NCBI GenBank assembly: GCA_945949045.1
Contig: CAMFDG010000001.1
Coordinates: forward strand, 62,001 to 126,000
Direction of reading: 5' to 3'
Source: an uncultured Lachnospiraceae bacterium
GTDB taxonomy: Bacteria > Bacillota > Clostridia > Lachnospirales > Lachnospiraceae
Length of the DNA stretch: 64,000 nt
In this document: positions 1 to 64,000 of the stretch, piece by piece
How the letters are laid out: each line of letters begins with the position of its first letter
How positions within the stretch are numbered: position 1 is the first letter of the stretch
Notes under the pieces: generated by a model
Told to the model about the DNA's origin: nothing
Databases searched by the model: none
The model's input: only the letters and a program-made list of their open reading frames with translations
Translations under genes and position numbers: made by a program

Positions 1-386
1 ATCTCATGAAACAGGGGGTTTATAAAGTGGCATATGCGCATCATATGGATGATGTAATTCACACCATGCTGTTATCTTTGATTTATGAAGGACGCTTCTC
101 TTCCTTCGAACCGGTGACCCATCTGGATGGTACAGATATTTCAGTCATTCGTCCACTTATTTATGTGTCTGAAGCTGAGGTGATCGGCTTTAAAAATAAG
201 TATCAGCTTCAACCGGTGAAAAACCCATGTCCGGCGGACGGTACGACACGAAGGAGCTATGTAAAAGATCTTCTACAACAGATAAATCGGGATAATCCGG
301 GGGTGAAAAAGCGGTTATTTCATGCAGTCGTAAATAGTAATTTGGAAGGATGGCAGAAAGATGACAAAATCGAAGGCATATTATGA
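1..386 (+). CDS. TtcA-like tRNA 2-thiocytidine synthetase, 3' part
   Basis: This is the C-terminal part of an ATP-pyrophosphatase of the TtcA/TilS class; the start lies outside the window and the frame is open to the left edge. TtcA enzymes activate tRNA cytidine with ATP and insert sulfur. Visible family marks are a HHMDD motif shortly after the edge, matching the HHxDD segment of the family, then a VIRPL segment, an acidic stretch before FKNKY, and a late CPADGTTRR that supplies one cysteine of the conserved cysteine pattern. The P-loop (SGGxDS) and first CxxC should lie upstream, out of view. The last 26 bases overlap the start of the next gene in another frame, which suggests translational coupling. 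A TilS-like or other PP-loop protein is the main alternative. Confidence 0.8.
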   Translation, partial: LMKQGVYKVAYAHHMDDVIHTMLLSLIYEGRFSSFEPVTHLDGTDISVIRPLIYVSEAEVIGFKNKYQLQPVKNPCPADGTTRRSYVKDLLQQINRDNPGVKKRLFHAVVNSNLEGWQKDDKIEGIL

Positions 387-1434
387 AGAGGTTGATGTGA
401 AAAATGAACTTCTTTTAAGGGAACAGCTGGATGCACTCCCACCCTACTGTAAGCAGTTTTTTATTGCAATCGAACCGGAAACACAGTCCAGAACAAGGCT
501 TGCCTATGCCTATGATCTGACCTGTTTTTTTCATTATCTTCACGATAATAACCCGATCTGTAAGAAAATGGACATTAAGGATATTCCCATCAGTATATTA
601 GATGAAATTAAGCCAATGGATATTGAGGAATATCTTTATCATCTTAAAGTCTATGAAAAGGACGGAGTTGCCCACACCAATGAGGAGCGTGGCATCAGCA
701 GAAAGCTTGCTTCTCTCCGCTCTTTTTATAATTATTTTTTTAAAAATGAATTGATTGACACCAACCCGGCTGTGAAAGTCAGCATGCCTAAAATCCACGA
801 AAAAAATATCATCCGTCTCGATGTTGATGAGGTAGCGAGACTTCTTGATGAGGTGGAATCCGGGGAGAATCTTACGGAGCGCCAGCAGAAATACCATGAG
901 CGCACAAAAACGCGGGATTTAGCCCTTCTGACGCTTATGCTGGGCACAGGAATTCGTGTGTCGGAATGTGTTGGACTGAATATTGATGATATTGATTTGA
1001 AGAATAACGGGATTAAGGTACATCGGAAAGGTGGCGCAGAGGTCATTGTTTATTTTGGAACAGAGGTCAGGGATGCACTCTGTGATTATCTGGAGGAACG
1101 AAATGGAATCACTGCTGTAGCCGGTCATGAGGAGGCCCTGTTTCTTTCACTGCAAAATAAGAGAATCTCAGTCCGGGCTGTAGAAAATTTAGTAAAAAAA
1201 TATTCTAAGCTGGTGACAAATTTAAAAAATATCACTCCCCACAAACTGAGAAGTACCTACGGAACATCTCTTTACCGCGAAACCGGTGATATTTATCTGG
1301 TGGCAGATGTACTTGGTCACAAGGATGTCAACACAACAAGAAAGCACTATGCAGCCATTGAGGATGACAGAAGACGTAAGGCTGCAAAGTATGTCCATTT
1401 ACGCGAAGAGGATGATGAAAAAAAAGAGGATTGA
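361..1434 (+). CDS. Tyrosine recombinase, XerC/XerD/XerS type
   Basis: A 357-residue tyrosine site-specific recombinase. Residues 20-145 form the SAM-like core-binding domain (RKLASLRSFYNYFF helix at 114-127), and residues 180-345 the catalytic domain. All catalytic residues are present: R199 in GTGIRVSE, K223 in HRKGG, H294-x-x-R297, H320 in LGHKD, and nucleophile Y330 in KHYAA. The length is above the usual 300 of XerC/XerD and close to the streptococcal XerS recombinase, which works alone on dif sites. No phage or transposon genes are near, so a housekeeping role such as chromosome dimer resolution is likely; I saw no convincing dif-like site beside it. It overlaps the TtcA-like gene by 26 bases. 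The stop codon lies inside the stem of a terminator shared with the convergent acyltransferase gene. Confidence 0.85.
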   Translation: MTKSKAYYEEVDVKNELLLREQLDALPPYCKQFFIAIEPETQSRTRLAYAYDLTCFFHYLHDNNPICKKMDIKDIPISILDEIKPMDIEEYLYHLKVYEKDGVAHTNEERGISRKLASLRSFYNYFFKNELIDTNPAVKVSMPKIHEKNIIRLDVDEVARLLDEVESGENLTERQQKYHERTKTRDLALLTLMLGTGIRVSECVGLNIDDIDLKNNGIKVHRKGGAEVIVYFGTEVRDALCDYLEERNGITAVAGHEEALFLSLQNKRISVRAVENLVKKYSKLVTNLKNITPHKLRSTYGTSLYRETGDIYLVADVLGHKDVNTTRKHYAAIEDDRRRKAAKYVHLREEDDEKKED

Positions 1435-1453
1435 TCAAAAAGATCAATCCTCT
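1418..1453 (-). terminator. Rho-independent terminator of the PlsC-like gene, overlapping two gene ends
   Basis: A perfect 12-base-pair stem (1425-1436 with 1442-1453) with a five-base loop. On the minus strand it is followed by eight T (1418-1425), so it is a strong intrinsic terminator for the PlsC-like gene. The stem contains the stop codons of both convergent genes. In the plus direction there is no T tract after it, so it is probably weaker for the recombinase gene. Confidence 0.85.
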
Positions 1454-2166
1454 GCACTAACCTCATCTATTTTTTCCTGAATGCGCTGTTTTACTAAAGC
1501 AGCAATATCCGTTGTCTTCATGTCCTTATATTCCTCGTAGGTAATCGGTTTAAGATAATGAACATAGGTAGTAATAGGCCCAATATGAAAACTGTTGAAG
1601 ACTTTATAGGAGTCAATAAGGGCAATGGGAATAATGGGAGCCTTTGACTTTAATGCGATTTTAAAGCTGCCCGCTTTAAAATCGCAAACCTTATTTTTAT
1701 TGTTGAATTTATAACCGCCCTCCGGAAAAAGAATGTATTTCTTACCGGCTGCTACATCTTTTGAAACCTCGTTGATGATTGTAATTCCCTGTCTCGGGTT
1801 ATCTTTTTCCAATCGCTTTGCCTGAACCAGATCGCAAAATTCACGAACCAGAATCGTATGAGACTTGCGCTTGTCCATAACAAAGGAACAGGGCTCTTTA
1901 TGTGTGTACATGATTCCAAGAACATCATATTTTCCCTGATGATTTGGATACATCATGTAACCACCCTCTTTCGGCAGATTCTCAAGCCCGGTTGCAACTG
2001 TTTTGATTTTGCCGGTTTTGTTCATCAGGTATATCGCATGATGAACAAGCGCATAGCGCTGCTCTACGGAATACTTTTCCGGGTGATTTGCACGCCTCCT
2101 CATGTTGGGGATAAAATACGGTGCACGATGCAGATTCATTAATATCACATAAAATAACTTTAACAT
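1444..2166 (-). CDS. 1-acyl-sn-glycerol-3-phosphate acyltransferase (PlsC family)
   Basis: A 240-residue lysophosphatidate acyltransferase, which moves an acyl chain to position 2 of 1-acyl-glycerol-3-phosphate at the cytoplasmic membrane to make phosphatidate. The catalytic HX4D motif is NHQGKYD (H76, D81); the substrate-binding FPEG motif is at 147-150, where a Gly-Tyr pair replaces the usual Thr-Arg; APIIPIAL follows as the family's motif IV. The N-terminal 15 residues are hydrophobic and could anchor it. It is transcribed alone, from a clear promoter at 2189-2217 to the terminator at 1418-1453. A ribosome binding site (AGGAGAG) precedes the ATG. Related acyltransferases use other acceptors, so the exact substrate is inferred from the family. 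Confidence 0.85.
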   Translation of the reverse strand: MLKLFYVILMNLHRAPYFIPNMRRRANHPEKYSVEQRYALVHHAIYLMNKTGKIKTVATGLENLPKEGGYMMYPNHQGKYDVLGIMYTHKEPCSFVMDKRKSHTILVREFCDLVQAKRLEKDNPRQGITIINEVSKDVAAGKKYILFPEGGYKFNNKNKVCDFKAGSFKIALKSKAPIIPIALIDSYKVFNSFHIGPITTYVHYLKPITYEEYKDMKTTDIAALVKQRIQEKIDEVSAED

Positions 2167-2188
2167 ATCACGACTCTCCTATTGCAAT

Positions 2189-2217
2189 ATTATAATGCAT
2201 CGGGAGATTTTTTTCAA
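2189..2217 (-). promoter_or_regulatory. SigA promoter of the PlsC-like gene
   Basis: On the minus strand, TTGAAA (2212-2217) and TATAAT (2189-2194) are separated by 17 bases. The start codon is at 2166, giving a short leader with a good ribosome binding site. Confidence 0.8.
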
Positions 2218-2297
2218 CAGAGTGCATGGATTCCCTCTGAATTCCTCTGAATTCCCCTGTGAATTTGAATTAAATGTGAATTCTCAAGCTGTTAACG

Positions 2298-2612
2298 TTA
2301 TTTTAATTCTGTTGAGTAGTAGGCAATTGCTAAAGTATCTCCGCTCTTCAAGACAGTGCTGCTGGAAATATGATTCAGCCGGCAGGCTTCTTTCATAAAA
2401 TCCTGACGTGACATAACACCATCGATCACATAATCGTCTGCAAGATTCCAAAGCGTATCTCCGCTCTCCAGGGTAATACAAGTATAATATTTATGATAGT
2501 CCGCCTGCTGACCGGAACTTGCAAATGCACGAATACTGCTTCCGAGTAAAATAAATAACGAAACCAGAATAATTCCCATAATAACGATAAAATGCTTTCT
2601 CGCCCTGCTCAT
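2298..2612 (-). CDS. LysM-domain membrane protein, YneA-like SOS cell-division inhibitor
   Basis: A 104-residue protein with a basic N-terminus, one hydrophobic segment (about 8-30) that is a membrane anchor or signal, and a LysM domain (about 43-98: ESGDTLWNLADDYV and later VLKSGDTLAIAYY). LysM binds peptidoglycan. A small anchored LysM protein divergent from lexA is exactly the arrangement of Bacillus yneA, whose product blocks septation during the SOS response. Its promoter -35 overlaps a LexA-box-like site, supporting SOS control. The function is inferred from position and architecture; LysM itself is widespread. GGGAGG precedes the ATG. The DUF896 gene that accompanies yneA in Bacillus is found here in the proB operon instead. 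Confidence 0.75.
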   Translation of the reverse strand: MSRARKHFIVIMGIILVSLFILLGSSIRAFASSGQQADYHKYYTCITLESGDTLWNLADDYVIDGVMSRQDFMKEACRLNHISSSTVLKSGDTLAIAYYSTELK

Positions 2613-2652
2613 AATGCTACCTCCCTGTAAAACAAATACTCAAAAATGAGTC

Positions 2653-2682
2653 CTTATAAGATTGTCTGATCAGATAGAACAA
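2653..2682 (-). promoter_or_regulatory. Probable promoter of the yneA-like gene
   Basis: On the minus strand TTGTTC (2677-2682) lies 17-18 bases from TTATAA/TATAAG (2653-2659). The -35 element is the inner half of a perfect LexA-type palindrome (2677-2688), so repressor binding would block polymerase. Confidence 0.6.
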
Positions 2683-2701
2683 CCGTTCCAAACATTTGTT
2701 T
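2677..2701. promoter_or_regulatory. Two LexA-box-like operators (yneA side)
   Basis: GAACAACCGTTC (2677-2688) is a perfect GAAC-N4-GTTC palindrome, the core of the Gram-positive LexA box. AAACATTTGTTT (2690-2701), a weaker variant, starts 13 bases later. The first overlaps the -35 of the yneA-like gene. Confidence 0.75.
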
Positions 2702-2721
2702 GCATTCATAATATAACTCAC

Positions 2722-2733
2722 GAACAGATGTTT
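2722..2733. promoter_or_regulatory. LexA-box-like operator (middle)
   Basis: GAACAGATGTTT with flanking C and G (CGAACAgatgTTTG) matches the Gram-positive LexA consensus except for one base of the right half. It lies between the two divergent promoters. Confidence 0.65.
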
Positions 2734-2747
2734 GTCAAGAGGTTTAT

Positions 2748-2773
2748 CGAACAAATTTTCGGAATATATGTTT
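2748..2773. promoter_or_regulatory. Two LexA-box-like operators (lexA side)
   Basis: CGAACAAATTTTCG (2748-2761) is an imperfect palindrome, and GAATATATGTTT (2762-2773) follows with starts 13 bases apart, the same spacing as the pair on the yneA side. The second overlaps the lexA -35, which fits autorepression. Confidence 0.65.
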
Positions 2774-2800
2774 GCTTTTTGCCAGTCGATATGATATGAT
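2772..2800 (+). promoter_or_regulatory. lexA promoter
   Basis: TTGCTT (2772-2777) and TATGAT (2795-2800) are separated by 17 bases. A second TATGAT overlaps at 2790-2795. The last LexA-box-like site runs into the -35 element. Confidence 0.75.
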
Positions 2801-2833
2801 TGAGATAACTTAAGAGAGATGGAGGTATTTTTT

Positions 2834-3454
2834 ATGTCATCCTATGGGAAGATTACCGATAAGCAGCGTGAAATTCTTGAATATATTAAGAGTGAAATTT
2901 TAAACAGAGGTTATCCGCCTACAGTAAGGGATATTTGTGAGGCGGTTCATCTTAAATCTACCTCTTCCGTCCACTCCCATCTGGAGTCGCTGGAGAAGAA
3001 CGGTTATATTCGCCGCGATCCCACGAAGCCCCGTGCCATTGAGATCGTTGACGACAACTTTAATCTGACACGAAGAGAGGTTGTTAATGTTCCGATGGTC
3101 GGCCGTGTTGCCGCAGGACAGCCTATCCTTGCGGTAGAGAATATTGATGCTTATTTTCCGATTCCTTCGGAATTTATGCCGAATGAGGAGTCCTTTATGT
3201 TAAAGGTGCAGGGAGAAAGCATGATCAATGCGGGGATATTTGATGGAGACCATATACTTGTGGAGAAATGCAATACGGCTCATAACGGAGAGATGGTAGT
3301 TGCGCTGGTTGACGATTCTGCCACGGTTAAGACCTTTTATAAAGAGAAGGGACATATCCGTCTCCAGCCGGAAAATGATACGATGGATCCCATCATTGTT
3401 CCGGATTGTAAGATTCTGGGCAAGGTGTTCGGTGTTTTCCGTTTTTTCCGGTAA
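2834..3454 (+). CDS. lexA: LexA SOS repressor (self-cleaving S24 peptidase)
   Basis: A 206-residue LexA. The winged-helix DNA-binding domain covers residues 7-71, with a linker to about 85 and the S24 latent protease after that. The autocleavage site Ala94-Gly95 sits in RVAAGQP, the nucleophile Ser129 in VQGESMI, and the general base Lys166 in SATVKTF. RecA filaments on single-stranded DNA trigger the cut and release of SOS genes. I chose the ATG at 2834, because GGAGG (2821-2825) lies eight bases upstream; an in-frame ATG at 2819 would place the Shine-Dalgarno inside the gene. It is divergent from the yneA-like gene around five operator-like sites. It converges on rsfS with a shared terminator. 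Confidence 0.97.
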
Positions 3455-3457
3455 AGA

Positions 3458-3499
3458 AAAGGTGATTGAAGTGTATAAAACTACACTTCAATCACCTTT
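3458..3499. terminator. Bidirectional terminator between lexA and rsfS
   Basis: A perfect 18-base-pair stem (3458-3475 with 3482-3499) and a six-base loop. The last codons and stop of rsfS are part of the stem. On the minus strand it is followed by a T-rich run, ending the rplU-rsfS operon; on the plus strand it ends lexA with a short T run. Confidence 0.85.
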
Positions 3500-3822
3500 C
3501 CATCCCGCCAGATTCGTTCCAAATCATAGAAGAGGCGGTCTTCTCTGGAGAATAAATGGACAATGATATCCTGATAATCCATCAGAATCCATGTAGAATT
3601 TGCGTTTCCCTCGATCTGCTTTGCACGGATTCCATCTTCATACAGGGCCTCGTCCACGGCATCCTTCATGGCAGCGAGCTGATTGGTGTTGCTGCCGTTT
3701 GCGATAATAAAATAATCTGCAACCGAGGACACTCCGGTAATATCAATGACAGTGACATCCTCGGCTTTTTTGTCTCTTAAGGCTTCTGCCGCCTTTTTTA
3801 CAATGTTTAAAGTATCACTCAT
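3481..3822 (-). CDS. rsfS: Ribosome silencing factor RsfS (Iojap/YbeB)
   Basis: A 113-residue RsfS. The family binds ribosomal protein uL14 and keeps the 30S and 50S subunits apart when nutrients are short. Recognised segments are DYFIIANGSN (about 33-42), the alpha/beta core, GNANSTWILMDYQDIIVH (about 72-89) and LFSREDRLFYDLERIW near the end. Full length. It is the last gene of the rplU operon and its ATG overlaps the yqeK stop by four bases, the usual yqeK-rsfS coupling in Firmicutes. Its final codons form half of a terminator stem. Confidence 0.93.
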   Translation of the reverse strand: MSDTLNIVKKAAEALRDKKAEDVTVIDITGVSSVADYFIIANGSNTNQLAAMKDAVDEALYEDGIRAKQIEGNANSTWILMDYQDIIVHLFSREDRLFYDLERIWRDGKVIEV

Positions 3823-4397
3823 AAATGCTCCTTTCCATACGGTCTGTAGAACTCATAGGTAAGCTGGGTGGAAGGATCAATACTTCCCTTCCGTCCGCTC
3901 AGATAATGCAGCGTATCAAAGAGGATTTCTGCAACGCACTGGTTTAGATCATGAAATGCAGTCTGGCGGATTGTTTCAAGGCGTGGAGCCTCGTGACGCA
4001 TGGGTTCGATATAATCCGCAATATAAATAATCTTATCCAGCATATTCATGTTTGGCTCACCGGTAGTATGAACCTTGATGGCGTGTAATATTTCCGGATC
4101 CGTCACGCCGTAGCTGTCCTCTGCCAGAACCATCCCCGCCTTTGCATGCAGAAGACCAGGGTTTTCCCGTTCGATGGGGGTGATCAGTATATCATGCTTT
4201 TCACACAGACTTATTTTCTCCGACGTGGGCAGGCATTTCGCACAGTCGTGCAGCAAACCTGCCAGCATGGATTTTTCATAATCATATCCATGAGCCATTG
4301 CAAGGCTTCCAGCGGTGAACATGACGCCGATGGTGTGCTCATAGCGGGCTTTATCCAGATCTTTTTTTAATTTTTTCCGTATTTCATGTAATTCCAT
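3819..4397 (-). CDS. yqeK: YqeK family HD-domain dinucleoside tetraphosphatase
   Basis: A 192-residue HD-superfamily metal hydrolase of the YqeK group. Characterised members split diadenosine tetraphosphate symmetrically into two ADP, removing a stress-linked nucleotide. Metal ligands are visible as H21, the H50-D51 pair in LLHDCAK, a histidine in HAKAG and an aspartate in IADYIEP. Length is normal. It sits between nadD, with a two-base gap upstream, and rsfS, with a four-base overlap downstream, so the three genes are translated from one message. The catalytic activity is taken from the family, not shown here. Confidence 0.9.
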   Translation of the reverse strand: MELHEIRKKLKKDLDKARYEHTIGVMFTAGSLAMAHGYDYEKSMLAGLLHDCAKCLPTSEKISLCEKHDILITPIERENPGLLHAKAGMVLAEDSYGVTDPEILHAIKVHTTGEPNMNMLDKIIYIADYIEPMRHEAPRLETIRQTAFHDLNQCVAEILFDTLHYLSGRKGSIDPSTQLTYEFYRPYGKEHL

Positions 4398-4399
4398 CG

Positions 4400-5005
4400 T
4401 TAACTTACTCCATACAAATGTTTTTCATGAATATAGGCAAGAACCCCCGGGGGAAGATCATTTCCGTTGATACAGCCGGTTTGCAGCTGTTCTCTCAGTT
4501 CTGTAGAAGAGATCGGATATTCGCTGCAGTTTACAATTCGAATATCACAGGGAAATTGTGCCTTAAGTGCCTGTATTTTCACTTTCATTTGTTCGATATG
4601 AAACTGATCTCTCGGTATAACCAATATGGTACAAAGAGAAGCAATGATCTGCGGATGGCACCAGTCTTCAAAATAGTCTAGAGAATCTCCACCCATGATA
4701 AAATAGAAATCATCGGTGGGATACGCTTCTACCAGCTTTTGTAAGGTACGATAGGTATAACTGCGTTCATTTGAGTCAATTTCTAAGCTGTTGGTGTAAA
4801 GCCAATTGTATTTTTCGGCTGCTATCCTACACATCCTAAGCCTGTCTTCTGCCGATGTCATATTCTTCTCGTTTTTATTGGGAGAATGTCCTGCAGGGAT
4901 CAGCCAGATCTGATCCAGTGCAAAGGCTTCATGGGCACAGCTTGCCATATAAAGATGTCCATTGTGGATCGGATCAAAGGATCCGCCTAAAATTCCGATT
5001 TTCAT
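4400..5005 (-). CDS. nadD: Nicotinate-nucleotide adenylyltransferase NadD
   Basis: A 201-residue nucleotidyltransferase that joins nicotinate mononucleotide and ATP to deamido-NAD, a late step of NAD synthesis. The nucleotide-binding motif GSFDPIHNGH is at 8-17 (usual GGxFDPxHxGH), and the second signature ISSTELR is at 165-171. A Rossmann-type fold with GGDSL in the middle is consistent. The gene follows yhbY by five bases in the rplU operon and precedes yqeK. The related CoaD is elsewhere in this window and is clearly different, so the assignment is firm. Confidence 0.95.
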   Translation of the reverse strand: MKIGILGGSFDPIHNGHLYMASCAHEAFALDQIWLIPAGHSPNKNEKNMTSAEDRLRMCRIAAEKYNWLYTNSLEIDSNERSYTYRTLQKLVEAYPTDDFYFIMGGDSLDYFEDWCHPQIIASLCTILVIPRDQFHIEQMKVKIQALKAQFPCDIRIVNCSEYPISSTELREQLQTGCINGNDLPPGVLAYIHEKHLYGVS

Positions 5006-5010
5006 TTCTT

Positions 5011-5301
5011 TTATTCCGGAAGCTTAATCCTTGGATTCTTTTTCGCCTTGCGGTAAAAAATCATTTTCTTTCCAATCACCTTGACAACCACTGCGTGGGT
5101 GCGCTCACCGATCATCTCTGCAATTTCCTTTGGATCATCAATGCAGTTCTTTAAAACAGAAACCTTGATCAACTCCCGTTTCTCCAGAGCTGCATCCAGG
5201 GCTTCAATGATTTCCGGTGTCAGGGAAGCCTTACCAATCTGAAAAATCGGATCAATATTACTTGCAAGACTGCCAAGATAGGCTCTCTGTCTGCTGTTCA
5301 T
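5011..5301 (-). CDS. yhbY: YhbY family RNA-binding (CRM) protein
   Basis: A 96-residue single CRM domain. YhbY proteins bind pre-50S particles and assist late ribosome assembly. Conserved marks are RAYLGSLA near the N-terminus, QIGKASLT with the GxxG-like turn, then ELIKVSVL and a basic C-terminus rich in Lys and Arg. It lies between obg and nadD, both linked to ribosome maturation or basic metabolism, in one operon. The ATG is preceded by AGGAGG. Full length. Confidence 0.92.
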   Translation of the reverse strand: MNSRQRAYLGSLASNIDPIFQIGKASLTPEIIEALDAALEKRELIKVSVLKNCIDDPKEIAEMIGERTHAVVVKVIGKKMIFYRKAKKNPRIKLPE

Positions 5302-5315
5302 AGAAACATATCCTC

Positions 5316-6647
<1,332 letters not shown>

Positions 6648-6652
6648 CTACA

Positions 6653-6940
6653 TTACTCGTTATCTACCGGATATACAGATGCCTGTTTCTTGTCACGACC
6701 TACACGCTCGAAACGAAGAATACCATCTACCTTTGCAAATAAAGTATCGTCTCCACCGATACCAACATTTACGCCAGGATGGATCTTTGTACCACGCTGT
6801 CTGTAAAGAATATTTCCAGCCTTTACGAACTGTCCGTCTGCTCTCTTTGCTCCTAATCTCTTGGACTCGGAATCACGGCCGTTCTTTGTAGAACCAACTC
6901 CCTTTTTATGAGCAAAAAACTGAAGGTTCATATTCAACAT
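6653..6940 (-). CDS. rpmA: Ribosomal protein bL27 with cleavable N-terminus
   Basis: A 95-residue bL27, whose N-terminus reaches the peptidyl-transferase centre. It carries the Firmicutes-type extension [10 protein letters not shown] followed by [14 protein letters not shown]; in this phylum the protease Prp removes the extension after FFA. The prp gene lies directly upstream, which fits. The start at 6940 has AGGAGG eight bases away; a second ATG three codons later would still keep the cleavage site. Conserved segments such as QRGTKIHPG and DDTLFA are intact. Confidence 0.97.
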
Positions 6941-6943
6941 GTC

Positions 6944-7270
6944 CTACACCTCCTTGAAATCAATAATGAGATATTCATTCCCATAATTCGTTTGTATTCC
7001 CTGCAAGCCCAGAACCATGGATACCAGCAGAACCGATGTGTCGTGATCTGCCTTCTTTTTCAGTTTAAAATCTACAAGGCCGGTTTCCTCATCGGTCTTA
7101 AGATCATATTCTGAAGAGGTCAGTGTTTCAATGGAATTGATGGCATTGACCACAAGAGCGGAAACCCCTGCACATACAATGTCGCTTCCGTATTCCGCAT
7201 ACTCGGCGTGACCAATGCAGCGAAAACCTGTCACACTTTCCTGGTTCTGAAAAATCGTTATAGTGATCAT
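6944..7270 (-). CDS. prp: Ribosomal-processing cysteine protease Prp
   Basis: A 108-residue Prp, formerly DUF464/YsxB. The protease cuts the N-terminal extension of bL27, an essential step in Firmicutes. The catalytic pair is H21 in CIGHAEYAEYG and C33 in DIVCAGVSAL; the intervening glycine-rich segment and SALVVNAINSIE are typical. It lies between rplU and rpmA with a 17-base gap upstream and three bases downstream, the arrangement seen across Firmicutes. Substrate and enzyme are therefore co-produced. Full length. Confidence 0.95.
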   Translation of the reverse strand: MITITIFQNQESVTGFRCIGHAEYAEYGSDIVCAGVSALVVNAINSIETLTSSEYDLKTDEETGLVDFKLKKKADHDTSVLLVSMVLGLQGIQTNYGNEYLIIDFKEV

Positions 7271-7287
7271 ATAACAATTCCTATCGA

Positions 7288-7596
7288 TTATCCATTAATC
7301 TTTTCAATCTTAACCTGGGTAAACGACTGTCTGTGGCCGTTCTTCTTATGATAGCCGGTCTTTCTCTTGTACTTGTAAACGATTACTTTCTTCGCTCTGC
7401 CCTCTTTGATGACAGAAGCCTCAACAGTTGCTCCGGCAACGGTCGGATTACCAACCTTCATATCGTCTCCGGATACTGCTAATACCTGATCAAAAGTAAC
7501 CTTCTCACCAGCCTCAGCTCCAAGCTTTTCAATGGTAATGATATCGCCTTCGGATACTTTGTACTGTTTACCACCTGTTGCTATAATTGCGTACAT
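7288..7596 (-). CDS. rplU: Ribosomal protein bL21
   Basis: A 102-residue bL21, a 23S rRNA-binding protein of the large subunit. The N-terminus [14 protein letters not shown] is the family signature, and the C-terminus holds [17 protein letters not shown], the basic rRNA-binding loop. An open frame extends 15 codons further upstream, but the ATG at 7596 matches the family and has AGGAGG before it. First gene of the eight-gene operon ending at rsfS, with a strong promoter at 7679-7707 and a leader of about 75 bases. Confidence 0.97.
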
Positions 7597-7672
7597 ATGG
7601 CACCTCCTATTTATCATTACTCGCCAGTTACGGTGCTGCAAGCGCAGACTTCTACCTCACTGTGCGGCATAC
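7597..7672 (-). ncRNA. Probable bL21 leader RNA
   Basis: The 5' leader of the rplU operon, in the position where Firmicutes carry the L21 leader, which is thought to bind the protein and regulate the operon. On the minus strand it contains GCCGCACAGTGAGG, then TCTGCG, which can pair with CGCA, then a CTGC/GCAG hairpin and ACTGGCG before the ribosome binding site. I recognise the general layout but cannot run a covariance search, so the call is tentative. Confidence 0.55.
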
Positions 7673-7678
7673 TAGAGT

Positions 7679-7707
7679 ATCATAGCATAAGCTAATAGAT
7701 CCGTCAA
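7679..7707 (-). promoter_or_regulatory. Strong SigA promoter of the rplU operon
   Basis: On the minus strand TTGACG (7702-7707) and TATGAT (7679-7684) with a 17-base spacer. Transcription should start near 7672. Confidence 0.9.
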
Positions 7708-8023
7708 CACTTTTTTGGCTTTTTCCATATGTTTTTTAAATTCCATCGTATATTGACAGATAGTATCTATTCAGAACCCCATGCAAATTAAACAAACAGA
7801 TTAGTCATACTTTTTGATTGTTAAATGATGCTTTGGGCGTGGGAAATATGTCCGGTTTTGTTATGTATACGTTCTCCATATATGAGCAAAATGTGTGTAA
7901 TAAGGAATCCTCCCGCTATGCGGATCCCTCCTTGTTACAGGCTGCGAAGCAGCGAGAAAAGGCGTAAAGCGCACGGTTTTACGAATCTACGAGGAGGGGA
8001 TCTGAACCGTTAAGACAGATATA
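7708..8023. other. Gene-free region between the RNase G gene and the rplU promoter
   Basis: This 316-base stretch follows the RNase G stop on the minus strand. I see no coding frame with a ribosome binding site. Bases 7708-7912 are AT-rich and without clear structure. Bases 7913-8002 form the structured element listed separately. Confidence 0.6.
7913..8002. repeat. Structured palindromic element, possibly an interspersed repeat
   Basis: Nested inverted repeats can fold into a three-way junction. The closing stem pairs 7923-7933 with 7991-8002 with one bulged base; inside are the hairpins GCTGC-GAA-GCAGC (7941-7953) and CGTAAAGC/GTTTTACG (7963-7983 with a five-base loop). A further CCGC-TAT-GCGG hairpin (7913-7923) competes at the edge. 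It lies in the 3' region of the RNase G message. It could be a transcript end structure or a short repeated element; it has no T run of a normal terminator. Confidence 0.5.
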
Positions 8024-9217
8024 TTAGGATAAGGTCTCTCTTAAGGATTTATACACCTTTTTTCTCGTCAGTTCCACCAGCCCCAGCCTGGTGATATCCA
8101 CAAGCTTAGCAGGTACTGTATCCTGTTTTAATTCCTCGCGGATCACGTGAACCAGTTCTTTCTGCTGCTGTTCGCTTTTCATGTTAATGAAATCCACAAT
8201 GATCATCCCTGAAATATTGCGAAGCCGAAGCTGCCTCGCAATCTCCTTTGCAGCCTCCAGGTTGATAGAAAATAATGTTTCCGGCTTTCTGGACTGGTTT
8301 TTTCCGCTGTTCACATCGATTACTGTCAGCGTCTCGAGAGATTCGATAATAATATTCGCACCGGAATCGAGCCAGACCTTATTCCCCAGCAGTTCTTCCA
8401 TGCTGCCCCGCAGATGATACAGTGTAGACAGGCTTACTGTATGATCCTGATAGTACTTTAAAATTCCCGATGTCACAAGCGCAGGAATAAAGGCTGCTGT
8501 TTCTTCATATAGTTCCTGCTGGTCCGTTAGGACCTGATCAACCTTACGCAGGGGTGCTGCCTTCAAAAAGGAAAGATATCCGGGGATATTCCGAAAAACA
8601 AGATCCCCGGGTCTTCCACAAACACCTGTTTTCATCAGTGTATGATATTGGACCAAAACCTCAAGAATATCTTTTTCAATTTCTGACGGTCCCGCTTCCC
8701 CTGCATTGGTCCGCATTACCAGTCCATATCCCTCTTCCTCGTGTCCCTGACAGAGGTTCTCCATAATGGTTCGAAGTTTTTCGGAGCTGTTTTCGTCCAG
8801 TTTATGAGAGATTCCCAGGCGGGTATTTTCTGTCGTCAGAAAACAGTACCGGCCATGAAGGGTCAATCTTGTACTGACCGTTGGATCTTTGGTCTTCACT
8901 GCTTCCTTTACCACCTGTACAAGCAGCTCATCTCCCTCGCAAAGACCGGGTTTTTTAGATTGTTTTCTGGTATAGACAGGAGAGATCACATCATTTAAGG
9001 GAAGGTAGCATTTCTGTCCGTCTGAAATGCGGACAAAAGCAGCATTGATGTTTTGCACGATCTTTTCAACGTAGCCCACATAAATCTGACCAATCAGAGA
9101 TTTTTCTTCCGGTTCGAACACCTGCAGTTCCTGCAGCTTTCGCCGTTCATCCAAAAGCATATAGGCGGTGTATTGACTCTGTCTGTGTTCGATTCTGGTA
9201 ATTACAATTCGGTTCAT
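8024..9217 (-). CDS. rng: Ribonuclease E/G family protein (RNase G), short form
   Basis: A 397-residue RNase E/G endoribonuclease. The S1-like RNA-binding region is at about 36-120 (GQIYVGYVEKIVQNINAAFV), and the RNase H-like catalytic region holds the metal-binding aspartates D301 in TVIDVNSGK and D342 in IIVDFINMK. The family segment DITRLGLVELTRKK is at 374-387 and the protein stops ten residues later. In longer RNase E/G proteins a CPxC zinc link follows at this point and joins subunits; it is absent here. The gene is the last of a minus-strand run starting at hisZ, following two radical-SAM-related genes by 15 bases, a linkage often seen in Clostridia. Confidence 0.9.
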   Translation of the reverse strand: MNRIVITRIEHRQSQYTAYMLLDERRKLQELQVFEPEEKSLIGQIYVGYVEKIVQNINAAFVRISDGQKCYLPLNDVISPVYTRKQSKKPGLCEGDELLVQVVKEAVKTKDPTVSTRLTLHGRYCFLTTENTRLGISHKLDENSSEKLRTIMENLCQGHEEEGYGLVMRTNAGEAGPSEIEKDILEVLVQYHTLMKTGVCGRPGDLVFRNIPGYLSFLKAAPLRKVDQVLTDQQELYEETAAFIPALVTSGILKYYQDHTVSLSTLYHLRGSMEELLGNKVWLDSGANIIIESLETLTVIDVNSGKNQSRKPETLFSINLEAAKEIARQLRLRNISGMIIVDFINMKSEQQQKELVHVIREELKQDTVPAKLVDITRLGLVELTRKKVYKSLRETLS

Positions 9218-9232
9218 TAGACGATAATTCCT

Positions 9233-9952
9233 TTATATAATCTCCGTTCCCAGCGCATCCAGTGGCAACAGATTACCGGAATCATCTCTTGTATAAACTT
9301 CCAGACGGTGAATCTGGATGGCATTCTCATGATAGGGAATCCCCATGCGCTCGTATATGCTGGAAACAACCAGTTCCGGTTTCAGATTGTCAGTACTTCC
9401 TGTGGAAACCTTCAGAAAAAATACCGGCTTTCCCTCCTGCTCCTCAACATAAAAATCATAAACCAAGGTTTTTAAGTCAACCTCCCGTTCACTCTTTTTC
9501 GTCTTTTTCGTAATGGTAAAGGCAGGCTGCTTTAAAAATTCCTTTTCCACAATTTGTTTCCACTCTTCTGCACTGTAAGGACTTTCGTATCCTTCCTTAT
9601 AACTTAAAGCATAATCGGCCGCGGTCACAAGGGACATGGCTGTTTTTGCGGTATCCGGAAGCTGTACATAGCTTACGACCTCAACGCCTTCCACCATCAC
9701 TGCATTCAATGCTGCAACCGCCAAAGCAGAGGACATTGTAGAATTCACCTCAATGTCAAAGTACTCACTATCGCTGGTAAGACCTACTCCCAGCGGTGCC
9801 GCAAAGGACATGATCTGGTGCGGGGAAAAACCTTCCGAGTATTTGATGTCGATATCTGCCCGGCGCATGGCTTTCTGAAAATGCCGCATCATGTCCAGAT
9901 GCCCGATAAATTTCATCACGCCCCATTTACGGAATTTAATTCTGATTTTCAA
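9233..9952 (-). CDS. TIGR03936/DUF2344 radical-SAM-associated protein
   Basis: A protein of about 239 residues of the DUF2344 family, found next to or fused to the TIGR03960 radical SAM proteins; its reaction is not known. Conserved segments near the start are KFRKWG, FIGHLDMMRHFQKAMRRAD, YSEGFSPHQ and SFAAPLGVG. I chose a TTG start at 9952 because GGAGGAGG lies eight bases before it and translation then begins KIRIKF like relatives; an ATG ten codons upstream has no such site. It overlaps the end of the radical SAM gene by 17 bases, implying coupled translation, and is followed by the RNase G gene. Confidence 0.85.
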   Translation of the reverse strand: MKIRIKFRKWGVMKFIGHLDMMRHFQKAMRRADIDIKYSEGFSPHQIMSFAAPLGVGLTSDSEYFDIEVNSTMSSALAVAALNAVMVEGVEVVSYVQLPDTAKTAMSLVTAADYALSYKEGYESPYSAEEWKQIVEKEFLKQPAFTITKKTKKSEREVDLKTLVYDFYVEEQEGKPVFFLKVSTGSTDNLKPELVVSSIYERMGIPYHENAIQIHRLEVYTRDDSGNLLPLDALGTEII

Positions 9953-11801
9953 AGCAGACACCTCCTCCAAATTGTCTTGCACCGCAGCCGGAACAGCGCA
10001 TTCTGCAGTTCGGGGTCACACTTTCCGAAAGCGCAGTTTTCCATTCCCGAAGAAGAAATGCCTTTGATACTCCCACATCAATGAAATCCCATGGAAAAAT
10101 CTCCTCATCTCCCCGGGGACGTTTCGTATAAAAATCAATGTCAATGCCACAGGCATCAAAAGCTTCCAGCCACAGATCATAGTAAAAAAACTCATTCCAG
10201 GCATCAAAAAATCCGCCGTGTTCATAGACATAAAGAATTGCCTTTGCAATTTTACGATCCCCTCTGGCAAGAATTCCCTCCAGCACGGTCACATCGGGCT
10301 CATGCCAGTTGTATCGGATGCTCTTGCGGTTCAGCTGTTCCTTCACATGGTCGTTGACAATCCTGGCCCGGTCAAGATAATCCTTCGGTTCCAGCATGGT
10401 GGCCCATTGGAACGGCGTAAAAGGCTTGGGAACAAAAAAAGAGGTGCTGATGGTAATCTGGCACTTACCATTTCGCTGTTCTTTGGGAACCGTATCATAA
10501 TACAGAGCGGCTATTTCATTGGCCAGCTCCGGGATGGCTCTCATATCCTCCTCAGTCTCCGTGGGAAGTCCCAGCATAAAATACAGTTTTACCTTGTTCC
10601 ATCCGCCCTCAAAGGCCTGTTTTGCACCGCCAAGAATATCATCTATCGTAAGACCTTTGTTGATCACATTTCGAAGGCGCTGGGAACCTGCCTCCGGTGC
10701 AAAGGTTAAACTGCTCTTTTTGATATCCTGGACCTTGCTCATGATATCCAGCGAAAAGGCATCAATGCGAAGAGACGGCAGGGAAATATTAATATGTTTT
10801 TTATTACATTCCTCGATTAAAAAATGAATCAATTCCTCCAATTCGGAATAATCCGAGGAGCTTAAGGAACTGAGGGAAATTTCTTCATGTCCGGTGGATT
10901 CCAATATATTCCGTGCCAGCTCCTTTAAGCGGTCCAATCCCTTTTCCCGGTTCGGACGATAGATCATGCCGGCCTGACAGAAACGGCAGCCTCTGATACA
11001 GCCTCTCTGGATCTCCAATACGGCACGGTCCTGGGTTGCCTTGATAAAAGGTACAACAGGCTTATTCGGATACACAGATTCCGTCAGATCCATATCCACC
11101 TGCTTTTTGATTCTAACGGGGATATCGTCATATAAAGGGGTAAAGCGGTCAATGGTGCCGTCCTCCTTATAGCTGACCTCATAGAAAGAAGGCACATAAA
11201 TCCCTTCGATTTTGGCAGCCTCATGTAAAAACTTTTTACGGGAATAGGAGCTGCTCTCCTTCATACTTTTGTACAGATCAAGAAAACGGTTGTACTGGGT
11301 TTCTCCCTCACCGATATAAAAACAGTCAAAAAATTCTGCAATAGGCTCAGGATTGTAGGAGCATGGACCGCCCCCCAGCACAATGGGATCGCTGTCGGTG
11401 CGTTCCGATGCCAAAAGCGGGATCTGAGCAAGGTCCAGAATCTGGAGAATATTGGTGTAACACATCTCATACTGAAGAGTCATGCCCACAAAGTCAAAAT
11501 TTTTAATGGGTTCCTGTGACTCTAAACCAAACAGCGGAATGTTCTGTTCTTTCATGATTTTGTGGAGATCCGGCCATGGAGAGTATACCCGTTCGCACCA
11601 GGTGTCCTCTCTTCGGTTAAACATATCATAGAGGATCTGGATTCCCAGATGGGACATACCGATCTCGTAAACATCAGGAAAACACATCGCAAAGCGAATC
11701 TGCGATGTGTCCTTGACAACGGAGTTTAACTCATTCCCGATATAGCGGGCAGGCTTTTCCACCTGCATTAAAATTTCATCACTTAAAGCAAGCTTTCTCA
11801 T
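9936..11801 (-). CDS. TIGR03960 family B12-binding radical SAM protein
   Basis: A 621-residue radical SAM protein. The N-terminal third resembles a cobalamin-binding domain (FPDVYEIGMSHLG, later GGGPCSYNPEP), and the radical SAM core follows with the iron-sulfur motif CIRGCRFCQ (C-x3-C-x2-C). Relatives always sit with DUF2344 and often with RNase G and ribosomal protein L21/L27 genes, as here, so a role in RNA or ribosome modification is suspected but unproven. It starts 29 bases after the hisIE stop with no visible promoter between, so it is probably read from the his promoter. Confidence 0.88.
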   Translation of the reverse strand: MRKLALSDEILMQVEKPARYIGNELNSVVKDTSQIRFAMCFPDVYEIGMSHLGIQILYDMFNRREDTWCERVYSPWPDLHKIMKEQNIPLFGLESQEPIKNFDFVGMTLQYEMCYTNILQILDLAQIPLLASERTDSDPIVLGGGPCSYNPEPIAEFFDCFYIGEGETQYNRFLDLYKSMKESSSYSRKKFLHEAAKIEGIYVPSFYEVSYKEDGTIDRFTPLYDDIPVRIKKQVDMDLTESVYPNKPVVPFIKATQDRAVLEIQRGCIRGCRFCQAGMIYRPNREKGLDRLKELARNILESTGHEEISLSSLSSSDYSELEELIHFLIEECNKKHINISLPSLRIDAFSLDIMSKVQDIKKSSLTFAPEAGSQRLRNVINKGLTIDDILGGAKQAFEGGWNKVKLYFMLGLPTETEEDMRAIPELANEIAALYYDTVPKEQRNGKCQITISTSFFVPKPFTPFQWATMLEPKDYLDRARIVNDHVKEQLNRKSIRYNWHEPDVTVLEGILARGDRKIAKAILYVYEHGGFFDAWNEFFYYDLWLEAFDACGIDIDFYTKRPRGDEEIFPWDFIDVGVSKAFLLREWKTALSESVTPNCRMRCSGCGARQFGGGVCFENQN

Positions 11802-11830
11802 AAATACCTCGTTCTATTGTCGAACCTCGT

Positions 11831-13114
11831 TTAACGCTGGGACAGTTCGTTGGTAATCTCCTCCCATGTAACACCCTTTTCCACCATCAAAACCATACAG
11901 TGATAAAGGAAATCGGATATCTCATACTTGATCTCCTCCGGGTCCGGATTCTTCGCAGCGATTATAATTTCCGTACATTCTTCTCCCAGCTTTTTTAAGA
12001 TCTTGTCAATGCCCTTGTCAAAAAGATAGTTCGTGTAGGAACCTTCCTTCGGGTGTTCCTTTCGATCCTTAATGATCTCATATTCATTCTCAAATACCTT
12101 GAGAGGATTTTTCTCCACATACTCTTTCTGGACAATATGGTTGAAAAAGCAGCTGCGGTTTCCGGTGTGGCAGGCTGCTCCCACCTGGGATACCTTTGCC
12201 AGAATGGTGTCGAAATCACAGTCGGCGGTCAGGGACTTCACATACTGGATATGTCCGGAGGTCAGGCCCTTCGTCCAAAGCTCCTGCCTGCTTCTGCTCC
12301 AGTAGGTCATTTTACCGATATTGATGGTGGTATAAAAGGCTTCCTCATTCATGTAGGCAAGCATCAGCACCTCATCCGTACGGTAATCCTGTACGATGAC
12401 CGGAACCATACCGTCAGAGTTCAGTTTCAGATCCGACCAGTGCAGATCCGGATCAAAATTGTCCATCTTGATCCCATCTTTGGACAGTGTGGATTTGAGC
12501 TTCATCACATCCGTGGAAGGATCGTTGATGTATGGGCCCGCAATGCCCCGGATCTTTTCACTCTTCAGAAGGCTGACCACATGGTCGTAGTTGAATTCCG
12601 GCAGTGTCACCACATAAGGAATATTCGTAAGGTTTTCCAGAGCATCCAAAATGTTGGGATTAAGTACTAAAACCTCGTGGAAGGTATCCTCGATGATCTT
12701 CTGGTTCTTAAAAATAAAATCCACATTGTTGACAGATACCAGAATCCGGTCCTTTCCAAACCGGGCGCTGGCCTCTCCGGCAAGCCCGACGCTGGAAGGC
12801 TTCGAGGCATTTAAGATCACCTGAAGACACCCGGCATAAAGAAGCTTCTTAACGTCCTCCAGCCGGTTAATGTTGCCGCCGGCACATACCTTAATCTCAA
12901 GATTTCGGTTAATGTTCTTAATTGTTCCGATATTTTTTTCGTGCTCGTCATCATCGGTGGACAGATCAAAGATCATAATCTTGTCTACCCCACTGTCGTT
13001 GTAGAGCTGACAGAGTTCATAGATATCAAAGTCCACCGGCGTAAAATCCTTCATGGATCTGACTGCTCTGCCGTCCTTTAAGTAGATCGTTGCGACAATG
13101 TTTTTTTGTTCCAT
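11831..13114 (-). CDS. hisIE: HisIE (PRA-CH/PRA-PH) with N-terminal inactive HisF-like barrel
   Basis: A 427-residue fusion. Residues 222-328 are phosphoribosyl-AMP cyclohydrolase (His[18 protein letters not shown], the DCDFD metal site at 298-302, CHTGNRSCF at 315-323). Residues 338-427 are phosphoribosyl-ATP pyrophosphatase (His[14 protein letters not shown]401). Together they do steps 2 and 3 of histidine synthesis. Residues 1-215 are a HisA/HisF-like TIM barrel that keeps LKDGRAV and the [12 protein letters not shown] phosphate-binding turn, but position 11, Asp in HisF, is Tyr, and the second catalytic Asp near 130 is Asn. The barrel is thus probably not catalytic. It follows hisB by three bases. 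Confidence 0.9.
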
Positions 13115-13117
13115 TCC

Positions 13118-13708
13118 TTATAAACTCCCTTTCGTGGAAAGGATTCCCTGAATCCTTGGGTCAACCGTTACCGCCTCATCCAAAGCTCTGGCAAATGCCT
13201 TAAACATCGCCTCCGCCATATGATGATTATTCCCCTTGTTTAAAATCTTAATGTGAAGATTTATGCCTGCACTGTAGGAGACGGCATAGAAAAATTCCCG
13301 CACCATTTCCGTGTCCATGTCCCCAAGACGGTCTGCAGTAAATTCACCGTCAAATACCAGATAGGGTCTGCCGGAGAGATCCACAGCACACAGAACAAGC
13401 GTCTCATCCATGGGAAGAATACAGCTGCCAAACCGCTTGATTCCGCTTTTATCTCCGAGAGCTTCATGAATCGCATTCCCCAGCACAATTCCACAGTCCT
13501 CAATGGTGTGATGGCTGTCCACGTTCAGATCCCCTTTACAGGCCAGGTTAAGATCAAAAAAGCCGTGTCTGGAGAATCCCTCCAGCATATGGTTAAAAAA
13601 GCCGATTCCGGTATCAATAACGGATTTTCCGGTGCCATCCAGATTCAGGCTGACGCTGATATCGGTTTCTTTTGTTGTTCTTTGCTGTTTTGCTGTTCTG
13701 TCAGACAT
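13118..13708 (-). CDS. hisB: Imidazoleglycerol-phosphate dehydratase HisB
   Basis: A 196-residue monofunctional HisB, which removes water from imidazole glycerol phosphate (step 6 of histidine synthesis) with a bound manganese. Metal-binding histidine clusters are visible as GFFNHMLEGFSRHG, DSHHTIEDCGI and NNHHMAEAMFKA; the N-terminal RTAKQQRTTKET and ISVSLNLDGTG are typical. No phosphatase domain is fused, so histidinol-phosphatase is elsewhere. It lies between hisD and hisIE with small gaps. Length matches the family. Confidence 0.97.
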   Translation of the reverse strand: MSDRTAKQQRTTKETDISVSLNLDGTGKSVIDTGIGFFNHMLEGFSRHGFFDLNLACKGDLNVDSHHTIEDCGIVLGNAIHEALGDKSGIKRFGSCILPMDETLVLCAVDLSGRPYLVFDGEFTADRLGDMDTEMVREFFYAVSYSAGINLHIKILNKGNNHHMAEAMFKAFARALDEAVTVDPRIQGILSTKGSL

Positions 13709-13737
13709 ATCCTGTGCCTCCTATTCCCTATTTATTC

Positions 13738-15027
13738 TTATTTCTCAAAGCGGACGCGAATGGAATTCGCGTGAGCTGTCAGCTTCTCACATTCCGCAAA
13801 TTGTTCAATATCCTCGTGAACCTTCTCAAGTGCCTCCTTTGAGTAGGAAATAATGCTGGACTTCTTGATGAAGTCATCTACAGAGAGCGCCGAGAAGAAC
13901 TTGGCAGTTCCGTTGGTGGGAAGCACATGGTTCGGACCGGCAAAATAATCTCCTAATGGTTCTGAGGAATATTCTCCGATGAAGATTGCACCGGCATTGC
14001 GAATCTTTGTCATCACATGGAAGGGATCCTTTGTTACAATTTCCATGTGTTCGGAAGCAATTTCGTTCACCGCATCAATGGCATCCTCCATATTCTCAGC
14101 CACAAGAATATAGCCGTAATTATCCAGAGATTTCCGGATAATCTCTTTTCTGGAAAGCCCTGCCACAAACTGATCCACTTCGGCGGAAACCTTCCTGGCC
14201 AGTTCTTCACTGGTGGTAATCAAAATGGCAGATGCCATCTCGTCATGCTCCGCCTGAGAAAGCAGATCCGCAGCTACATAGCGCGGATTGGCTGTCTCAT
14301 CAGCAAGAACCAGAATTTCGCTTGGTCCGGCGATGGAATCAATGCTTACATAACCGAATACCGCCTTTTTGGCCAAAGCCACATAGACATTTCCCGGACC
14401 AACAATTTTGTCTACCTTAGGAACGCTCTCCGTACCGAAAGCCATGGCTGCAATCGCCTGGGCTCCCCCTACCTTATAGATCTCATCTACCCCAGCTTCA
14501 TGGGCTGCAACTAACGTTGAAGGATAAACCTTGCCGTCCTTAGCAGGAGGTGTACACATAATAATCCGGTCAACACCTGCGACCTTTGCCGGCAATACAT
14601 TCATCAGGACGGAGGAGGGATATACTGCCTTGCCGCCCGGCACATACACACCGGCAATGGCAAGCGGTGTCACCTTCTGTCCCAAAATCACGCCGTCTTC
14701 TGTCGTAAACCAGGAATTCTGAGCCTGTTTCTCATGGTATTTCTTAATATTGACAAGAGACTTGCGGATGACGGAGAGAAGTTTTTCATCTACCTGTTCG
14801 TAAGCCTCCCTGATTTCTTCTTCGGTTACCAGAATATTGTCTTCGTTGATATCAGCACCATCGAACTGCTTCGTATAGGAGAAAATAGCCTGATTTCGGT
14901 TTTTTCTTACCTCATCAATGATTGCATTGACACGTCCCTCGAACTCGCCGTAGTTGTTCGGGCTTCTCTTTAACAGATTTTCTAAAATATCCTGCTTGCT
15001 GTCTGCTGTGAGTTTCTGTATTCTCAT
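13738..15027 (-). CDS. hisD: Histidinol dehydrogenase HisD
   Basis: A 429-residue HisD, the zinc enzyme that performs the last two oxidations from L-histidinol to histidine with NAD+. Typical segments include GVYVPGGKAVYPSSVLMN, the GPGNVYVALAKK nucleotide-binding region, DSIAGPSEILVLAD, SQAEHDEMASA with zinc-binding Gln and His, and the late ASEHMEI and GPNHVLPTNGTAKF. Full length. It starts 11 bases after hisG in the his operon. Confidence 0.97.
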   Translation of the reverse strand: MRIQKLTADSKQDILENLLKRSPNNYGEFEGRVNAIIDEVRKNRNQAIFSYTKQFDGADINEDNILVTEEEIREAYEQVDEKLLSVIRKSLVNIKKYHEKQAQNSWFTTEDGVILGQKVTPLAIAGVYVPGGKAVYPSSVLMNVLPAKVAGVDRIIMCTPPAKDGKVYPSTLVAAHEAGVDEIYKVGGAQAIAAMAFGTESVPKVDKIVGPGNVYVALAKKAVFGYVSIDSIAGPSEILVLADETANPRYVAADLLSQAEHDEMASAILITTSEELARKVSAEVDQFVAGLSRKEIIRKSLDNYGYILVAENMEDAIDAVNEIASEHMEIVTKDPFHVMTKIRNAGAIFIGEYSSEPLGDYFAGPNHVLPTNGTAKFFSALSVDDFIKKSSIISYSKEALEKVHEDIEQFAECEKLTAHANSIRVRFEK

Positions 15028-15038
15028 GATGTTCCTCC

Positions 15039-15683
15039 CTAAATAACCGTTTTTAAATCACGAATCAGCTTCGTGATCCGCTCATTTTCCATCTTCATGC
15101 TAACCTGGTTGACAACCACGCGGGCAGAAAGCGGACATACTTCTTCTAACACCGTAAGTCCATTCTCGCGTAATGTGGTTCCGGTCTCCACAATATCACA
15201 GATGACCTCAGAAAGCCCAACGATAGGAGCTAACTCAATAGAGCCGTTCAACTTGATGATCTCCACCGTCTGATGCTTTTTGTTGTAAAAATAGTCTCTG
15301 GCAATACGGGGATACTTGGTGGCAACCCGGATCTGCTCGTGGTGCTGCAAAAGGTCTAACGCACTCTCAGGGCCGCAGATACACATTTTACACTTGCCAA
15401 AGCCCAGATCCAGAACCTCATAGATATTGCGTCCCTCCTCCAGGATGGTATCCTTGCCGACAACACCGATATCGGCAGCTCCGTATTCCACGTAGGTCGG
15501 CACATCAGGACCTTTTGCAAGGAAAAAGCGCAGCTTCAGCTCCTCATTGACAAAAATAAGCTTTCTGGTGTCCGGATCTTTCATCTCCTGACAGGTGATT
15601 CCAATCTTTTCAAATAATTCTATGGTCTTTTTTGCAAGACGTCCCTTGCCCAACGCAAAGGTTAAATATCTTTTTTCTTCCAT
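15039..15683 (-). CDS. hisG: ATP phosphoribosyltransferase HisG, short form
   Basis: A 214-residue short-form HisG, which joins ATP and PRPP in the first step of histidine synthesis. The substrate-binding loops are visible as [12 protein letters not shown] near the N-terminus and [14 protein letters not shown] toward the end. The C-terminal regulatory ACT-like domain of long HisG is absent, which is why HisZ is needed; hisZ is directly upstream with a 14-base gap. Feedback control by histidine would act through HisZ. Length is typical. Confidence 0.97.
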
Positions 15684-15697
15684 ATCCTTCCAATCTC

Positions 15698-16894
15698 CTA
15701 TGCCTGTTCATCCATAAAGTCAACCTTTGCAATATGGTTCTTCATTGCATAGTTGATATAATATTCCTTTTGCTGTCCCTCAAGTACCGGGATCAGGGTG
15801 ACAATCTTTCCCTGTTGTCTCAGCTTCTGTGCCTTCCTGATGGCCGGTTCAATCTTTTCTTTCCGGTAGATAAGGAGAATGCTTTCCTCCGGTACGGTAA
15901 GAAAAATCTTTTGCCTGGAAAGGGCTGCCATAAGCTGGTCAACCACAATGGCAAAACCGATGGAAGGCGCATTTTTCCCAAAATAAGTCAGAAGCCTGTC
16001 ATAGCGGCCTCCCCGCACTACCGGCTCTCCGGTACCAAAGGTGTAGCCTGCAAAAATAATGCCGGTATAATAATGATAGCTGCTGATGATTCCAAGTTCA
16101 AAGGAAATATATTTCTCAATGCCGTATAGCTTTAAGTAAGAGCCCAGCTCTTCCAGCTCACGGATGGCAGAAAGAATCCTGGGATATGCTGCCGCAAGCT
16201 TCTCTGCATCAGACAGCTCCTCCGCTGCCGTTTCAAAGCTTCCCAGCATCAGCATAAGCTCTTTCAGTTCATCAGACAAATCCAGCTGCTCTGCGAATTC
16301 CTCTACGCCAAGAAAATTCTTGTTGGACAGAAGACTGCGCAGTTGATCCTCCTGCTCCTCGCCAAGGCCGGCAGCCTCTACAATTCCCTGGAAAAAACGG
16401 GCATGTCCCACTGAGATCTGGAATTCCTTAAGACCGCTGCCGGTGAGGCAGTCCACCACCATGGCAAGAATTTCCGCATCGGCAGCCACACTGCCGTCAC
16501 CGATCAGCTCAGCACCACACTGGGTGGTCTCCTTTAATCTTCCCTGATAAGATGAGGAATTGATAAAAGTGTTGCCCATGTAGCTGAGTTTAACCGGCAT
16601 GTCCTCCTCGGTATAGTATTTCGCTGCACTTCTGGCAATGGAAGGAGTAAAATCCGGCCGAAGGACCAGAGTATTGCCCTCCTTGTCAAAAAATTTGTAG
16701 AGATCCCTGGAAGGAGTGGTGCCAACCTCCTTACTGAAAATATTAAAAAACTCAAAGGTTGGTGTCTGGATATCACGGTAGCCGTAGCGTTTCAGCACGT
16801 CGTGAAGCCGGTCCTGAAGAAGCAGCTTCTGCTTGCACTCTCCGTTATAGATATCGCGGACGCCATCCGGGGTGTGTAACATCTGGTCTGTCAT
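15698..16894 (-). CDS. hisZ: ATP phosphoribosyltransferase regulatory subunit HisZ
   Basis: A 398-residue HisZ, a catalytically inactive paralogue of histidyl-tRNA synthetase that forms the octameric ATP phosphoribosyltransferase with short HisG and carries the histidine-sensing site. Class II synthetase-like motifs are recognisable as [35 protein letters not shown] and [10 protein letters not shown] with GGRYDRLL. The C-terminal anticodon-binding domain is not evident. It is the first gene of the his operon, behind a strong promoter. I saw no histidine T-box or leader peptide in its leader of roughly 75 bases. Confidence 0.93.
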
Positions 16895-16973
16895 AACTGT
16901 TCCTCTCTTTAATATACTTCTTTCACTTCTTCGTGGTAAAGTGATAATTCGCTATCAAAGCAAAAGCATTGCT

Positions 16974-17002
16974 ATTATATGGGAAAAACCAAAAGATGTC
17001 AA
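16974..17002 (-). promoter_or_regulatory. SigA promoter of the his operon
   Basis: On the minus strand TTGACA (16997-17002) and TATAAT (16974-16979) with a 17-base spacer, a consensus promoter. The -35 box overlaps the stop codon region of recU (which ends at 16999). Confidence 0.9.
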
Positions 17003-17532
17003 TCCCTTGTGTCTAAATCCTTCTGAAGGACAGGAAGATAAGGCACCAGAATGCCGGACTCTCTCGGAAGAAAAAATGCAGGATCCAGTTCCTCATAGCG
17101 GAAGCTCTTTCGTCCGCCGGCCTCTGCTCTGTCCCAGAAACGTTTAAGATCAATAAAGCGCAGATAATAGAATTCCTCCCGATGGGTAAAGGAGATCAGG
17201 ATAAAGGCAATCCCCTGCTGCCTTTCAAACTGCGCCATAAACTTAAGCTGGTGTTCATGAATATTGGCAAGGGGAAAGGTGTCCGTATTACATTCCTTCG
17301 CATCAAAGCACACCGGAATCCCCTGGACTGCACCGATGTAGTCTACCGTACTTTTCTGGTCAAAATAAGCAAGTGTGATGTGTCTTGTCTCCTTGTCGAT
17401 ATTGATAGGGGTAATCGGCGTCGGTATCTTCTGGATCAGTGCCAGGCCATGCTCGGCATATTTCTCATTGGTTCGGTTCAAAAGGTCCTCAAGCGTCGAT
17501 CCCCGAAGGCCTCTGGAATTCCATGTTGGCAT
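16999..17532 (-). CDS. recU: Holliday junction resolvase RecU
   Basis: A protein of 177 residues. RecU is the Firmicutes enzyme that cuts Holliday junctions and modulates RecA. Recognised parts are the N-terminal SRGLRGSTLEDLLNRTNEKY, KIPTPITPI, the nuclease core DYIGAVQGIPVCFDAKEC (metal-binding Asp, Asp and Lys) and HEHQLKFMAQFERQQGIAF. The ATG at 17532 has GGGAGAG upstream and starts the conserved region; a TTG eight codons earlier is possible but unsupported. It follows the RluA-like gene by 54 bases and is the last gene of this block. Its end carries the -35 of the his promoter. Confidence 0.92.
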   Translation of the reverse strand: MPTWNSRGLRGSTLEDLLNRTNEKYAEHGLALIQKIPTPITPINIDKETRHITLAYFDQKSTVDYIGAVQGIPVCFDAKECNTDTFPLANIHEHQLKFMAQFERQQGIAFILISFTHREEFYYLRFIDLKRFWDRAEAGGRKSFRYEELDPAFFLPRESGILVPYLPVLQKDLDTRD

Positions 17533-17586
17533 GAAACAACTCTCCCTATTATACAATAAATTAAAAAGATTTAAAATAACAATTTC

Positions 17587-18555
17587 CTAAAGAAGCCTTT
17601 GAAAGATATCTGGTATCGGTGCTTTCATTACTCTGCCGTCCGGAAATTCCAGACGGTAAGCATGAAGAAGCTGATGGTTCACCTGAAGCTGTTCATAATA
17701 GTATCGGTTGGCTTTTGGATCACCGTACTTCATATCTCCGATAATCGGATGACCAATGGAAGCCAGATGTGCGCGGATCTGATGCGTACGACCGGTGATC
17801 AGGTGTATTTCAAGCAGGGTAACCGCTTCCTCCCCGAAAGCACGCGCCTTCAACTTTAAGGGCTTGTAAGCAGTTTTCACGGGAACAGAATCCGGTTTTT
17901 CCCTGTCCAGAATCCGTACCTGATTGGTGGACACATCCTTTGTGAGCCAGCCGGATAAACGAGCTTCCTCCGTAACTGCCCCCAGCACAACTGCACAGTA
18001 ATACTTCTTTACCGAACGATCCCGCAGCTCCTCTGACAGTTTCTGCGAACCGGCGAGGGATTTGCCCATCAAAAGGAGTCCCGTGGTATTGCGGTCCAGC
18101 CGGTTGCAGACGGAGGGACGAAAGGTCAAAAGGCTCTCTTTAGAAACAGCGCCGCTTCGAAGCAGATAGCCCAGAAGATATTCATTGGCACTGAGATCCT
18201 CCGGCTTCGCCTTCTGGGAAAGCATATTGTATGGCTTATCTGCAATGAGGATATCCTCATCCTCATAAACAACTTTAAGCCCCTTCATGGGCAGTCCCTT
18301 AAGCTTAACACATTCATCTTCAAGACCTTTCGTATCCTGCATGAATTTGAGGAGTGTCTCATCACTGAAAAAAATTTTAACCCTCTGCCCTTTATGGAGC
18401 AGTTCTTTTCCATCTGCTTTTTTATCCTCCAGTGTGATATTTTTCTTGCGGAGCATTTTGTAAAGAAAGCCGGCGGATGCATTGGGCAGAAGTTTCTTTA
18501 AGTATTTGTCAAACCGCTGGTTTTCCTCATTGCTGCCAATGATAAACTCTCTCAT
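17587..18555 (-). CDS. RluA family 23S rRNA/tRNA pseudouridine synthase
   Basis: A 322-residue RluA-type enzyme that isomerises uridine in RNA. An S4 RNA-binding domain occupies about 11-85 (LPNASAGFLYKMLRKKNI), followed by the synthase domain with the catalytic aspartate in NRLDRNTTGLLLMGK and the late GRTHQIRAHLASIGHPIIGD motif. The RLD and RTHQIRxH signatures are complete. RluC, RluD and RluA differ mainly in target site, which cannot be read from the sequence. It follows YgiQ by 15 bases. Confidence 0.92.
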   Translation of the reverse strand: MREFIIGSNEENQRFDKYLKKLLPNASAGFLYKMLRKKNITLEDKKADGKELLHKGQRVKIFFSDETLLKFMQDTKGLEDECVKLKGLPMKGLKVVYEDEDILIADKPYNMLSQKAKPEDLSANEYLLGYLLRSGAVSKESLLTFRPSVCNRLDRNTTGLLLMGKSLAGSQKLSEELRDRSVKKYYCAVVLGAVTEEARLSGWLTKDVSTNQVRILDREKPDSVPVKTAYKPLKLKARAFGEEAVTLLEIHLITGRTHQIRAHLASIGHPIIGDMKYGDPKANRYYYEQLQVNHQLLHAYRLEFPDGRVMKAPIPDIFQRLL

Positions 18556-18570
18556 ATCCGGTTTCCCTTC

Positions 18571-20475
18571 TTATTTCTTTTTACTGTGAATGTTGCGGAT
18601 TGTCTTCTTCTTTCGCGTTTTCCCGGCCGTAGATTTTTTTCGAACGGCATCCGGTCGTTGTTTTCCGGCGTTATGGTGTCTTGGGCGGATCAGGCATTTC
18701 TTATCATAGCCGATCAGATCCTCCCGGTGTGCCTTTATCAGAGCCTCATGTACCAGATCATAATTCTTCGGATTCCGGTATTGGATCAAGGCCCGCTGCA
18801 TGGCCTTTTCGTGAGGGTTGGTGGCCACATAGACAGGCTCCATGGTTCTCGTGTCCAGTCCGGTATAATACATGCAGGTAGAAATCGTGGAGGGGGTCGG
18901 ATAGAAATCCTGCACCTGCTCCGGCATATAGCCTAAATCCCGCAGATATTCCGCCAGTTCCACAGCCTCCTTAAGGGTAGATCCCGGGTGAGAGCTCATC
19001 AGATAGGGAACCAGATACTGTTCCTTGCCAAGCTTTTGATTCATATCCTTATAAGCTTTCACAAAGCTGTTGTAAACCTCCACCGGCGGCTTTCCGAGAC
19101 GGCTGAGCACAGGATTACTGATATGCTCCGGTGCAACCTTCAGCTGACCGCTTACATGGTGTTCGCATAGCTCCCGAAGAAAGGTTCTGTCTTTGTCATA
19201 CATCAGATAATCAAATCGAATACCGGAACGGATAAATACCTTCTTCACTCCCGGGAGTTCTCTCAGCTTTCGAAGCAGTTCAAGATAATCCTTATGGCTT
19301 ACCTCAAGATTCTTACAGGGCTTTGGAAACAGGCACTGTCTGGTGGGACAGGCTCCCCTAGTCAACTGCTTCCTGCAGGCCGGAGCACGGAAATTTGCAG
19401 TCGGACCGCCCACATCATGGATATATCCCTTGAAATCCGGATCCTTAGTCATGATTTTGGCCTCCTGAACAATGGATTCATGGCTTCTTGTCTGGATGAT
19501 CCGGCCCTGATGGAAGGTAAGTGCACAGAAGCTGCAGCCCCCGAAGCAGCCACGATTGCTGATCAGGGAGAACTTCACCTCACGGATTGCCGGAATCCCT
19601 CCTGCTTTTTCGTAGATCGGATGATAATTTCTCATGTACGGTAATGCATAAACCTCATCCATTTCTTCCGTAGTGAGGGGTTTGGAAGGCGGGTTTTGTA
19701 CCACATAGGCTGCTCCACCATAGGGTTCGAACAGCCGCTTTCCGGAAAAGGGATCGGTATTGCAGTACTGGGTATAAAAACTTTGGGCATAGAGCCTCTT
19801 GTCAGCCTTGATCTCATCATAGTCCGGAAGCTCAATGGCATCATAGATGATATCCCGTTTCTTTGTTTTAAATACCGTCCCGTCAACAAAGGTAATATCT
19901 CTTACGTTCATTCCGGAATTGAGTGCATCGGCAATTTCAAGAATGGAATGTTCTCCCATTCCGTAGGAAATCAGATCCGCACCGGAATCCAAAAGAATGG
20001 AACGTTTCACCTTATTGGACCAATAATCATAATGGGCAAGGCGCCTTAAACTGGCTTCGATTCCCCCTATGATGATGGGGGTGTTCTTATAGGTATGGCG
20101 AATCAGATTACAGTAGACCACCGTTGCATAATCCGGACGTTTTCCCATGACACCGCCGGGGGAATAGGAATCCGTGCTTCGTTTCTTTTTGGAAACGGAA
20201 TAATGGTTCACCATAGAATCCATGTTGCCGGCAGAAACCAGAAAACCAAGCCTTGGTTCTCCCAGAATGGAAATGGATGCGTCATCCTTCCAATCCGGCT
20301 GGGCAATGATTCCCACCGTATACCCGTGAGCCTCCAGAAGTCTGGAGATGATGGCGTGACCGAAGGAGGGATGGTCCACATAGGCATCCCCGCATACATA
20401 TACAAAATCCAGCTGGGAGATCCCCCGCTCTTTCATATCCTCTTTAGAAATTGGCAGATAACCTTCATACGTCAT
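18571..20475 (-). CDS. YgiQ family radical SAM protein
   Basis: A 634-residue member of the YgiQ (UPF0313) family, a large radical SAM group of unknown reaction. The N-terminal region is typical ([22 protein letters not shown]), the iron-sulfur motif is CFGGCSFCA (C-x3-C-x2-C), and a second cysteine cluster appears later around [22 protein letters not shown]. The C-terminal tail is very basic ([13 protein letters not shown]), which hints at nucleic-acid or ribosome contact. Its ATG overlaps the stop of the upstream pseudouridine synthase gene by four bases. Confidence 0.9.
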
Positions 20476-21218
20476 GGTAAAAGCCCTCTCGTTTCACATT
20501 CCTGTTTTAATCGTTCCATTTCATTCTCCGTCAACAGACGGTATTCTCCCTTCGGAAGCTGTCCCAGCGTCAACGACCCCATGGATATCCGTTTCAAGTA
20601 TGTGACTCTCAGGCCAATGGCCTGAAACATCCGCTTCACCTGATGATAACGTCCCTCTGTGATCGTGAGCTCTGCCGAATAAACAGGACCGCCGTCCTTT
20701 TCCATGGAGGGAAGTATACAAAGCTCTGCCGGAAGCGTTGGCCTGTCATCTCCAATGTCCACGCCCTGAGCAAAGGTCCAGACAGCATCGGCCGGTACCG
20801 GCTGATCAAGTTCTGCAAAGTAAGTCTTTTTCAAGTGGTAAGACGGGCTGGTCAGCCTGTGATTCAAGACGCCGTCATTGGTCAACAAAAGGAAGCCTTC
20901 CGTATCCTTGTCCAGCCTTCCCACCGGAGACAGTCTTCCGCGAAGCTCCTCCGGAAAATAATCCAGAACGGTCCTGTCTAAGGCATCTGTTCTGGCCGTT
21001 ACACAGCCTGCAGGCTTGTGAAACAGATAATAGAGAAATCGGGTATAGTTTACCGGCTTTCCATCCATGCAGACGCGGTCTGTATCCGGATCAATTTTCA
21101 GCTCCGGTCTGACTGAGAGAAGACCGTTAACGGAAATCCGTTTGCTCTTCAAATATTTTTTTACTTCACTTCTGGTGCCAACTGAGGCATCTGCAAGAAA
21201 CTTATCCAGTCGAACCAT
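20472..21218 (-). CDS. RsuA/RluB/RluE/RluF family pseudouridine synthase
   Basis: A protein of 248 residues with an N-terminal S4 domain ([21 protein letters not shown]) and the RsuA-type synthase domain: KPAGCVTA, the catalytic aspartate in [17 protein letters not shown] and [13 protein letters not shown] near the end. It modifies a uridine in rRNA; RsuA would act on 16S, RluB types on 23S. The compact size favours an RsuA-like enzyme. I start at 21218 because AGGAAAGG precedes it and the S4 domain begins there. It is the first gene of the rsuA-ygiQ-rluA-recU block and is divergent from the ylbJ-like gene. Confidence 0.9.
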
Positions 21219-21251
21219 AAGATAACCTTTCCTTTGCATCTTGAATAAGCG

Positions 21252-21280
21252 TCATATGAGGGAATCTCTCCTCATAAAAT
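21252..21280 (+). promoter_or_regulatory. Candidate SigE (mother cell) promoter of the ylbJ-like gene
   Basis: TCATATG (21252-21258) and CATAAAAT (21273-21280), 14 bases apart, resemble the sporulation SigE consensus (KMATATW, then CATACAMT). Bacillus ylbJ belongs to the SigE regulon. The start codon is only six bases beyond the -10, so the message would have almost no leader. Confidence 0.45.
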
Positions 21281-21286
21281 AGTAGC

Positions 21287-22186
21287 ATGAAAAAGACAGC
21301 CTGTATTTTATTTATAATGATTATGCTTTGTTTTTTCCTGTTCTGTCCAAAGGAGGCACTGGAAGGTGCAAGAGGCGGCCTGATTCTGTGGTTTACGCAG
21401 CTTCTGCCGGTGCTCCTCCCCTTCTGTATCCTCTCCTACATCGTGCTGGCATCAAAGCTTTTTCCGTCGGCCGGCGGTGCAAAGAAAAAGGCAGGAAAAA
21501 TAAGCGGATTAGAATGGTATATCATTCTCTGTGGCTTTTTGTTCGGCTTTCCTATCGGCAGCAAGCTGGCTGCCGACAGCTGCCATGAGGGACAGATTTC
21601 CAGAAAAAACGCAGTGATTCTGTCCTGTTTTACCAACAACCTGAGTCCGGTATTTGTCACGACAGCCTTGCGGGAGCAGCTGCAGCTTCCCACGGGAGCA
21701 CTTCCATATGTGCTTTTGTACGGGATTCCCTTTGCAGCCGGAGTGATCTGGCTGTTCATGGCCGGGGAGCCGGTATCTTTGCAAAAAAAATCGGCATCAA
21801 GATTCCGATTAAACATGCAAATCATTGACGCCGGTATCATGAACGGATTCGAGACCCTGATCAGAATATGCGGTTATGTTATGATGTTTTCCATCATTTC
21901 CCAAATGATAGGGCTGCTTCCTGTGGGAAACGAGCTGACAAAAATCATCCTGACCGGCTGCCTGGAGGTCACAAACGGCATTGGACTTCTGGCCAAAGCC
22001 AACCTGTCTTTGTCGATAAAATACCTGCTTGCTCTGGTATTTCTCTCCTGGAACGGTCTGTCCGGATTCTGCCAGACGGCCTCCCTCCTGAAAAGGGAAC
22101 GACTGCCGCTTATGTATTATCTGAAAACCAAGCTTGTATTTGCTGCCCTGACCGGTACTATCGCAGCTATATTATTCTTCCGATGA
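21287..22186 (+). CDS. ylbJ: YlbJ-like sporulation membrane protein (nucleoside-recognition/gate domain)
   Basis: A 299-residue multi-pass membrane protein. Segments such as GGLILWFTQLLPVLLPFCIL, FGFPIGSKLAADSCHEGQIS and GCLEVTNGIGLLA are typical of the gate-domain proteins of the YlbJ/SpmA type, which are needed for spore cortex formation in Bacillus. YlbJ in Bacillus is near 400 residues, so this is a short version, as is common in Clostridia. No Shine-Dalgarno is visible before the ATG, while a SigE-like promoter ends just upstream. Its last 15 bases overlap the end of the convergent coiled-coil gene. Base composition is ordinary. The sporulation role is inferred from the family. Confidence 0.75.
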   Translation: MKKTACILFIMIMLCFFLFCPKEALEGARGGLILWFTQLLPVLLPFCILSYIVLASKLFPSAGGAKKKAGKISGLEWYIILCGFLFGFPIGSKLAADSCHEGQISRKNAVILSCFTNNLSPVFVTTALREQLQLPTGALPYVLLYGIPFAAGVIWLFMAGEPVSLQKKSASRFRLNMQIIDAGIMNGFETLIRICGYVMMFSIISQMIGLLPVGNELTKIILTGCLEVTNGIGLLAKANLSLSIKYLLALVFLSWNGLSGFCQTASLLKRERLPLMYYLKTKLVFAALTGTIAAILFFR

Positions 22187-22822
22187 CTCCTCAGAATCAG
22201 AGATCTGATTTACCTCCGGCTCTACGGTCTCCTGCTTTGGCGAAGACGCTGCCTCCTCGTCTGCCTGCTCCTGTTCCTGCACCTCCTGGGGAACCAGCTG
22301 TGCGCGGTTCGTGGAAACAACTCCCAGGTATTCCTGAAGTGAGGAAAGAAGATTACCATAATGCGTCTTGGATTCTTCTATGGAGCCGGTAAGAATATCT
22401 TCAATGGCCTTAAGCTGTGCATCCGTATATTCCACAGCCCCCATACGGATCTGGTTTGCCTCACGGGTTGCATTGTCTAAGATCTCCTGGGCCTGCTTGG
22501 TGGCAATCATAACCACCTCGTTGGCCTGGGCATAAGCCTGCTGCATAATCTGATGCTCACTGACAAGCTCAGTGGTCTGCACCTGGGCCTGCGCAATAAT
22601 CTGATCCGCCTTGGCCTGGGCATCTGCAAGAATTGCCTCTTTATTGCTGATGATCTTCTGGTAACGCTTGATCTCCTCCGGTGTTTTCGACCGAAGCTCT
22701 GCAATCAGTTCCTCAATTTCATCCTTGTTGACAATAATTTTGGAATTGGACAATGGAGAATTCTTACAGCTGCGGATGTACTCCTCAATTTCATCAATGA
22801 TCTGTTCCATTTTACTGCTCAT
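22172..22822 (-). CDS. Coiled-coil protein, V-ATPase subunit H / F0 subunit B-like
   Basis: A protein of about 216 residues, almost wholly helical with heptad-rich Ala, Gln and Glu segments from about 50 to 170 (QAKADQIIAQAQ, QANEVVMIATKQAQEILDNATREANQIR) and an acidic, low-complexity tail (SDSEESSEE). Automated annotation of such Clostridia proteins usually says ATPase subunit H or B, but there is no membrane anchor and no ATPase operon here. A cytoskeletal or DivIVA-like scaffolding role is equally possible. It follows coaD by 14 bases from the start I prefer (22822, with GGAGAG before it). Function unknown. Confidence 0.7.
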   Translation of the reverse strand: MSSKMEQIIDEIEEYIRSCKNSPLSNSKIIVNKDEIEELIAELRSKTPEEIKRYQKIISNKEAILADAQAKADQIIAQAQVQTTELVSEHQIMQQAYAQANEVVMIATKQAQEILDNATREANQIRMGAVEYTDAQLKAIEDILTGSIEESKTHYGNLLSSLQEYLGVVSTNRAQLVPQEVQEQEQADEEAASSPKQETVEPEVNQISDSEESSEE

Positions 22823-22836
22823 AATTGTATCTCTCC

Positions 22837-23319
22837 TTACCTGCACTCATACTTCTTATAGATCCGATCAATAAACTGCTCCGGCACGAAATTGGAAATA
22901 TCTCCGCCGTAAGAAGCAAATTCCTTGACGATGGTGGAACTTAAATAAGAATATTTGAGGTCTGTTGTCAAAAAAATGGTCTCAATATTGGAATCCTGAA
23001 CGTGATTCGCCTGGGCAATCTGCAGCTCGTACTCAAAATCCGTTACGGCACGCAGACCGCGAACAATGATAGTAGCGCCAATCTCGTTCATAAAATCCAC
23101 CAGAAGACCGTCAAAGGATGCCACCGAAACATTGGGCATATCCTTTGTCATCTCTTTTATCATACTAACACGTTCTTCCAAAGAAAACAACGAATTTTTT
23201 GCGCTGTTATTCAGAACGCCTACTATCAGCTCGTCCACAATGGAGGAAGCTCTGGTGATGATATCCATATGTCCGAAGGTCAGAGGATCAAAACTGCCCG
23301 GATAAATTCCTTTCTTCAT
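22837..23319 (-). CDS. coaD: Phosphopantetheine adenylyltransferase CoaD
   Basis: A 160-residue CoaD, which transfers AMP from ATP to 4'-phosphopantetheine, the fourth step of coenzyme A synthesis. The nucleotide-binding motif [13 protein letters not shown] is at the N-terminus, [14 protein letters not shown] in the middle, and [18 protein letters not shown] carries the ISSTxxR-like loop near the C-terminus. Length matches. It follows rsmD by four bases, the common rsmD-coaD pair in bacteria. Confidence 0.97.
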
Positions 23320-23323
23320 AAAA

Positions 23324-23896
23324 CTAGCCCTCTTTCTGTTCTTTCTCTACACGTTGAAGAAATACATGCATGTTGGTCTTGTATTTTTTGATCCGTTCAA
23401 GCTGAAAACCGATGGAATCCACATAGGAAAAATCGGTGTCCAGAGAAGCCTCAACAATGATCCTGCTGTCCGGCTTCAAAAGGGAGGATCGGGATAAATA
23501 CATAAGAACATCCTTTTCCAGACCCTGCCGGTAAGGGGGATCCATAAAAATAAGATCAAAGGTATATTTGCCCTCCAGACTCATCATCCCGGTGAGTACA
23601 TCTGTGGTAAGAAGTCTGGAGCTTTTGGTGAATTTTGTAAAAGCAATATTGTCCTCGATGCATTTGGCTGCCTTGCGGTTATTCTCGATGAAAACACTGT
23701 AGGCTGCCCCTCTGCTCAAGGCTTCGAGTCCGATCTGTCCGCTTCCGGAAAACAGATCAAGAAAATAGGCATTTGGAATATCGTTTTGAAGGATATTAAA
23801 CAATGTTTCCTTAATCCTGTCAGTGGTGGGGCGGGTATCGGGCCCTTCAATGGTTTTTAACGGCAGGCTTCTGGCTGTTCCGGCAATGATTCTCAT
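23324..23896 (-). CDS. rsmD: 16S rRNA (guanine-966-N2)-methyltransferase RsmD
   Basis: A 190-residue RsmD, which methylates N2 of G966 in 16S rRNA using S-adenosylmethionine. Marks are [12 protein letters not shown] at the start, [14 protein letters not shown], the SAM-binding [19 protein letters not shown] and the catalytic DPPYR motif (the N6/N2 methylase DPPY). The C-terminus [12 protein letters not shown] is typical. It lies 30 bases after pgsA and directly before coaD. Confidence 0.95.
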
Positions 23897-23926
23897 ACTT
23901 ACCTCCTATCGTAAATAAGGATTTTT

Positions 23927-24469
23927 TTATTTCTGATCCTTTAATACGTCTTTGTTCTTCGCGATATAGTCTATCAGTGATATGACAGTCAGCGCCAGAG
24001 AAACATAAATAAGCACGGTACCGATGACGGAAAATACCTTTCCCGGAATATTCAGTACCAGAACAATGACCATAATCATCTGGGAGGCAGTCTTAAATTT
24101 GCCCCAATAACTGGCGGCAATGACCACACCGTTGTCGGAGGCAATCAGCCGAAAGCCGCTGATAATGAATTCTCTTGCAATGATAATGATTACCACCCAG
24201 GCAGGAATCCTGCCAAGAGCGATCAGGCAGATCAGTGCTGAACAGACAAGCAGCTTGTCCGCAAGGGGATCCATAAACTTCCCGAAATTAGTGACCAGAT
24301 TGTATTTTCTTGCAATCTTACCATCCAGAAAATCCGTAAGACTTGCGATGATAAAGATTGCAACTGCAATATAATTTCCATAGCCCGGAAAATAAGGTGC
24401 AAGTAAAAAGAAAACAAAAAACGGGATCAGGATCACCCGAAACAATGTTAATTTATTTGGTAAATTCAT
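23927..24469 (-). CDS. pgsA: CDP-diacylglycerol-glycerol-3-phosphate 3-phosphatidyltransferase PgsA
   Basis: A membrane enzyme of 180 residues making phosphatidylglycerol phosphate. The CDP-alcohol phosphotransferase signature is complete: DFLDGKIARKYNLVTNFGKFMDPLADK gives D-G-x2-A-R-x8-G-x3-D-x3-D. Four or more hydrophobic helices are visible. I start at 24469 (NLPNKLTLFR), since AGGAG precedes it; an earlier ATG nine codons up would overlap rimO. The rimO-pgsA pairing is standard in Firmicutes. Confidence 0.93.
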   Translation of the reverse strand: MNLPNKLTLFRVILIPFFVFFLLAPYFPGYGNYIAVAIFIIASLTDFLDGKIARKYNLVTNFGKFMDPLADKLLVCSALICLIALGRIPAWVVIIIIAREFIISGFRLIASDNGVVIAASYWGKFKTASQMIMVIVLVLNIPGKVFSVIGTVLIYVSLALTVISLIDYIAKNKDVLKDQK

Positions 24470-24479
24470 GACAAATCTC

Positions 24480-25805
24480 CTATTCTGCAATTTCACCGAT
24501 CAGATCATATTCATAAGCTCCGGTCACCCGTACCCTGACGATATCACCGGTCATAAGCTCCTCATCGGTATTGATAAAAATATAACCGTCCACTCCCGGT
24601 GCATCCCGGTAGGTACGGCCCACGAAGGCGTTTTCATCCGCAACCTTTCCCTCAATGAATGCGTAGAGCTCTTTCCCCTTCATGGAGTCGTTTTTGTCAA
24701 AAATGACCTCCTCCTCCAGCTCCATCACATCCGCCTGCCAGTCGGCCTTGATCTTTTCATCAACCTGATCCGGCATTTCTGCAGCAGGAGTCCCCTCCTC
24801 AGGAGAATAGGTAAAAGCGCCCAGCCGGTCGAATTCCATGTCATTGACAAACTGCATCAGTTCTTCGTGCATGTCCTCTGTTTCTCCCGGAAAGCCACAG
24901 ATCAGGGTGGTCCGAAGGGTGATATCCGGAATCCGCTCCCGCAGATAGGCAATCCTTTGAACCAGCTCACTTTTGGTAGTCTTACGTCCCATGCGTTTTA
25001 AAATGCTGTCATTACAATGCTGAATCGGCATATCAAGATAATGACAAACCTTTTTATCCTTTATCATGGAGTCGATCAGTTCCTCGTAGATCTCCTCCGG
25101 ATAGCAGTACATGATCCGGATCCAGAACAGTCCATTAATCTCATTGAGTCGGTCCAGAAGCTCATGCAGGCATTTGCGTCCATAGAGATCTACGCCATAG
25201 AGCGTGGTCTCCTGGGCCACCAGGATCAGCTCCCTGACACCGCCTTCCACCAGCTCCTTCGCGGAGGTGATCAGTTCATCCATAGGAACGCTTCGGTATC
25301 TGCCCCGGACAGAGGGAATCACACAGTAGGTACAGTTTTTGTTGCAGCCCTCCGCGATCTTTAAATAGGCATAATGACCTCCGGTGGTAACCGTTCGTCT
25401 GGCGTTCATATGCACCGGTCCGGAAAGCTCATGGAAACTCTCATAAAACCGGTCCTGTAGTGTGGATTCCACAGCCTCCCAGATCGTGTCATAGGAATTT
25501 GTTCCGATGATGGCATCCACCTCCGGAATCTCCTCCTTGATCTCTTCTCTGTACCGCTGTGCCAGACAGCCGGTTACGATCAGGGATTTACAGCAGCCGG
25601 TTTCCTTTTGCCGGGCCATTTCCAGAATGGTATTGATACTTTCTTCCTTGGCATCGCCAATAAAACAGCAGCTATTGACGATAATCACATCTGCCTGCGT
25701 TTCATCATCTGTCAACTGAATTCCGTGACTGGTTAACGAGCCGATCATATATTCGCTGTCCACCAGATTTTTGTCACACCCCAGGGAAATAAATAATAAT
25801 TTCAT
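24480..25805 (-). CDS. rimO: Ribosomal protein uS12 methylthiotransferase RimO
   Basis: A 441-residue radical SAM methylthiotransferase that adds a methylthio group to an aspartate of ribosomal protein uS12. The N-terminal UPF0004 domain carries the first cluster cysteines (SLGCDKNLVDSE, VNSCCFI, TGCLAQRY), the radical SAM core has CNKNCTYCVIP (C-x3-C-x2-C), and a TRAM domain ends the protein. It is distinguished from MiaB, also in this window, by the SLGCDKNLVDSE start. It begins a group with pgsA, rsmD and coaD. A terminator after rpoZ separates it from the genes upstream. Confidence 0.95.
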   Translation of the reverse strand: MKLLFISLGCDKNLVDSEYMIGSLTSHGIQLTDDETQADVIIVNSCCFIGDAKEESINTILEMARQKETGCCKSLIVTGCLAQRYREEIKEEIPEVDAIIGTNSYDTIWEAVESTLQDRFYESFHELSGPVHMNARRTVTTGGHYAYLKIAEGCNKNCTYCVIPSVRGRYRSVPMDELITSAKELVEGGVRELILVAQETTLYGVDLYGRKCLHELLDRLNEINGLFWIRIMYCYPEEIYEELIDSMIKDKKVCHYLDMPIQHCNDSILKRMGRKTTKSELVQRIAYLRERIPDITLRTTLICGFPGETEDMHEELMQFVNDMEFDRLGAFTYSPEEGTPAAEMPDQVDEKIKADWQADVMELEEEVIFDKNDSMKGKELYAFIEGKVADENAFVGRTYRDAPGVDGYIFINTDEELMTGDIVRVRVTGAYEYDLIGEIAE

Positions 25806-25821
25806 ATCATCCTCACAGTTG

Positions 25822-25852
25822 AAAAAGGGAATGACTGCGTCACTCCCCTTTC
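25822..25852 (-). terminator. Terminator after rpoZ
   Basis: On the minus strand GAAAGGGGAGTGAC pairs, with one bulge and one G-T pair, with GTCATTCCCTTT around a short loop, followed by TTTTTC. It stands between rpoZ and rimO and probably ends the yicC-gmk-rpoZ message at least partly. Confidence 0.7.
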
Positions 25853-25854
25853 CC

Positions 25855-26100
25855 TTAGTTAATCTCTTCTTCCTCCGGAACGATCTTCACGTCTCCGCGG
25901 TACAGTTCCTCCACCGCAATGGAAAGCGGCTTGTTGCACTTTGGATTCTCAATCATGGGTTCCGCACCGGCAATAATCTGTCTTGCCCGCTTAGCTGTAG
26001 CCAGAACGATGGAATAACGGCTGTTAACCACCGGTTCCTCCCCGATTTCTGCTCCGTCGTTAACGACCTTCATTAATTCCACATAAGATGGATGTATCAT
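25855..26100 (-). CDS. rpoZ: RNA polymerase omega subunit
   Basis: An 81-residue omega subunit, which folds around the C-terminus of beta-prime and helps polymerase assembly. The core VNSRYSIVLATAKRARQIIAG is the family signature, followed by PLSIAVEELYRGDVKI and an acidic tail. AAGGAG precedes the ATG. It follows gmk with a two-base gap, the conserved gmk-rpoZ order. Confidence 0.94.
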   Translation of the reverse strand: MIHPSYVELMKVVNDGAEIGEEPVVNSRYSIVLATAKRARQIIAGAEPMIENPKCNKPLSIAVEELYRGDVKIVPEEEEIN

Positions 26101-26102
26101 AG

Positions 26103-26765
26103 TTATTCTCCTTTCGAATATTCCTTTAATTCTTCCCGGATCTGTCGGATCAGATCCATATTAGCACTGACACGGTAAGCGTCATTTTTCTCCTCCTGCC
26201 CTTCCCGCTCATTCGTAATCAGCGTGTTGAGCAGCTCTGAGGCACGTTCAATCGTGTCATTTACTACCAGATAATCGTAGCTTTCTATCCCTTCTGCTTC
26301 TTCACCGGCCCTTGCAAGCCGGGCAGCGATGACATCTGCTTCCTCAGTTCCCCGACCGGTCAGGCGGTCATGCAGAGTATGGGCATCAGGAACTGTGATA
26401 AAAACCAGGATAGCGTCGGGATACTTCGCCTTAACCTTTAAGGCTCCCTGGATTTCAATCTCAAGGATTACATTTTTACCGAGGGAAAGGTTTTCCTCTA
26501 CATATGCCCTGGGAGTCCCATAGGAGTGGTTTACATACTGGGCATATTCTACAAAGGCATCCTCCTTTACCATCTGATCAAATTGTTCATCGGAAACGAA
26601 AAAGTAGGATATTCCCTCCTTCTCTCCCGGCCTCGGATTTCTTGTTGTGGCCGAAACGGACAGGGCATAATCCTCCTTGTGCTGCTCTAAAAGAGCCTGC
26701 ATCAGTGTTCCCTTGCCGGCTCCGGAAAACCCGGAGATGACAACAAGCTTTCCCTTTTCCTGCAT
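26103..26765 (-). CDS. gmk: Guanylate kinase
   Basis: A 220-residue kinase that phosphorylates GMP to GDP. The P-loop GFSGAGKGTL is at the N-terminus, the GMP-binding segment SVSATTRNPRPGEKEGISYFFV follows, then VNHSYGTPRAYVEE and EIEIQGALKVK. The C-terminal extension of about 15 residues beyond the usual length is helical. It lies between yicC and rpoZ. In many Firmicutes remA (DUF370) lies between yicC and gmk; here only 42 bases separate them and remA is absent. Confidence 0.96.
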   Translation of the reverse strand: MQEKGKLVVISGFSGAGKGTLMQALLEQHKEDYALSVSATTRNPRPGEKEGISYFFVSDEQFDQMVKEDAFVEYAQYVNHSYGTPRAYVEENLSLGKNVILEIEIQGALKVKAKYPDAILVFITVPDAHTLHDRLTGRGTEEADVIAARLARAGEEAEGIESYDYLVVNDTIERASELLNTLITNEREGQEEKNDAYRVSANMDLIRQIREELKEYSKGE

Positions 26766-26807
26766 CTGTCTATTCCTTTCTGTGATGTGGTACTATTCAG
26801 ACCCTGA

Positions 26808-27686
26808 TTATTCAATATTCTGGATCTGTTCCCGGATCTTTTCGATTCCTGTCTTCATATTAATGCCTACATCGGAGATTTCAATATTGTTGGCCTTCGA
26901 GAGGATCGTGTTGGCCTCCCGGTTCATCTCCTGGGCAATGAAATCCAGCTTTCGCCCAATAGGACCGCCCTTCGTCAGAGCCTCCTTCATGGCGAGAATA
27001 TGGCTTTTAAGTCTCACCGTTTCCTCATCCACGCATATCTTATCCGCATAGATCGTAACCTCTGTGGCGATCCGGGAATCATCCAGCTGACGGTCTCCCA
27101 GAAGCTCCTTTACCTTGTCCTCCAGTCTGGAACGGTATTCTGCCATAATCTGTGGAGAACGTCTCTCGATAAAATCCACATTTTCCAGCAGTTCATCCAG
27201 CTTTTCTAAAAGGTCCGCCTTCAGATGCTCTCCTTCTCTGGTCCTGGCAGACACAAACTGCTCACAGGCACCCCGCAGAGCTTTCTCAAGTCCGTTCCAC
27301 AATTCCTCCTCGTCCGCCGGAGTCTCCTCCATGACAAAGACATCCGGATAGCGGGAAAGACTGCTGACACGAATATCGTTCTCCAGTTGAAACTCCTCTG
27401 CCATCTCCTTCAAATAGGATAAATAGGTTGCCGCCAGGGCAGAGTTATATTTAAGGGAAACATCCTCCTGGGTATCTTTCTCACAAGTGATATAGACATC
27501 CACCTTACCCCGCTCGATATATTCCCTCAGAAGCGAACGAATCCCGCTCTCAAGAGCATTTAACTGCCTGGGCATTTTGATATTAAGATCCAGATACCGG
27601 TGATTCACGGATTTGAGTTCTACGGTAAATTTACGACTGCCCTCCGCAGCCTCAAAGCGCCCAAATCCTGTCATGCTGTTAATCAT
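26808..27686 (-). CDS. YicC/YloC family endoribonuclease
   Basis: A 292-residue YicC-family protein; characterised members are metal-dependent endoribonucleases that act on small RNAs and mRNAs. The N-terminus MINSMTGFGR and SVNHRYLDLNIKMPR are the classic start of the family, and the C-terminal half contains ATEVTIYADKICVDEE, RLKSH, GRKLDFIAQEMNREANTI and the closing VDIKTEIEKIREQ-like segment. Full length. First gene of the yicC-gmk-rpoZ group behind a strong promoter, divergent from rqcH. Confidence 0.9.
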   Translation of the reverse strand: MINSMTGFGRFEAAEGSRKFTVELKSVNHRYLDLNIKMPRQLNALESGIRSLLREYIERGKVDVYITCEKDTQEDVSLKYNSALAATYLSYLKEMAEEFQLENDIRVSSLSRYPDVFVMEETPADEEELWNGLEKALRGACEQFVSARTREGEHLKADLLEKLDELLENVDFIERRSPQIMAEYRSRLEDKVKELLGDRQLDDSRIATEVTIYADKICVDEETVRLKSHILAMKEALTKGGPIGRKLDFIAQEMNREANTILSKANNIEISDVGINMKTGIEKIREQIQNIE

Positions 27687-27728
27687 AATGCGTTTTCTCC
27701 CAAATAGAACTTATGCATAGATATGGTT

Positions 27729-27757
27729 ATTATAATGCTTCTTTTCCCGTTCGTCAA
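27729..27757 (-). promoter_or_regulatory. SigA promoter of yicC-gmk-rpoZ
   Basis: On the minus strand TTGACG (27752-27757) and TATAAT (27729-27734), 17 bases apart. It lies back-to-back with the rqcH promoter, eight bases away. Confidence 0.88.
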
Positions 27758-27764
27758 ATATTCA

Positions 27765-27793
27765 TTGGATTTTTTCTTCTGTTGCATTATAAT
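27765..27793 (+). promoter_or_regulatory. SigA promoter of rqcH
   Basis: TTGGAT (27765-27770) and TATAAT (27788-27793) with a 17-base spacer, about 40 bases before the start codon. Confidence 0.85.
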
Positions 27794-27833
27794 GGTAGGA
27801 GCAACACGGATCACAAGAATTAGGAGATGTAAC

Positions 27834-29579
27834 ATGGCTTTTGACGGAATCGTAATCGCCGGTCTGGTCCACGAGTTAAACCAGACGATTTTAAATACCA
27901 AAATCAGTAAGATCGCACAGCCGGAAAACGACGAGCTGCTGCTTACCTGCAAGGGAAAGGATGGGCAGCACAGGGTGGCGGTGTCTGCCAGTGCCTCCCT
28001 TCCGTTTCTTTACCTGACAGACGAGAACAAGACCAGCCCGCTGCAGGCGCCGACTTTCTGTATGGTACTGCGCAAGCACATTGCAGGTGGAAGAATTATT
28101 GAAATATCCCAGCCACACATGGAACGCATTATCAATATCACAATTGAACATTTGAATGAGATGGGTGATCTTTGCCATAAGACGCTCATCATCGAGCTGA
28201 TGGGCAAACATTCCAACATTATTTTCTGCGATGAGAACGGAACCATTATTGACAGCATCAAACGGGTATCCTCCGCAGTGAGCTCCCTGAGGGAGGTACT
28301 TCCGGGAAAGCCCTATTTCATCCCGGCTACCCAGGAAAACAAATACAATCCCCTGGCCGTTTCAGCGGAACAGATCTATGAGGTGATAAGTGCCCTTCCG
28401 GTAACGGCGGCAAAAGCCATTTATACCTCCTTTTCAGGAATCAGTCCACTGGCAGCTTCAGAGATTGTATTTCGGGCCGGCCTTGATGCAGATCAGCCCT
28501 TAGCAGCTTTCAGTGAAGAGGAACTCCGGCATCTCAGCAACCACGCTGCATGGTATTTTGAAGAGATCAAAACCGAACATTTTTCTCCGGTAATTGTGCG
28601 GAAAGGCAAACAGCCTGTGGAATTTTCTGCCCTTGAGCTGACCATGTACCGGGATCTTTCACCGGAACACTTTGACAGTATATCAAAGGCTCTGGAGGTA
28701 TTTTATGCTGAGCGCAATGCTTATAACCGCATCCACCAGAAATCTGCGGATCTTCGTCATGTAGTGACAACCACGTTAGAACGCACAGCCAAAAAATATG
28801 AGCTGCAGCAAAAGCAGATGAAGGACTCTGCCAAGAGGGAGAAATACAGGCTGTATGGCGAACTGATCAATGTCTATGGCTATGGGCTTGCCCCCGGTGC
28901 CAGGGAGCTGATCTGCGAAAATTTTTATGATAACAATAAAGAAATCCGTATTCCCTTAGATCCCACACTGGATGCAAGGGCAAACGCAAAAAAGTATTTT
29001 GACCGTTACGGAAAACTGAAACGGACCGCGGAGGCGCTGGAGGTTCAGCTGGCAGAGACAAAGGCCCGTATGGATCATCTTTCCTCAATCCAGAATTCCC
29101 TCGATATCGCCGTGAACGCTGATGACCTGATCCAGATCCGGGATGAACTGGCTGAGTACGGTTTTATCAAAAAACACCGCATGGGGAAAAAGGAAAAAAT
29201 CAAAAGCAAACCCTTCCATTACATTTCCACGGATGGATATGATATTTATATTGGCAGAAACAACTATCAGAATGATGAACTGACCTTCAAGTTTGCAAAC
29301 GGGAACGATTGGTGGTTTCACGCAAAGGGCATGCCGGGCTCCCATGTTATTGTCAAAAATGACAAGGATGAACCGATGCCGGACCGGGTATTTGAGGAGG
29401 CCGGAAAACTGGCCGGTTTCTACTCCAAGGGGAGGGAAAGCGATAAAATTGAGATTGATTATCTTCAGAAAAAAAATGTAAAAAAACCAGCCGGCAGCGC
29501 ACCGGGCTTTGTGGTCTACTACACAAATTATTCCCTGACCATCCATCCGGATATCAGCGGCTTGACACAGATCGAATAA
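27834..29579 (+). CDS. rqcH: RqcH, NFACT-family ribosome quality control protein
   Basis: A 581-residue NFACT protein, often mis-named fibronectin-binding protein. RqcH binds stalled 50S-peptidyl-tRNA and adds alanine tails that mark the chain for degradation. NFACT-N occupies about 1-190 (FDGIVIAGLVHEL, the HKTLIIELMGKHSNIIF segment), a helix-hairpin-helix and coiled coils follow (about 200-430), and NFACT-R ends the protein (GNDWWFHAKGMPGSHVIV). I start at 27834 with TAGGAG upstream; the frame is open further left but the family begins at FDGI. It has its own promoter and stands opposite yicC. Confidence 0.93.
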   Translation: MAFDGIVIAGLVHELNQTILNTKISKIAQPENDELLLTCKGKDGQHRVAVSASASLPFLYLTDENKTSPLQAPTFCMVLRKHIAGGRIIEISQPHMERIINITIEHLNEMGDLCHKTLIIELMGKHSNIIFCDENGTIIDSIKRVSSAVSSLREVLPGKPYFIPATQENKYNPLAVSAEQIYEVISALPVTAAKAIYTSFSGISPLAASEIVFRAGLDADQPLAAFSEEELRHLSNHAAWYFEEIKTEHFSPVIVRKGKQPVEFSALELTMYRDLSPEHFDSISKALEVFYAERNAYNRIHQKSADLRHVVTTTLERTAKKYELQQKQMKDSAKREKYRLYGELINVYGYGLAPGARELICENFYDNNKEIRIPLDPTLDARANAKKYFDRYGKLKRTAEALEVQLAETKARMDHLSSIQNSLDIAVNADDLIQIRDELAEYGFIKKHRMGKKEKIKSKPFHYISTDGYDIYIGRNNYQNDELTFKFANGNDWWFHAKGMPGSHVIVKNDKDEPMPDRVFEEAGKLAGFYSKGRESDKIEIDYLQKKNVKKPAGSAPGFVVYYTNYSLTIHPDISGLTQIE

Positions 29580-29621
29580 ATTTCAATTGTCTGATTTTGT
29601 AAAAGGCGGTCAAACTTTCCA

Positions 29622-29650
29622 GCATATGCTGCCTTCCCCTGCATATACTA
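29622..29650 (+). promoter_or_regulatory. Candidate SigG (forespore) promoter of the spore-protein gene
   Basis: GCATA (29622-29626) and TATACTA (29644-29650), 17 bases apart, resemble a SigG promoter (GHATR, CATNHTA) with one mismatch in the -10. Genes for small acid-soluble spore proteins are normally SigG-dependent. Confidence 0.4.
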
Positions 29651-29691
29651 TCACTGTACCAAGAGTACAAGCGCAAAGGAGGAAGAAAAGC

Positions 29692-29880
29692 ATGTCAAAC
29701 AGAAGTACAAAAAAGTCGTTGGAACGTTTTAAGTATGAAGTTGCAGATGAGCTTGGAGTTCCACTGAAGAGCGGCTACAACGGAGACCTCACCGCAAAGC
29801 AGAACGGATCTGTAGGCGGTTATATGGTCAAAAAGATGATCGAGGCACAGGAGAAGCAGATGACTGGAAAAAACAGCTAA
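29692..29880 (+). CDS. Alpha/beta-type small acid-soluble spore protein
   Basis: A 62-residue SASP, which coats and protects DNA in the dormant spore and is degraded at germination by the protease GPR. Family marks are KYEVADELGVPL, which includes the GPR cut region, and NGSVGGYMVKKMIEAQE. The ATG at 29692 follows AGGAGG at a good distance; the longer open frame upstream is not part of it. It stands alone between rqcH and the convergent recG, ending in a strong bidirectional terminator. It shows the host is a spore former. Confidence 0.93.
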   Translation: MSNRSTKKSLERFKYEVADELGVPLKSGYNGDLTAKQNGSVGGYMVKKMIEAQEKQMTGKNS

Positions 29881-29903
29881 ACCAGTAAAAAACAAAAGCG
29901 AAG

Positions 29904-29926
29904 ACAGACCCCGCTACGGGGTCTGT
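29904..29926. terminator. Bidirectional terminator between the SASP gene and recG
   Basis: A ten-base-pair stem, ACAGACCCCG facing CGGGGTCTGT, with loop CTA. T-rich sequence follows it in both directions, so it can end the SASP gene on the plus strand and recG on the minus strand. Confidence 0.85.
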
Positions 29927-29931
29927 TTGCT

Positions 29932-31995
29932 TTATAAGGTCATTTTATCCAAATGTTCCTTCTGATATTCCTCGATCTGTATTTTAATCAGCTGATTTTC
30001 CTCCTTAAGAAGCATGGGATCCTCTTCAAGAAGTTCAGTCACTGCCTTAGAGGCGTCCTGAAGTACGGAAGCGTCCTGATAAATATCTGCCAGGGTAAAG
30101 GCCAGATCTCCACTCTGGCGTATACCGAAGAAATCCCCGGGTCCCCTGAGTTTTAAATCCTCACTGGCAATATAGAAGCCATCATTGGATTGATTTAAGA
30201 TTTCCAGTCTTTTTTGGGCGGTTTTCGTGTCTGAGGTATTGATCATGATACAGTAGGACTGGGCATCTCCTCTTCCCACGCGTCCCCGAAGCTGGTGCAG
30301 CTGGGCCAGACCAAACCGGTTTGCATTTTCAATCATCATGACCGTGGCATTCGGCACATTGACCCCTACCTCTACCACCGTGGTGGACACAAGCACCTTC
30401 AGATCCCCTTTGGCAAACTGTTCCATCACCTGATTCTTCTGGTCATTTTTCATCCGGCCGTGGAGAATTCCAACGGAAATATCTCCCGGAAGCTGACTTT
30501 TCACGAAGGAGGCATAATCTTTCACATTTTCTGCCTCCATTCCTTCGCTCTCCTCCACCAGCGGGCAGATGATATAGGCCTGATGTCCGGCATGTACCTG
30601 ATCAGCAATGAACCGGCAGGCCTTCGGGCGGTAAGCAGTGTTTACCACGCAGTTTTTGATGGGCAGTCTCTTCGCCGGAACCTCGTCAATGACGGAAATA
30701 TCCATATCTCCATAAAGAATGATTGCCAGTGTGCGGGGAATCGGGGTGGCACTCATTACCAGCGTATGAGGTGTTTTACCCTTTCCCGCCAGGTGATCCC
30801 TCTGTTTCACACCGAAGCGGTGCTGCTCGTCCGTGATCACAAGGGCTAGATTGGAATAGACTGCCTTCTCCTGAATCAGAGCATGTGTACCCACAATCAG
30901 GGCATTCGGCATTTCCGAAAGCCCCCGGTAAGCTTCTTTCTTTTCTCTTGCAGACATGGAGCCTGTCAGAAGAATCACCGGAAACGGAAGGGCAAAGTCG
31001 GTGCAAAGTCTCTGGAAGGTCTCGTAATGTTGTCTTGCCAGCACCTCTGTCGGAGCCATGATGGCAGACTGAAAGCCGTTGTGGGCACACCATGCCATGA
31101 TAAGAAAAGCAATGATTGTTTTGCCTGAACCCACGTCTCCCTGAATCAGACGCTGCATCACATAAGGGCCCTGCATACTGTCCATCAGTTCCTGAAGCAC
31201 TCTTCTCTGGGCGCCGGTCAGCTCATAAGGAAGTTTATCCAAAAGGTCTGTGACAAATGCTGTATCCTGCAGAACGAATCCGTTTACAGCCCGCTGTATT
31301 TTCTCCTTCTGCCAGCGCATTCCCAGAATAAACCGAAAAAATTCATCGAAAACCAGACGCTTTCTGGCATCAATCAAAGTCTCCATGGAATCCGGAAAAT
31401 GAATCTGCTTCATCGCATAGTTGTATTCACAGAGCTCATATTGTTTACGTATTTCACCAGGAAGCGGATCCGGAAGAAGAACCTCACTATCCAATACCTG
31501 TCGTATGGTTTTTTGCATGAGATTATTAGATATTCCGGCGGTCAGGCCGTATACCGGCTGAAAGCACTCCTCTATCTGCTGATAGGTTTCCGGAGCATAG
31601 ACCATCGGCTGCTCCATGACGTATCGGCCGTTTTTGGGAGAAACCTTTCCGTAAAAGACATAATACTGTCCTGTTTTTAAGGTGTTCTTGATGTAAGGCA
31701 TCCGATACCAGACCAGTTCGATCCGATGACCGCTGCTTCCGATCGTAAGAAGGGTGATCTGCATGCTTCTCGTGCTTTTTACCACCGGAACGGATGTGAC
31801 TCTTGCGGCAACTGCGTGCTTTTCCTCAGAAAAAGAGGTCATCTCGTCAATGGGCTCTGCCTTCGGATAGCGGATATAGGTCCGGGGAAAATGAAGGAGT
31901 ATATCACCGGCGGTGTATACTCCCATCTTTTGAAATAACTGTTCTGTTTTCCGGCCGATTCCTTTTATGTCCGTAATCGGTGCGTGTAGATCCAT
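29932..31995 (-). CDS. recG: ATP-dependent DNA helicase RecG
   Basis: A RecG helicase of 687 residues, which remodels stalled replication forks and branched DNA. The N-terminal wedge (OB) domain runs to about 240, the helicase core has Walker A GDVGSGKT, the DEQH box in DEQHRFGVKQR, TATPIPRTL and the QLRGRVGRG motif VI, and the C-terminus has the RecG-specific LRGPGDFFG. I start at the ATG at 31995; a TTG five codons upstream is also possible. It is the last gene of the asp23-fakA-recG operon. Confidence 0.96.
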   Translation of the reverse strand: MDLHAPITDIKGIGRKTEQLFQKMGVYTAGDILLHFPRTYIRYPKAEPIDEMTSFSEEKHAVAARVTSVPVVKSTRSMQITLLTIGSSGHRIELVWYRMPYIKNTLKTGQYYVFYGKVSPKNGRYVMEQPMVYAPETYQQIEECFQPVYGLTAGISNNLMQKTIRQVLDSEVLLPDPLPGEIRKQYELCEYNYAMKQIHFPDSMETLIDARKRLVFDEFFRFILGMRWQKEKIQRAVNGFVLQDTAFVTDLLDKLPYELTGAQRRVLQELMDSMQGPYVMQRLIQGDVGSGKTIIAFLIMAWCAHNGFQSAIMAPTEVLARQHYETFQRLCTDFALPFPVILLTGSMSAREKKEAYRGLSEMPNALIVGTHALIQEKAVYSNLALVITDEQHRFGVKQRDHLAGKGKTPHTLVMSATPIPRTLAIILYGDMDISVIDEVPAKRLPIKNCVVNTAYRPKACRFIADQVHAGHQAYIICPLVEESEGMEAENVKDYASFVKSQLPGDISVGILHGRMKNDQKNQVMEQFAKGDLKVLVSTTVVEVGVNVPNATVMMIENANRFGLAQLHQLRGRVGRGDAQSYCIMINTSDTKTAQKRLEILNQSNDGFYIASEDLKLRGPGDFFGIRQSGDLAFTLADIYQDASVLQDASKAVTELLEEDPMLLKEENQLIKIQIEEYQKEHLDKMTL

Positions 31996-32011
31996 AACTG
32001 TACCTGCCAAA

Positions 32012-33706
32012 TTATTCTACCGAGATGACATAGTAGTAGATCGGCTGTCCGCCGTCATTGATCTCTACCTCAACATCCGGATATTTCTCTTCAATCAGTG
32101 CTCCAATTTCAGAAGCAGCCTCCTCGGTGGCATCCTGTCCGAAATAGATGCTTACAATGGCAGCTTCCTCCGTCATCATTTTATCGATCATAGCAAGGGT
32201 TGTCTGCTTTAAATCGGTACCCGCAGCAAGAATGGAGTCATCTCCGATTCCCATATAATCATTTTCATGGATCTTGATGCCATCCAGCTCCGTGTCGCGA
32301 ACCGCATAGGTCACCTGTCCGGTTTTCACATTATCCAGCTCGGACAGCATCATTTCCTTGTTCTCCTCCGCAGAATAATCCGGGATATAGTTTACCAGAG
32401 CAACGATTCCCTGGGGAATGGTCCTGGTAGGGAGCACAATGATATCCTTGTCCTCCACAAGCTCAGCGGCCTGGTTGGCTGCCAGGATAATATTCTTATT
32501 ATTCGGAAGGATAAAAATATGCTCTGCATTGACATTTTCAATTGCTTCTAACATATCTTCCGTGCTGGGATTCATGGTTTGTCCACCTTCAATCAGATAA
32601 TCGGCTCCCAGCTCACGGAAAATTTCATTCATTCCTTCGCCAATCGATACTGCGATAAAGCCGATTGGTTTTGGAGGTTCTTTATCTTCCGGTGTGCTTT
32701 CTGTCTCCTTCTCCTGCTCCGCCTCTTCTTTCTTCTGTTGTGCAGCAAGCTTCTGGGCATCCTTGATCAGCTTCTCCTGATGTTCCTCACGCATATTGTC
32801 GATCTTGATCTTACTCAAAGAACCGTGGGTCAGAGCCTTCTGAATGGCAAGACCCGGATCATTGGTATGTACGTGAGTCTTTACGATCTCATCGTCCGCT
32901 ACCACAACAATGGAATCACCGATGGACTCCAGATAGGCCTTGTACTCCTGCTCTTCACGATCGGAAAGAGGATGATTTAATACGATAATAAACTCTGTAC
33001 AGTATCCAAACTTGATCTCCTGCTCGGTCTCACGGGAAATCTTAACCACGGAGGAGGATGCAGTTCCCTCGATTTCATAGTCAATTTCCTTGCCCAGAAG
33101 GGCATCATAAGCACCTGAGAGTACCTGAACCAGTCCCTGTCCGCCGGAATCCACAACACCGGCCTGCTTCAATACCGGAAGCATCTCCGGAGTCTGATCT
33201 AGAACAAACCTCGCATGCTTAATCACCTCGTCACAAAACACGACCAGATCCTCAGTCTCATTTACCAGCTCAGCAGCCTTGTCGGCAGCGCCCTTGGCAA
33301 CCGTGAGAATCGTTCCCTCCTTCGGTTTCATAACGGCCTTGTATGCGGTCTCCACCGCCCGCTGAAAGGCTTCGCATAAAATCGAAACATTGACCTCGTT
33401 GTAATCCATGATTACCTTACAGAAGCCACGGAAAAGCTGAGATAAGATTACACCGGAATTACCTCTGGCCCCCCGGAGAGAACCGGAAGAAATGGCCTTA
33501 GCCAGCTCCTTCATGGTAGGATTGTTCAGACTGTTTACCTCTCTCGCCGCAGACATAATCGTCATGGACATATTCGTTCCCGTATCACCATCCGGCACCG
33601 GGAACACGTTGAGTTCATTGATCCACTCCTTCTTTGCGTCCAGATTCTTGGCTCCTGCGAGAAACATTCTGGACAGTAATTCTGTATTGATGCTTGTGAT
33701 TTCCAA
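32012..33706 (-). CDS. fakA: FakA-like DAK2 domain protein (fatty acid kinase)
   Basis: A 564-residue YloV/FakA family protein. The N-terminal DhaL-like kinase domain (about 1-200) carries the metal/ATP-binding PDGDTGTNM and SGSLRGARGNSGVI; the middle and C-terminal regions are the FakA-specific DUF1949-like parts. FakA phosphorylates exogenous fatty acids held by a FakB carrier. No fakB gene is in the window. A TTG start with AGGAGG eight bases before it fits the conserved N-terminus EITSINTELL. It lies between asp23 and recG as in Bacillus yloU-yloV-recG. Confidence 0.88.
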   Translation of the reverse strand: MEITSINTELLSRMFLAGAKNLDAKKEWINELNVFPVPDGDTGTNMSMTIMSAAREVNSLNNPTMKELAKAISSGSLRGARGNSGVILSQLFRGFCKVIMDYNEVNVSILCEAFQRAVETAYKAVMKPKEGTILTVAKGAADKAAELVNETEDLVVFCDEVIKHARFVLDQTPEMLPVLKQAGVVDSGGQGLVQVLSGAYDALLGKEIDYEIEGTASSSVVKISRETEQEIKFGYCTEFIIVLNHPLSDREEQEYKAYLESIGDSIVVVADDEIVKTHVHTNDPGLAIQKALTHGSLSKIKIDNMREEHQEKLIKDAQKLAAQQKKEEAEQEKETESTPEDKEPPKPIGFIAVSIGEGMNEIFRELGADYLIEGGQTMNPSTEDMLEAIENVNAEHIFILPNNKNIILAANQAAELVEDKDIIVLPTRTIPQGIVALVNYIPDYSAEENKEMMLSELDNVKTGQVTYAVRDTELDGIKIHENDYMGIGDDSILAAGTDLKQTTLAMIDKMMTEEAAIVSIYFGQDATEEAASEIGALIEEKYPDVEVEINDGGQPIYYYVISVE

Positions 33707-33718
33707 TTTTTTATCCTC

Positions 33719-34078
33719 CTAATCAATGACGCGAACGCCTTCAACATAGATATTAATCTTATTGATGGTCATACCGGTAAAAGATTCTACCTTATATTTC
33801 ACGGTCTCAATCAGGTTTTCGGAAACCGTCTGAATGCTGACCCCATATGCTACAATCATGTGAAAATCAATGGTGATCTGATTCTCATCCTCAATGGTCA
33901 CACTGATCCCATGCGTCAGATAATCACGTTTCAAAAGCTTGACAAGTCCGTCCTTCATATTGACAGCCGCCATTCCGACAATACCGAAGCATTCCACGGC
34001 AACAGAACCGGCATAGGTAGCGATGACATCTTCGTCGATTAAGATTTTTCCATACTGGGTATCCATCTGTCCCTTCAT
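33719..34078 (-). CDS. Asp23/Gls24 family protein (YloU)
   Basis: A protein of 119 residues of the Asp23 (DUF322) family, membrane-associated proteins linked to envelope stress; YloU-type members accompany fakA. Marks are YGKILIDEDVIATYAGSVA, GIVGMA and the C-terminal VNIYVEGVRVID. No membrane segment is visible, so it probably attaches through partners. GGAGGG precedes the ATG at 34078; the frame extends nine codons up without support. First gene of the operon, divergent from rpmB. Confidence 0.88.
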   Translation of the reverse strand: MKGQMDTQYGKILIDEDVIATYAGSVAVECFGIVGMAAVNMKDGLVKLLKRDYLTHGISVTIEDENQITIDFHMIVAYGVSIQTVSENLIETVKYKVESFTGMTINKINIYVEGVRVID

Positions 34079-34143
34079 ACTTATCCCTCCAAAGTGATGA
34101 ATCATTTTTCAATACACAAAAAACTCATCATATAGTTAATATC

Positions 34144-34172
34144 ATTATAACCGTTTTGCCCGGAATTGTAAA
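34144..34172 (-). promoter_or_regulatory. SigA promoter of asp23-fakA-recG
   Basis: On the minus strand TTTACA (34167-34172) and TATAAT (34144-34149), 17 bases apart. Confidence 0.85.
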
Positions 34173-34209
34173 TAAATACTGATTTATTTCATTTTTTTAT
34201 AATTTTTCC

Positions 34210-34238
34210 TTGCATTTAAAAACCGAATCTGATAGAAT
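34210..34238 (+). promoter_or_regulatory. SigA promoter of rpmB
   Basis: TTGCAT (34210-34215) and TAGAAT (34233-34238), 17 bases apart, followed by a leader of about 55 bases with AGGAGGTG before the start codon. Confidence 0.8.
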
Positions 34239-34298
34239 ACATTTGTTGTGAGCTTGAAACAGACAAGCGAATGATGAATAGCAAGGAGGTGCAAAATC

Positions 34299-34484
34299 AT
34301 GGCAAAATGTGCAATTTGTGAAAAGGGCGTACATTACGGAAACAATGTCAGCCATTCTCATAGAAGATCCAATAGAGTCTGGAAATCAAACATCAAACGT
34401 GTAAGTTGCAAGGTAAACGGAGTACCACAGAAGTTATATGTTTGTACTTCCTGTCTCAAGTCCGGTAAAGTTGAGAGAGCCTAA
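34299..34484 (+). CDS. rpmB: Ribosomal protein bL28
   Basis: A 61-residue bL28, a large-subunit protein. The N-terminus MAKCAICEKGVHYGNNVSHSH and the basic RRSNRVWKSNIKRV are the family signature. It is the zinc-binding form, with CxxC pairs at C4/C7 and near the C-terminus (CTSC). It has its own promoter and terminator and stands opposite asp23, the order found in many Firmicutes. Confidence 0.97.
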   Translation: MAKCAICEKGVHYGNNVSHSHRRSNRVWKSNIKRVSCKVNGVPQKLYVCTSCLKSGKVERA

Positions 34485-34498
34485 ACACAAGAGTTCTT

Positions 34499-34529
34499 AG
34501 AACCGTCGCATTGCGATGGTTCTTTTTTT
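34499..34529 (+). terminator. Terminator of rpmB
   Basis: AGAACCGTCGC pairs with GCGATGGTTCT (one G-T pair) around ATT, followed by seven T. Confidence 0.92.
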
Positions 34530-34542
34530 AGTGTTTTGTATG

Positions 34543-34796
34543 CATTCGCCAGCCGGACACTTCCGCAGGGAGCGCACGTCCGGGGGAGACACTCTCAGGA
34601 TTCCTTCACCTAGTGCGAGTAAATGCCTCCATCCACAGAGTTTATCAGGCACGGGAAATACAAACGCGCTACGCTTGAACGTGTATTTCCCGTGCCCACT
34701 TCAGTGTCTGAAGGCATTAACTCGCACACGGTTCGGAATATCTCGAGTGTCTCCCCCGGACGTGCGCTCCCTGCGGAAGTGTCCGGCTGGCGAATG
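34543..34796. repeat. Long inverted repeat (254 bases) with 52-base perfect arms
   Basis: Bases 34543-34594 are the exact reverse complement of 34745-34796. Inside, pairing continues imperfectly: 34613-34628 (GTGCGAGT, then AATGCCT) with 34712-34727, and a perfect 15-base stem 34648-34662 with 34682-34696 around a 19-base apical loop. The whole unit is one long hairpin, richer in G and C than its surroundings, between convergent rpmB and the 45-residue protein gene. No transposase is present and I saw no flanking duplication. It could be a MITE-like mobile unit, a structured RNA or a transcription barrier. Open frames across the arms are products of the symmetry, not genes. Confidence 0.9.
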
Positions 34797-34804
34797 AATC
34801 ACTC

Positions 34805-34942
34805 TCAACAGGAAAATAGCAAATAGGAAAGCAGGAACGCTCCTACAATCAGGAGAAGGCCGAGAAATCCTCTTCCAATGATATACATGACTAGCATGCC
34901 AACCCCAAACCAGAAAAGCGTATAACCCCAGACCCGTTTCAT
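34805..34942 (-). CDS. Small membrane protein, 45 residues
   Basis: A 45-codon frame starting ATG at 34942, with GGTGG six bases before it. The product begins MKRVWGYTLFWFGVGMLVMY and is almost wholly hydrophobic, with two probable membrane helices (about 7-20 and 26-44) around the turn GRGF, and ends SC. The composition, start site and position directly after gerW support a real gene. I do not know a function; the link to DUF2953-gerW suggests the spore or envelope. It lies nine bases from the long inverted repeat. Confidence 0.6.
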   Translation of the reverse strand: MKRVWGYTLFWFGVGMLVMYIIGRGFLGLLLIVGAFLLSYLLFSC

Positions 34943-34954
34943 AATTCCACCAAA

Positions 34955-34984
34955 AAAGCATATATTACTAATAATATATGCTTT
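34955..34984 (-). terminator. AT-rich terminator-like hairpin after gerW
   Basis: A perfect 13-base-pair stem, AAAGCATATATTA (34955-34967) with TAATATATGCTTT (34972-34984). On the minus strand it ends in TTTTTT, as a terminator for gerW. It sits immediately before the ribosome binding site of the 45-residue gene, so it could also attenuate that gene. Confidence 0.65.
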
Positions 34985-34992
34985 CCTGTCTG

Positions 34993-35397
34993 TTAATTTT
35001 CTTTTGTCTCCTCAGAATCATCTTTTTCGGACTCATCGAAGATGACATCCGAATCACTCCCGCCCTTTCCGGATGTAAATTTATTGACAATATCCGGAAC
35101 CATATCCAGAATCTTTGTGACACCGTCCTGATTCTTGACATTAACTAACTTCGTCACGCCATTTTGAATGACAAGCACTGCACTGGGATTGATCTTACCA
35201 CCCATACCGCCGCCGCCGTTATTCTTTTTCTCCTGGGTAAAGGCACCCGCCGCTACGCCGAAAGCCACATCCACCAGCGGAAGGATGATGGTATCTCCGA
35301 TATGAACCGCATCTCCCACAACCGTCTTAGTGGTGATAAAGCTGTCCATTCCCTTAAACAGGGATTCAATTGTGTTATTAAAGCTGTTATCTGCCAT
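34993..35397 (-). CDS. gerW: GerW (YtfJ) family sporulation protein
   Basis: A 134-residue YtfJ/GerW protein, a soluble forespore protein needed in Bacillus for spore germination. The conserved VGDAVHIGDTIILPLVDVAFG is at about 27-47, followed by a glycine-rich loop (NGGGGMGGK) and the INPSAVLVIQNG segment typical of the family. The acidic tail (SEKDDSEETKEN) varies among species. It follows the DUF2953 gene by 25 bases, as ytfI-ytfJ in Bacillus. Forespore expression is expected from the family; I could not identify a sporulation promoter with confidence. Confidence 0.9.
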   Translation of the reverse strand: MADNSFNNTIESLFKGMDSFITTKTVVGDAVHIGDTIILPLVDVAFGVAAGAFTQEKKNNGGGGMGGKINPSAVLVIQNGVTKLVNVKNQDGVTKILDMVPDIVNKFTSGKGGSDSDVIFDESEKDDSEETKEN

Positions 35398-35422
35398 TGA
35401 TTGCTACCTCCCAAGCTAATTA

Positions 35423-36268
35423 TTATCTTATTAATCTATTATATAGTTTCCGACAATTCTTATCAAGAACTATTCCAATTGCTGTCCTTAAAATCTGAAA
35501 TCCGAAAAGTCTTCCCCCTATATCAAACATTCCGTCCGCATATGCCTCCTCCGCGGCAAAATCCGGTGTGATTTGCCAGCGGTTCCGGTATCCTATGGGA
35601 AACATGGACAAAACCCCGAGAAGCTCTCCTGTCGTGTCCGGAGAGCCGGTGGAAAAGGAAAGGGCAAGCTTAAGCTTACAGGGTTTTAGTTTCCCAAGCA
35701 AAGCAAAGAGCTTACGTACAATGGTTTTTATGCCCTCCCTGCAGCTGTCGTTTTCCCAGAGGGAAGTGATTTTCTGACAGGTCTCCCTGAGGTGGGAAAA
35801 CAGACTCTTTACGGACCGGAATGTATCTCTGATCCTGCGGCCCAACCTGCGAAGCTTCGAAAAATGTTCCTGTGACGAAACATCCGGATCAGGGTCCGGG
35901 ATCTTCCGCTCCGTTTCCTTCTTTACTTCCTGGGCTTCCAGCGGTCTGTCTGCTATGCCTGAATCAGATTCCTCACTAGTATCTTCAAAATCTCTCGAAT
36001 TATCATCTTTTCGGGAAAATCCCTTTCGTATCCCGCAAATGCGAAAGCATATATCCGTTGAATCGACTGCTGAATCCACGCAGAGAGCCAAAAGACCAAA
36101 CAGCCAGAAGACTCTCCCGTGAACATCGTGGTCTTCCCGGTGCAAGGTGCCCTTGGCACGATAGCCAAAGGGACAGAACAATATCAAAAACACCAGAAAC
36201 AGAATCAGGCCCAGCAGCGACAGCAGGATGATCCCAAGGATTTTCAAAATCAGAAGAAAAACACTCAT
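35423..36268 (-). CDS. DUF2953 domain membrane protein (YtfI-like)
   Basis: A 281-residue protein with an N-terminal membrane helix (about 5-28), a charged, acidic middle (about 85-125) and the DUF2953 domain in the C-terminal half (KPCKLKLALSFSTGSPDTTGELLGVLSMF, FRIxxxx-like end). In Bacillus the equivalent ytfI precedes ytfJ, and here the two also lie together. The function is unknown; pairing with gerW suggests a spore role. Its ATG overlaps the stop of the upstream small gene by four bases. Confidence 0.82.
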   Translation of the reverse strand: MSVFLLILKILGIILLSLLGLILFLVFLILFCPFGYRAKGTLHREDHDVHGRVFWLFGLLALCVDSAVDSTDICFRICGIRKGFSRKDDNSRDFEDTSEESDSGIADRPLEAQEVKKETERKIPDPDPDVSSQEHFSKLRRLGRRIRDTFRSVKSLFSHLRETCQKITSLWENDSCREGIKTIVRKLFALLGKLKPCKLKLALSFSTGSPDTTGELLGVLSMFPIGYRNRWQITPDFAAEEAYADGMFDIGGRLFGFQILRTAIGIVLDKNCRKLYNRLIR

Positions 36269-36588
36269 AGACTGCCCCTGCCTTCCTTCAGATAGGTCCT
36301 GACATCCACTGTGCCGGTCTTCTGATAGGTTTCATCAATGATCAGGCGCACCAGCTCCAGAGCATCCTGATACCCCTTTGCAAGGCCAATGATCTTCATA
36401 TTTTTTTTCGGATAAGACTTCTGCATCAGTTCCCATGCGGGAATGATATCCAAAAGATTCTTTGGATTCGAGGAAAAAGCGATCACATAGACGGATACCG
36501 TTCCTGCATTGTGATTTATTTTCCACTTGATCCGGTTGACTTTGTGTGCAACAGAATCGCTCGCATAAAGATTACGGTACCATTCCAT
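36265..36588 (-). CDS. Hypothetical protein, 107 residues
   Basis: I do not recognise this protein. It has 107 residues, a basic centre (NRIKWKINHN), a hydrophobic strand (VSVYVIAFSSNP) and a helical C-terminal half (GLAKGYQDALELVRLIIDETYQ). There is no signal or membrane segment, so it is probably cytosolic. GGAGAGG precedes the ATG. It overlaps the DUF2953 gene by four bases and follows the Nudix gene by 21 bases, so it is part of the operon. Codon use looks like its neighbours. Confidence 0.75.
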   Translation of the reverse strand: MEWYRNLYASDSVAHKVNRIKWKINHNAGTVSVYVIAFSSNPKNLLDIIPAWELMQKSYPKKNMKIIGLAKGYQDALELVRLIIDETYQKTGTVDVRTYLKEGRGSL

Positions 36589-36609
36589 GCCCTGTCCTCT
36601 CCGTGAAGC

Positions 36610-37062
36610 CTAGTAATATTTACGGGTGCCCCACAAATTACTTTTTTTCAGATCCAGATATTCGTTATACGCCTTCTCTAAGATCTGTTTCTCATTTGCA
36701 AACTTAAGCAGATGGTACGCCTCGTGATACTTATAAAAGCCGGAATCCACAAAATATTCTTCCTTTTGCGGCTTGCTGTAATAGCTTTCGCCCATCATCA
36801 GATACCAATGGACCTCTTTTTCTACCGTATCCTCGGGAATAGTAAAGGAATAATGGCTCTTGCCCACATACTGTATAATAATTGCATCCGCACCGGTCTC
36901 TTCCTTGACCTCGCGAACAGCGGTATCCTTATATTCCTCTCCGGGTTCCACGGTCCCCTTCGGGAGTACCCAGCCTTCATATTTATTTCTGTAATTCTTG
37001 TACAGAAGTAAAATTTTTCCGCGAAAAATAACCACACCGCCACAGCTTGTTGCTTCAATCAT
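36610..37062 (-). CDS. Nudix hydrolase
   Basis: A 150-residue Nudix hydrolase. The Nudix box at 36-58 is complete: GTVEPGEEYKDTAVREVKEETG fits G-x5-E-x7-R-E-x2-E-E-x-G, which holds magnesium. It would hydrolyse a nucleoside diphosphate linked to another group; the closest types are ADP-ribose or diadenosine polyphosphate hydrolases, but the substrate cannot be read from the sequence. I start at 37062 (MIEATSCGG) with AGGAGGG just upstream; the longer frame is not supported. It follows the PBP gene. Confidence 0.9.
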   Translation of the reverse strand: MIEATSCGGVVIFRGKILLLYKNYRNKYEGWVLPKGTVEPGEEYKDTAVREVKEETGADAIIIQYVGKSHYSFTIPEDTVEKEVHWYLMMGESYYSKPQKEEYFVDSGFYKYHEAYHLLKFANEKQILEKAYNEYLDLKKSNLWGTRKYY

Positions 37063-37105
37063 TGCAAACCCTCCTGTGACATTTACTACACTTTTTATTA
37101 GTATA

Positions 37106-38548
37106 TCATCTGTTAAAATATACGTCAAATATCTTCTTTGCAATTGGCACGGCGTAGGTGCTGCCTGCACCGCTGTCCTCCACAATGACAGCTACCGCCA
37201 GATCCTCATAGCCTTTCTTGGAGGCAAAGCCTGTAAACCATGCGTTGGTCTGATCGGTAGAATCCGATACCTGTGCGGTACCGGTCTTGCCGTAGGCCTT
37301 GTAGGATTGGCCGTTTAATGCGCTTCCGGTTCCCTCCGTTACGACAGAGCGCATATAGACCTTCAATAGATTTGCTTCCTTTTCCGATAACAGAGTACCA
37401 TATTCCCTGGTCTTGGTGGAGCTCACCCTGCTCCCGGCAGCATTTTCCACATGATCTACAAGGTACGGCGTCATCAGAACGCCGTTGTTGTCCACCGCGC
37501 TGACCATAAGAAGCATATGCAGAGGCGATACCGTGGTCTTCCCCTGACCGATTCCCGTTTCCATGGCCATGGCCTTGGAATCAGATTTTGACAGAGAGAA
37601 GCTGCTGACCGAGGACTCGAAGGCAATCGGAAGCTTTTTGTTGAACAGAAGGCCGTCACAGGTTTTCTGGAAGCGGCTTCTATCTAAGGACAGGGACAGC
37701 TTTGCGAAAGAGGAATTGCAGGAATTGGCGAAGGAGGCTTTCAGATCCTCCTGCCCATGCCGCCTGTTACCTGCACAGTGTATCGTCTGACCATCCACAG
37801 TAATCTCTCCGCTGCAGTCATAGGAATAGGTCCGGTACTTCCTGGGATGCTCCCTGTAGTATTCCAGAACCGTAAACATTTTAAACACGGAACCGGGCGC
37901 ATATTTCCCCTGGGTTGCCCGGTTGTAAAGGACCGTGCTGTCCCCGGATGTGAGCTGATCCCAATCCTGTTTAACCGTATTGGGGTCAAAATCAGGCTTG
38001 GAAACCATGGCGAGGATCTTACCGGACCCTGGCTCCATCACGATCACTGCACCGTCGTAGCCTCCCAGAGCGTCATAGGCTGTTTTCTGGAGTTCTGCAT
38101 CCAGTGTGGTAACCACGGTGTCCCCCTGACTTTTCTTTCCTGCAAATTCATCTCCGATCCGCTTCAGAATAAATTCATGAGAACGAAGCAGTGAAAAATT
38201 CTCCTGATTTTCCAGCCCCGCTTTTCCGTTGACCGCATAACCTACGGCATGGGCGAATTCACGGCCGCAGGGATAGCTTCTCACCTGCGTTCCATCCTCG
38301 GATACGCTGGTGGTGGCCAGCACCTGGCCGTCAGAGGAAATGATATCCCCGCGAATGACATGTTCGGAAAAAAGATCCTGCAGGGAATTGTAGGGGCTGT
38401 TGATAAAGGCTTCGCTTTTATACACCTGAAAATATACAAAGTATGCGATCAATGCAAGAAACAGGAAAAAGAACAGGTACATGATCACAAGAAATTCTTT
38501 GTTCTTTCCCCTGCTTTTCTCTTTAGCTTTTTCTTTCTCTCTTGACAC
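37106..38548 (-). CDS. Class B penicillin-binding protein (peptidoglycan transpeptidase)
   Basis: A 480-residue monofunctional PBP. One membrane helix (about 19-40) anchors it; the transpeptidase domain carries S220-V-F-K223 (active serine), S276-C-N278 and K420-T-G-T. The N-terminal pedestal is short compared with the 600-700 residues of many FtsI/PBP2 proteins, resembling PbpA of the RodA/PbpA pair. A GTG start is preceded by GGGAGG. It overlaps the SEDS gene by 26 bases, so the two are made together and form a polymerase-transpeptidase complex for elongation, division or spore wall. Confidence 0.93.
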   Translation of the reverse strand: MSREKEKAKEKSRGKNKEFLVIMYLFFFLFLALIAYFVYFQVYKSEAFINSPYNSLQDLFSEHVIRGDIISSDGQVLATTSVSEDGTQVRSYPCGREFAHAVGYAVNGKAGLENQENFSLLRSHEFILKRIGDEFAGKKSQGDTVVTTLDAELQKTAYDALGGYDGAVIVMEPGSGKILAMVSKPDFDPNTVKQDWDQLTSGDSTVLYNRATQGKYAPGSVFKMFTVLEYYREHPRKYRTYSYDCSGEITVDGQTIHCAGNRRHGQEDLKASFANSCNSSFAKLSLSLDRSRFQKTCDGLLFNKKLPIAFESSVSSFSLSKSDSKAMAMETGIGQGKTTVSPLHMLLMVSAVDNNGVLMTPYLVDHVENAAGSRVSSTKTREYGTLLSEKEANLLKVYMRSVVTEGTGSALNGQSYKAYGKTGTAQVSDSTDQTNAWFTGFASKKGYEDLAVAVIVEDSGAGSTYAVPIAKKIFDVYFNR

Positions 38549-39890
38549 GGCCCCGTCCTCCCTTCTGATTCATTTCTTTCTTTTTAAGACGGTCATCAAA
38601 CTGCATGATATAAAGCCCCTGGATAATGCCGAAGACGATCATGGTGGATAGCAGAGAACTGCCGCCATAGCTTACCAGAGGCAGCGTCACACCGGTGGAG
38701 GGGATCAGCTTGATCACGCCGCCGATCGTAAGGAATACCTGCAGGGCATACAATGTTCCAAGCCCCACTGCTGTCAGCCGGTAAAAAGGATCCCGAAGTT
38801 TCATGGCCACATTGATAATCATGAAAAAGCAGCTGACACAGACCAAAATCAGGCAGAGGGCAAAAATCCCTCCCAGTTCCTCCGAGATCGCTGCAAACAC
38901 AAAATCCTTGGTGACCACAGGAATTTTCTGGGGAAGTCCCTGCCCCAGGCCCAGGCCGAACCATCCGCCGGTTCCGATGGCAAACAGGGACTGACACACC
39001 TGATACCCGCCCTTGTCGATGACACTTAAAGGGTCAGACCAGGCCTGAACTCTTGTCCTGACATGGGAAAACAGATGATATCCGGCCACCGAAGCCAGCG
39101 ACATGGCGGCAAGTCCTGCTCCAAAATAAACAAATCTCCGGGTTGCAGCATAGATCATCACCAGATATGTGAAAAAGTACAACAGGGCTCCTCCCAAATC
39201 CCTGGAGGCTACAAGAATCAATACAAATACCGCTGAAATTACACTTGTCAGAACCACCTGGCGAAAATCGTTTCTCCGGTAAAGCATGGATGCGATAAAC
39301 AAAACAAACAGGATCTTAACAAACTCGGAGGGCTGAATGGAAATACCCCCGAAGCTTAAGGACAGCTTGGCACCATAGCTGGCCTTTCCCACTACAGCAA
39401 CAGCGGCCAGGGCACCGACTCCCAGCACCACATACACCCAGGTCAGCTTCCGAAACAGTGACATATTCTGAAGAATCACCGGAATCAGAAGCGCCACAAA
39501 AAAGCCGATACATACAAACATAAATTGACGAAAGGCCTGGTCAAAAGATATTCTGGTCAAAATAATGAAACCGATGGAAAGCAGCATGCACATATTGTTT
39601 AACACCAGTTCCGACGCATGTTTATAAAACAGATGATAAGAAAGAATGATGGCAAGCAGCAAAATCAGCTGCATAAGGTAAAAGCCTATCATCTGCCGGT
39701 TTCCCGTAGACAGATACAGGATCAGAAAGGCGTCAAAATGAATCACGAACAGAAGCACTCTCTGCACATGATAAATATGCCTTCTCTCCTCCTCCTTCTG
39801 ATAACGGAACACGTGAAAGCATTCGTAAGTATAGATTAAAAACAGCAGAATCATCAGATACTTCGATAATTCCACAATGAGATGAACCAT
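38523..39890 (-). CDS. SEDS family glycosyltransferase (FtsW/RodA/SpoVE type)
   Basis: A 455-residue polytopic protein with about ten membrane helices. SEDS proteins polymerise lipid II into glycan strands with a class B PBP partner, which is encoded right after it. Family segments include SFGGISIQPSEFVKI, ATRDLGGALLYF-like ASRDLGGALLYF, GTGGWFGLGLGQG, ISEELGGIFAL and the late STGVTLPLVSYGGSSLL. The basic C-terminal tail (KKKEMNQKGGRGRVKRERK) is cytoplasmic. Whether it acts in division, elongation or sporulation cannot be decided. Confidence 0.92.
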   Translation of the reverse strand: MVHLIVELSKYLMILLFLIYTYECFHVFRYQKEEERRHIYHVQRVLLFVIHFDAFLILYLSTGNRQMIGFYLMQLILLLAIILSYHLFYKHASELVLNNMCMLLSIGFIILTRISFDQAFRQFMFVCIGFFVALLIPVILQNMSLFRKLTWVYVVLGVGALAAVAVVGKASYGAKLSLSFGGISIQPSEFVKILFVLFIASMLYRRNDFRQVVLTSVISAVFVLILVASRDLGGALLYFFTYLVMIYAATRRFVYFGAGLAAMSLASVAGYHLFSHVRTRVQAWSDPLSVIDKGGYQVCQSLFAIGTGGWFGLGLGQGLPQKIPVVTKDFVFAAISEELGGIFALCLILVCVSCFFMIINVAMKLRDPFYRLTAVGLGTLYALQVFLTIGGVIKLIPSTGVTLPLVSYGGSSLLSTMIVFGIIQGLYIMQFDDRLKKKEMNQKGGRGRVKRERKS

Positions 39891-39891
39891 A

Positions 39892-42114
39892 TTATTCTAC
39901 CCCTCTTTTATAATGGCCGTTGGTATAATGATTCTGCCACTCCTTCGGATAAGCAGTACGCTTACCCTGCAAAAACTCCTCAAGGGTTTTTAAAATCTTT
40001 TGGACCTGTTTGGGAGTCTCCAGAACAAAATCCAGACGAAAGTGATTGATTCCGGCTTTCTGAAGCTCTTTAAGCGCCGGAAAAAGTGCGGTGGGGATTG
40101 AATTATATACCACATTGTAGCAGCAGCTGCAATAGTTTTTTACAGGGAACTGTGCCCGGTAGCGGTCTGACAGATAATTTACCGTTGGTTTCTGATCGCA
40201 GATTCCGGTATTGGCATGAACACATTGGGCACTGGTCATCAGAGGCGCAAAGCCATAGACCACCATCTCGGAGTTTTTATTGCTGCGCCCCAGAATTTCC
40301 TTCCGGTTTAACTCCAGAGGAAGGGTACACCGGGCCACCCCCAGCTTCAGGAAAGCATCCACTGCCGGATCATTATAGGTATATAAATTATGGTCTGTCA
40401 CAATTTCATATTCCCTGTACTGTTCCATGACCATAGAAAGTGCATCGTAGGAACGTACCAGAACCCCCTGCACCAAAAAATCCTGAAAAAATGGCTTCAT
40501 AGAGCAAAGAAGTTCTCTGGCCGGCTGTCTTGCAATTCGCGGCAGGGCAAGAAAAGCTCGCTTTCCTTCTCTGGAAATTGAGGACAGATCCTCACACAGC
40601 CTGTCATCATCCTTACCGGGCTGGTAGGAGGCAAGCTCCAGATAAACATCCTTCACAACAGGGGAAGCAAGGACTTCCGAAAGAAGTTCCCTGTTTTCCA
40701 CCAGACAGGAGATCTGACATTCCCGCTGCATATCCTCTGTCCCTTTCGAGCCGCTGTGCTCTCCCGCATCTGCCAAAAAAACTTCCTGTCTGCTCCTGAA
40801 ATAAGGAGAAAGAAGCTGATCTGATAATTGCTGCAGAGTATCCCGCCGAAGCTGGTTCAATGCACTGTTGGGCAGAAAGGCCGCCTCATCCAGCTCTACC
40901 AAAATATCCTTCATCTCAAAGGAAGTATCCCCCGTCTTACACATGCGGGTCTTTACCTCATCCGCTGTCAGAGGCCGATTTTTTGCTTCCAGCACCTCAG
41001 GTCCCACGGTACAGACCGTGACTCCCTGGCAGGACGCCTCATACACAGAAGCTTCACCGATCTGCAGCTTCAGGCAGCCCGTTGCCTGCAGTTTTTCCTG
41101 ATGATCGACAAAGCGTTCCACCACTTCCTGCTCCAGCCCATCCTGGGTTTTCTCATAGCCGGGCTTCTCGAAGGTGATCATATCCTTTCCGTTTTGCCTG
41201 TAGTAATAGCCATTGGTAAAATCCAGACGGCAGCCCAGAGATTTTACAGCCTTCCGGTCAGAAGAACTTACCACAGGCGCCCTGTTTTCCTCTGTTTCAA
41301 AAAGATCGATATATTTCCGGTAATAGGACACTACACCGGCTGCGTAGGGTGCCTGCTTCATTCTACCCTCAATTTTCAGGGAATACACACCGGATTCGTG
41401 AAGCTGCTTTAAGTCAGACAAACCGCACAGGTCCTTCATACTCAGCACATAAGAGCTTTCCCGCCTCGGCTTATGCGCTTCGTCCAGCACTTCATAGGCA
41501 AGTCTGCAGGGCTGGGCACAGCGCCCGCGGTTGCCGCTTCGTCCACCCAGCATGCTGCTGAAAAGACATTGACCGGAATAACAATAGCATAACGCACCAT
41601 GGACAAAGGCCTCCAGCTCCATCCCCGTCTCCTCATGGATTCTTTTCATCTCTGCAAGTGACAGTTCTCTCGGCAGAACGATCCTTGAAGCGCCAAGCTT
41701 CTGAAGAAGCGCAGCCCCCTCAGAGTCCATAACGGTCATTTGTGTACTTGTATGGATGGGAAGAAGCGGAAAATGACTGTGAATAAAAGAAAGTACACCG
41801 AAATCCTGAACCAGCACAGCATCAAGTCCTCTCTCATAAAATGGGAGAAGATAATCATAAAGCTGTGCCAGCTCATCATTTTTAAGCAGAGTATTCACGG
41901 TCAGGTATATTTTCCTGCCGCGAAGATGCGCATAATCAAGAGCCTCCAGAAGCTCCTCTCCGGAAAAATTGCCGGCATAGGCTCTGGCACCAAACTGGCT
42001 GCCGCCCACATATACGGCATCTGCCCCTGCCTCAATCACTGCACGGAGAACCTCGAAGGAGCCAGCCGGTGCCAGCAGCTCAAAAGTAGAATTCATATGA
42101 TTTGAAATACTCAT
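39892..42114 (-). CDS. U32 family peptidase, large (DUF3656) type
   Basis: A 740-residue U32 protein. The first 300 residues form the U32 core (ELLAPAGSFEVLRAVIEAGADAVYVGG, ELEAFVHGALCYCYSGQCLFSS, GNRGRCAQPCR, LKIEGRMKQAPY), which holds an iron-sulfur-type cysteine set; the C-terminal part is a DUF3656-like region with a second cluster of cysteines (TGICDQK, NYCSCCYNVVYN). Related proteins (RlhA, TrhP, UbiU/V) act in RNA hydroxylation, so a tRNA or rRNA modification role is more likely than proteolysis. It lies between zapA and the SEDS gene. Confidence 0.9.
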   Translation of the reverse strand: MSISNHMNSTFELLAPAGSFEVLRAVIEAGADAVYVGGSQFGARAYAGNFSGEELLEALDYAHLRGRKIYLTVNTLLKNDELAQLYDYLLPFYERGLDAVLVQDFGVLSFIHSHFPLLPIHTSTQMTVMDSEGAALLQKLGASRIVLPRELSLAEMKRIHEETGMELEAFVHGALCYCYSGQCLFSSMLGGRSGNRGRCAQPCRLAYEVLDEAHKPRRESSYVLSMKDLCGLSDLKQLHESGVYSLKIEGRMKQAPYAAGVVSYYRKYIDLFETEENRAPVVSSSDRKAVKSLGCRLDFTNGYYYRQNGKDMITFEKPGYEKTQDGLEQEVVERFVDHQEKLQATGCLKLQIGEASVYEASCQGVTVCTVGPEVLEAKNRPLTADEVKTRMCKTGDTSFEMKDILVELDEAAFLPNSALNQLRRDTLQQLSDQLLSPYFRSRQEVFLADAGEHSGSKGTEDMQRECQISCLVENRELLSEVLASPVVKDVYLELASYQPGKDDDRLCEDLSSISREGKRAFLALPRIARQPARELLCSMKPFFQDFLVQGVLVRSYDALSMVMEQYREYEIVTDHNLYTYNDPAVDAFLKLGVARCTLPLELNRKEILGRSNKNSEMVVYGFAPLMTSAQCVHANTGICDQKPTVNYLSDRYRAQFPVKNYCSCCYNVVYNSIPTALFPALKELQKAGINHFRLDFVLETPKQVQKILKTLEEFLQGKRTAYPKEWQNHYTNGHYKRGVE

Positions 42115-42576
42115 TTACTTTTTCTTCACCGCAGATGGATTGCAGTGCTCCTTCTCTGCCGGTTTGCCATCCAGCAGCTTATCTTCCAAGGCCGCCTCAA
42201 GTCTTGCTTTATTGAGGAGAAGCTCCTTGTTCTCCGTCTCCAGCTTCTTTAAAGATTCCTGTGCATTTTCCGTCTTAACCTGGTTGGAGATCAGATCATG
42301 CTTGAGATCATAAAGCTCCTTCTCTTTGTTTTCAAGATCCCGCTCCAGCTTCTCAACCTGAGCCTTTGCTTTAAAATAATCGTCCGCAATATTCAGCTGG
42401 ATCAGTGTATTCTTCGTGGTGACCGGAATATGCCGGTATTCCTCAATCTCATCAAATTCGCTGATCTTGCTGTTGATATAAGCGGCAACCTTCTGAAGAT
42501 ATTCCTCGCCCTCATAGCCGCTCAATGTATATACCTTGCCGTCGATCACAACCTCGGCGCTTGTTTTTGCTGACAT
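42115..42576 (-). CDS. zapA: Cell division protein ZapA
   Basis: A 153-residue ZapA, which bundles FtsZ filaments at the division site. The N-terminal globular part is typical (EVVIDGKVYTLSGYEGEEYLQKVAAYINSKI), followed by a long coiled coil (about 65-135) and a basic tail. The coiled coil is longer than in E. coli ZapA and normal for Clostridia. CGGAGG precedes the ATG, and a promoter lies in the remnant gene upstream. It is followed directly by the U32 gene. Confidence 0.9.
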   Translation of the reverse strand: MSAKTSAEVVIDGKVYTLSGYEGEEYLQKVAAYINSKISEFDEIEEYRHIPVTTKNTLIQLNIADDYFKAKAQVEKLERDLENKEKELYDLKHDLISNQVKTENAQESLKKLETENKELLLNKARLEAALEDKLLDGKPAEKEHCNPSAVKKK

Positions 42577-42615
42577 AACGTATCCTCCGTTCTTTGCACT
42601 TACGTCCTATTCTGT

Positions 42616-42644
42616 ATTATAAACTTATCCTTTTGGAAACGCAA
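42616..42644 (-). promoter_or_regulatory. Probable promoter of zapA
   Basis: On the minus strand TTGCGT (42639-42644) and TATAAT (42616-42621), 17 bases apart. It overlaps the 3' end of the GGDEF remnant and would start a transcript about 35 bases before zapA. Confidence 0.7.
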
Positions 42645-42924
42645 CCTGCCGCTCTCCGTCGCTTGTAAGCTGCCTCATCATCTCCTGCATGCTCCTGCGG
42701 TTATTCATGTGGGTAAGCGCATCTTTTCCGGCTGCCTCTACAAGCCTTGCTTCTGTCTGAAGAACAAATTTCAGAAAAAAGTCCACAAAAACCACAAAAA
42801 AGATCAGGACAAACATCAAGAGCAGATAAATGTGCAGGCAAAGCAGCATGGTATTCGCCTGATTCGCCATTTTGATCAACTTACGATCTTCGTTTTCCCC
42901 TGTGTGTATCGTATCCAATAACAT
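42625..42924 (-). pseudogene. Remnant of a diguanylate cyclase (membrane segment and start of GGDEF)
   Basis: A 99-residue frame with one strong membrane helix (about 28-52) and then GKDALTHMNNRRSMQEMM, which matches the opening DxLTxLxNRR of a GGDEF domain. It ends about 15 residues later, so the catalytic GG[D/E]EF and most of the domain are missing. No continuation is visible in the other frames before zapA. It is therefore the broken front end of a diguanylate cyclase, or possibly a short protein kept for its membrane helix. It lies between ruvB and zapA; the end carries the zapA promoter. Confidence 0.65.
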
Positions 42925-42932
42925 GTCCCCCT

Positions 42933-43925
42933 TTATCGCCTGCGCTGAAAATGCTCATAGGCCTCAGCCGTTGCCACACGTCCCTTCGGTGTCCGGTTGA
43001 TAAAATTATTCTTCACAAGATAAGGCTCATAGACATCCTCAATTGTCCCGGAATCCTCTCCGATTGCAGCTGCCAGAGTATCCAGCCCCACCGGACCGCC
43101 GTCAAATTTATCAATGATCGTGAGAATCATATTCCGGTCATTCTGATCCAGCCCCATTTTATCCACTTCCAAAAGGTCCAGCGCAAAGGCTGCCACCTCG
43201 TAAGTGATTTTCCCATCATATTTTACTTCGGCAAAATCCCGCACTCTCTTTAGCAGGCGGTTAGCAAGACGCGGCGTACCTCTGGAGCGCCGGGCCAGTT
43301 CATAAGCTCCCTTCTCATCAATCGCAATATTTAAAACACCGGCAGACTGCTGAACAATCGTCCGAAGTTCCTCCACCGTATAATATTCCATATGACAGAC
43401 CACACCGAAGCGGTCCCGAAGCGGTGCAGAAAGCATACCTGCTCTCGTAGTAGCTCCTACCAGGGTAAACTTCGGAAGATTCAGGCGGATTGAACGGGCA
43501 GACTCGCCTTTTCCGATCATCACGTCAATGGCATAATCCTCCATAGCCGGATATAAAACCTCCTCCACCTGCCGGTTCAGCCGGTGAATCTCGTCCACAA
43601 AGAGTATGTCTCCTTCCGCCAGATTGTTTAAGATGGCTGCCATCTCCCCGGGCTTTGCGATAGCCGGACCGCTGGTGACCTTCAGATGAGTTCCCATCTC
43701 ATTGGCAATAATCCCGGCCAGGGTAGTCTTTCCAAGACCCGGAGGTCCATAAAAAAGCACGTGGTCTAAGGATTCCCCTCTGGCCTTTGCAGCCTCAATA
43801 TACACTTTCATGTTTTTCTTAATTTTCTCCTGCCCGATATAATCCTCTAATCTCTGGGGACGAAGGGAGGTCTCAATCTTTAAATCCTCCTCCTGGATCT
43901 GGGTGGAAATCACTCGTTTTGCCAT
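42933..43925 (-). CDS. ruvB: Holliday junction branch migration helicase RuvB
   Basis: A 330-residue RuvB ATPase that drives branch migration with RuvA. Walker A is GPPGLGKT, Walker B is LFVDEIHRL, sensor 1 is in LVGATTRAG and the arginine finger region follows at PLRDRFG. N-terminal [12 protein letters not shown] and C-terminal [13 protein letters not shown] are typical. RuvC is not in this region, as is common in Firmicutes that use RecU, which lies elsewhere in the window. It follows ruvA by 22 bases. Confidence 0.97.
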
Positions 43926-43947
43926 ATTGTTTTTACACCTTTATGAT

Positions 43948-44556
43948 TTACAGCAGTGACAGATGTTTGAGAGCTGCCTTAAGCACCTCTTCTACATCCA
44001 TGTCCTCTGTGATCTGTACGGCAGAAACCGCCTTTAAACTTTCTGTAGAGGAATATCCAAGGGCCGTAAGGGCCATTACCGCATCCTGCTTCACGGAAGG
44101 CTCTGCAGATGCGGCTCCCTTCACATGCTCTGCCTTCTTTTCGAAAGCATCCTCCAGGGACATCTTATCCTTTAACTCCAGAATCACTCGCTGGGCGGTC
44201 TTTGCACCGATCCCCGGTGCCTTTGCAATGGCCTTCGCATCTCCGGAAAGGATCGCAAATCGCAGATCATCTGCATCCAGCGCCGACAGGATGGACAGCC
44301 CGCCTTTGGGACCGATTCCGCTGACGGAGATCAGCTTGCAGAACAGTTCCAGATCATCCCGGGTGAGAAAGCCATATAGGATCATTGCATCCTCCCTGAT
44401 ATAGAGATAGGTATAGACCTTCATCTCCTCCCCCAGAGGGGGCAGGCTTTGCAGGGTCTGTCCGGGAATAAAGATCTGATAGCCGATTCCTCCCGCTTCC
44501 AGGACAATGTGGTCCGTATGTATTTCCGTCAGTTCTCCTTTGATATATGCGTACAT
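43948..44556 (-). CDS. ruvA: Holliday junction branch migration protein RuvA
   Basis: A 202-residue RuvA, the tetramer that holds the four-way junction for RuvB. Domain I is an OB fold (MYAYIKGELTEI, REDAMILYGF), domain II carries the helix-hairpin-helix ISVSGIGPKGGLSIL and APGIGAKTAQRVILELK, and domain III at the C-terminus binds RuvB (DAVMALTALGYSSTES). All parts are present. GGAGAG precedes the ATG. It follows the Gx-type transporter gene and precedes ruvB. Confidence 0.97.
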   Translation of the reverse strand: MYAYIKGELTEIHTDHIVLEAGGIGYQIFIPGQTLQSLPPLGEEMKVYTYLYIREDAMILYGFLTRDDLELFCKLISVSGIGPKGGLSILSALDADDLRFAILSGDAKAIAKAPGIGAKTAQRVILELKDKMSLEDAFEKKAEHVKGAASAEPSVKQDAVMALTALGYSSTESLKAVSAVQITEDMDVEEVLKAALKHLSLL

Positions 44557-44568
44557 AATACTCTCCAG

Positions 44569-45081
44569 CTATTTCTTTTTCAATCGTCCTGTCAGCCTCA
44601 GAATCAGTTCCTGGGCGAGAATACCGATCAGAAGTCCCGTGATCAGCCCGGCCACAAGAAGGACCGGAATATAAAACATGATATGAAAATCATGGATTAT
44701 AAGCAAGGCAGCGAGAATCTGCCCGATATTGTGACTGATGCCGCCGGCAGTGCTCACAGATACACACCCGAGTCGATTCGTTCTCCTGAGCAGAACCATG
44801 ACGAGAAAGCTTAGGATTCCGCCGGCCAGAGAGTATACAATACTGAAAATATTCCCGAATAAAAGGCCGGTCAGCACGATCCGAAGCAGGGAAACAAGAA
44901 GTGCTTCCTTCTCCCCAATGAGATAGAGCATCAAAATGACGACAATATTCGTCAGTCCCAGTTTCACACCCGGAATTCCAAAGTGAAAGGGAATCAGTGT
45001 CTCAATGTAGCTGCAGATCATGGCCACAGCGAGAAAAACACCTAAATATGCGGTTTTCTGCCATCTACTGTGCGAATCCAT
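44569..45081 (-). CDS. Gx transporter family membrane protein (HepPP_syn_1)
   Basis: A protein of about 170 residues with five or six membrane helices. KLGLTNIVVILMLYLIGEKEAL and SLAGGILSFLVMVLL identify the Gx transporter family, earlier called heptaprenyl diphosphate synthase component I; its fold resembles ECF substrate-binding subunits. The substrate is unknown. It always follows a small NusG domain II protein in many Clostridia, as here. I start at 45081 with GGAGG before it; an ATG six codons upstream is possible. It overlaps the NusG II gene end by 17 bases. Confidence 0.85.
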   Translation of the reverse strand: MDSHSRWQKTAYLGVFLAVAMICSYIETLIPFHFGIPGVKLGLTNIVVILMLYLIGEKEALLVSLLRIVLTGLLFGNIFSIVYSLAGGILSFLVMVLLRRTNRLGCVSVSTAGGISHNIGQILAALLIIHDFHIMFYIPVLLVAGLITGLLIGILAQELILRLTGRLKKK

Positions 45082-45445
45082 CAAAGCCTCCGTCATCACC
45101 TGTTACCGTAACAACCACACGGTTGGGCAGACAGACTATATTCTCATTTTTTATGGAGATTGCTTTCTGGTGCAGACAGAGTCCATCCGGGCAGTCTGCC
45201 TCCACCATTTTGGCTCTGCCGTTTTTAATCTCCAGAACATTCGTAATCTTTCCGCCGGAATCTTCGATGGGAATTCTCCGATCCGCAGAAAGGGGGCAGG
45301 TCAGGATCGTTTCCCCATTCCTTGTCACCACTACCGACGATCCCGCCGTATGATTCATCAGCCGAAAGCCCTCAAGAACCAGCCCACAGGCCAATAGTAA
45401 TACGCCGATAAAAAGCAGATCATTTTTTCCAAAGCGCTTATGCAT
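45065..45445 (-). CDS. NusG domain II-containing protein
   Basis: A 126-residue protein with one N-terminal membrane helix (about 8-29) and an extracytoplasmic NusG domain II (about 40-120), with the conserved LEIKNGRAKMVEADCPDGLCLHQK, whose two cysteines (DCPDGLC) are typical. It has no part in transcription despite its name. Its neighbour is a Gx-type transporter, and together they are often found near electron-transfer genes such as Rnf and ApbE, so an envelope electron-transfer or cofactor role is suspected. Its ATG overlaps the miaB stop by eight bases. Confidence 0.85.
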   Translation of the reverse strand: MHKRFGKNDLLFIGVLLLACGLVLEGFRLMNHTAGSSVVVTRNGETILTCPLSADRRIPIEDSGGKITNVLEIKNGRAKMVEADCPDGLCLHQKAISIKNENIVCLPNRVVVTVTGDDGGFDGFAQ

Positions 45446-46874
45446 CGGCTTTTACTTCTCCAAGATAATAGAAGCCTTTGCATTCCGTCAGCTTCACCAT
45501 GAACAGTCTGCCGATCATATCCGGTGTCCCCGGAAAATGCACCACAGAATTGTTGGACAAACGTCCGGTGATGAGTGACTTGTCCTGTTCATTCTGTTCC
45601 TCCGCCAGGACCTCCACGGTTTTGCCCTCCAGCTCACAGGCCTTCTTTGCGCTGATTTCCTGAACCTCTTTCAAAAGGGCATCGAAATGCCGCTTAACCT
45701 CAGCCGGATCACACTGATTCTCCATGGCGGCAGCCGGGGTTCCGGTCCGCTTGGAATATAGAAAGGTGAAGGCACTGTCATATTGCACTTTTCTTACTAC
45801 GTCGAGAGTCTCGTTAAAATCCTCTTCGGTTTCACCCGGAAATCCAACAATGATATCCGTGGTAATTGCAATGTCCGGGATTGCAGCTCTAAGCTTATCC
45901 ACAAGTGACAGATACTGTTCCTTGCTGTAATGGCGGTTCATGACGGACAGCAGCCTTGAGCTTCCGGACTGCAGCGGTAAATGCATATGATGACAGACCT
46001 TGTCGCATTCCTTCATGGCAAGAATCAGATCATCGGATAGATCCTTGGGATGAGAAGTCATAAAACGAATCCGCTTCAATCCATCTATTTTGTTGACCTC
46101 GCGAAGCAGCTGTGCAAAGCTCATGGGGGGATTTAAATTCTTTCCATAAGAATTCACGTTTTGTCCCAGAAGCATCACCTCGCATACACCGTCTGCCACA
46201 AGACCTTCGATCTCACGAATGATATCCTTCGGTTCCCTGCTTCTCTCCCGGCCCCGCACATAGGGCACAATGCAGTAGCTGCAGAAATTATTACAGCCAA
46301 ACATGATATTGACGCCGGATTTGAAGGAATATTTCCGCTTCACCGGCAGATCCTCAACGATCTTGTCTGTGTCCTTCCAGATATCCACGATCATGGAATG
46401 AGATTCCATACTGCGGCAGAGTAGTTCTGCAAATTTATAGATATTATGCGTTCCAAAGATCAAGTCCACAAAGCGGTAGGATTTTCTTATTTTCTCAACC
46501 ACGGAGGGCTCCTGCATCATACAGCCACAGAGGGCAATCATCATATGGGGGTTCTTTTTCTTATAATTGGAAAGATATCCAAGCCGCCCGTACACCTTAT
46601 TGTTGGCATTTTCCCGTACCGTACAGGTATTGTAGATCACAAAATCCGCATGCTCGTCCTCGGTCTCTTCATAACCGATATCCGTCAGGATTCCAAGAAG
46701 CTTCTCGGAATCCCTTGCGTTCATCTGGCACCCGAAGGTCTTAACGCAGCAGGTCAGCTTATGACCTGCCTGAACTTCCCGTTCCCTGACAAGCTTCTTC
46801 GCTTTTTCCATATATTCATACTGGAGCTTTGTCTCCTCCGCTCCGGATAAAATGTTTGCTTCCAAATCTCTCAT
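45438..46874 (-). CDS. miaB: tRNA-2-methylthio-N6-dimethylallyladenosine synthase MiaB
   Basis: A 478-residue radical SAM enzyme that methylthiolates i6A37 in tRNAs reading UNN codons. The N-terminal cluster motifs are FGCQMNARDSEKLLG, NTCTVRENA and LCGCMMQE; the radical SAM motif is CNNFCSYCIVPYVRGRERSR; a TRAM domain closes the protein. The MiaB-type FGCQMN distinguishes it from RimO in this window. About 40 extra residues precede the usual start, common in Clostridia. It follows proA by 12 bases. Confidence 0.95.
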   Translation of the reverse strand: MRDLEANILSGAEETKLQYEYMEKAKKLVREREVQAGHKLTCCVKTFGCQMNARDSEKLLGILTDIGYEETEDEHADFVIYNTCTVRENANNKVYGRLGYLSNYKKKNPHMMIALCGCMMQEPSVVEKIRKSYRFVDLIFGTHNIYKFAELLCRSMESHSMIVDIWKDTDKIVEDLPVKRKYSFKSGVNIMFGCNNFCSYCIVPYVRGRERSREPKDIIREIEGLVADGVCEVMLLGQNVNSYGKNLNPPMSFAQLLREVNKIDGLKRIRFMTSHPKDLSDDLILAMKECDKVCHHMHLPLQSGSSRLLSVMNRHYSKEQYLSLVDKLRAAIPDIAITTDIIVGFPGETEEDFNETLDVVRKVQYDSAFTFLYSKRTGTPAAAMENQCDPAEVKRHFDALLKEVQEISAKKACELEGKTVEVLAEEQNEQDKSLITGRLSNNSVVHFPGTPDMIGRLFMVKLTECKGFYYLGEVKADA

Positions 46875-46886
46875 AAAACAACTCTC

Positions 46887-48149
46887 TTACGGGCGAACCT
46901 GTCCGTTTCCATATATAATATATTTATAACTGGTCAGCGCCTCAAGGCCCATAGGTCCTCTGGCATGAAGCTTCTGGGTGCTGATACCGATCTCCGCACC
47001 GAAACCGAATTCATTTCCGTCAGAAAACCGGGTGGAGGCATTGACATAGACGCAGGCCGAATCCACCTCATCTAAGAATTTCTGGGCTACATCATAATTT
47101 TTCGTGATGATGGCCTCCGAGTGTGAGGTGTTGTATTTATTAATATGGGCAATGGCCTCGTCAATCGAATCTACCACCTTCACGGAAAGAATGTAATCCA
47201 GGTATTCCTTTCCCCAATCCTCCTCGGTGGCCCTTTCAACCAGCGACTGCTCTGCACCGAGATATGTTACGGCAGTATCATCGCCCCTCATTTCTACATC
47301 AAATTCCTTCAGCGCATTGTATAGCATTGGAAGAAATTCCTTTGCCACAGCCTTGTGTACCACAATGGATTCACAGGCATTGCAGACACCGATCCTCTGG
47401 GTCTTGGCATTTCTGATGATATTAACAGCCATATCTAAATCAGCGAATTCGTCTACGTAAATATGACAGTTGCCGGTTCCGGTTTCAATGACAGGAACTG
47501 TTGCATTCTCCACGACACTGCGGATCAATCCGGCTCCGCCTCTTGGAATCAGAAGATCTACATACTGCTTCATTTTCATAAAACGATTCGTGGTTTCCCG
47601 GTCCGTACTTTCAATAAGTCCCAGAGCTCCCTTGGGAATCTCCATATCAGAAAGAGCCTCTTTGAGAGCTTCTACAACAGCTTTATTTGAACAGATGGCG
47701 TCACTGCCGCCTTTTAAGATGACACAGTTGCCGGATTTAAAGCACAAGCCGAAGGCATCTGCGGTCACGTTCGGTCTGGCTTCATAAATGATGCCAATGA
47801 CACCGATGGGGACCCTTCTCTTACCGATAATCAGACCATTTGGGCGTTTTTTCATGGAAATCACCTCTCCGATCGGATCATCCAGTGATGCAATCTGGCG
47901 AAGCCCGTCTGCCATACCCAGAATCCGGTCATGATTCAGGGCAAGTCTGTCTAAAAGCCCTGCGGGCATATGATTCTGTCTCCCCCTCTCCAGATCCTTT
48001 TCATTTTCCTTTAAAATATCTGCTTCATGGGCCAAAAGTGCATCGGCTGCCTTAAGTAATGTCTGGTTCTTAATCTCCGAATCCAGCATGCCCACCTGAA
48101 TCCTGTCTTCATGAGCTCTCTCACATAATTGCTCCAAGCTTATTTCCAT
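46887..48149 (-). CDS. proA: Gamma-glutamyl phosphate reductase ProA
   Basis: A 420-residue ProA, which reduces gamma-glutamyl phosphate to glutamate semialdehyde with NADPH, step 2 of proline synthesis. Marks are [37 protein letters not shown], the catalytic cysteine in [12 protein letters not shown] and [32 protein letters not shown]. Full length. ProB lies upstream in the same operon, separated by the folate and DUF896 genes. It is followed by miaB. Confidence 0.97.
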
Positions 48150-48160
48150 GTCATTTTCTC

Positions 48161-48730
48161 CTACCTGTTACATAGCTTTATACATTCGGTCACAATTTCA
48201 TTCATTGGAATATCGAAATCCTCCGGCCTCCATTGATCCAGTATCTGAACCGAAAAACCTATCCCGATTTTATAGAGATTCCCGTGCCTGGCAAGATAGC
48301 GGTCATAAAAACCCCCTCCATAGCCAAGTCGAAATCCCTCTCTGGAAAATGCCACCCCGGGGACCAGCATTACACTATTCTCCTGATCCTGAAAGGCTTC
48401 TAAGGAATAAGATTCCGTATCCGGCTCCATCACGGAAAAGGCTCCGGGGCAAAGCATTTCTTTATGATCGATTCGGAAAAACTCCATCTCCCTGTCAAAG
48501 ACCCTGGGGTAATAGAGTCGTTTCCCATCCCCTGCCGCGGCTTCACAAAACGGCGTCAGATCCACCTCACTCTGGATGGCGGAATAAACAAGAATATGTT
48601 TCACAGAGGAATACCATGTTTCACGGAGCAGGTTTTCAGCGATCTGTCTGCTGAAACACTCTCTTTCCTCCGGGGAAACCGCATTCCTGACTTCTTTCAT
48701 GCGTTTACGAAGTTCTTGTTTGCTTTCCAT
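48161..48730 (-). CDS. 5-formyltetrahydrofolate cyclo-ligase
   Basis: A protein of 189 residues converting 5-formyl-THF to 5,10-methenyl-THF with ATP. Family marks are [15 protein letters not shown] at the start, [16 protein letters not shown], and [25 protein letters not shown], the glycine-rich substrate loop. I start at 48730 with TTGGAG before it; the frame extends further into the upstream gene without support. It overlaps the DUF896 gene by 26 bases. Its place between proB and proA is unusual in general but tight spacing shows co-transcription. Confidence 0.93.
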
Positions 48731-48929
48731 ATTTTTCTCCAAGATTCTCCACGCTGCCATCCTCATTTACCATATCAATATTGTTGAGCTGGCTTCTCAG
48801 ATTCGCTTTCACGGAAGCCACAAACTCCTTCCTCAGAAGCGCCTGCTCCGACATCTCTGCCTCCGTCAGCCCCTCTGCCTTGGATTTGCGGTATAATTCA
48901 TTAATGCGGTCAATTTTCTCCTGTGTCAT
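48705..48929 (-). CDS. DUF896 (YnzC family) protein
   Basis: A 74-residue protein of the YnzC/DUF896 family. The helical start TQEKIDRINELYRKSKAEGLTEAE and the following EQALLRKEFVASVKANLRSQL are diagnostic. The function is unknown. In Bacillus ynzC belongs to the SOS yneA operon next to lexA; here it is in the proB operon, overlapping the proB stop by one base (TGATG) and the folate gene by 26 bases. A yneA-like gene remains beside lexA, 46 kb away in this window. Confidence 0.9.
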   Translation of the reverse strand: MTQEKIDRINELYRKSKAEGLTEAEMSEQALLRKEFVASVKANLRSQLNNIDMVNEDGSVENLGEKYGKQTRTS

Positions 48930-49768
48930 CAGCCTAATGTCTCCATAATATATGTTGCAAGATTAAAATTTGGATTCGGATTTGCGGTAAAAAGGGTTCC
49001 TGTATAATCATCAGCAAAAATATCCGAAAGCACCCGGACGTCCTGCCCGTTGGTAATAATCATATCCGCGCCGGAAAAAGTAGCAATCTTTGCCGCAGTC
49101 AGCTTGGTTGCCATCCCGCCGGTGCCTACATCGCTTCCGGTCGATTCCTTGGCCATGCCGTATATATTTTCATTGATGGTATCTACCCGTTTTAAAAGCT
49201 TTGCCTGCGGATTGGTACGTGGATCATCGGTATAGAGTCCATCGATATCCGAGAGAAGAATTAAAAGGTCTGCGCCCACCATGGATGCAACCAATGCCGA
49301 CAAAGTATCGTTATCTCCAAACTGCATCTCGTAGGTGCTTACCGTATCGTTCTCATTTACCACCGGAATGATGCCCATATGAAACAGCTCCTCAAAGGTG
49401 TTCTTCGCATTCACCCGGGATACCGGATTGACCATGGTATTTTTCGTAAGAAGCACCTGCCCCGCAGTCTGGGAGTATTCTGAAAAAAGCTTCTGATATA
49501 CCATCATCAGCTTTGCCTGGCCCACAGCCGCGCAGGCCTGCTTGGCAGAGATCTCTCTGGGGCGCTCCGTTATACCGAGCGCTGCCCTGCCTACTGCGAT
49601 TGCGCCTGAGCTCACCAGACAGACATCCATTCCCTGATTGTGAAGGTCCGAAAGCTGCCGTACCAGATGCTCCATCTTAGAAAGATTCAGCCTTCCGGTT
49701 CCCTCATGGGTCAGGGAAGAGGAACCGATTTTTACCACAATTCTCTTGTATTTTAACTTATTATCCAT
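48929..49768 (-). CDS. proB: Glutamate 5-kinase ProB, short form
   Basis: A 279-residue ProB, which phosphorylates glutamate to open the proline pathway. The amino acid kinase fold is complete: KRIVVKIGSSSLTHEGTGR, CLVSSGAIAVGRA, VNENDTVSTYEMQFGDNDTLSA, LLSDIDGLY and GTGGMATKLTAAKIA. The C-terminal PUA domain of longer ProB enzymes is absent, as in many Clostridia; the feedback site in the kinase domain is kept. It is the first gene of a long operon (proB to ruvB at least) with a promoter at 49813-49841. Confidence 0.96.
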   Translation of the reverse strand: MDNKLKYKRIVVKIGSSSLTHEGTGRLNLSKMEHLVRQLSDLHNQGMDVCLVSSGAIAVGRAALGITERPREISAKQACAAVGQAKLMMVYQKLFSEYSQTAGQVLLTKNTMVNPVSRVNAKNTFEELFHMGIIPVVNENDTVSTYEMQFGDNDTLSALVASMVGADLLILLSDIDGLYTDDPRTNPQAKLLKRVDTINENIYGMAKESTGSDVGTGGMATKLTAAKIATFSGADMIITNGQDVRVLSDIFADDYTGTLFTANPNPNFNLATYIMETLG

Positions 49769-49812
49769 TTACAAAATCCCCGTAATTTTCATCTGTTTCA
49801 TTGCCAACAACT

Positions 49813-49841
49813 ACTTTACCATATCTTACGGGAAATATCAA
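49813..49841 (-). promoter_or_regulatory. SigA promoter of the proB operon
   Basis: On the minus strand TTGATA (49836-49841) and TAAAGT (49813-49818), 17 bases apart, just beyond the end of the lipid kinase gene. Confidence 0.75.
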
Positions 49842-49849
49842 AAAAAATG

Positions 49850-50818
49850 TTATCGTAAAAGCCTAAGCCGTCCCTTCAGGCAGTGAAACTCTGCTTTTCT
49901 GACGTCCCCGCAGTATTCCCCGTCCGCATGGAGCACCATGGGCTTATCCGATTCCAGTACCAGATTTTTTGCATTTGTCATTTCAAACCCGCGGATTCTC
50001 TCCTGCTTTGCGGCAACGAGAAAAGGAAGACAGAAAAAAGTCTTCCATTTGGGAATTCCGGAGGCACTTCCCACAGAGAGAAAACCATCGGTGGGCACTG
50101 CCGCCGGCGCCATAGGCACACCGCCCCCCTCCGTACGAAGATTCATCACCGCCGCAAAAATCATTTTGTGAAAGGATTTATCTGTATGGTCATCTCCCGT
50201 CATTGTCACCTCAGCCGTGTCCATGGTAAACAATGAGGCAACCGTCAAAATCAAATACGTAAGCTTTCCAAGATGAAGTGCATTCAGTACTTTTTTGATG
50301 CGGGAGTGCAGCGCCTTTTTACATACGATTGCGTCCAGGCCCACTCCTGCACTGATACAAAAAATACAGGGCTTTTCGCAGCCTGGCCAGCTCACAGTTC
50401 CCAGATCCATGGCAGGCGCAGGAATCCCGTCACGGATTTCCCGATCCATGCATTCCAAAATCATAGGAAGACTTTTTCTCGGATTTTTGGGAATCCATAG
50501 ATTTCTGGCAAAATCATTGCCGGATCCGCTGGGAATCACCCCAAGACGGACCCGGTCAAAATCCCGAATGCCATTCAAGACCTCGTTAACAGTCCCGTCA
50601 CCGCCCACCACCACAAGATATACCGCTTCCTTCAAAGCGCTGTCATCGGCTGCAGTCAGCTGCCTGGCGAGGACAGTGGCGTGATGCTCATACTCCGTAA
50701 AGAAAGCCTCATATGGAATCTTTTGCTCCTCAAGCATATGTTTTATTTTCTTCCAAAGGCGGGCCGTCCTCCCGGTTCCGGCGCCCTGATTCACGATAAA
50801 GTACAAAGCAAGTCTCAT
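49850..50818 (-). CDS. Diacylglycerol kinase-family lipid kinase
   Basis: A protein of 322 residues of the DagK/YegS/BmrU group. The nucleotide-binding motif VVGGDGTVNEVLNG is at 71-84, with FIVNQGAGTGR at the N-terminus and PSGSGNDFARNLW after it; the C-terminal beta domain ends in the usual HADGEYCGD. It phosphorylates a lipid such as diacylglycerol, feeding phosphatidate synthesis; sphingolipid-type kinases are the alternative. The ATG at 50818 has GAGGAG before it. It follows the BMP lipoprotein gene with a one-base gap, so it is the last gene of the sensor cassette. Confidence 0.9.
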   Translation of the reverse strand: MRLALYFIVNQGAGTGRTARLWKKIKHMLEEQKIPYEAFFTEYEHHATVLARQLTAADDSALKEAVYLVVVGGDGTVNEVLNGIRDFDRVRLGVIPSGSGNDFARNLWIPKNPRKSLPMILECMDREIRDGIPAPAMDLGTVSWPGCEKPCIFCISAGVGLDAIVCKKALHSRIKKVLNALHLGKLTYLILTVASLFTMDTAEVTMTGDDHTDKSFHKMIFAAVMNLRTEGGGVPMAPAAVPTDGFLSVGSASGIPKWKTFFCLPFLVAAKQERIRGFEMTNAKNLVLESDKPMVLHADGEYCGDVRKAEFHCLKGRLRLLR

Positions 50819-50819
50819 G

Positions 50820-52028
50820 TTACTCCTCAACCCGAATTACATCATCCAAAATATAGTGAAAAGTAGGTGCCGAGCTGTTCTCATTTTCGTGGTATTCCTC
50901 ATGCAGATCAATCGTATCCTCGGAATCCAGCGAATCGACACCGGTATAATCTCCCTGAAAGACATGGACCTTATTTTTCTGAAAAGCATCCACCAGCTTC
51001 TCTACCTGGTTCCTGGTCCCCTCTGCGGCAACAAAATCATTGATTTCCAGCATTTCTACCCAGCCGCCCTCAAATCCGGCTCCTGCATCATTTCCATTGA
51101 TGGTTCCCTTAACACGCTTCTCGATCGTTTTTTTATCCAAAACCGCCTGCACCGCTTCTTTTACATAGGGATCCCAGTTGATCTTGGAGCCGGTCAGGTA
51201 AGTGGTCGGGGCTATATCCCGCATACTTTCATTGTAGCTTACAAAAAAAACATTTTGGGATCGATCCGTTTCCTCGCAGGCGGACGCCGGCCCGGTAGTA
51301 TCTGAATGCTGGGAAATGATCACGCAGCCCTCACTGATCAGTTCCTTTGCACATTCCTTTTCCAGATGATAGTCTCCCCAGGTGTTTGTATATTTTACAG
51401 TCATTACCGCCTCCGGAGCCACCGAACGAACCCCCAGCAGAAAAGAGGTATAGCCGGAAATTACCTCCGCATAGGGATAGGCCGCCACGTAACCAACCCT
51501 GGCCTGATCCTTTGTGATTTTCCCATCGTCAATCAGTTCCCTGAGCTTCATGCCGGCAGCAACCCCGGACACATACCTTCCCTCGTAAATTCTTCCCATA
51601 AAGGTATGATAATTGCTGAGATAAGGTTCTTCATTCGCGTTGTCACAGGTAGCCTGGCAAAACTGCACCTCGGGATGTTCTTTCGCATAAGCCTTCGTAC
51701 TCTCCCCATAGCCATAGCTGGTGGCAAAAATCAATTTACACCCTTCTTCCACCAGTGCCTGCAGTGCGCCCTCTGCCTGATCCTCCGGGACGTTAAATTT
51801 CGCAATTGTCGTCACCCGTTCGCCATATTCCTTTTCAACGGCCTGCTGAGCCTTATAAAAATTATTGGTATATCCCGTACTGGTATCTCCCACGTAGACA
51901 AAACCAACCTTGATGGAGATGTCCTCCTGCCTGCCATGGATCAGACAGCTTGCCACTGACAAAACCAAAATCAAAGTCACGGCACCAAGCAATGTCATTC
52001 CGTAATTCCGTATTTGATCTTTCTTCAT
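50820..52028 (-). CDS. BMP family (PnrA-like) substrate-binding lipoprotein
   Basis: A 402-residue lipoprotein. The signal ends in the lipobox VAS-C28, so the mature protein is tethered outside the membrane. The rest is the BMP fold: KVGFVYVGDTSTGYTNNFYKAQQ, IFATSYGYGESTKAYAKEHPEVQF, GVAAGMKL, KITKDQARVGYVAAYPY, TNTWGDYHLEKECAKELI and ISQHSDTTGPA. BMP proteins of known function bind purine nucleosides for ABC importers. No permease or ATPase gene is nearby. It follows the HD-GYP sensor by two bases and precedes the lipid kinase, so it is likely a partner of that sensor. Confidence 0.9.
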   Translation of the reverse strand: MKKDQIRNYGMTLLGAVTLILVLSVASCLIHGRQEDISIKVGFVYVGDTSTGYTNNFYKAQQAVEKEYGERVTTIAKFNVPEDQAEGALQALVEEGCKLIFATSYGYGESTKAYAKEHPEVQFCQATCDNANEEPYLSNYHTFMGRIYEGRYVSGVAAGMKLRELIDDGKITKDQARVGYVAAYPYAEVISGYTSFLLGVRSVAPEAVMTVKYTNTWGDYHLEKECAKELISEGCVIISQHSDTTGPASACEETDRSQNVFFVSYNESMRDIAPTTYLTGSKINWDPYVKEAVQAVLDKKTIEKRVKGTINGNDAGAGFEGGWVEMLEINDFVAAEGTRNQVEKLVDAFQKNKVHVFQGDYTGVDSLDSEDTIDLHEEYHENENSSAPTFHYILDDVIRVEE

Positions 52029-52030
52029 TC

Positions 52031-55000
52031 TTATCGCTCCTTATTGCCAGAGGCACCATAAATCTGCTCTACATCAATCGTTCCATCCTCAATCAAAGAA
52101 AGAAGAATATCCACAAGCTTTGGATCAAACTGCGTACCCCGTCCCTTTTTCAATTCCTCTAACACGAAATCAAAATCAAGCTTTTTCCGATAAACACGGT
52201 TTGCAGTCATGGCATCGAAGGCATCCGCAATCCCGATAATACGGGCATTAAGAGGGATTTCCTCTCCCTTAAGTCCATGTACGTAACCGCGTCCGTCGTA
52301 CCGCTCATGATGATACAATGCGCCATCGGTTACATTGTCGATCCATGTAAAATTCTTCAGGATCTCAGCACCGATCACCACATGGGACTTCATGGTATCA
52401 TACTCCTCATCCGTCAGCCGGTCCGGCTTATTCAGCACATGATCCGGAATTCCGATTTTGCCGATATCATGAAGCATGGCAATCTTTTTAAGATCATCAC
52501 ACTGCTCCGTGGTGTATCCGATCCTCTCAGCAATTTTTACCGCGTATTCAGAAACCCGGACAGAATGTTTACTGGTATTTACATCCTTGGCATCCACAGC
52601 CTGCGCAATGGTCATAATGGTTTCATTTCCCATCTGCAGCTGCTTTTTTGTCAGCTCCAGTTCCATTTTCTGCATCTTCAGTGTCTTTTGAAGCTGCGTA
52701 CGGAAAAACAACCATGTGAGATAGGAAATCATCATCACAGCAACCATACCAAGATAGAATTTAAACCACCAGTGATCATAAAATTCCTTATCCTTAATAA
52801 TCTGATAAGTATTCTCCGCAAATACGCTGTTGTTCCTGTCATCCAGCACCGCAACCCGCAGCGTATATTCTCCGGCAGGAAGATTCGTATAGATAAAGGA
52901 GGTCATTTCGCTCTGCTTCAACACATAGTCCTCCTTGTCAAAGCCCTCCAGACGAACGCGGATGCTCGGGTTATTGATGGAATAATTTACGATCTCCGGA
53001 TTAATTTCCATTCGCTTTGCACCACTGGAAATATGGATTGGCTCACCCTTTTCAATGGATACACTCTCTCCATCTACCACCACAGACTTTAACAGCATAC
53101 GATAGGAGCGCTCCGTCACGTCATACTGGTTCAGATTCAGACTTACCACACCCCGGTCACCGGAAAGGTACAGATTCGACGATCCAGCCATATAATTCCA
53201 GGAATTTGGAGTCAGTTCCATACGAAGTCCTCTGGAGGAATCCAAAAGTTCATAGGATACTTCACTCCCCGCAAGAAGCTCCTCCTTTTCCACCACATAA
53301 ATACCCGCGGAACACAATACAAACAGCTTGCCACTTCCGTTATCTACCAGATCATAATTGTTGAAATAGGGAAACTGATCCAGCAGGCGAATCTTTCCGT
53401 CCTCATCCATGTAGCATATTCCGTTTCCCGTTACGATAAACAGTCCGTTCTGATCTGCATCCTCCACCATGCGCATAATGATTTCCGAGCTGAGTCCATC
53501 CTTCTTTTGTAAGGTTTCCGTAACCTTTCCCTCTTTGATCACCGCGATTCCATTGCCATCGGATCCTGCAAAAAGGGTTCCATCCTTCCCTTCATATAAA
53601 GAAAGAATTCTCGGATTTGCAAGCCCATCGGAAAAACCAATCGTATTGATCACCTTCTGATTTTTAATAAAGGTGAGACCGGAATCTCCCGCCGCCACAA
53701 TTGTGCCATCCGACTGTTCAATTGCAGACCGGAATTTCTCACCGATTGCTCCGTTCGCGCTGTCGTAGATTCTGGTTTTTCCACCAGGGGTAACCTCCCA
53801 GACGCCGCGGTCAGAGGTACAGATCCACAAATGCTTTGAGGAATCCACCATCAGACAGCGAATTCGCACGCCCTCCAGCTGATCTGCAAGCCTTGAGGAA
53901 ACCTGTCCGCTTCCGTCACCTTTCACCACATTGAGTCCGCTATCCGTACCAATATACAGATTTCCCTGCCATCTGGTAACGGTATTGACCACCTGCTCAG
54001 CCAGAGAGGCTTCCTTATAAAGCTCAGAAAAAGCAGAGGGACACAGGTGCATCAGTCCAAGTCTGGAAGAAGTAAACCAAAGATTTCCCTGATAATCCCT
54101 TATCATATGATCGATGGAGCTGTTAAAGCTGCCGATATCCAAAGGACAGTATTCCATCAGATAATTAAGATAGCCGGCGCCATTGTCCGCGCAGACAAAG
54201 ATCGTTCCATCCTCTGTCTCACTGATGGAATTGATACCGGCAAGAGCTTCACAGGAAATATTCGCCACCAGCTCAGGTTTCTCACCCTGAAGCTCATAAA
54301 CTTCAATCTGGTTGGAGGAGGTTCCGAGAAACAGTCTTCCGGAACTGTCAAAGCTGCAGCAATTGTAGGTTTCCCCTTCCCTCTCTACCGTCCTGTGGAG
54401 CACAATTTCCGTCCCCTGCAGCAGATAGAAATCCCCCTGATTGGTGACAACGGCAATGTTTTGATCCAGCCCTGCACTGATACTGTCCGCATAAACCACT
54501 TCAGGAATTTCTGATATCACCTTTAAACCACTGTTTAATGACATGACAACCAAACAATCCGTAGTTCCCACATAGTACATACCATCGGAGCTTTCTGTGA
54601 TACACCGGACCGAATTCGAGGGAAGCCCATCTTCCCGATTTACCACATTGGATATCTCCTCATTAATACAGATTGAGAGTCCGTCATCATTCGTGCCGAT
54701 CCAAAGGCGTCCTGCCTCATCCGTATACATACAGTTAACGGTTTTAACAGATTCAAAATCCTTCATCCACTGAAACTGGCTGCCGTTGTAGCGATACAGA
54801 CCGCCATAGGTTCCAATCCATAAAATACCATCCTTGGTCTGGGCAATGTCATTGGCTGCTCCACCCGGCAGACCATTTTCCCCGTTATAGATTGTCTGTA
54901 CATATCGTTTAAAATCATAGTGCTCCAGTTCCCAAGAGGAACCGGTTTTCCCGTAAGCTGTGACCTGTGCCGGGAAAAGAGTGACGGAAACACATAAGAG

Positions 55001-55561
55001 AAGGAAAAAAGCAAGGATCGTCCTCCGATGCCGCAACAGAGAAAGTCCCCAGAACAGAAGCAGCATCGTAATCACTTTATCCAGAAATTCCAGAAAAACC
55101 TGCCCTATGATACCGCTGATTGTCCGGTTCCACCCCGCCTCTGTGAGAAAGGCAGCCACAGAATCTCCCCAGATATTGCCGATCTCTCCTCCGGCAAGAA
55201 ACAGATTCAGTGGTGCCGAGACAATAACAGACAGAATCGTCACAAGAAACGCAACAGACAGTGTACCAAAGGCATCCTTAAAAAATCCTTTTTTGGCGCA
55301 AACTCCCACCGTAATGCCAATCACCAGGCTGGTCAATGCATAGCAGATGGGTCCCTGAAACAAAACTGCGTAGAGAACATTGACAGACACGCCCACAATC
55401 GAGCCACAGACCGGACCGAAGGCGTACGCCATGACTGCCGTACCCAGAGAATCCAGCCAAAAGGGCAGAGCCAGACTTTCTGCAATCAGCTTGCCGGACA
55501 AATTAATAAGAATACAAATAATAGAAAACAGGTAGATTTGTATACTCTTCTTTCGTATCAT
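52031..55561 (-). CDS. ECF-S-like membrane domain, two propellers and HD-GYP sensor
   Basis: A 1176-residue sensor. Residues 8-200 hold about six membrane helices whose sequence (LPFWLDSLGTAVMAYAFGP, PICYALTSLVIGITVGVCAKK) resembles ECF transporter S components. Residues 215-790 form fourteen propeller repeats (WIGT, LWIGTNDDGL, LFLGTS, LWFTSS, LYIGTDSGL and so on), enough for two seven-bladed propellers. A Y_Y_Y-like domain follows, then a helix at 935-953, a coiled coil and HD-GYP (979-1170): H999, HD 1031-1032, HH 1084-1085, with GRGYV where GYP is usual. HD-GYP hydrolyses cyclic di-GMP. The same sensor plan occurs in Bacteroides hybrid two-component proteins, but with a kinase output. BMP and lipid kinase genes follow. 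Confidence 0.9.
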   Translation of the reverse strand: MIRKKSIQIYLFSIICILINLSGKLIAESLALPFWLDSLGTAVMAYAFGPVCGSIVGVSVNVLYAVLFQGPICYALTSLVIGITVGVCAKKGFFKDAFGTLSVAFLVTILSVIVSAPLNLFLAGGEIGNIWGDSVAAFLTEAGWNRTISGIIGQVFLEFLDKVITMLLLFWGLSLLRHRRTILAFFLLLCVSVTLFPAQVTAYGKTGSSWELEHYDFKRYVQTIYNGENGLPGGAANDIAQTKDGILWIGTYGGLYRYNGSQFQWMKDFESVKTVNCMYTDEAGRLWIGTNDDGLSICINEEISNVVNREDGLPSNSVRCITESSDGMYYVGTTDCLVVMSLNSGLKVISEIPEVVYADSISAGLDQNIAVVTNQGDFYLLQGTEIVLHRTVEREGETYNCCSFDSSGRLFLGTSSNQIEVYELQGEKPELVANISCEALAGINSISETEDGTIFVCADNGAGYLNYLMEYCPLDIGSFNSSIDHMIRDYQGNLWFTSSRLGLMHLCPSAFSELYKEASLAEQVVNTVTRWQGNLYIGTDSGLNVVKGDGSGQVSSRLADQLEGVRIRCLMVDSSKHLWICTSDRGVWEVTPGGKTRIYDSANGAIGEKFRSAIEQSDGTIVAAGDSGLTFIKNQKVINTIGFSDGLANPRILSLYEGKDGTLFAGSDGNGIAVIKEGKVTETLQKKDGLSSEIIMRMVEDADQNGLFIVTGNGICYMDEDGKIRLLDQFPYFNNYDLVDNGSGKLFVLCSAGIYVVEKEELLAGSEVSYELLDSSRGLRMELTPNSWNYMAGSSNLYLSGDRGVVSLNLNQYDVTERSYRMLLKSVVVDGESVSIEKGEPIHISSGAKRMEINPEIVNYSINNPSIRVRLEGFDKEDYVLKQSEMTSFIYTNLPAGEYTLRVAVLDDRNNSVFAENTYQIIKDKEFYDHWWFKFYLGMVAVMMISYLTWLFFRTQLQKTLKMQKMELELTKKQLQMGNETIMTIAQAVDAKDVNTSKHSVRVSEYAVKIAERIGYTTEQCDDLKKIAMLHDIGKIGIPDHVLNKPDRLTDEEYDTMKSHVVIGAEILKNFTWIDNVTDGALYHHERYDGRGYVHGLKGEEIPLNARIIGIADAFDAMTANRVYRKKLDFDFVLEELKKGRGTQFDPKLVDILLSLIEDGTIDVEQIYGASGNKER

Positions 55562-55604
55562 TTATTTATCCTCATGTAAGAATCAAACGATAAACTTCAA
55601 TCTT

Positions 55605-55633
55605 ATTTTATCAGTCTTTCTTCCTTTTTACAA
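55605..55633 (-). promoter_or_regulatory. Promoter of the HD-GYP/BMP/lipid kinase cassette
   Basis: On the minus strand TTGTAA (55628-55633) and TAAAAT (55605-55610), 17 bases apart. It separates the cassette from apbE, so the three genes form an independent unit. Confidence 0.7.
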
Positions 55634-55653
55634 CTACCCAAAAGAACAGTATG

Positions 55654-56739
55654 TTATTTCCCATCCAGAATTCTTAACTGTATATCTTTGCCCTCATCGA
55701 ACCCCGAACTCCAATGGAACGCGCCATCGTCCGTGAAGAACAAAGCTTCTACACCTTCGGTTTTTTCAATCAATTCCATTCCCTGCTCTAATCCCAAAGC
55801 AAAGCAGGCGGTACTTAATGCATCTCCGTCCATGGAGCTTTTACTGATGATGGTCACCTGTTCCAGGTGATTATCCACCGGATAACCGGTTTCTGTGTCG
55901 AGAATATGATGATAGAGTTTCCCCTCCACCCGATAGTAACGCTCGTAAATTCCCGATGTCACAACAGAGGCATCCTTCACGGAAAGGGATGCCATGGCTG
56001 TTCCGGTATCGGCAAAGGGTTTCTGAATACCAATGGTATAATTGTCTCCCGTTTGCTTTGGCCCCAGCGTCAGCACATTTCCACCGAGGCTGATCACACC
56101 CTCGGTAATCTTCTCTTTCGTCAGATACTCCCGCATTTGATCCGCAATAAATCCCTTCGCAATGCCCCCAACATCCAGCTTGGCTTCCGGGTCCGTCAGT
56201 CGGACCTGATTCCCTTTAATTTCGATATTATGGTAGTCCACATGGGAAAGCGCACGCGCTATATCTCCCTGCTTTGGCAGAACCGAAGGGTCCGTTTCAT
56301 TATCTTTCGACGGAAGGTTCTCTGCGATTTCAGAAATATTCCAAAGATCCGACAGCCCTCCGATGGTCACATCAAATTTTCCCTGACTGATATCACCATA
56401 TCCTATGGCATCCGTGAGAAGTTCGATGGTATCATCGCTTACGGTAACAAACTTCCCCCCGGCTGCATTGATCCTGGAAATCTCACTGTCCTTTATGGTG
56501 TTGGAGAATTTTTCCTCATAGTCCTTCGCCATGGTAAAGCATGCATCAATGTAGGAAATGTCATCTGTTCCGTAAAGCGTGATCGAAATAATGGTATCAA
56601 AGTAGAAGCCGTTCTTCGTAACCTTTTTCTGCTCTGTGCCGCAGCCGGAAAACAGGCAGCTTATCCCTATTACCAAAATTAAGAATACTGCGGTATGAAT
56701 ATGAATTTTATCATTTGAATGCCTTGCGTATATTGTCAT
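55654..56739 (-). CDS. apbE: FAD:protein FMN transferase (ApbE)
   Basis: A lipoprotein of 361 residues that covalently attaches FMN from FAD to a threonine in targets such as RnfG and RnfD. The signal ends in FSGC. The catalytic domain shows DTIISITLYGT, GKFDVTIGGLSDLW, LDVGGIAKGFIADQM, VISLGGNVLTLG and the late GDALSTACFALG, all typical. I start at 56739, GGGAAGG before it. It lies after the unknown membrane protein and downstream of rnfB, so its likely clients are encoded next door. Its own promoter is not evident. Confidence 0.93.
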   Translation of the reverse strand: MTIYARHSNDKIHIHTAVFLILVIGISCLFSGCGTEQKKVTKNGFYFDTIISITLYGTDDISYIDACFTMAKDYEEKFSNTIKDSEISRINAAGGKFVTVSDDTIELLTDAIGYGDISQGKFDVTIGGLSDLWNISEIAENLPSKDNETDPSVLPKQGDIARALSHVDYHNIEIKGNQVRLTDPEAKLDVGGIAKGFIADQMREYLTKEKITEGVISLGGNVLTLGPKQTGDNYTIGIQKPFADTGTAMASLSVKDASVVTSGIYERYYRVEGKLYHHILDTETGYPVDNHLEQVTIISKSSMDGDALSTACFALGLEQGMELIEKTEGVEALFFTDDGAFHWSSGFDEGKDIQLRILDGK

Positions 56740-56756
56740 GGTTTGGAACCTTCCCA

Positions 56757-57617
56757 TTATTTCTTAGGCAGTAATTTGGAAACCTTCGGCATTTTTACAT
56801 TTACCGGAATGCCTGTCACCAGCTTAAATATCCATGTAAAAGCAAACAACACGCAGATCGGAATTGCACAGGTCGTGACGATCATTACTGCAAATGCCTC
56901 GATCATCCGATTTAATGCATCTTTCCATTCTTCCGTTTTGACACTGACATTATCTGATATTTTGTCTACACTTTCTTTCACATTTTCCTCAACTTCAGAA
57001 AACCAACCAGACACCTTATCCTGAAAAGAGGTTTTATCCTGTATTGCTGCATCCTCTTCGGAAGAAGCCTCAGACGTAGTCAATTCTGTTTCCGATATGA
57101 TGTCATCCACAGCTGCACTCTCCTCAAAGGTTTTATTGATCAGCTGAGTTGCCCCAACACTTACCGGTACAAGAGCCCACATCAAAAATCCCAGTACAAA
57201 TAGCTTCAGAGCCAGTCCATTTAACATACTCTTCCGGTTTTTCAGCATCTGTCCAGCCGCAAATAACAGACAGCCAATGGGTATGAGAATTTTAAAAGCT
57301 GCAAATCCGGTAAGGGGCAGCAGATATTTTTCTAAAACAATTGCCACATAGACGATCACCATATAGCCGGCCAAATCAATCAGCTTGTCCGCAATGGGAG
57401 ACAATGCCTCCCCCGGAACTGCCGCTGCAGCCGTAGAAAGCACCGCCGCCGTAGTCGTCATCCCCAGCGCCTGACCCTTTAGATTCTCCAACTGTTCTGT
57501 ACTCTTCGAATAGTTCTCTATATTGTTGGCCGCCCTCGAAATTCCAAAGCAGGAAATCACAGCAAGCAGCAGAAACGCGACTGCTATTATCGTAGATTTT
57601 ATATTTATGTTTTTCAT
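56757..57617 (-). CDS. Hypothetical membrane protein near the Rnf genes
   Basis: I do not recognise this protein. From the start at 57617 (GGAGGAG before it) it has about 286 residues: a signal or anchor helix (about 8-27), a short coiled region, four further hydrophobic helices (about 75-160 and 245-270) and an acidic, Ser/Glu-rich middle (ETELTTSEASSEED) followed by an amphipathic helix region (WFSEVEENVKESVDKISDN). The last 20 residues are basic. It lies between the rnfB terminator and apbE, 17 bases from apbE, so it may be translated with it. A link to Rnf or flavinylation is only suggested by position. Confidence 0.8.
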   Translation of the reverse strand: MKNINIKSTIIAVAFLLLAVISCFGISRAANNIENYSKSTEQLENLKGQALGMTTTAAVLSTAAAAVPGEALSPIADKLIDLAGYMVIVYVAIVLEKYLLPLTGFAAFKILIPIGCLLFAAGQMLKNRKSMLNGLALKLFVLGFLMWALVPVSVGATQLINKTFEESAAVDDIISETELTTSEASSEEDAAIQDKTSFQDKVSGWFSEVEENVKESVDKISDNVSVKTEEWKDALNRMIEAFAVMIVTTCAIPICVLFAFTWIFKLVTGIPVNVKMPKVSKLLPKK

Positions 57618-57699
57618 ACCACTCTCTCCTCCTGAACATTCACTCATTCATAACCACCTTCGGAAAATGAGCCGGCAGTTTCTCTTGGATGTGTGCATC

Positions 57700-57730
57700 A
57701 AAAACAGGCAGAGCCGCAAAGCCCTGCCTG
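57700..57730 (-). terminator. Terminator after rnfB
   Basis: On the minus strand CAGGCAGGGC pairs with GCTCTGCCTG (one G-T pair) around a six-base loop, followed by TTTTTG. It closes the rnf operon, possibly with readthrough into the next genes. Confidence 0.75.
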
Positions 57731-57741
57731 CCTATCGTTTT

Positions 57742-58530
57742 TTAAAGTATAATTTTCTTCGGACACTTCTCCGCGCAGATACCACATCCACTGCACTTTT
57801 CCTGATCAATGTAAGCCACATTGTCAATGACATGAATCGCATCCGACGGGCAGTTCTTCTCGCACAGATGACAGCCGATACATCCAACGGAGCAGGCATT
57901 CATCACATCTTTGCCCTTGTCCTTGGAGCTGCACTGTACCAGATGCATTGCCTCATAAGGAACCAGCTCAATCAAATGCTTCGGACATACAGCCACGCAT
58001 TTGCCGCAGGCCTTACAGGTCTTTGGATCCACCTTTGCAATTCCATCTACGATGTGAATAGAATCAAATGGACAGGCTTTCACACAGCTGCCATAACCGA
58101 GACAGCCGAAATTACAGCTCTTGGGCCCACCATTTGGAACAAAGGCCATAGCGGCACAATCCTCCACGCCTGTATACTCATAATCCTGCTTTGCCTTCTC
58201 GCAGGTTCCGGCACATTTGACGAAGGCTACTTTCTTCACACTTGCACCGGCAGAAACTCCCATAATCTCGCCCACCTTGGCAGCTACCGGATCACCGCCC
58301 ACCGGACATTGTCCCACAGGCGCTTCTCCCTTTGCGATGGCGGCAGCAAGCCCGGAGCAGCCGGCGTAACCACAGCCGCCACAGTTATTTCCCGGAAGAA
58401 CCCCAAGAATTGCCTCCTCACGGGGATCTACTTCCACCTTGAATTTCTCACCGGAGATTCCGAGGAAAAATCCAAGAATAATTCCCACACAGCCCACCAC
58501 AAGGGCTGCAGCAATAATTCCAGTAATCAT
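57742..58530 (-). CDS. rnfB: Rnf complex subunit RnfB (iron-sulfur protein)
   Basis: A 262-residue RnfB, the ferredoxin-docking subunit. The N-terminus has one membrane helix (about 3-25), a GCGYAGC-type cluster domain (CGGCGYAGCSGLA), then several four-cysteine 4Fe-4S motifs: CNFGCLGYGSCVKACP, CKACGKCVAVCP, CIGCHLCEKNCP and CSGCGICAEKCP. It passes electrons from reduced ferredoxin into the Rnf complex. It is the last rnf gene, followed by a terminator. The number of clusters is typical of Clostridia. Confidence 0.96.
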   Translation of the reverse strand: MITGIIAAALVVGCVGIILGFFLGISGEKFKVEVDPREEAILGVLPGNNCGGCGYAGCSGLAAAIAKGEAPVGQCPVGGDPVAAKVGEIMGVSAGASVKKVAFVKCAGTCEKAKQDYEYTGVEDCAAMAFVPNGGPKSCNFGCLGYGSCVKACPFDSIHIVDGIAKVDPKTCKACGKCVAVCPKHLIELVPYEAMHLVQCSSKDKGKDVMNACSVGCIGCHLCEKNCPSDAIHVIDNVAYIDQEKCSGCGICAEKCPKKIIL

Positions 58531-58543
58531 ACGTCATTTCCTC

Positions 58544-59149
58544 CTAAATCATTCCTGAGAATCCCATGAAGGCAATAGACATCAGGCAGGCAGTAACCAG
58601 AACGATCGCTGTACCCTGAAATGTCTTCGGGATGTCATTATACTCAATTTTCTCACGGATACCGGCCATCAGCACGATTGCGATAAAGAAGCCGACAGCG
58701 GTAGAAAATCCGTAAACCACACTCTCCAGCAGATTGTATTCATAGGTGACACAGTTAAGAGCCACACCGAGAACCGCGCAGTTTGTCGTGATCAGCGGAA
58801 GATAAACACCCAGTGATTTGTAAAGAGCCGGCATCTTCTTCTTTAAGAACATCTCAACAAACTGAACCAATGCTGCGATCACAAGAATAAATACGATTGT
58901 CTTTAAATAGGTCAGATCAATTCCCTTGCTTAACAGAAATGGATTTGCAAGAACAAATTTATAGATCAGTCCGGTAATGAAGGAAGAAATCGTAATAACG
59001 AAAATGACCGCGCCACCCATTCCGGCAGCCGTCTCCGTCTTCTTGGATACCCCAAGGAAAGGACAGATACCAAGGAACTGACTTAATACGACGTTGTTCA
59101 CGATTGCAGATCCTACTGCAATCAGCATTAATGAAGCTAATGTACTCAT
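58544..59149 (-). CDS. rnfA: Rnf complex subunit RnfA
   Basis: A 201-residue integral membrane subunit with six helices. NNVVLSQFLGICPFLGVSKK carries the conserved cysteine that holds an iron-sulfur cluster shared with RnfE inside the membrane. The later CAVLGVALN provides the second cysteine. RnfA and RnfE are related and packed face to face, moving electrons across the membrane. It is 13 bases downstream of rnfE and 13 bases before rnfB. Confidence 0.96.
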   Translation of the reverse strand: MSTLASLMLIAVGSAIVNNVVLSQFLGICPFLGVSKKTETAAGMGGAVIFVITISSFITGLIYKFVLANPFLLSKGIDLTYLKTIVFILVIAALVQFVEMFLKKKMPALYKSLGVYLPLITTNCAVLGVALNCVTYEYNLLESVVYGFSTAVGFFIAIVLMAGIREKIEYNDIPKTFQGTAIVLVTACLMSIAFMGFSGMI

Positions 59150-59162
59150 GTCTTACCCCTCC

Positions 59163-59894
59163 TTATTCCTGCTTTGCACTGTCAGCAGTCTTTCCCGCTG
59201 CAGCACTCTTTCCGGTACACATTGCAGACTGACCACAGTGTGCACAGTCACCGGACAGGCAGCCTGCCGGCTCTGCAAGAGGCTTGCCCTTGGCAGCCAT
59301 CTTCTTGCGGATGATATTCATACCCGCAACAAGAAAAGCCAATACAAGGAATGCACCCGGAGCCATGATAAAGATGGTAATCGGGGTAAAGCCTTCGATT
59401 GCTGATAAGAACGGCATATTAAAGAAAGTTCCTGCACCCAGAAGCTCACGGATCAGTCCAATGATGGTAAGTCCGATGGTAAAACCAAGCCCCATACCAA
59501 TTCCGTCGAATATGGACTCCACCGGACCATTCTTAGATGCATAGCTTTCCGCACGACCTAAGATGATACAGTTTACAACGATCAGCGGAATATACACACC
59601 AAGTGCCTTTGACAGACTTGGCAGATATGCTGCCATCAAAAACTGAACCACCGTTACAAGGGATGCAACGATGACAATATAAGCCGGCATACGCACACCA
59701 TTTGGGATCACCTTACGGAACAGGGAAATCAGAAGGTTGGAGCAGATCAGCACCACCATGGTAGATAAGCCCATGCCCAGTCCATTGATTGCAGAAGAAG
59801 TAACCGCAAGGGTCGGACACATACCAAGCATCAGTACGAAGGTCGGGTTTTCCTTAATGACACCATTGTATAAACGTTCTGTATATTTGTTCAT
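59163..59894 (-). CDS. rnfE: Rnf complex subunit RnfE, with cysteine-rich tail
   Basis: A 243-residue membrane subunit related to RnfA. NPTFVLMLGMCPTLAVTSSA and NCIILGRAESYASKNG carry the membrane cluster cysteines, and about six helices fill residues 20-195. An unusual tail follows the last helix: C212, C217, C220 and C226 in the segment GCLSGDCAHCGQSAMC, which looks like an extra metal or cluster site in the cytoplasm or at the surface, then a low-complexity Ala/Lys end. Its ATG overlaps the rnfG stop by one base. The tail is not part of the core family. Confidence 0.94.
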   Translation of the reverse strand: MNKYTERLYNGVIKENPTFVLMLGMCPTLAVTSSAINGLGMGLSTMVVLICSNLLISLFRKVIPNGVRMPAYIVIVASLVTVVQFLMAAYLPSLSKALGVYIPLIVVNCIILGRAESYASKNGPVESIFDGIGMGLGFTIGLTIIGLIRELLGAGTFFNMPFLSAIEGFTPITIFIMAPGAFLVLAFLVAGMNIIRKKMAAKGKPLAEPAGCLSGDCAHCGQSAMCTGKSAAAGKTADSAKQE

Positions 59895-60499
59895 TACTGA
59901 GCACCTCCTAACGCATTCTGGAAGTAATATAAAGCTGCGTTGCAGCCGTTGGCCATCGCTTTGGAGGTAATGGTGGAACCGGTAATTGCCTCAATCTGGT
60001 CATCAGAGGACGGCGTCTGTTTGACAACGCTGAATTTGTCAACCTTTTTGTTCTGGAACTGGCTGTAGAATTCCTCTTCCTCAGCCTTCATACCAAGACC
60101 TGGAGTCTCACCGATATCGGTAATGGAATAACCGTTGACAGTGCCATCATTCATAATTCCAACGGAAAAAGTAATACTGCCCTGGCTTCCGTCCTTAGCC
60201 GTAACCGTAATGACATAACCCAAAGCATTTCCGCTCTTATCAACAGCGGTCTCCACATCATCAATGGTATCACTGTATCCGGCATCGGCAACCATCTTGT
60301 TTGCCTCATCCTTATCATATTCCTGCGGGGTAAAATCCTCCGCATCCGCAAATACCGCCTGATAGGCCTCTCTGGTAGCCTGTGCATTTGCCTCATCGAT
60401 GGGCTTCTTGGTAATTCCGTATACCACACCGAGAATCAGTCCCAGAACCAGTGTAAAGGCAGTTAAGATCAAAGCGTCATGTACAATCTGTTTATTCAT
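59894..60499 (-). CDS. rnfG: Rnf complex subunit RnfG (covalent FMN)
   Basis: A 201-residue subunit with one N-terminal membrane helix (about 9-28) and an external FMN-binding domain. The flavinylation motif is EAITGSTITSKAM near residues 170-182, where the threonine after Gly-Ser receives FMN from ApbE; the usual motif is SGATxT, so Ala is replaced by Ser here. LGYVITVTAKDG and DIGETPGLGMKAEEEEF are typical of the domain. It overlaps rnfD by eight bases. Confidence 0.94.
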   Translation of the reverse strand: MNKQIVHDALILTAFTLVLGLILGVVYGITKKPIDEANAQATREAYQAVFADAEDFTPQEYDKDEANKMVADAGYSDTIDDVETAVDKSGNALGYVITVTAKDGSQGSITFSVGIMNDGTVNGYSITDIGETPGLGMKAEEEEFYSQFQNKKVDKFSVVKQTPSSDDQIEAITGSTITSKAMANGCNAALYYFQNALGGAQ

Positions 60500-61448
60500 T
60501 CTTCTTTGCCTCCTTTACAACACCAAATGCTCTCGGCACGGTAATCTTCTCAATGATCGGTACAAGAAGGTTGCTTAAGATAATAGCAAAAGAAACACCC
60601 TCGGCATTGGCACCGAAGCAGCGGAAAATACCGGTCAGAAGTCCACAGCAGATACCGAAAATGATCTGACCCATGGGAGTCACCGGAGATGTCACATAGT
60701 CCGTCGCCATAAAGAAGGCGCCAAGCATCAGACCTCCGCCGCAAAGCTGTGCAACCACATAGGTCACGTCAAATCTCTGTGCCCCGAACACGAACATAAA
60801 CAGTGCAAAGGTAACAATGTAGGATGCCGGAATCCGAAGATTGATGACTCCTAAAAGGATCAGAATAATTGCACCGATCAGAATCGCGATCACGGATGTC
60901 TCACCGATGGTACCCGAAATTTTACCGGTCAGCATATCCATTACATTCACAGAGGACAGTCCCTCATTCCTGATCATGCCAAGAGGCGTCGCTCCGGAAT
61001 ATGCCTCATATCTGGAGGCATTGAAATTCGTCATATCTGCAGCAAAGGCAATCAGAAGGAAGCAGCGGCCTCCTAAAGCCGGGTTCATGAAGTTCTGACC
61101 CAGACCTCCAAAAAGCATCTTGACGATCACAATGGAAAATACACCACCGATCACTGCCTCCCACCAGGGAAGGGATACCGGCAGGTTTAATGCAAGCAAA
61201 AGTCCTGTAACTACGGCACTTAAATCCGGAAGGGAATTCTTTTTATGTACAATCTTGTCAAATACCCACTCGGAAACCACACAGCTTGCAATGGTTACTA
61301 AAATTAACATCAGAGCCCGTAAACCAAAATTCCAGATACCGAAAAGACTGGCAGGAAGCAGTGCAATAATCACATATAACATGATTCTGCTTGTGGAATC
61401 CTTGGCACGAACATGCGGTGAAGATGAAACCTGATATTTCTCACTCAC
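60492..61448 (-). CDS. rnfD: Rnf complex subunit RnfD (covalent FMN)
   Basis: A 318-residue membrane subunit with about nine or ten helices. SSSPHVRAKDSTSRIMLYVIIAL starts it, GGLGQNFMNPALGGRCFL is a family signature, and the flavinylation site is SGATPLGMIR with the threonine that takes FMN. It is thought to be the ion-pumping unit. It lies 18 bases after rnfC and overlaps rnfG. ApbE is encoded downstream. Confidence 0.95.
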   Translation of the reverse strand: MSEKYQVSSSPHVRAKDSTSRIMLYVIIALLPASLFGIWNFGLRALMLILVTIASCVVSEWVFDKIVHKKNSLPDLSAVVTGLLLALNLPVSLPWWEAVIGGVFSIVIVKMLFGGLGQNFMNPALGGRCFLLIAFAADMTNFNASRYEAYSGATPLGMIRNEGLSSVNVMDMLTGKISGTIGETSVIAILIGAIILILLGVINLRIPASYIVTFALFMFVFGAQRFDVTYVVAQLCGGGLMLGAFFMATDYVTSPVTPMGQIIFGICCGLLTGIFRCFGANAEGVSFAIILSNLLVPIIEKITVPRAFGVVKEAKKNE

Positions 61449-61466
61449 AACAATCCACCTCTTTCT

Positions 61467-62789
61467 TTATTTTTTCTTTCTCTTCTCAGCTAAAACAAGT
61501 TTCTTCATGGTCTTGACAGACTGTGCTACCTGTCTTCTGGAAGGACATACATAGCTGCAGCTTCCGCATTCGATACATTCAAGGCCATTCCACTTCTCAA
61601 ACTCCTCCATCCGTCCGGTGTTGCCAAACTGGGCCAGACGGCAGGGAATCAAATTCTCCGGACAGGCTTCCACGCAGCGGCCGCAGTTAATGCAGGCGAT
61701 CGGCGCATTGGCTGCCACAGCATCCTTTGTCAGGCATAAAAGAGAGGATGTTGTCTTTGTCGTCGGAACATCCAGCCCAAACAAAGCAAATCCCATCATC
61801 GGTCCACCGGAAATGATCTTCTCCGGCTCCGTCTTAAATCCTCCCGCAGCCTCTACCAGCTGTGTATAGGGAGTTCCCATGCTGTAAAGGAAGTTCGATG
61901 GATTTGTAATTGCATCACCGGTAATCGTAGCAATACGCTTCATCACCGGAATGCCCTTCTTCACAGCATTGTAAACTGCAATCATAGTTTCCACATTATC
62001 TACAATACAGCCTGCATCTGCAGGAAGCATCTTAGAGTTGATTGCACGGCCGGTCACCGCATAGATCAGCTGACGCTCTCCACCCTGGGGATACTTCGTC
62101 ATCAGCTCGCAAACCTCCATGCGGGGCTCATCCTTCACAAGCTCCTTGAGCTTTGCAATACAATCCGGTTTATTATTCTCCACGCCGAACACACCCTTGG
62201 CATGGTCAAACAGCTGAAGAATAATCTTCATGCCGGCCACCAGATCCTCCGGGTTCTCCATCATTCTGCGGTAATCCGCAGTAAGATACGGCTCACATTC
62301 TGCACAGTTTGCAATGATATACTCGATCTTATCCGGTTCCTTGGGAGAAAGCTTCACATGTGTCGGGAATCCGGCTCCGCCCATTCCAACAACGCCGGCC
62401 TCCTTGACCCTGTTAATAATTTCTTCCTTGGAAAGAGCCGTCACATCATCCACCGGATGATATTCAGCCTCCTTAAACTCGCCGTCGCTCTCAATCACAA
62501 TGGAATTGACCATATCGCCCACAGCGACACGCCGCTTCTCAATCTTTGTGACCTTGCCGGAAACCGATGAATAGATCGGAGAAGATACGAAGCCTCCGGC
62601 CTCTGCAATCTTCTGTCCCATCAGCACCGTATCGCCGACTGCGACCACAGGAGTTGCCGGGGCCCCAATGTGCTGTGACAATGGGAAGACCAGCTCTCCC
62701 TTGGGTAAAACCTCTTTGATTGGCGAATCCTTGGCAAGTTCCTTGCCTTCATAAGGATGAACACCGCCTTTAAATGTTTTCAAACCCAT
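61467..62789 (-). CDS. rnfC: Rnf complex subunit RnfC (NADH-binding)
   Basis: A subunit of 440 residues, related to the NADH/FMN-binding subunit of complex I. GMGGAGFPTHVKL is the nucleotide-binding loop, IANCAECEPYLTADYRRM follows, GGPMMGFAL is later, and two 4Fe-4S sets end the protein: CINCGRCVEACP and CIECGSCSYVCP. It exchanges electrons with NAD+. I start at 62789, GAGGG before it; an ATG seven codons up is possible. First rnf gene. Confidence 0.95.
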   Translation of the reverse strand: MGLKTFKGGVHPYEGKELAKDSPIKEVLPKGELVFPLSQHIGAPATPVVAVGDTVLMGQKIAEAGGFVSSPIYSSVSGKVTKIEKRRVAVGDMVNSIVIESDGEFKEAEYHPVDDVTALSKEEIINRVKEAGVVGMGGAGFPTHVKLSPKEPDKIEYIIANCAECEPYLTADYRRMMENPEDLVAGMKIILQLFDHAKGVFGVENNKPDCIAKLKELVKDEPRMEVCELMTKYPQGGERQLIYAVTGRAINSKMLPADAGCIVDNVETMIAVYNAVKKGIPVMKRIATITGDAITNPSNFLYSMGTPYTQLVEAAGGFKTEPEKIISGGPMMGFALFGLDVPTTKTTSSLLCLTKDAVAANAPIACINCGRCVEACPENLIPCRLAQFGNTGRMEEFEKWNGLECIECGSCSYVCPSRRQVAQSVKTMKKLVLAEKRKKK

Positions 62790-62854
62790 TCTTGCGCCCT
62801 CTTTCTTCATTAAATTTGTCTAAACACAATAAGTTTTGACATAACATCTATTAA

Positions 62855-62883
62855 ATTATAGCACTTTTTCACTAATAATGAAC
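62855..62883 (-). promoter_or_regulatory. Probable promoter of the rnf operon
   Basis: On the minus strand a perfect TATAAT (62855-62860) lies 17 bases from a poor -35 GTTCAT (62878-62883), about 65 bases before rnfC. The weak -35 may mean that an activator is needed. Confidence 0.55.
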
Positions 62884-62937
62884 CCACTTTTCATTTTGTA
62901 CAATTTTTAATACATAAACACGGTTCGTAATCCCCTG

Positions 62938-63894
62938 CTATTGGACTCGCAATAATGATTTTTGATCCGAAACAATCTTATAGGTATCATATGAACCATC
63001 CCAGTCCTGCAGTTTGTCCACTTCCGCGTGATCCATCTGAATTGTCCCTGAGCCGGAACCTTCTTTTGGAATATCAAATCTATCGATGGTTGCAAAGGCA
63101 ACTGGCTTACTGCCCTTATAAAATACAATGTAGGTGTACAGATCTGCAGACAAAGTACTACCCAAATTGACAGGTGTTGAATTATGGAAATTACCACTGA
63201 TGTAAACCTTGCATCCCTTGCTGAACCAATCCTCATAGGGCTCCGTTTCCACGGAAGAAACCTGAAAGCCAAGTTTTTTATTGGCAAAGGTAAGATAATC
63301 CGAGGTGGAGTACCCATATCCCATATATTTATTCGGGGAAATACACCGACCTACACCACCATTATTCGAATAACTAAAGGTTCTTTTCTCAAACAAAAAA
63401 GTTGATGTGGAGGCTGACAGCTGATAATACCGGTATATTGTTGATTTAGCAGGAACATTATAGTTTGTGGAAACACCTGTATTACTTCCGTCTGCTTTAA
63501 CCTCCTTGCCTATAATCTCTATGTACATAGGATGGTTGTATTTATTTACAATCTTAAACTTTACTATTCCATTTGTTGTATTCGCACTTAGCGTAAAATT
63601 TTTCTTCAACGACTGTGTGGAATAAGCGTTTTTAACCGTCACCCTGCAGGTATATACATGTTTTCCCACAGTTGCTGTCACTTTGCAGTTTCCGGCCTTA
63701 ACAGCCGTAATTACACCTGCGGTATCTACGGTTGCAATCTTTTTATTCGATGTCTTAAATTTCGGTGCTCCTGTAGAATTCAACATGCGAAGTGTCGCCT
63801 TGCCATAGCAGGGCGTGAACCCTTTTGTTTTATTTACGATCAGAATCACACCCACCAGTAAAAATACCAACAACCTTTTCATTAACCCTTTCAT
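62938..63894 (-). CDS. Secreted protein with one BIG2 Ig-like domain
   Basis: A 318-residue exported protein. A signal peptide covers about 1-25 (MKRLLVFLLVGVILIV), and residues 30-90 are a bacterial Ig-like (BIG2) domain: FKTSNKKIATVDTAGVITAVKAGNCKVTATV. The rest, about 95-318, is a beta-rich region with many aromatic residues that I do not recognise. No LPxTG or lipobox is visible, so it is released or held by other contacts. AAGGAG precedes the ATG. It is transcribed alone, next to the rnf promoter region. Adhesion or carbohydrate contact is possible but only by analogy. Confidence 0.78.
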   Translation of the reverse strand: MKGLMKRLLVFLLVGVILIVNKTKGFTPCYGKATLRMLNSTGAPKFKTSNKKIATVDTAGVITAVKAGNCKVTATVGKHVYTCRVTVKNAYSTQSLKKNFTLSANTTNGIVKFKIVNKYNHPMYIEIIGKEVKADGSNTGVSTNYNVPAKSTIYRYYQLSASTSTFLFEKRTFSYSNNGGVGRCISPNKYMGYGYSTSDYLTFANKKLGFQVSSVETEPYEDWFSKGCKVYISGNFHNSTPVNLGSTLSADLYTYIVFYKGSKPVAFATIDRFDIPKEGSGSGTIQMDHAEVDKLQDWDGSYDTYKIVSDQKSLLRVQ

Positions 63895-64000
63895 CGTTCA
63901 ATCTCCTTTTTTAGATTTTATAGAATAATTTTATCATAACCCCCTGTTATTTAACAACTATAAAACGCCTTCCTGTCATCTTTTCACTATGGAGTACGTG

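Follow-up and report, generated by a model that had tools for sequence, protein, structure and literature searches.

A conserved sensor–BMP gene pair in clostridia as a candidate receptor for purine- or nucleoside-like ligands

Why does a gene for a BMP-family protein, of a type associated with nucleoside import, lie behind a large signalling gene with no importer in sight? The locus is part of the window, by which we mean the whole stretch of 64,000 nucleotides analysed here, taken from an uncultured Lachnospiraceae bacterium. The initial annotation placed a sensor, a BMP protein and a lipid kinase in succession on the minus strand with gaps of 2 and 1 bases, and the ORFs and Pfam matches agree. 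As it had also noted, none of the ORFs that flank the three genes encodes an ABC permease or ATPase. The features are as follows.

49850–50818, minus strand: YegS/DagK-type lipid kinase, a neighbour outside the conserved unit (Pfam; locus comparison)
50820–52028, minus strand: BMP-family binding protein, 402 aa (Pfam Bmp; PDB relatives 3s99 and 6pi5)
51909–52028, minus strand: hydrophobic N-terminal leader of the BMP protein, 40 aa, containing VASC, probably a membrane anchor (leader comparison, hydropathy)
52031–55561, minus strand: sensor ORF, 1176 aa (ORF list, Pfam, NCBIfam, orthologues)
52115–52606, minus strand: HD-GYP domain (HD_5), sensor residues 986–1149 (Pfam, alignments)
52703–52759, minus strand: hydrophobic helix, residues 935–953, between the outer part and the output (hydropathy)
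52799–54874, minus strand: propeller repeats (from residue 230) and Y_Y_Y (864–921), expected to be extramembrane (Pfam)
55037–55528, minus strand: ECF-S-like domain, residues 12–175 (NCBIfam; residues common with standalone S components)

From its N-terminus, the sensor consists of an ECF-S-like membrane domain, propeller repeats (Reg_prop, 2.6e-28), Y_Y_Y (2.4e-8), a transmembrane helix and HD-GYP (HD_5, 1.8e-37), with six hydrophobic stretches within residues 7–197 and one at 935–953. The BMP protein is a member of the Bmp family (PF02608; 5.6e-28, 98.2 bits against a gathering score of 24.1), and its gene follows the sensor gene after 2 bases. The kinase (DAGK_cat, 1e-27, and YegS_C) has an ATG at 50818, 1 base past the BMP stop, and its longest ORF runs from a TTG at 50830. 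Because the genes are separated by only 1–2 bases, co-transcription is suggested, but the claim that one promoter serves all three was not borne out: the match at 55633–55605 agrees at 9 of 12 positions, the region has 13 promoter-like sites where 11.6 would be expected, and the promoter and terminator scan was not above chance. No RNA family was found near the operon, with one sub-threshold match between 48500 and 57700. Among 8 of the 80 loci described below, Clostridiales-1 RNA was the only RNA family found, in one locus (L227).

Searching with the sensor input half retrieved 80 loci, taken by sensor similarity as the best of 550 confirmed matches, and a BMP gene lies directly downstream of the sensor in 75 of the 75 that have sequence past it, including five in which the BMP gene is masked by antisense ORFs or frameshifts and is present in each. 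In a second genome set, where the best 40 of the places listed by the sensor search were examined (the window's own aside), BMP stands beside the sensor in 14 of 14 usable close orthologues and in two further loci that entered through BMP (L031 and L032), so that all 16 usable loci carry the pair. The two sets overlap by at least one contig (L103 and L233, with the same leader), and many loci are MAG contigs. A reciprocal BMP search of 392 genomes gave the same picture: the best 16 of 16 matches adjoin a window-type sensor, and the next 15 of 15 examined, out of 42 further places, adjoin an ABC ATPase. No BMP gene was detected by ORF or tblastn searches near more distant propeller sensors in 24 control loci, in one of which (L120) the contig stops at the sensor. 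The sensor and BMP genes overlap by 4 bases in 36 of 63 loci. Pairing is far beyond chance, and sensor and BMP are conserved as a two-gene unit. The view that this BMP goes with a sensor and not with an importer is upheld; wherever the neighbourhood is visible, paired BMPs lie beside the sensor, and none was seen beside an ABC importer without it.

The two partners have also diverged together (Mantel r 0.76 over 82 pairs; highest of 2000 permutations 0.27), a correlation that partly reflects shared descent. The sensor and BMP trees contain several matching starred clades, with moderate support for the paired groups (72 and 75). BMPs beside ABC importers fall in other branches than the paired group; the BMP tree took in three sequences in wrong frames with very long branches (L150, L154 and L157). 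Carriers of the pair belong to Lachnospiraceae, Oscillospiraceae, Christensenellaceae, Treponema (including the isolate T. bryantii B25, L226) and a Flexilinea MAG. In 15 of 99 loci the sensor is preceded by the gene of a further orphan binding protein, SBP_bac_3, suggesting that BMP may not be the sole input.

The lipid kinase behaves differently. The initial annotation proposed that all three genes form a cassette in which lipid phosphorylation is a further output, and the single base between the BMP stop and the kinase ATG in the window's genome speaks for it. The neighbourhood counts already contradict the conserved trio: no kinase homologue occurs in the 16 usable sensor–BMP loci of the second set (one, L032, ends 134 bases past BMP; the other 15 extend for at least 1.6 kb), and among 96 relatives only one has a kinase relative near the pair, 28% identical, 3.3 kb away and on the opposite strand. 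Around the kinase relatives of 16 further genomes in the genus, neither BMP nor sensor was found within 1.5 kb on either side; the relatives adjoin apbE in two genomes (G010 and G012) and have proB near in two (G017 and G012), so that one or the other applies to 3 of 16. Judged by these three, the pair looks inserted beside resident genes. On these counts and this placement the kinase was rejected as a component of the unit, and we regard the cassette as highly improbable.

The leader of the BMP protein bears on where it works. In the window, VASC fits a lipobox and allows a lipoprotein in the source species. Among the paired BMPs of relatives, with leader starts set by a script rule, a strict lipobox is found in only 3 of 63 and a hydrophobic stretch in 63 of 63. 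Of 21 ABC-linked BMPs taken in the right frame (L150, L154 and L157 left out for their wrong reading frames), 18 have a lipobox, as do, by a loose pattern, 7 of 9 distinct chemoreceptor-linked rows. Paired BMPs thus appear mostly to carry a short hydrophobic anchor without a lipobox. The earlier description as a lipoprotein is doubtful, with the window's own VASC ambiguous.

The closest PDB chains are 3s99, in which adenine was modelled, and 6pi5, AtzT, which binds guanine with a KD of 0.11 uM. By comparison with the contacts in these structures, the window's BMP has pocket residues Y53, S104, Y105, E188, W217, H241 and D243, so that the pocket in its branch resembles those of purine-base binders and predicts a ligand of this class. 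Of the 84 paired BMPs that were aligned, 51 have the Ser and aromatic residues deleted, and the ligand may therefore differ across the family. The pocket residues are kept equally well in ABC- and chemoreceptor-linked BMPs and therefore show the ligand class at best.

These shared pocket residues in ABC-importer relatives would also suit a BMP that feeds an unlinked importer while the sensor only monitors its traffic, and such an importer could be missing from the window's assembly, which is 80% complete. However, the assembly showed no BMP-type ATPase with two domains, the best match reaching 40% across a single domain in a frame of 292 aa; the lipobox-and-linker form that importer BMPs have is absent from the paired ones; and the pairing with the sensor is exclusive in the places examined. 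We consider this alternative quite improbable. A BMP that is simply an orphan importer part without a permease was rejected on the reciprocal search, the neighbourhoods and the missing lipobox-linker form.

What might the sensor's membrane domain contribute? It matches ECF_S_CD3073 (NF045596) at 8.1e-19, with 67.9 bits against a cut-off of 180, and by this comparison is related to the CD3073 ECF S component, not a member of its family. For what we take to be QueL, NCBIfam gives RaSEA, under the cut-off. Ten residues (N20, P33, D37, G40, T41, N61, G86, G125, D161 and K162) recur in at least 91 of the 95 sensors, and each of them also in 21 to 29 of the 29 standalone S components. Others, namely N129, W131, G132, G153 and F159, are invariant in the sensors but not in the standalone proteins, and therefore the domain has changed. 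In a sample of 38 hand-picked loci, 36 of which contain the ECF-S gene, a nucleoside phosphorylase adjoins the nearer standalone kin in 6 of 14 (a raw count). The earlier guess of a nucleoside or purine ligand thus gains two predictive lines of support, pocket residues and ECF-S kinship.

One further reading is that a former transport S component became a receptor: BMP would hand a purine or nucleoside to an ECF-S domain that still binds it, and, instead of transport, a signal would go by way of the propeller and helix to HD-GYP (or a kinase), with SBP_bac_3 as a second input in one branch and the unit travelling between phyla. The residues common to sensors and standalone S components are consistent with this, as are two loci (L295, with EcfT/EcfA, and L299) in which BMP lies together with a nucleoside phosphorylase and a sensor-like ECF-S. 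Yet the common residues may be structural, the sensor-specific ones point to an altered domain, and the two loci are 2 of 14, from one genus, with BMPs of a far branch (24–27% to ABC-linked BMP). We hold this reading only tentatively, as possible but rather doubtful.

The output half appears intact. The window's HD-GYP contains the HD and HHExxDGxGY motifs, with V in place of the P of GYP, and an alignment of 55 sensors shows no variation in the HD, a second H, HHExxDG or a later D. With its catalytic residues preserved, it is predicted to break down c-di-GMP. The window's genome has 17 GGDEF matches above cut-off, so that c-di-GMP is likely made. HD-GYP proteins can have substrates besides c-di-GMP, and paired sensors differ at the P of GYP (V, A, C, M, K, I), which would fit a regulatory domain or one acting on another substrate; the unchanged catalytic residues and the plentiful GGDEF genes make this unlikely. 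In a single MAG locus (L228), HisKA-HATPase-receiver takes the place of HD-GYP and the BMP gene is kept.

We propose that the sensor and BMP genes encode a two-gene receptor. A short N-terminal helix would tether BMP to the outer face of the membrane, where it would bind a small ligand that is probably a purine base or nucleoside. In its loaded (or empty) state it would dock as the ligand-binding partner of the sensor input half, i.e., the ECF-S-like domain and outer propeller, and the signal would alter HD-GYP through helix 935–953, turning c-di-GMP breakdown up or down. That an anchored BMP co-receptor for a purine- or nucleoside-like ligand regulates c-di-GMP breakdown, with the lipid kinase no component, is in our judgement probable. 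Ligand transfer and control of c-di-GMP breakdown, as the initial annotation envisaged, are what we infer.

The pair occurs in many bacteria of gut and rumen, which are probably able to detect an external nutrient of purine- or nucleoside-like type. The route from binding proteins into c-di-GMP signalling is known mainly from polyamine sensing in Proteobacteria. The pair would add a counterpart that is widespread among clostridia, and occurs in treponemes too, in which the ligand class can be predicted, the partner is conserved and the output has been exchanged in nature. If the proposal is true, ECF-S domains are used as sensors, and purine availability in gut and rumen is tied to biofilm or motility decisions. 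In the open-licence PMC literature, as covered by search listings for the most part and by passages of PMC8846402, nothing was recognisable as the sensor–BMP pair, and nothing was found on a purine-sensor domain. The main text of a 2022 review of c-di-GMP sensing, in the parts available, names no propeller, nucleoside, purine or ECF and gives SBP_bac_3 as the sole PBP-clan domain studied. By search listing, HD-GYP and Reg_prop both occur in PMC6637768 and PMC8463545.

Each part of the pair has known relatives. ECF transporter S components (CD3073-like, kin of QueT/QrtT) resemble the window's sensor in membrane-domain similarity and residues, but here the domain is fused to a propeller and HD-GYP, has no EcfT/EcfA beside it and scores under the family cut-off. 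The base binders of the BMP/PnrA family, AtzT and 3s99, share the family and the pocket Tyr, Ser, aromatic, Glu and Trp, with His/Asp as in 3s99; AtzT is thought to serve uptake, whereas paired BMPs have no adjoining permease, mostly no lipobox and a sensor as partner. Other propeller HD-GYP and kinase sensors have the Reg_prop repeats and a cytoplasmic output, but in the 24 control loci no BMP partner is found, and 17 of them show no ECF-S match. The closest parallel in logic may be NspS-MbaA of Vibrio cholerae and Sinorhizobium meliloti, reportedly a polyamine-binding protein with a GGDEF-EAL receptor. As far as the available descriptions go, it too joins a transporter-derived binding protein to a membrane c-di-GMP enzyme. 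The likeness would be one of analogy, with homologous proteins absent: the pair has Bmp and Reg_prop/HD_5, and its sensor contains no GGDEF or EAL by Pfam. It differs from NspS-MbaA in its BMP-family partner, which is anchored, its ECF-S and propeller input, its HD-GYP output and its mostly clostridial hosts.

Three genes lie in a row on the minus strand, with an ApbE-family gene upstream of the sensor:

52031-55561, minus strand, sensor, 1176 aa (ORF)
50820-52028, minus strand, BMP-family protein, 402 aa (ORF)
ATG 50818, end 49850, minus strand, YegS-type lipid kinase (ORF)
55654-56757, ApbE-family protein, upstream of the sensor (Pfam)

The gaps are 2 bases (sensor/BMP) and 1 base (BMP/kinase). 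Pfam assigned the sensor propeller repeats, Y_Y_Y and HD_5, the second gene a Bmp domain, and the third DAGK_cat and YegS_C. The ECF_S_CD3073 model matched sensor residues 12-175 at 8.1e-19, below its cut-off, and hydrophobic stretches were found six times within residues 7-197 and once at 935-953. Near the ApbE gene lies a cluster (window 57742-61448) that looks Rnf-like. A single promoter had been proposed for the three genes, but the consensus match behind it is no more frequent than chance.

The sensor was searched for in 392 genomes of the order, and the best 40 places besides the window's own were examined. Sixteen were close orthologues (propeller part at least 40% identical), and a BMP gene lies directly 3' of the sensor in all 14 with sequence past it; the other two are contig ends, and a second contig from one of these genomes (locus L136) carries the HD-GYP end followed by BMP. 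Two further pairs (L031, L032) were found through a BMP search of 40 relatives. Named genomes were scanned with the aligned input halves of 19 sensors as the query, and of 550 confirmed matches the top 80 were kept; BMP is downstream in 75 of 75 usable loci (70 detected by ORF, 5 by tblastn; some frameshifted or cut), and the other five end at the sensor. Carriers include Lachnospiraceae, Oscillospiraceae, Christensenellaceae, Treponema (T. bryantii B25, an isolate, is one) and a single Flexilinea MAG; going by record titles, many come from rumen or gut. The rest of the best 40 places, 24 loci with more distant propeller sensors, gave no BMP match by ORF or tblastn (the L120 contig stops at the sensor), and 7 of these sensors match ECF-S. 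Reciprocally, the 16 best BMP matches in the 392 genomes, window included (E ≤3.3e-115), all adjoin this sensor; after a gap, from E 6.5e-90, an ABC ATPase adjoins all 15 examined (the first 15 of a further 42 places). Together with the named loci and close orthologues, this upholds the initial annotation's view that the BMP protein is tied to the sensor instead of an importer.

The 35 sensor-paired rows form one group in a BMP tree of 68 rows, three of them ABC rows from wrong reading frames (one change, support 72), and also in the sensor tree (support 75), where several starred clades are the same. Nine chemoreceptor-paired rows form a separate BMP group (support 100). Sensor and BMP distances are correlated (Mantel r 0.76 over 82 pairs; the highest permuted value was 0.27), due in part to shared descent. 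The two genes share a 4-base overlap in 36 of 63 named relatives.

Other BMP arrangements were also observed. In 9 of 9 loci (L041:7613-13491 on G000:C2, L042, L044, L045, L047, L048, L049, L050, L052), BMPs of a different group have a chemoreceptor partner (sCache_3_3, MCPsignal); at L041, which belongs to the window's genome, an SBP_bac_3-GGDEF-EAL protein is encoded upstream. Another BMP-signalling cluster, at L051:206-7199 (G003:C57), consists of consecutive genes for a receiver, a tandem pair of BMPs, a hybrid histidine kinase and a protein combining dCache, HD-GYP and receiver domains. Proteins of ~640 aa whose C-terminal half resembles BMP are encoded in several genomes of the genus (L053:8329-10909, L054, L057, L058), adjoined by a 196-aa metallophosphoesterase-like protein (Pfam on L053 only).

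The kinase, proposed as the third member of a cassette, is ruled out as part of a conserved unit by the neighbourhoods of both the pair and the kinase relatives. No kinase homologue was found in 16 usable loci of the 392-genome and 40-relative set (15 with at least 1.6 kb past BMP), and a kinase relative lies within 4 kb of the pair in 1 of 96 relatives (28% identical, opposite strand; some flanks short). Sixteen other genomes of the genus carry kinase relatives (40-63% identity), with neither sensor nor BMP found within 1.5 kb of them; two genomes (G013, G020) carry the pair with kinase relatives on other contigs. Because apbE adjoins the kinase in G010 and G012, proB is near it in G017 and G012, and the window's order is proB, kinase, BMP, sensor, apbE (Pfam), the pair appears to be an insertion next to resident genes.

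The description of BMP as a lipoprotein is doubtful: VASC occurs within the window protein's own leader, but among 63 named relatives a lipobox is found in 9 (loose) or 3 (strict), and a hydrophobic 19-mer in all 63. The leader has 36 residues in 49 of 63 (starts set by rule). A loose lipobox occurs in 3 of the first 17 paired BMPs (the window's among them). A lipobox is present in 18 of 21 ABC-linked BMPs, most with a long linker, and in 7 of 9 chemoreceptor-linked ones. The paired BMP thus looks like a membrane-anchored partner, the window's own leader being ambiguous owing to VASC.

BMP probably binds the predicted ligand outside the cell and works through the input half of the sensor, and the signal would then pass the 935-953 helix and alter HD-GYP. 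At one MAG locus (L228:5989-11362), HisKA, HATPase and receiver domains replace HD-GYP behind the same ECF-S/propeller input while the BMP gene is retained, which supports BMP as partner of the input half. Across 55 sensors the HD-GYP residues do not vary, although the P of GYP does (V in the window). The window's genome has 17 GGDEF matches above cut-off. A second binding protein seems to accompany one branch of sensors, since an orphan SBP_bac_3-type gene lies immediately upstream of the sensor in 15 of 99 loci (L173, L176, L181, L183, L184, L185, L191, L192, L200, L201, L208, L210, L216, L220, L234), with 26-127 bases between alignment ends; these proteins are 51-65% identical to that of L192 (Pfam run on L192 and L234). 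Separately, ECF-S-like stretches occur inside ~700-aa HD-GYP proteins (L121:9846-16056, L123:9869-15683, L278), adjoined in L121 and L123 by a separate propeller histidine kinase, perhaps a split form of this sensor.

The closest solved relatives of the window BMP are 3s99 (5e-35), in which adenine was modelled, and AtzT (6pi5; 1.4e-30), which binds guanine at 0.11 uM and adenine at 2.5 uM through Tyr45, Ser97, Phe98, Glu165, Trp194, Asn218 and Asn220, according to the AtzT paper (PMC6834077). By alignment, the contacts correspond to Y53, S104, Y105, E188, W217, H241 and D243 (offset derived by hand; H241 and D243 placed through 3s99). Of 84 paired BMPs, 80-81 retain Y53, E188, W217, H241 and D243, but 51 have lost S104/Y105 through a deletion, so the ligand of that branch may be a different one. 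ABC- and chemoreceptor-linked BMPs retain the pocket residues almost equally, and these residues therefore inform on ligand class only.

ECF-S kinship is a second pointer to the ligand. Among 38 hand-picked loci with standalone ECF-S kin (gene recovered in 36), a uridine/purine-type nucleoside phosphorylase adjoins 6 of the 14 nearer the sensor domain, 2 of these with a BMP gene. Of the 22 others, 18 have a nucleoside hydrolase, in 9 cases together with a RaSEA-like radical SAM protein, a combination that would fit queuosine-precursor salvage; the name QueL belongs to this context. QueT/QrtT ECF transporters and nucleoside hydrolases are named for such salvage in PMC11130926. Ten sensor-domain positions are common to most of 29 standalone S components, against which N129, W131, G132, G153 and F159 are near-invariant in sensors only. 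Hydrolase, ECF-S and RaSEA-like genes are consecutive, probably for queuosine-precursor salvage, in L293, L294, L296, L297, L300, L301 and L306-L308. BMP, nucleoside phosphorylase and ECF-S are adjacent in L295:6688-8830 (with EcfT/EcfA) and L299:115-2925, possibly a BMP serving an ECF transporter.

We found no account of the pair in the open-access PMC literature searched, and propeller, purine, nucleoside and ECF had no match in the main text of a c-di-GMP sensing review (PMC8846402). The NspS-MbaA system has the same logic, but its proteins belong to other families, so the pair is not a member of it. The sensor-BMP pair thus appears to follow a known binding-protein logic with different protein families, its binding, docking and activity being predicted.
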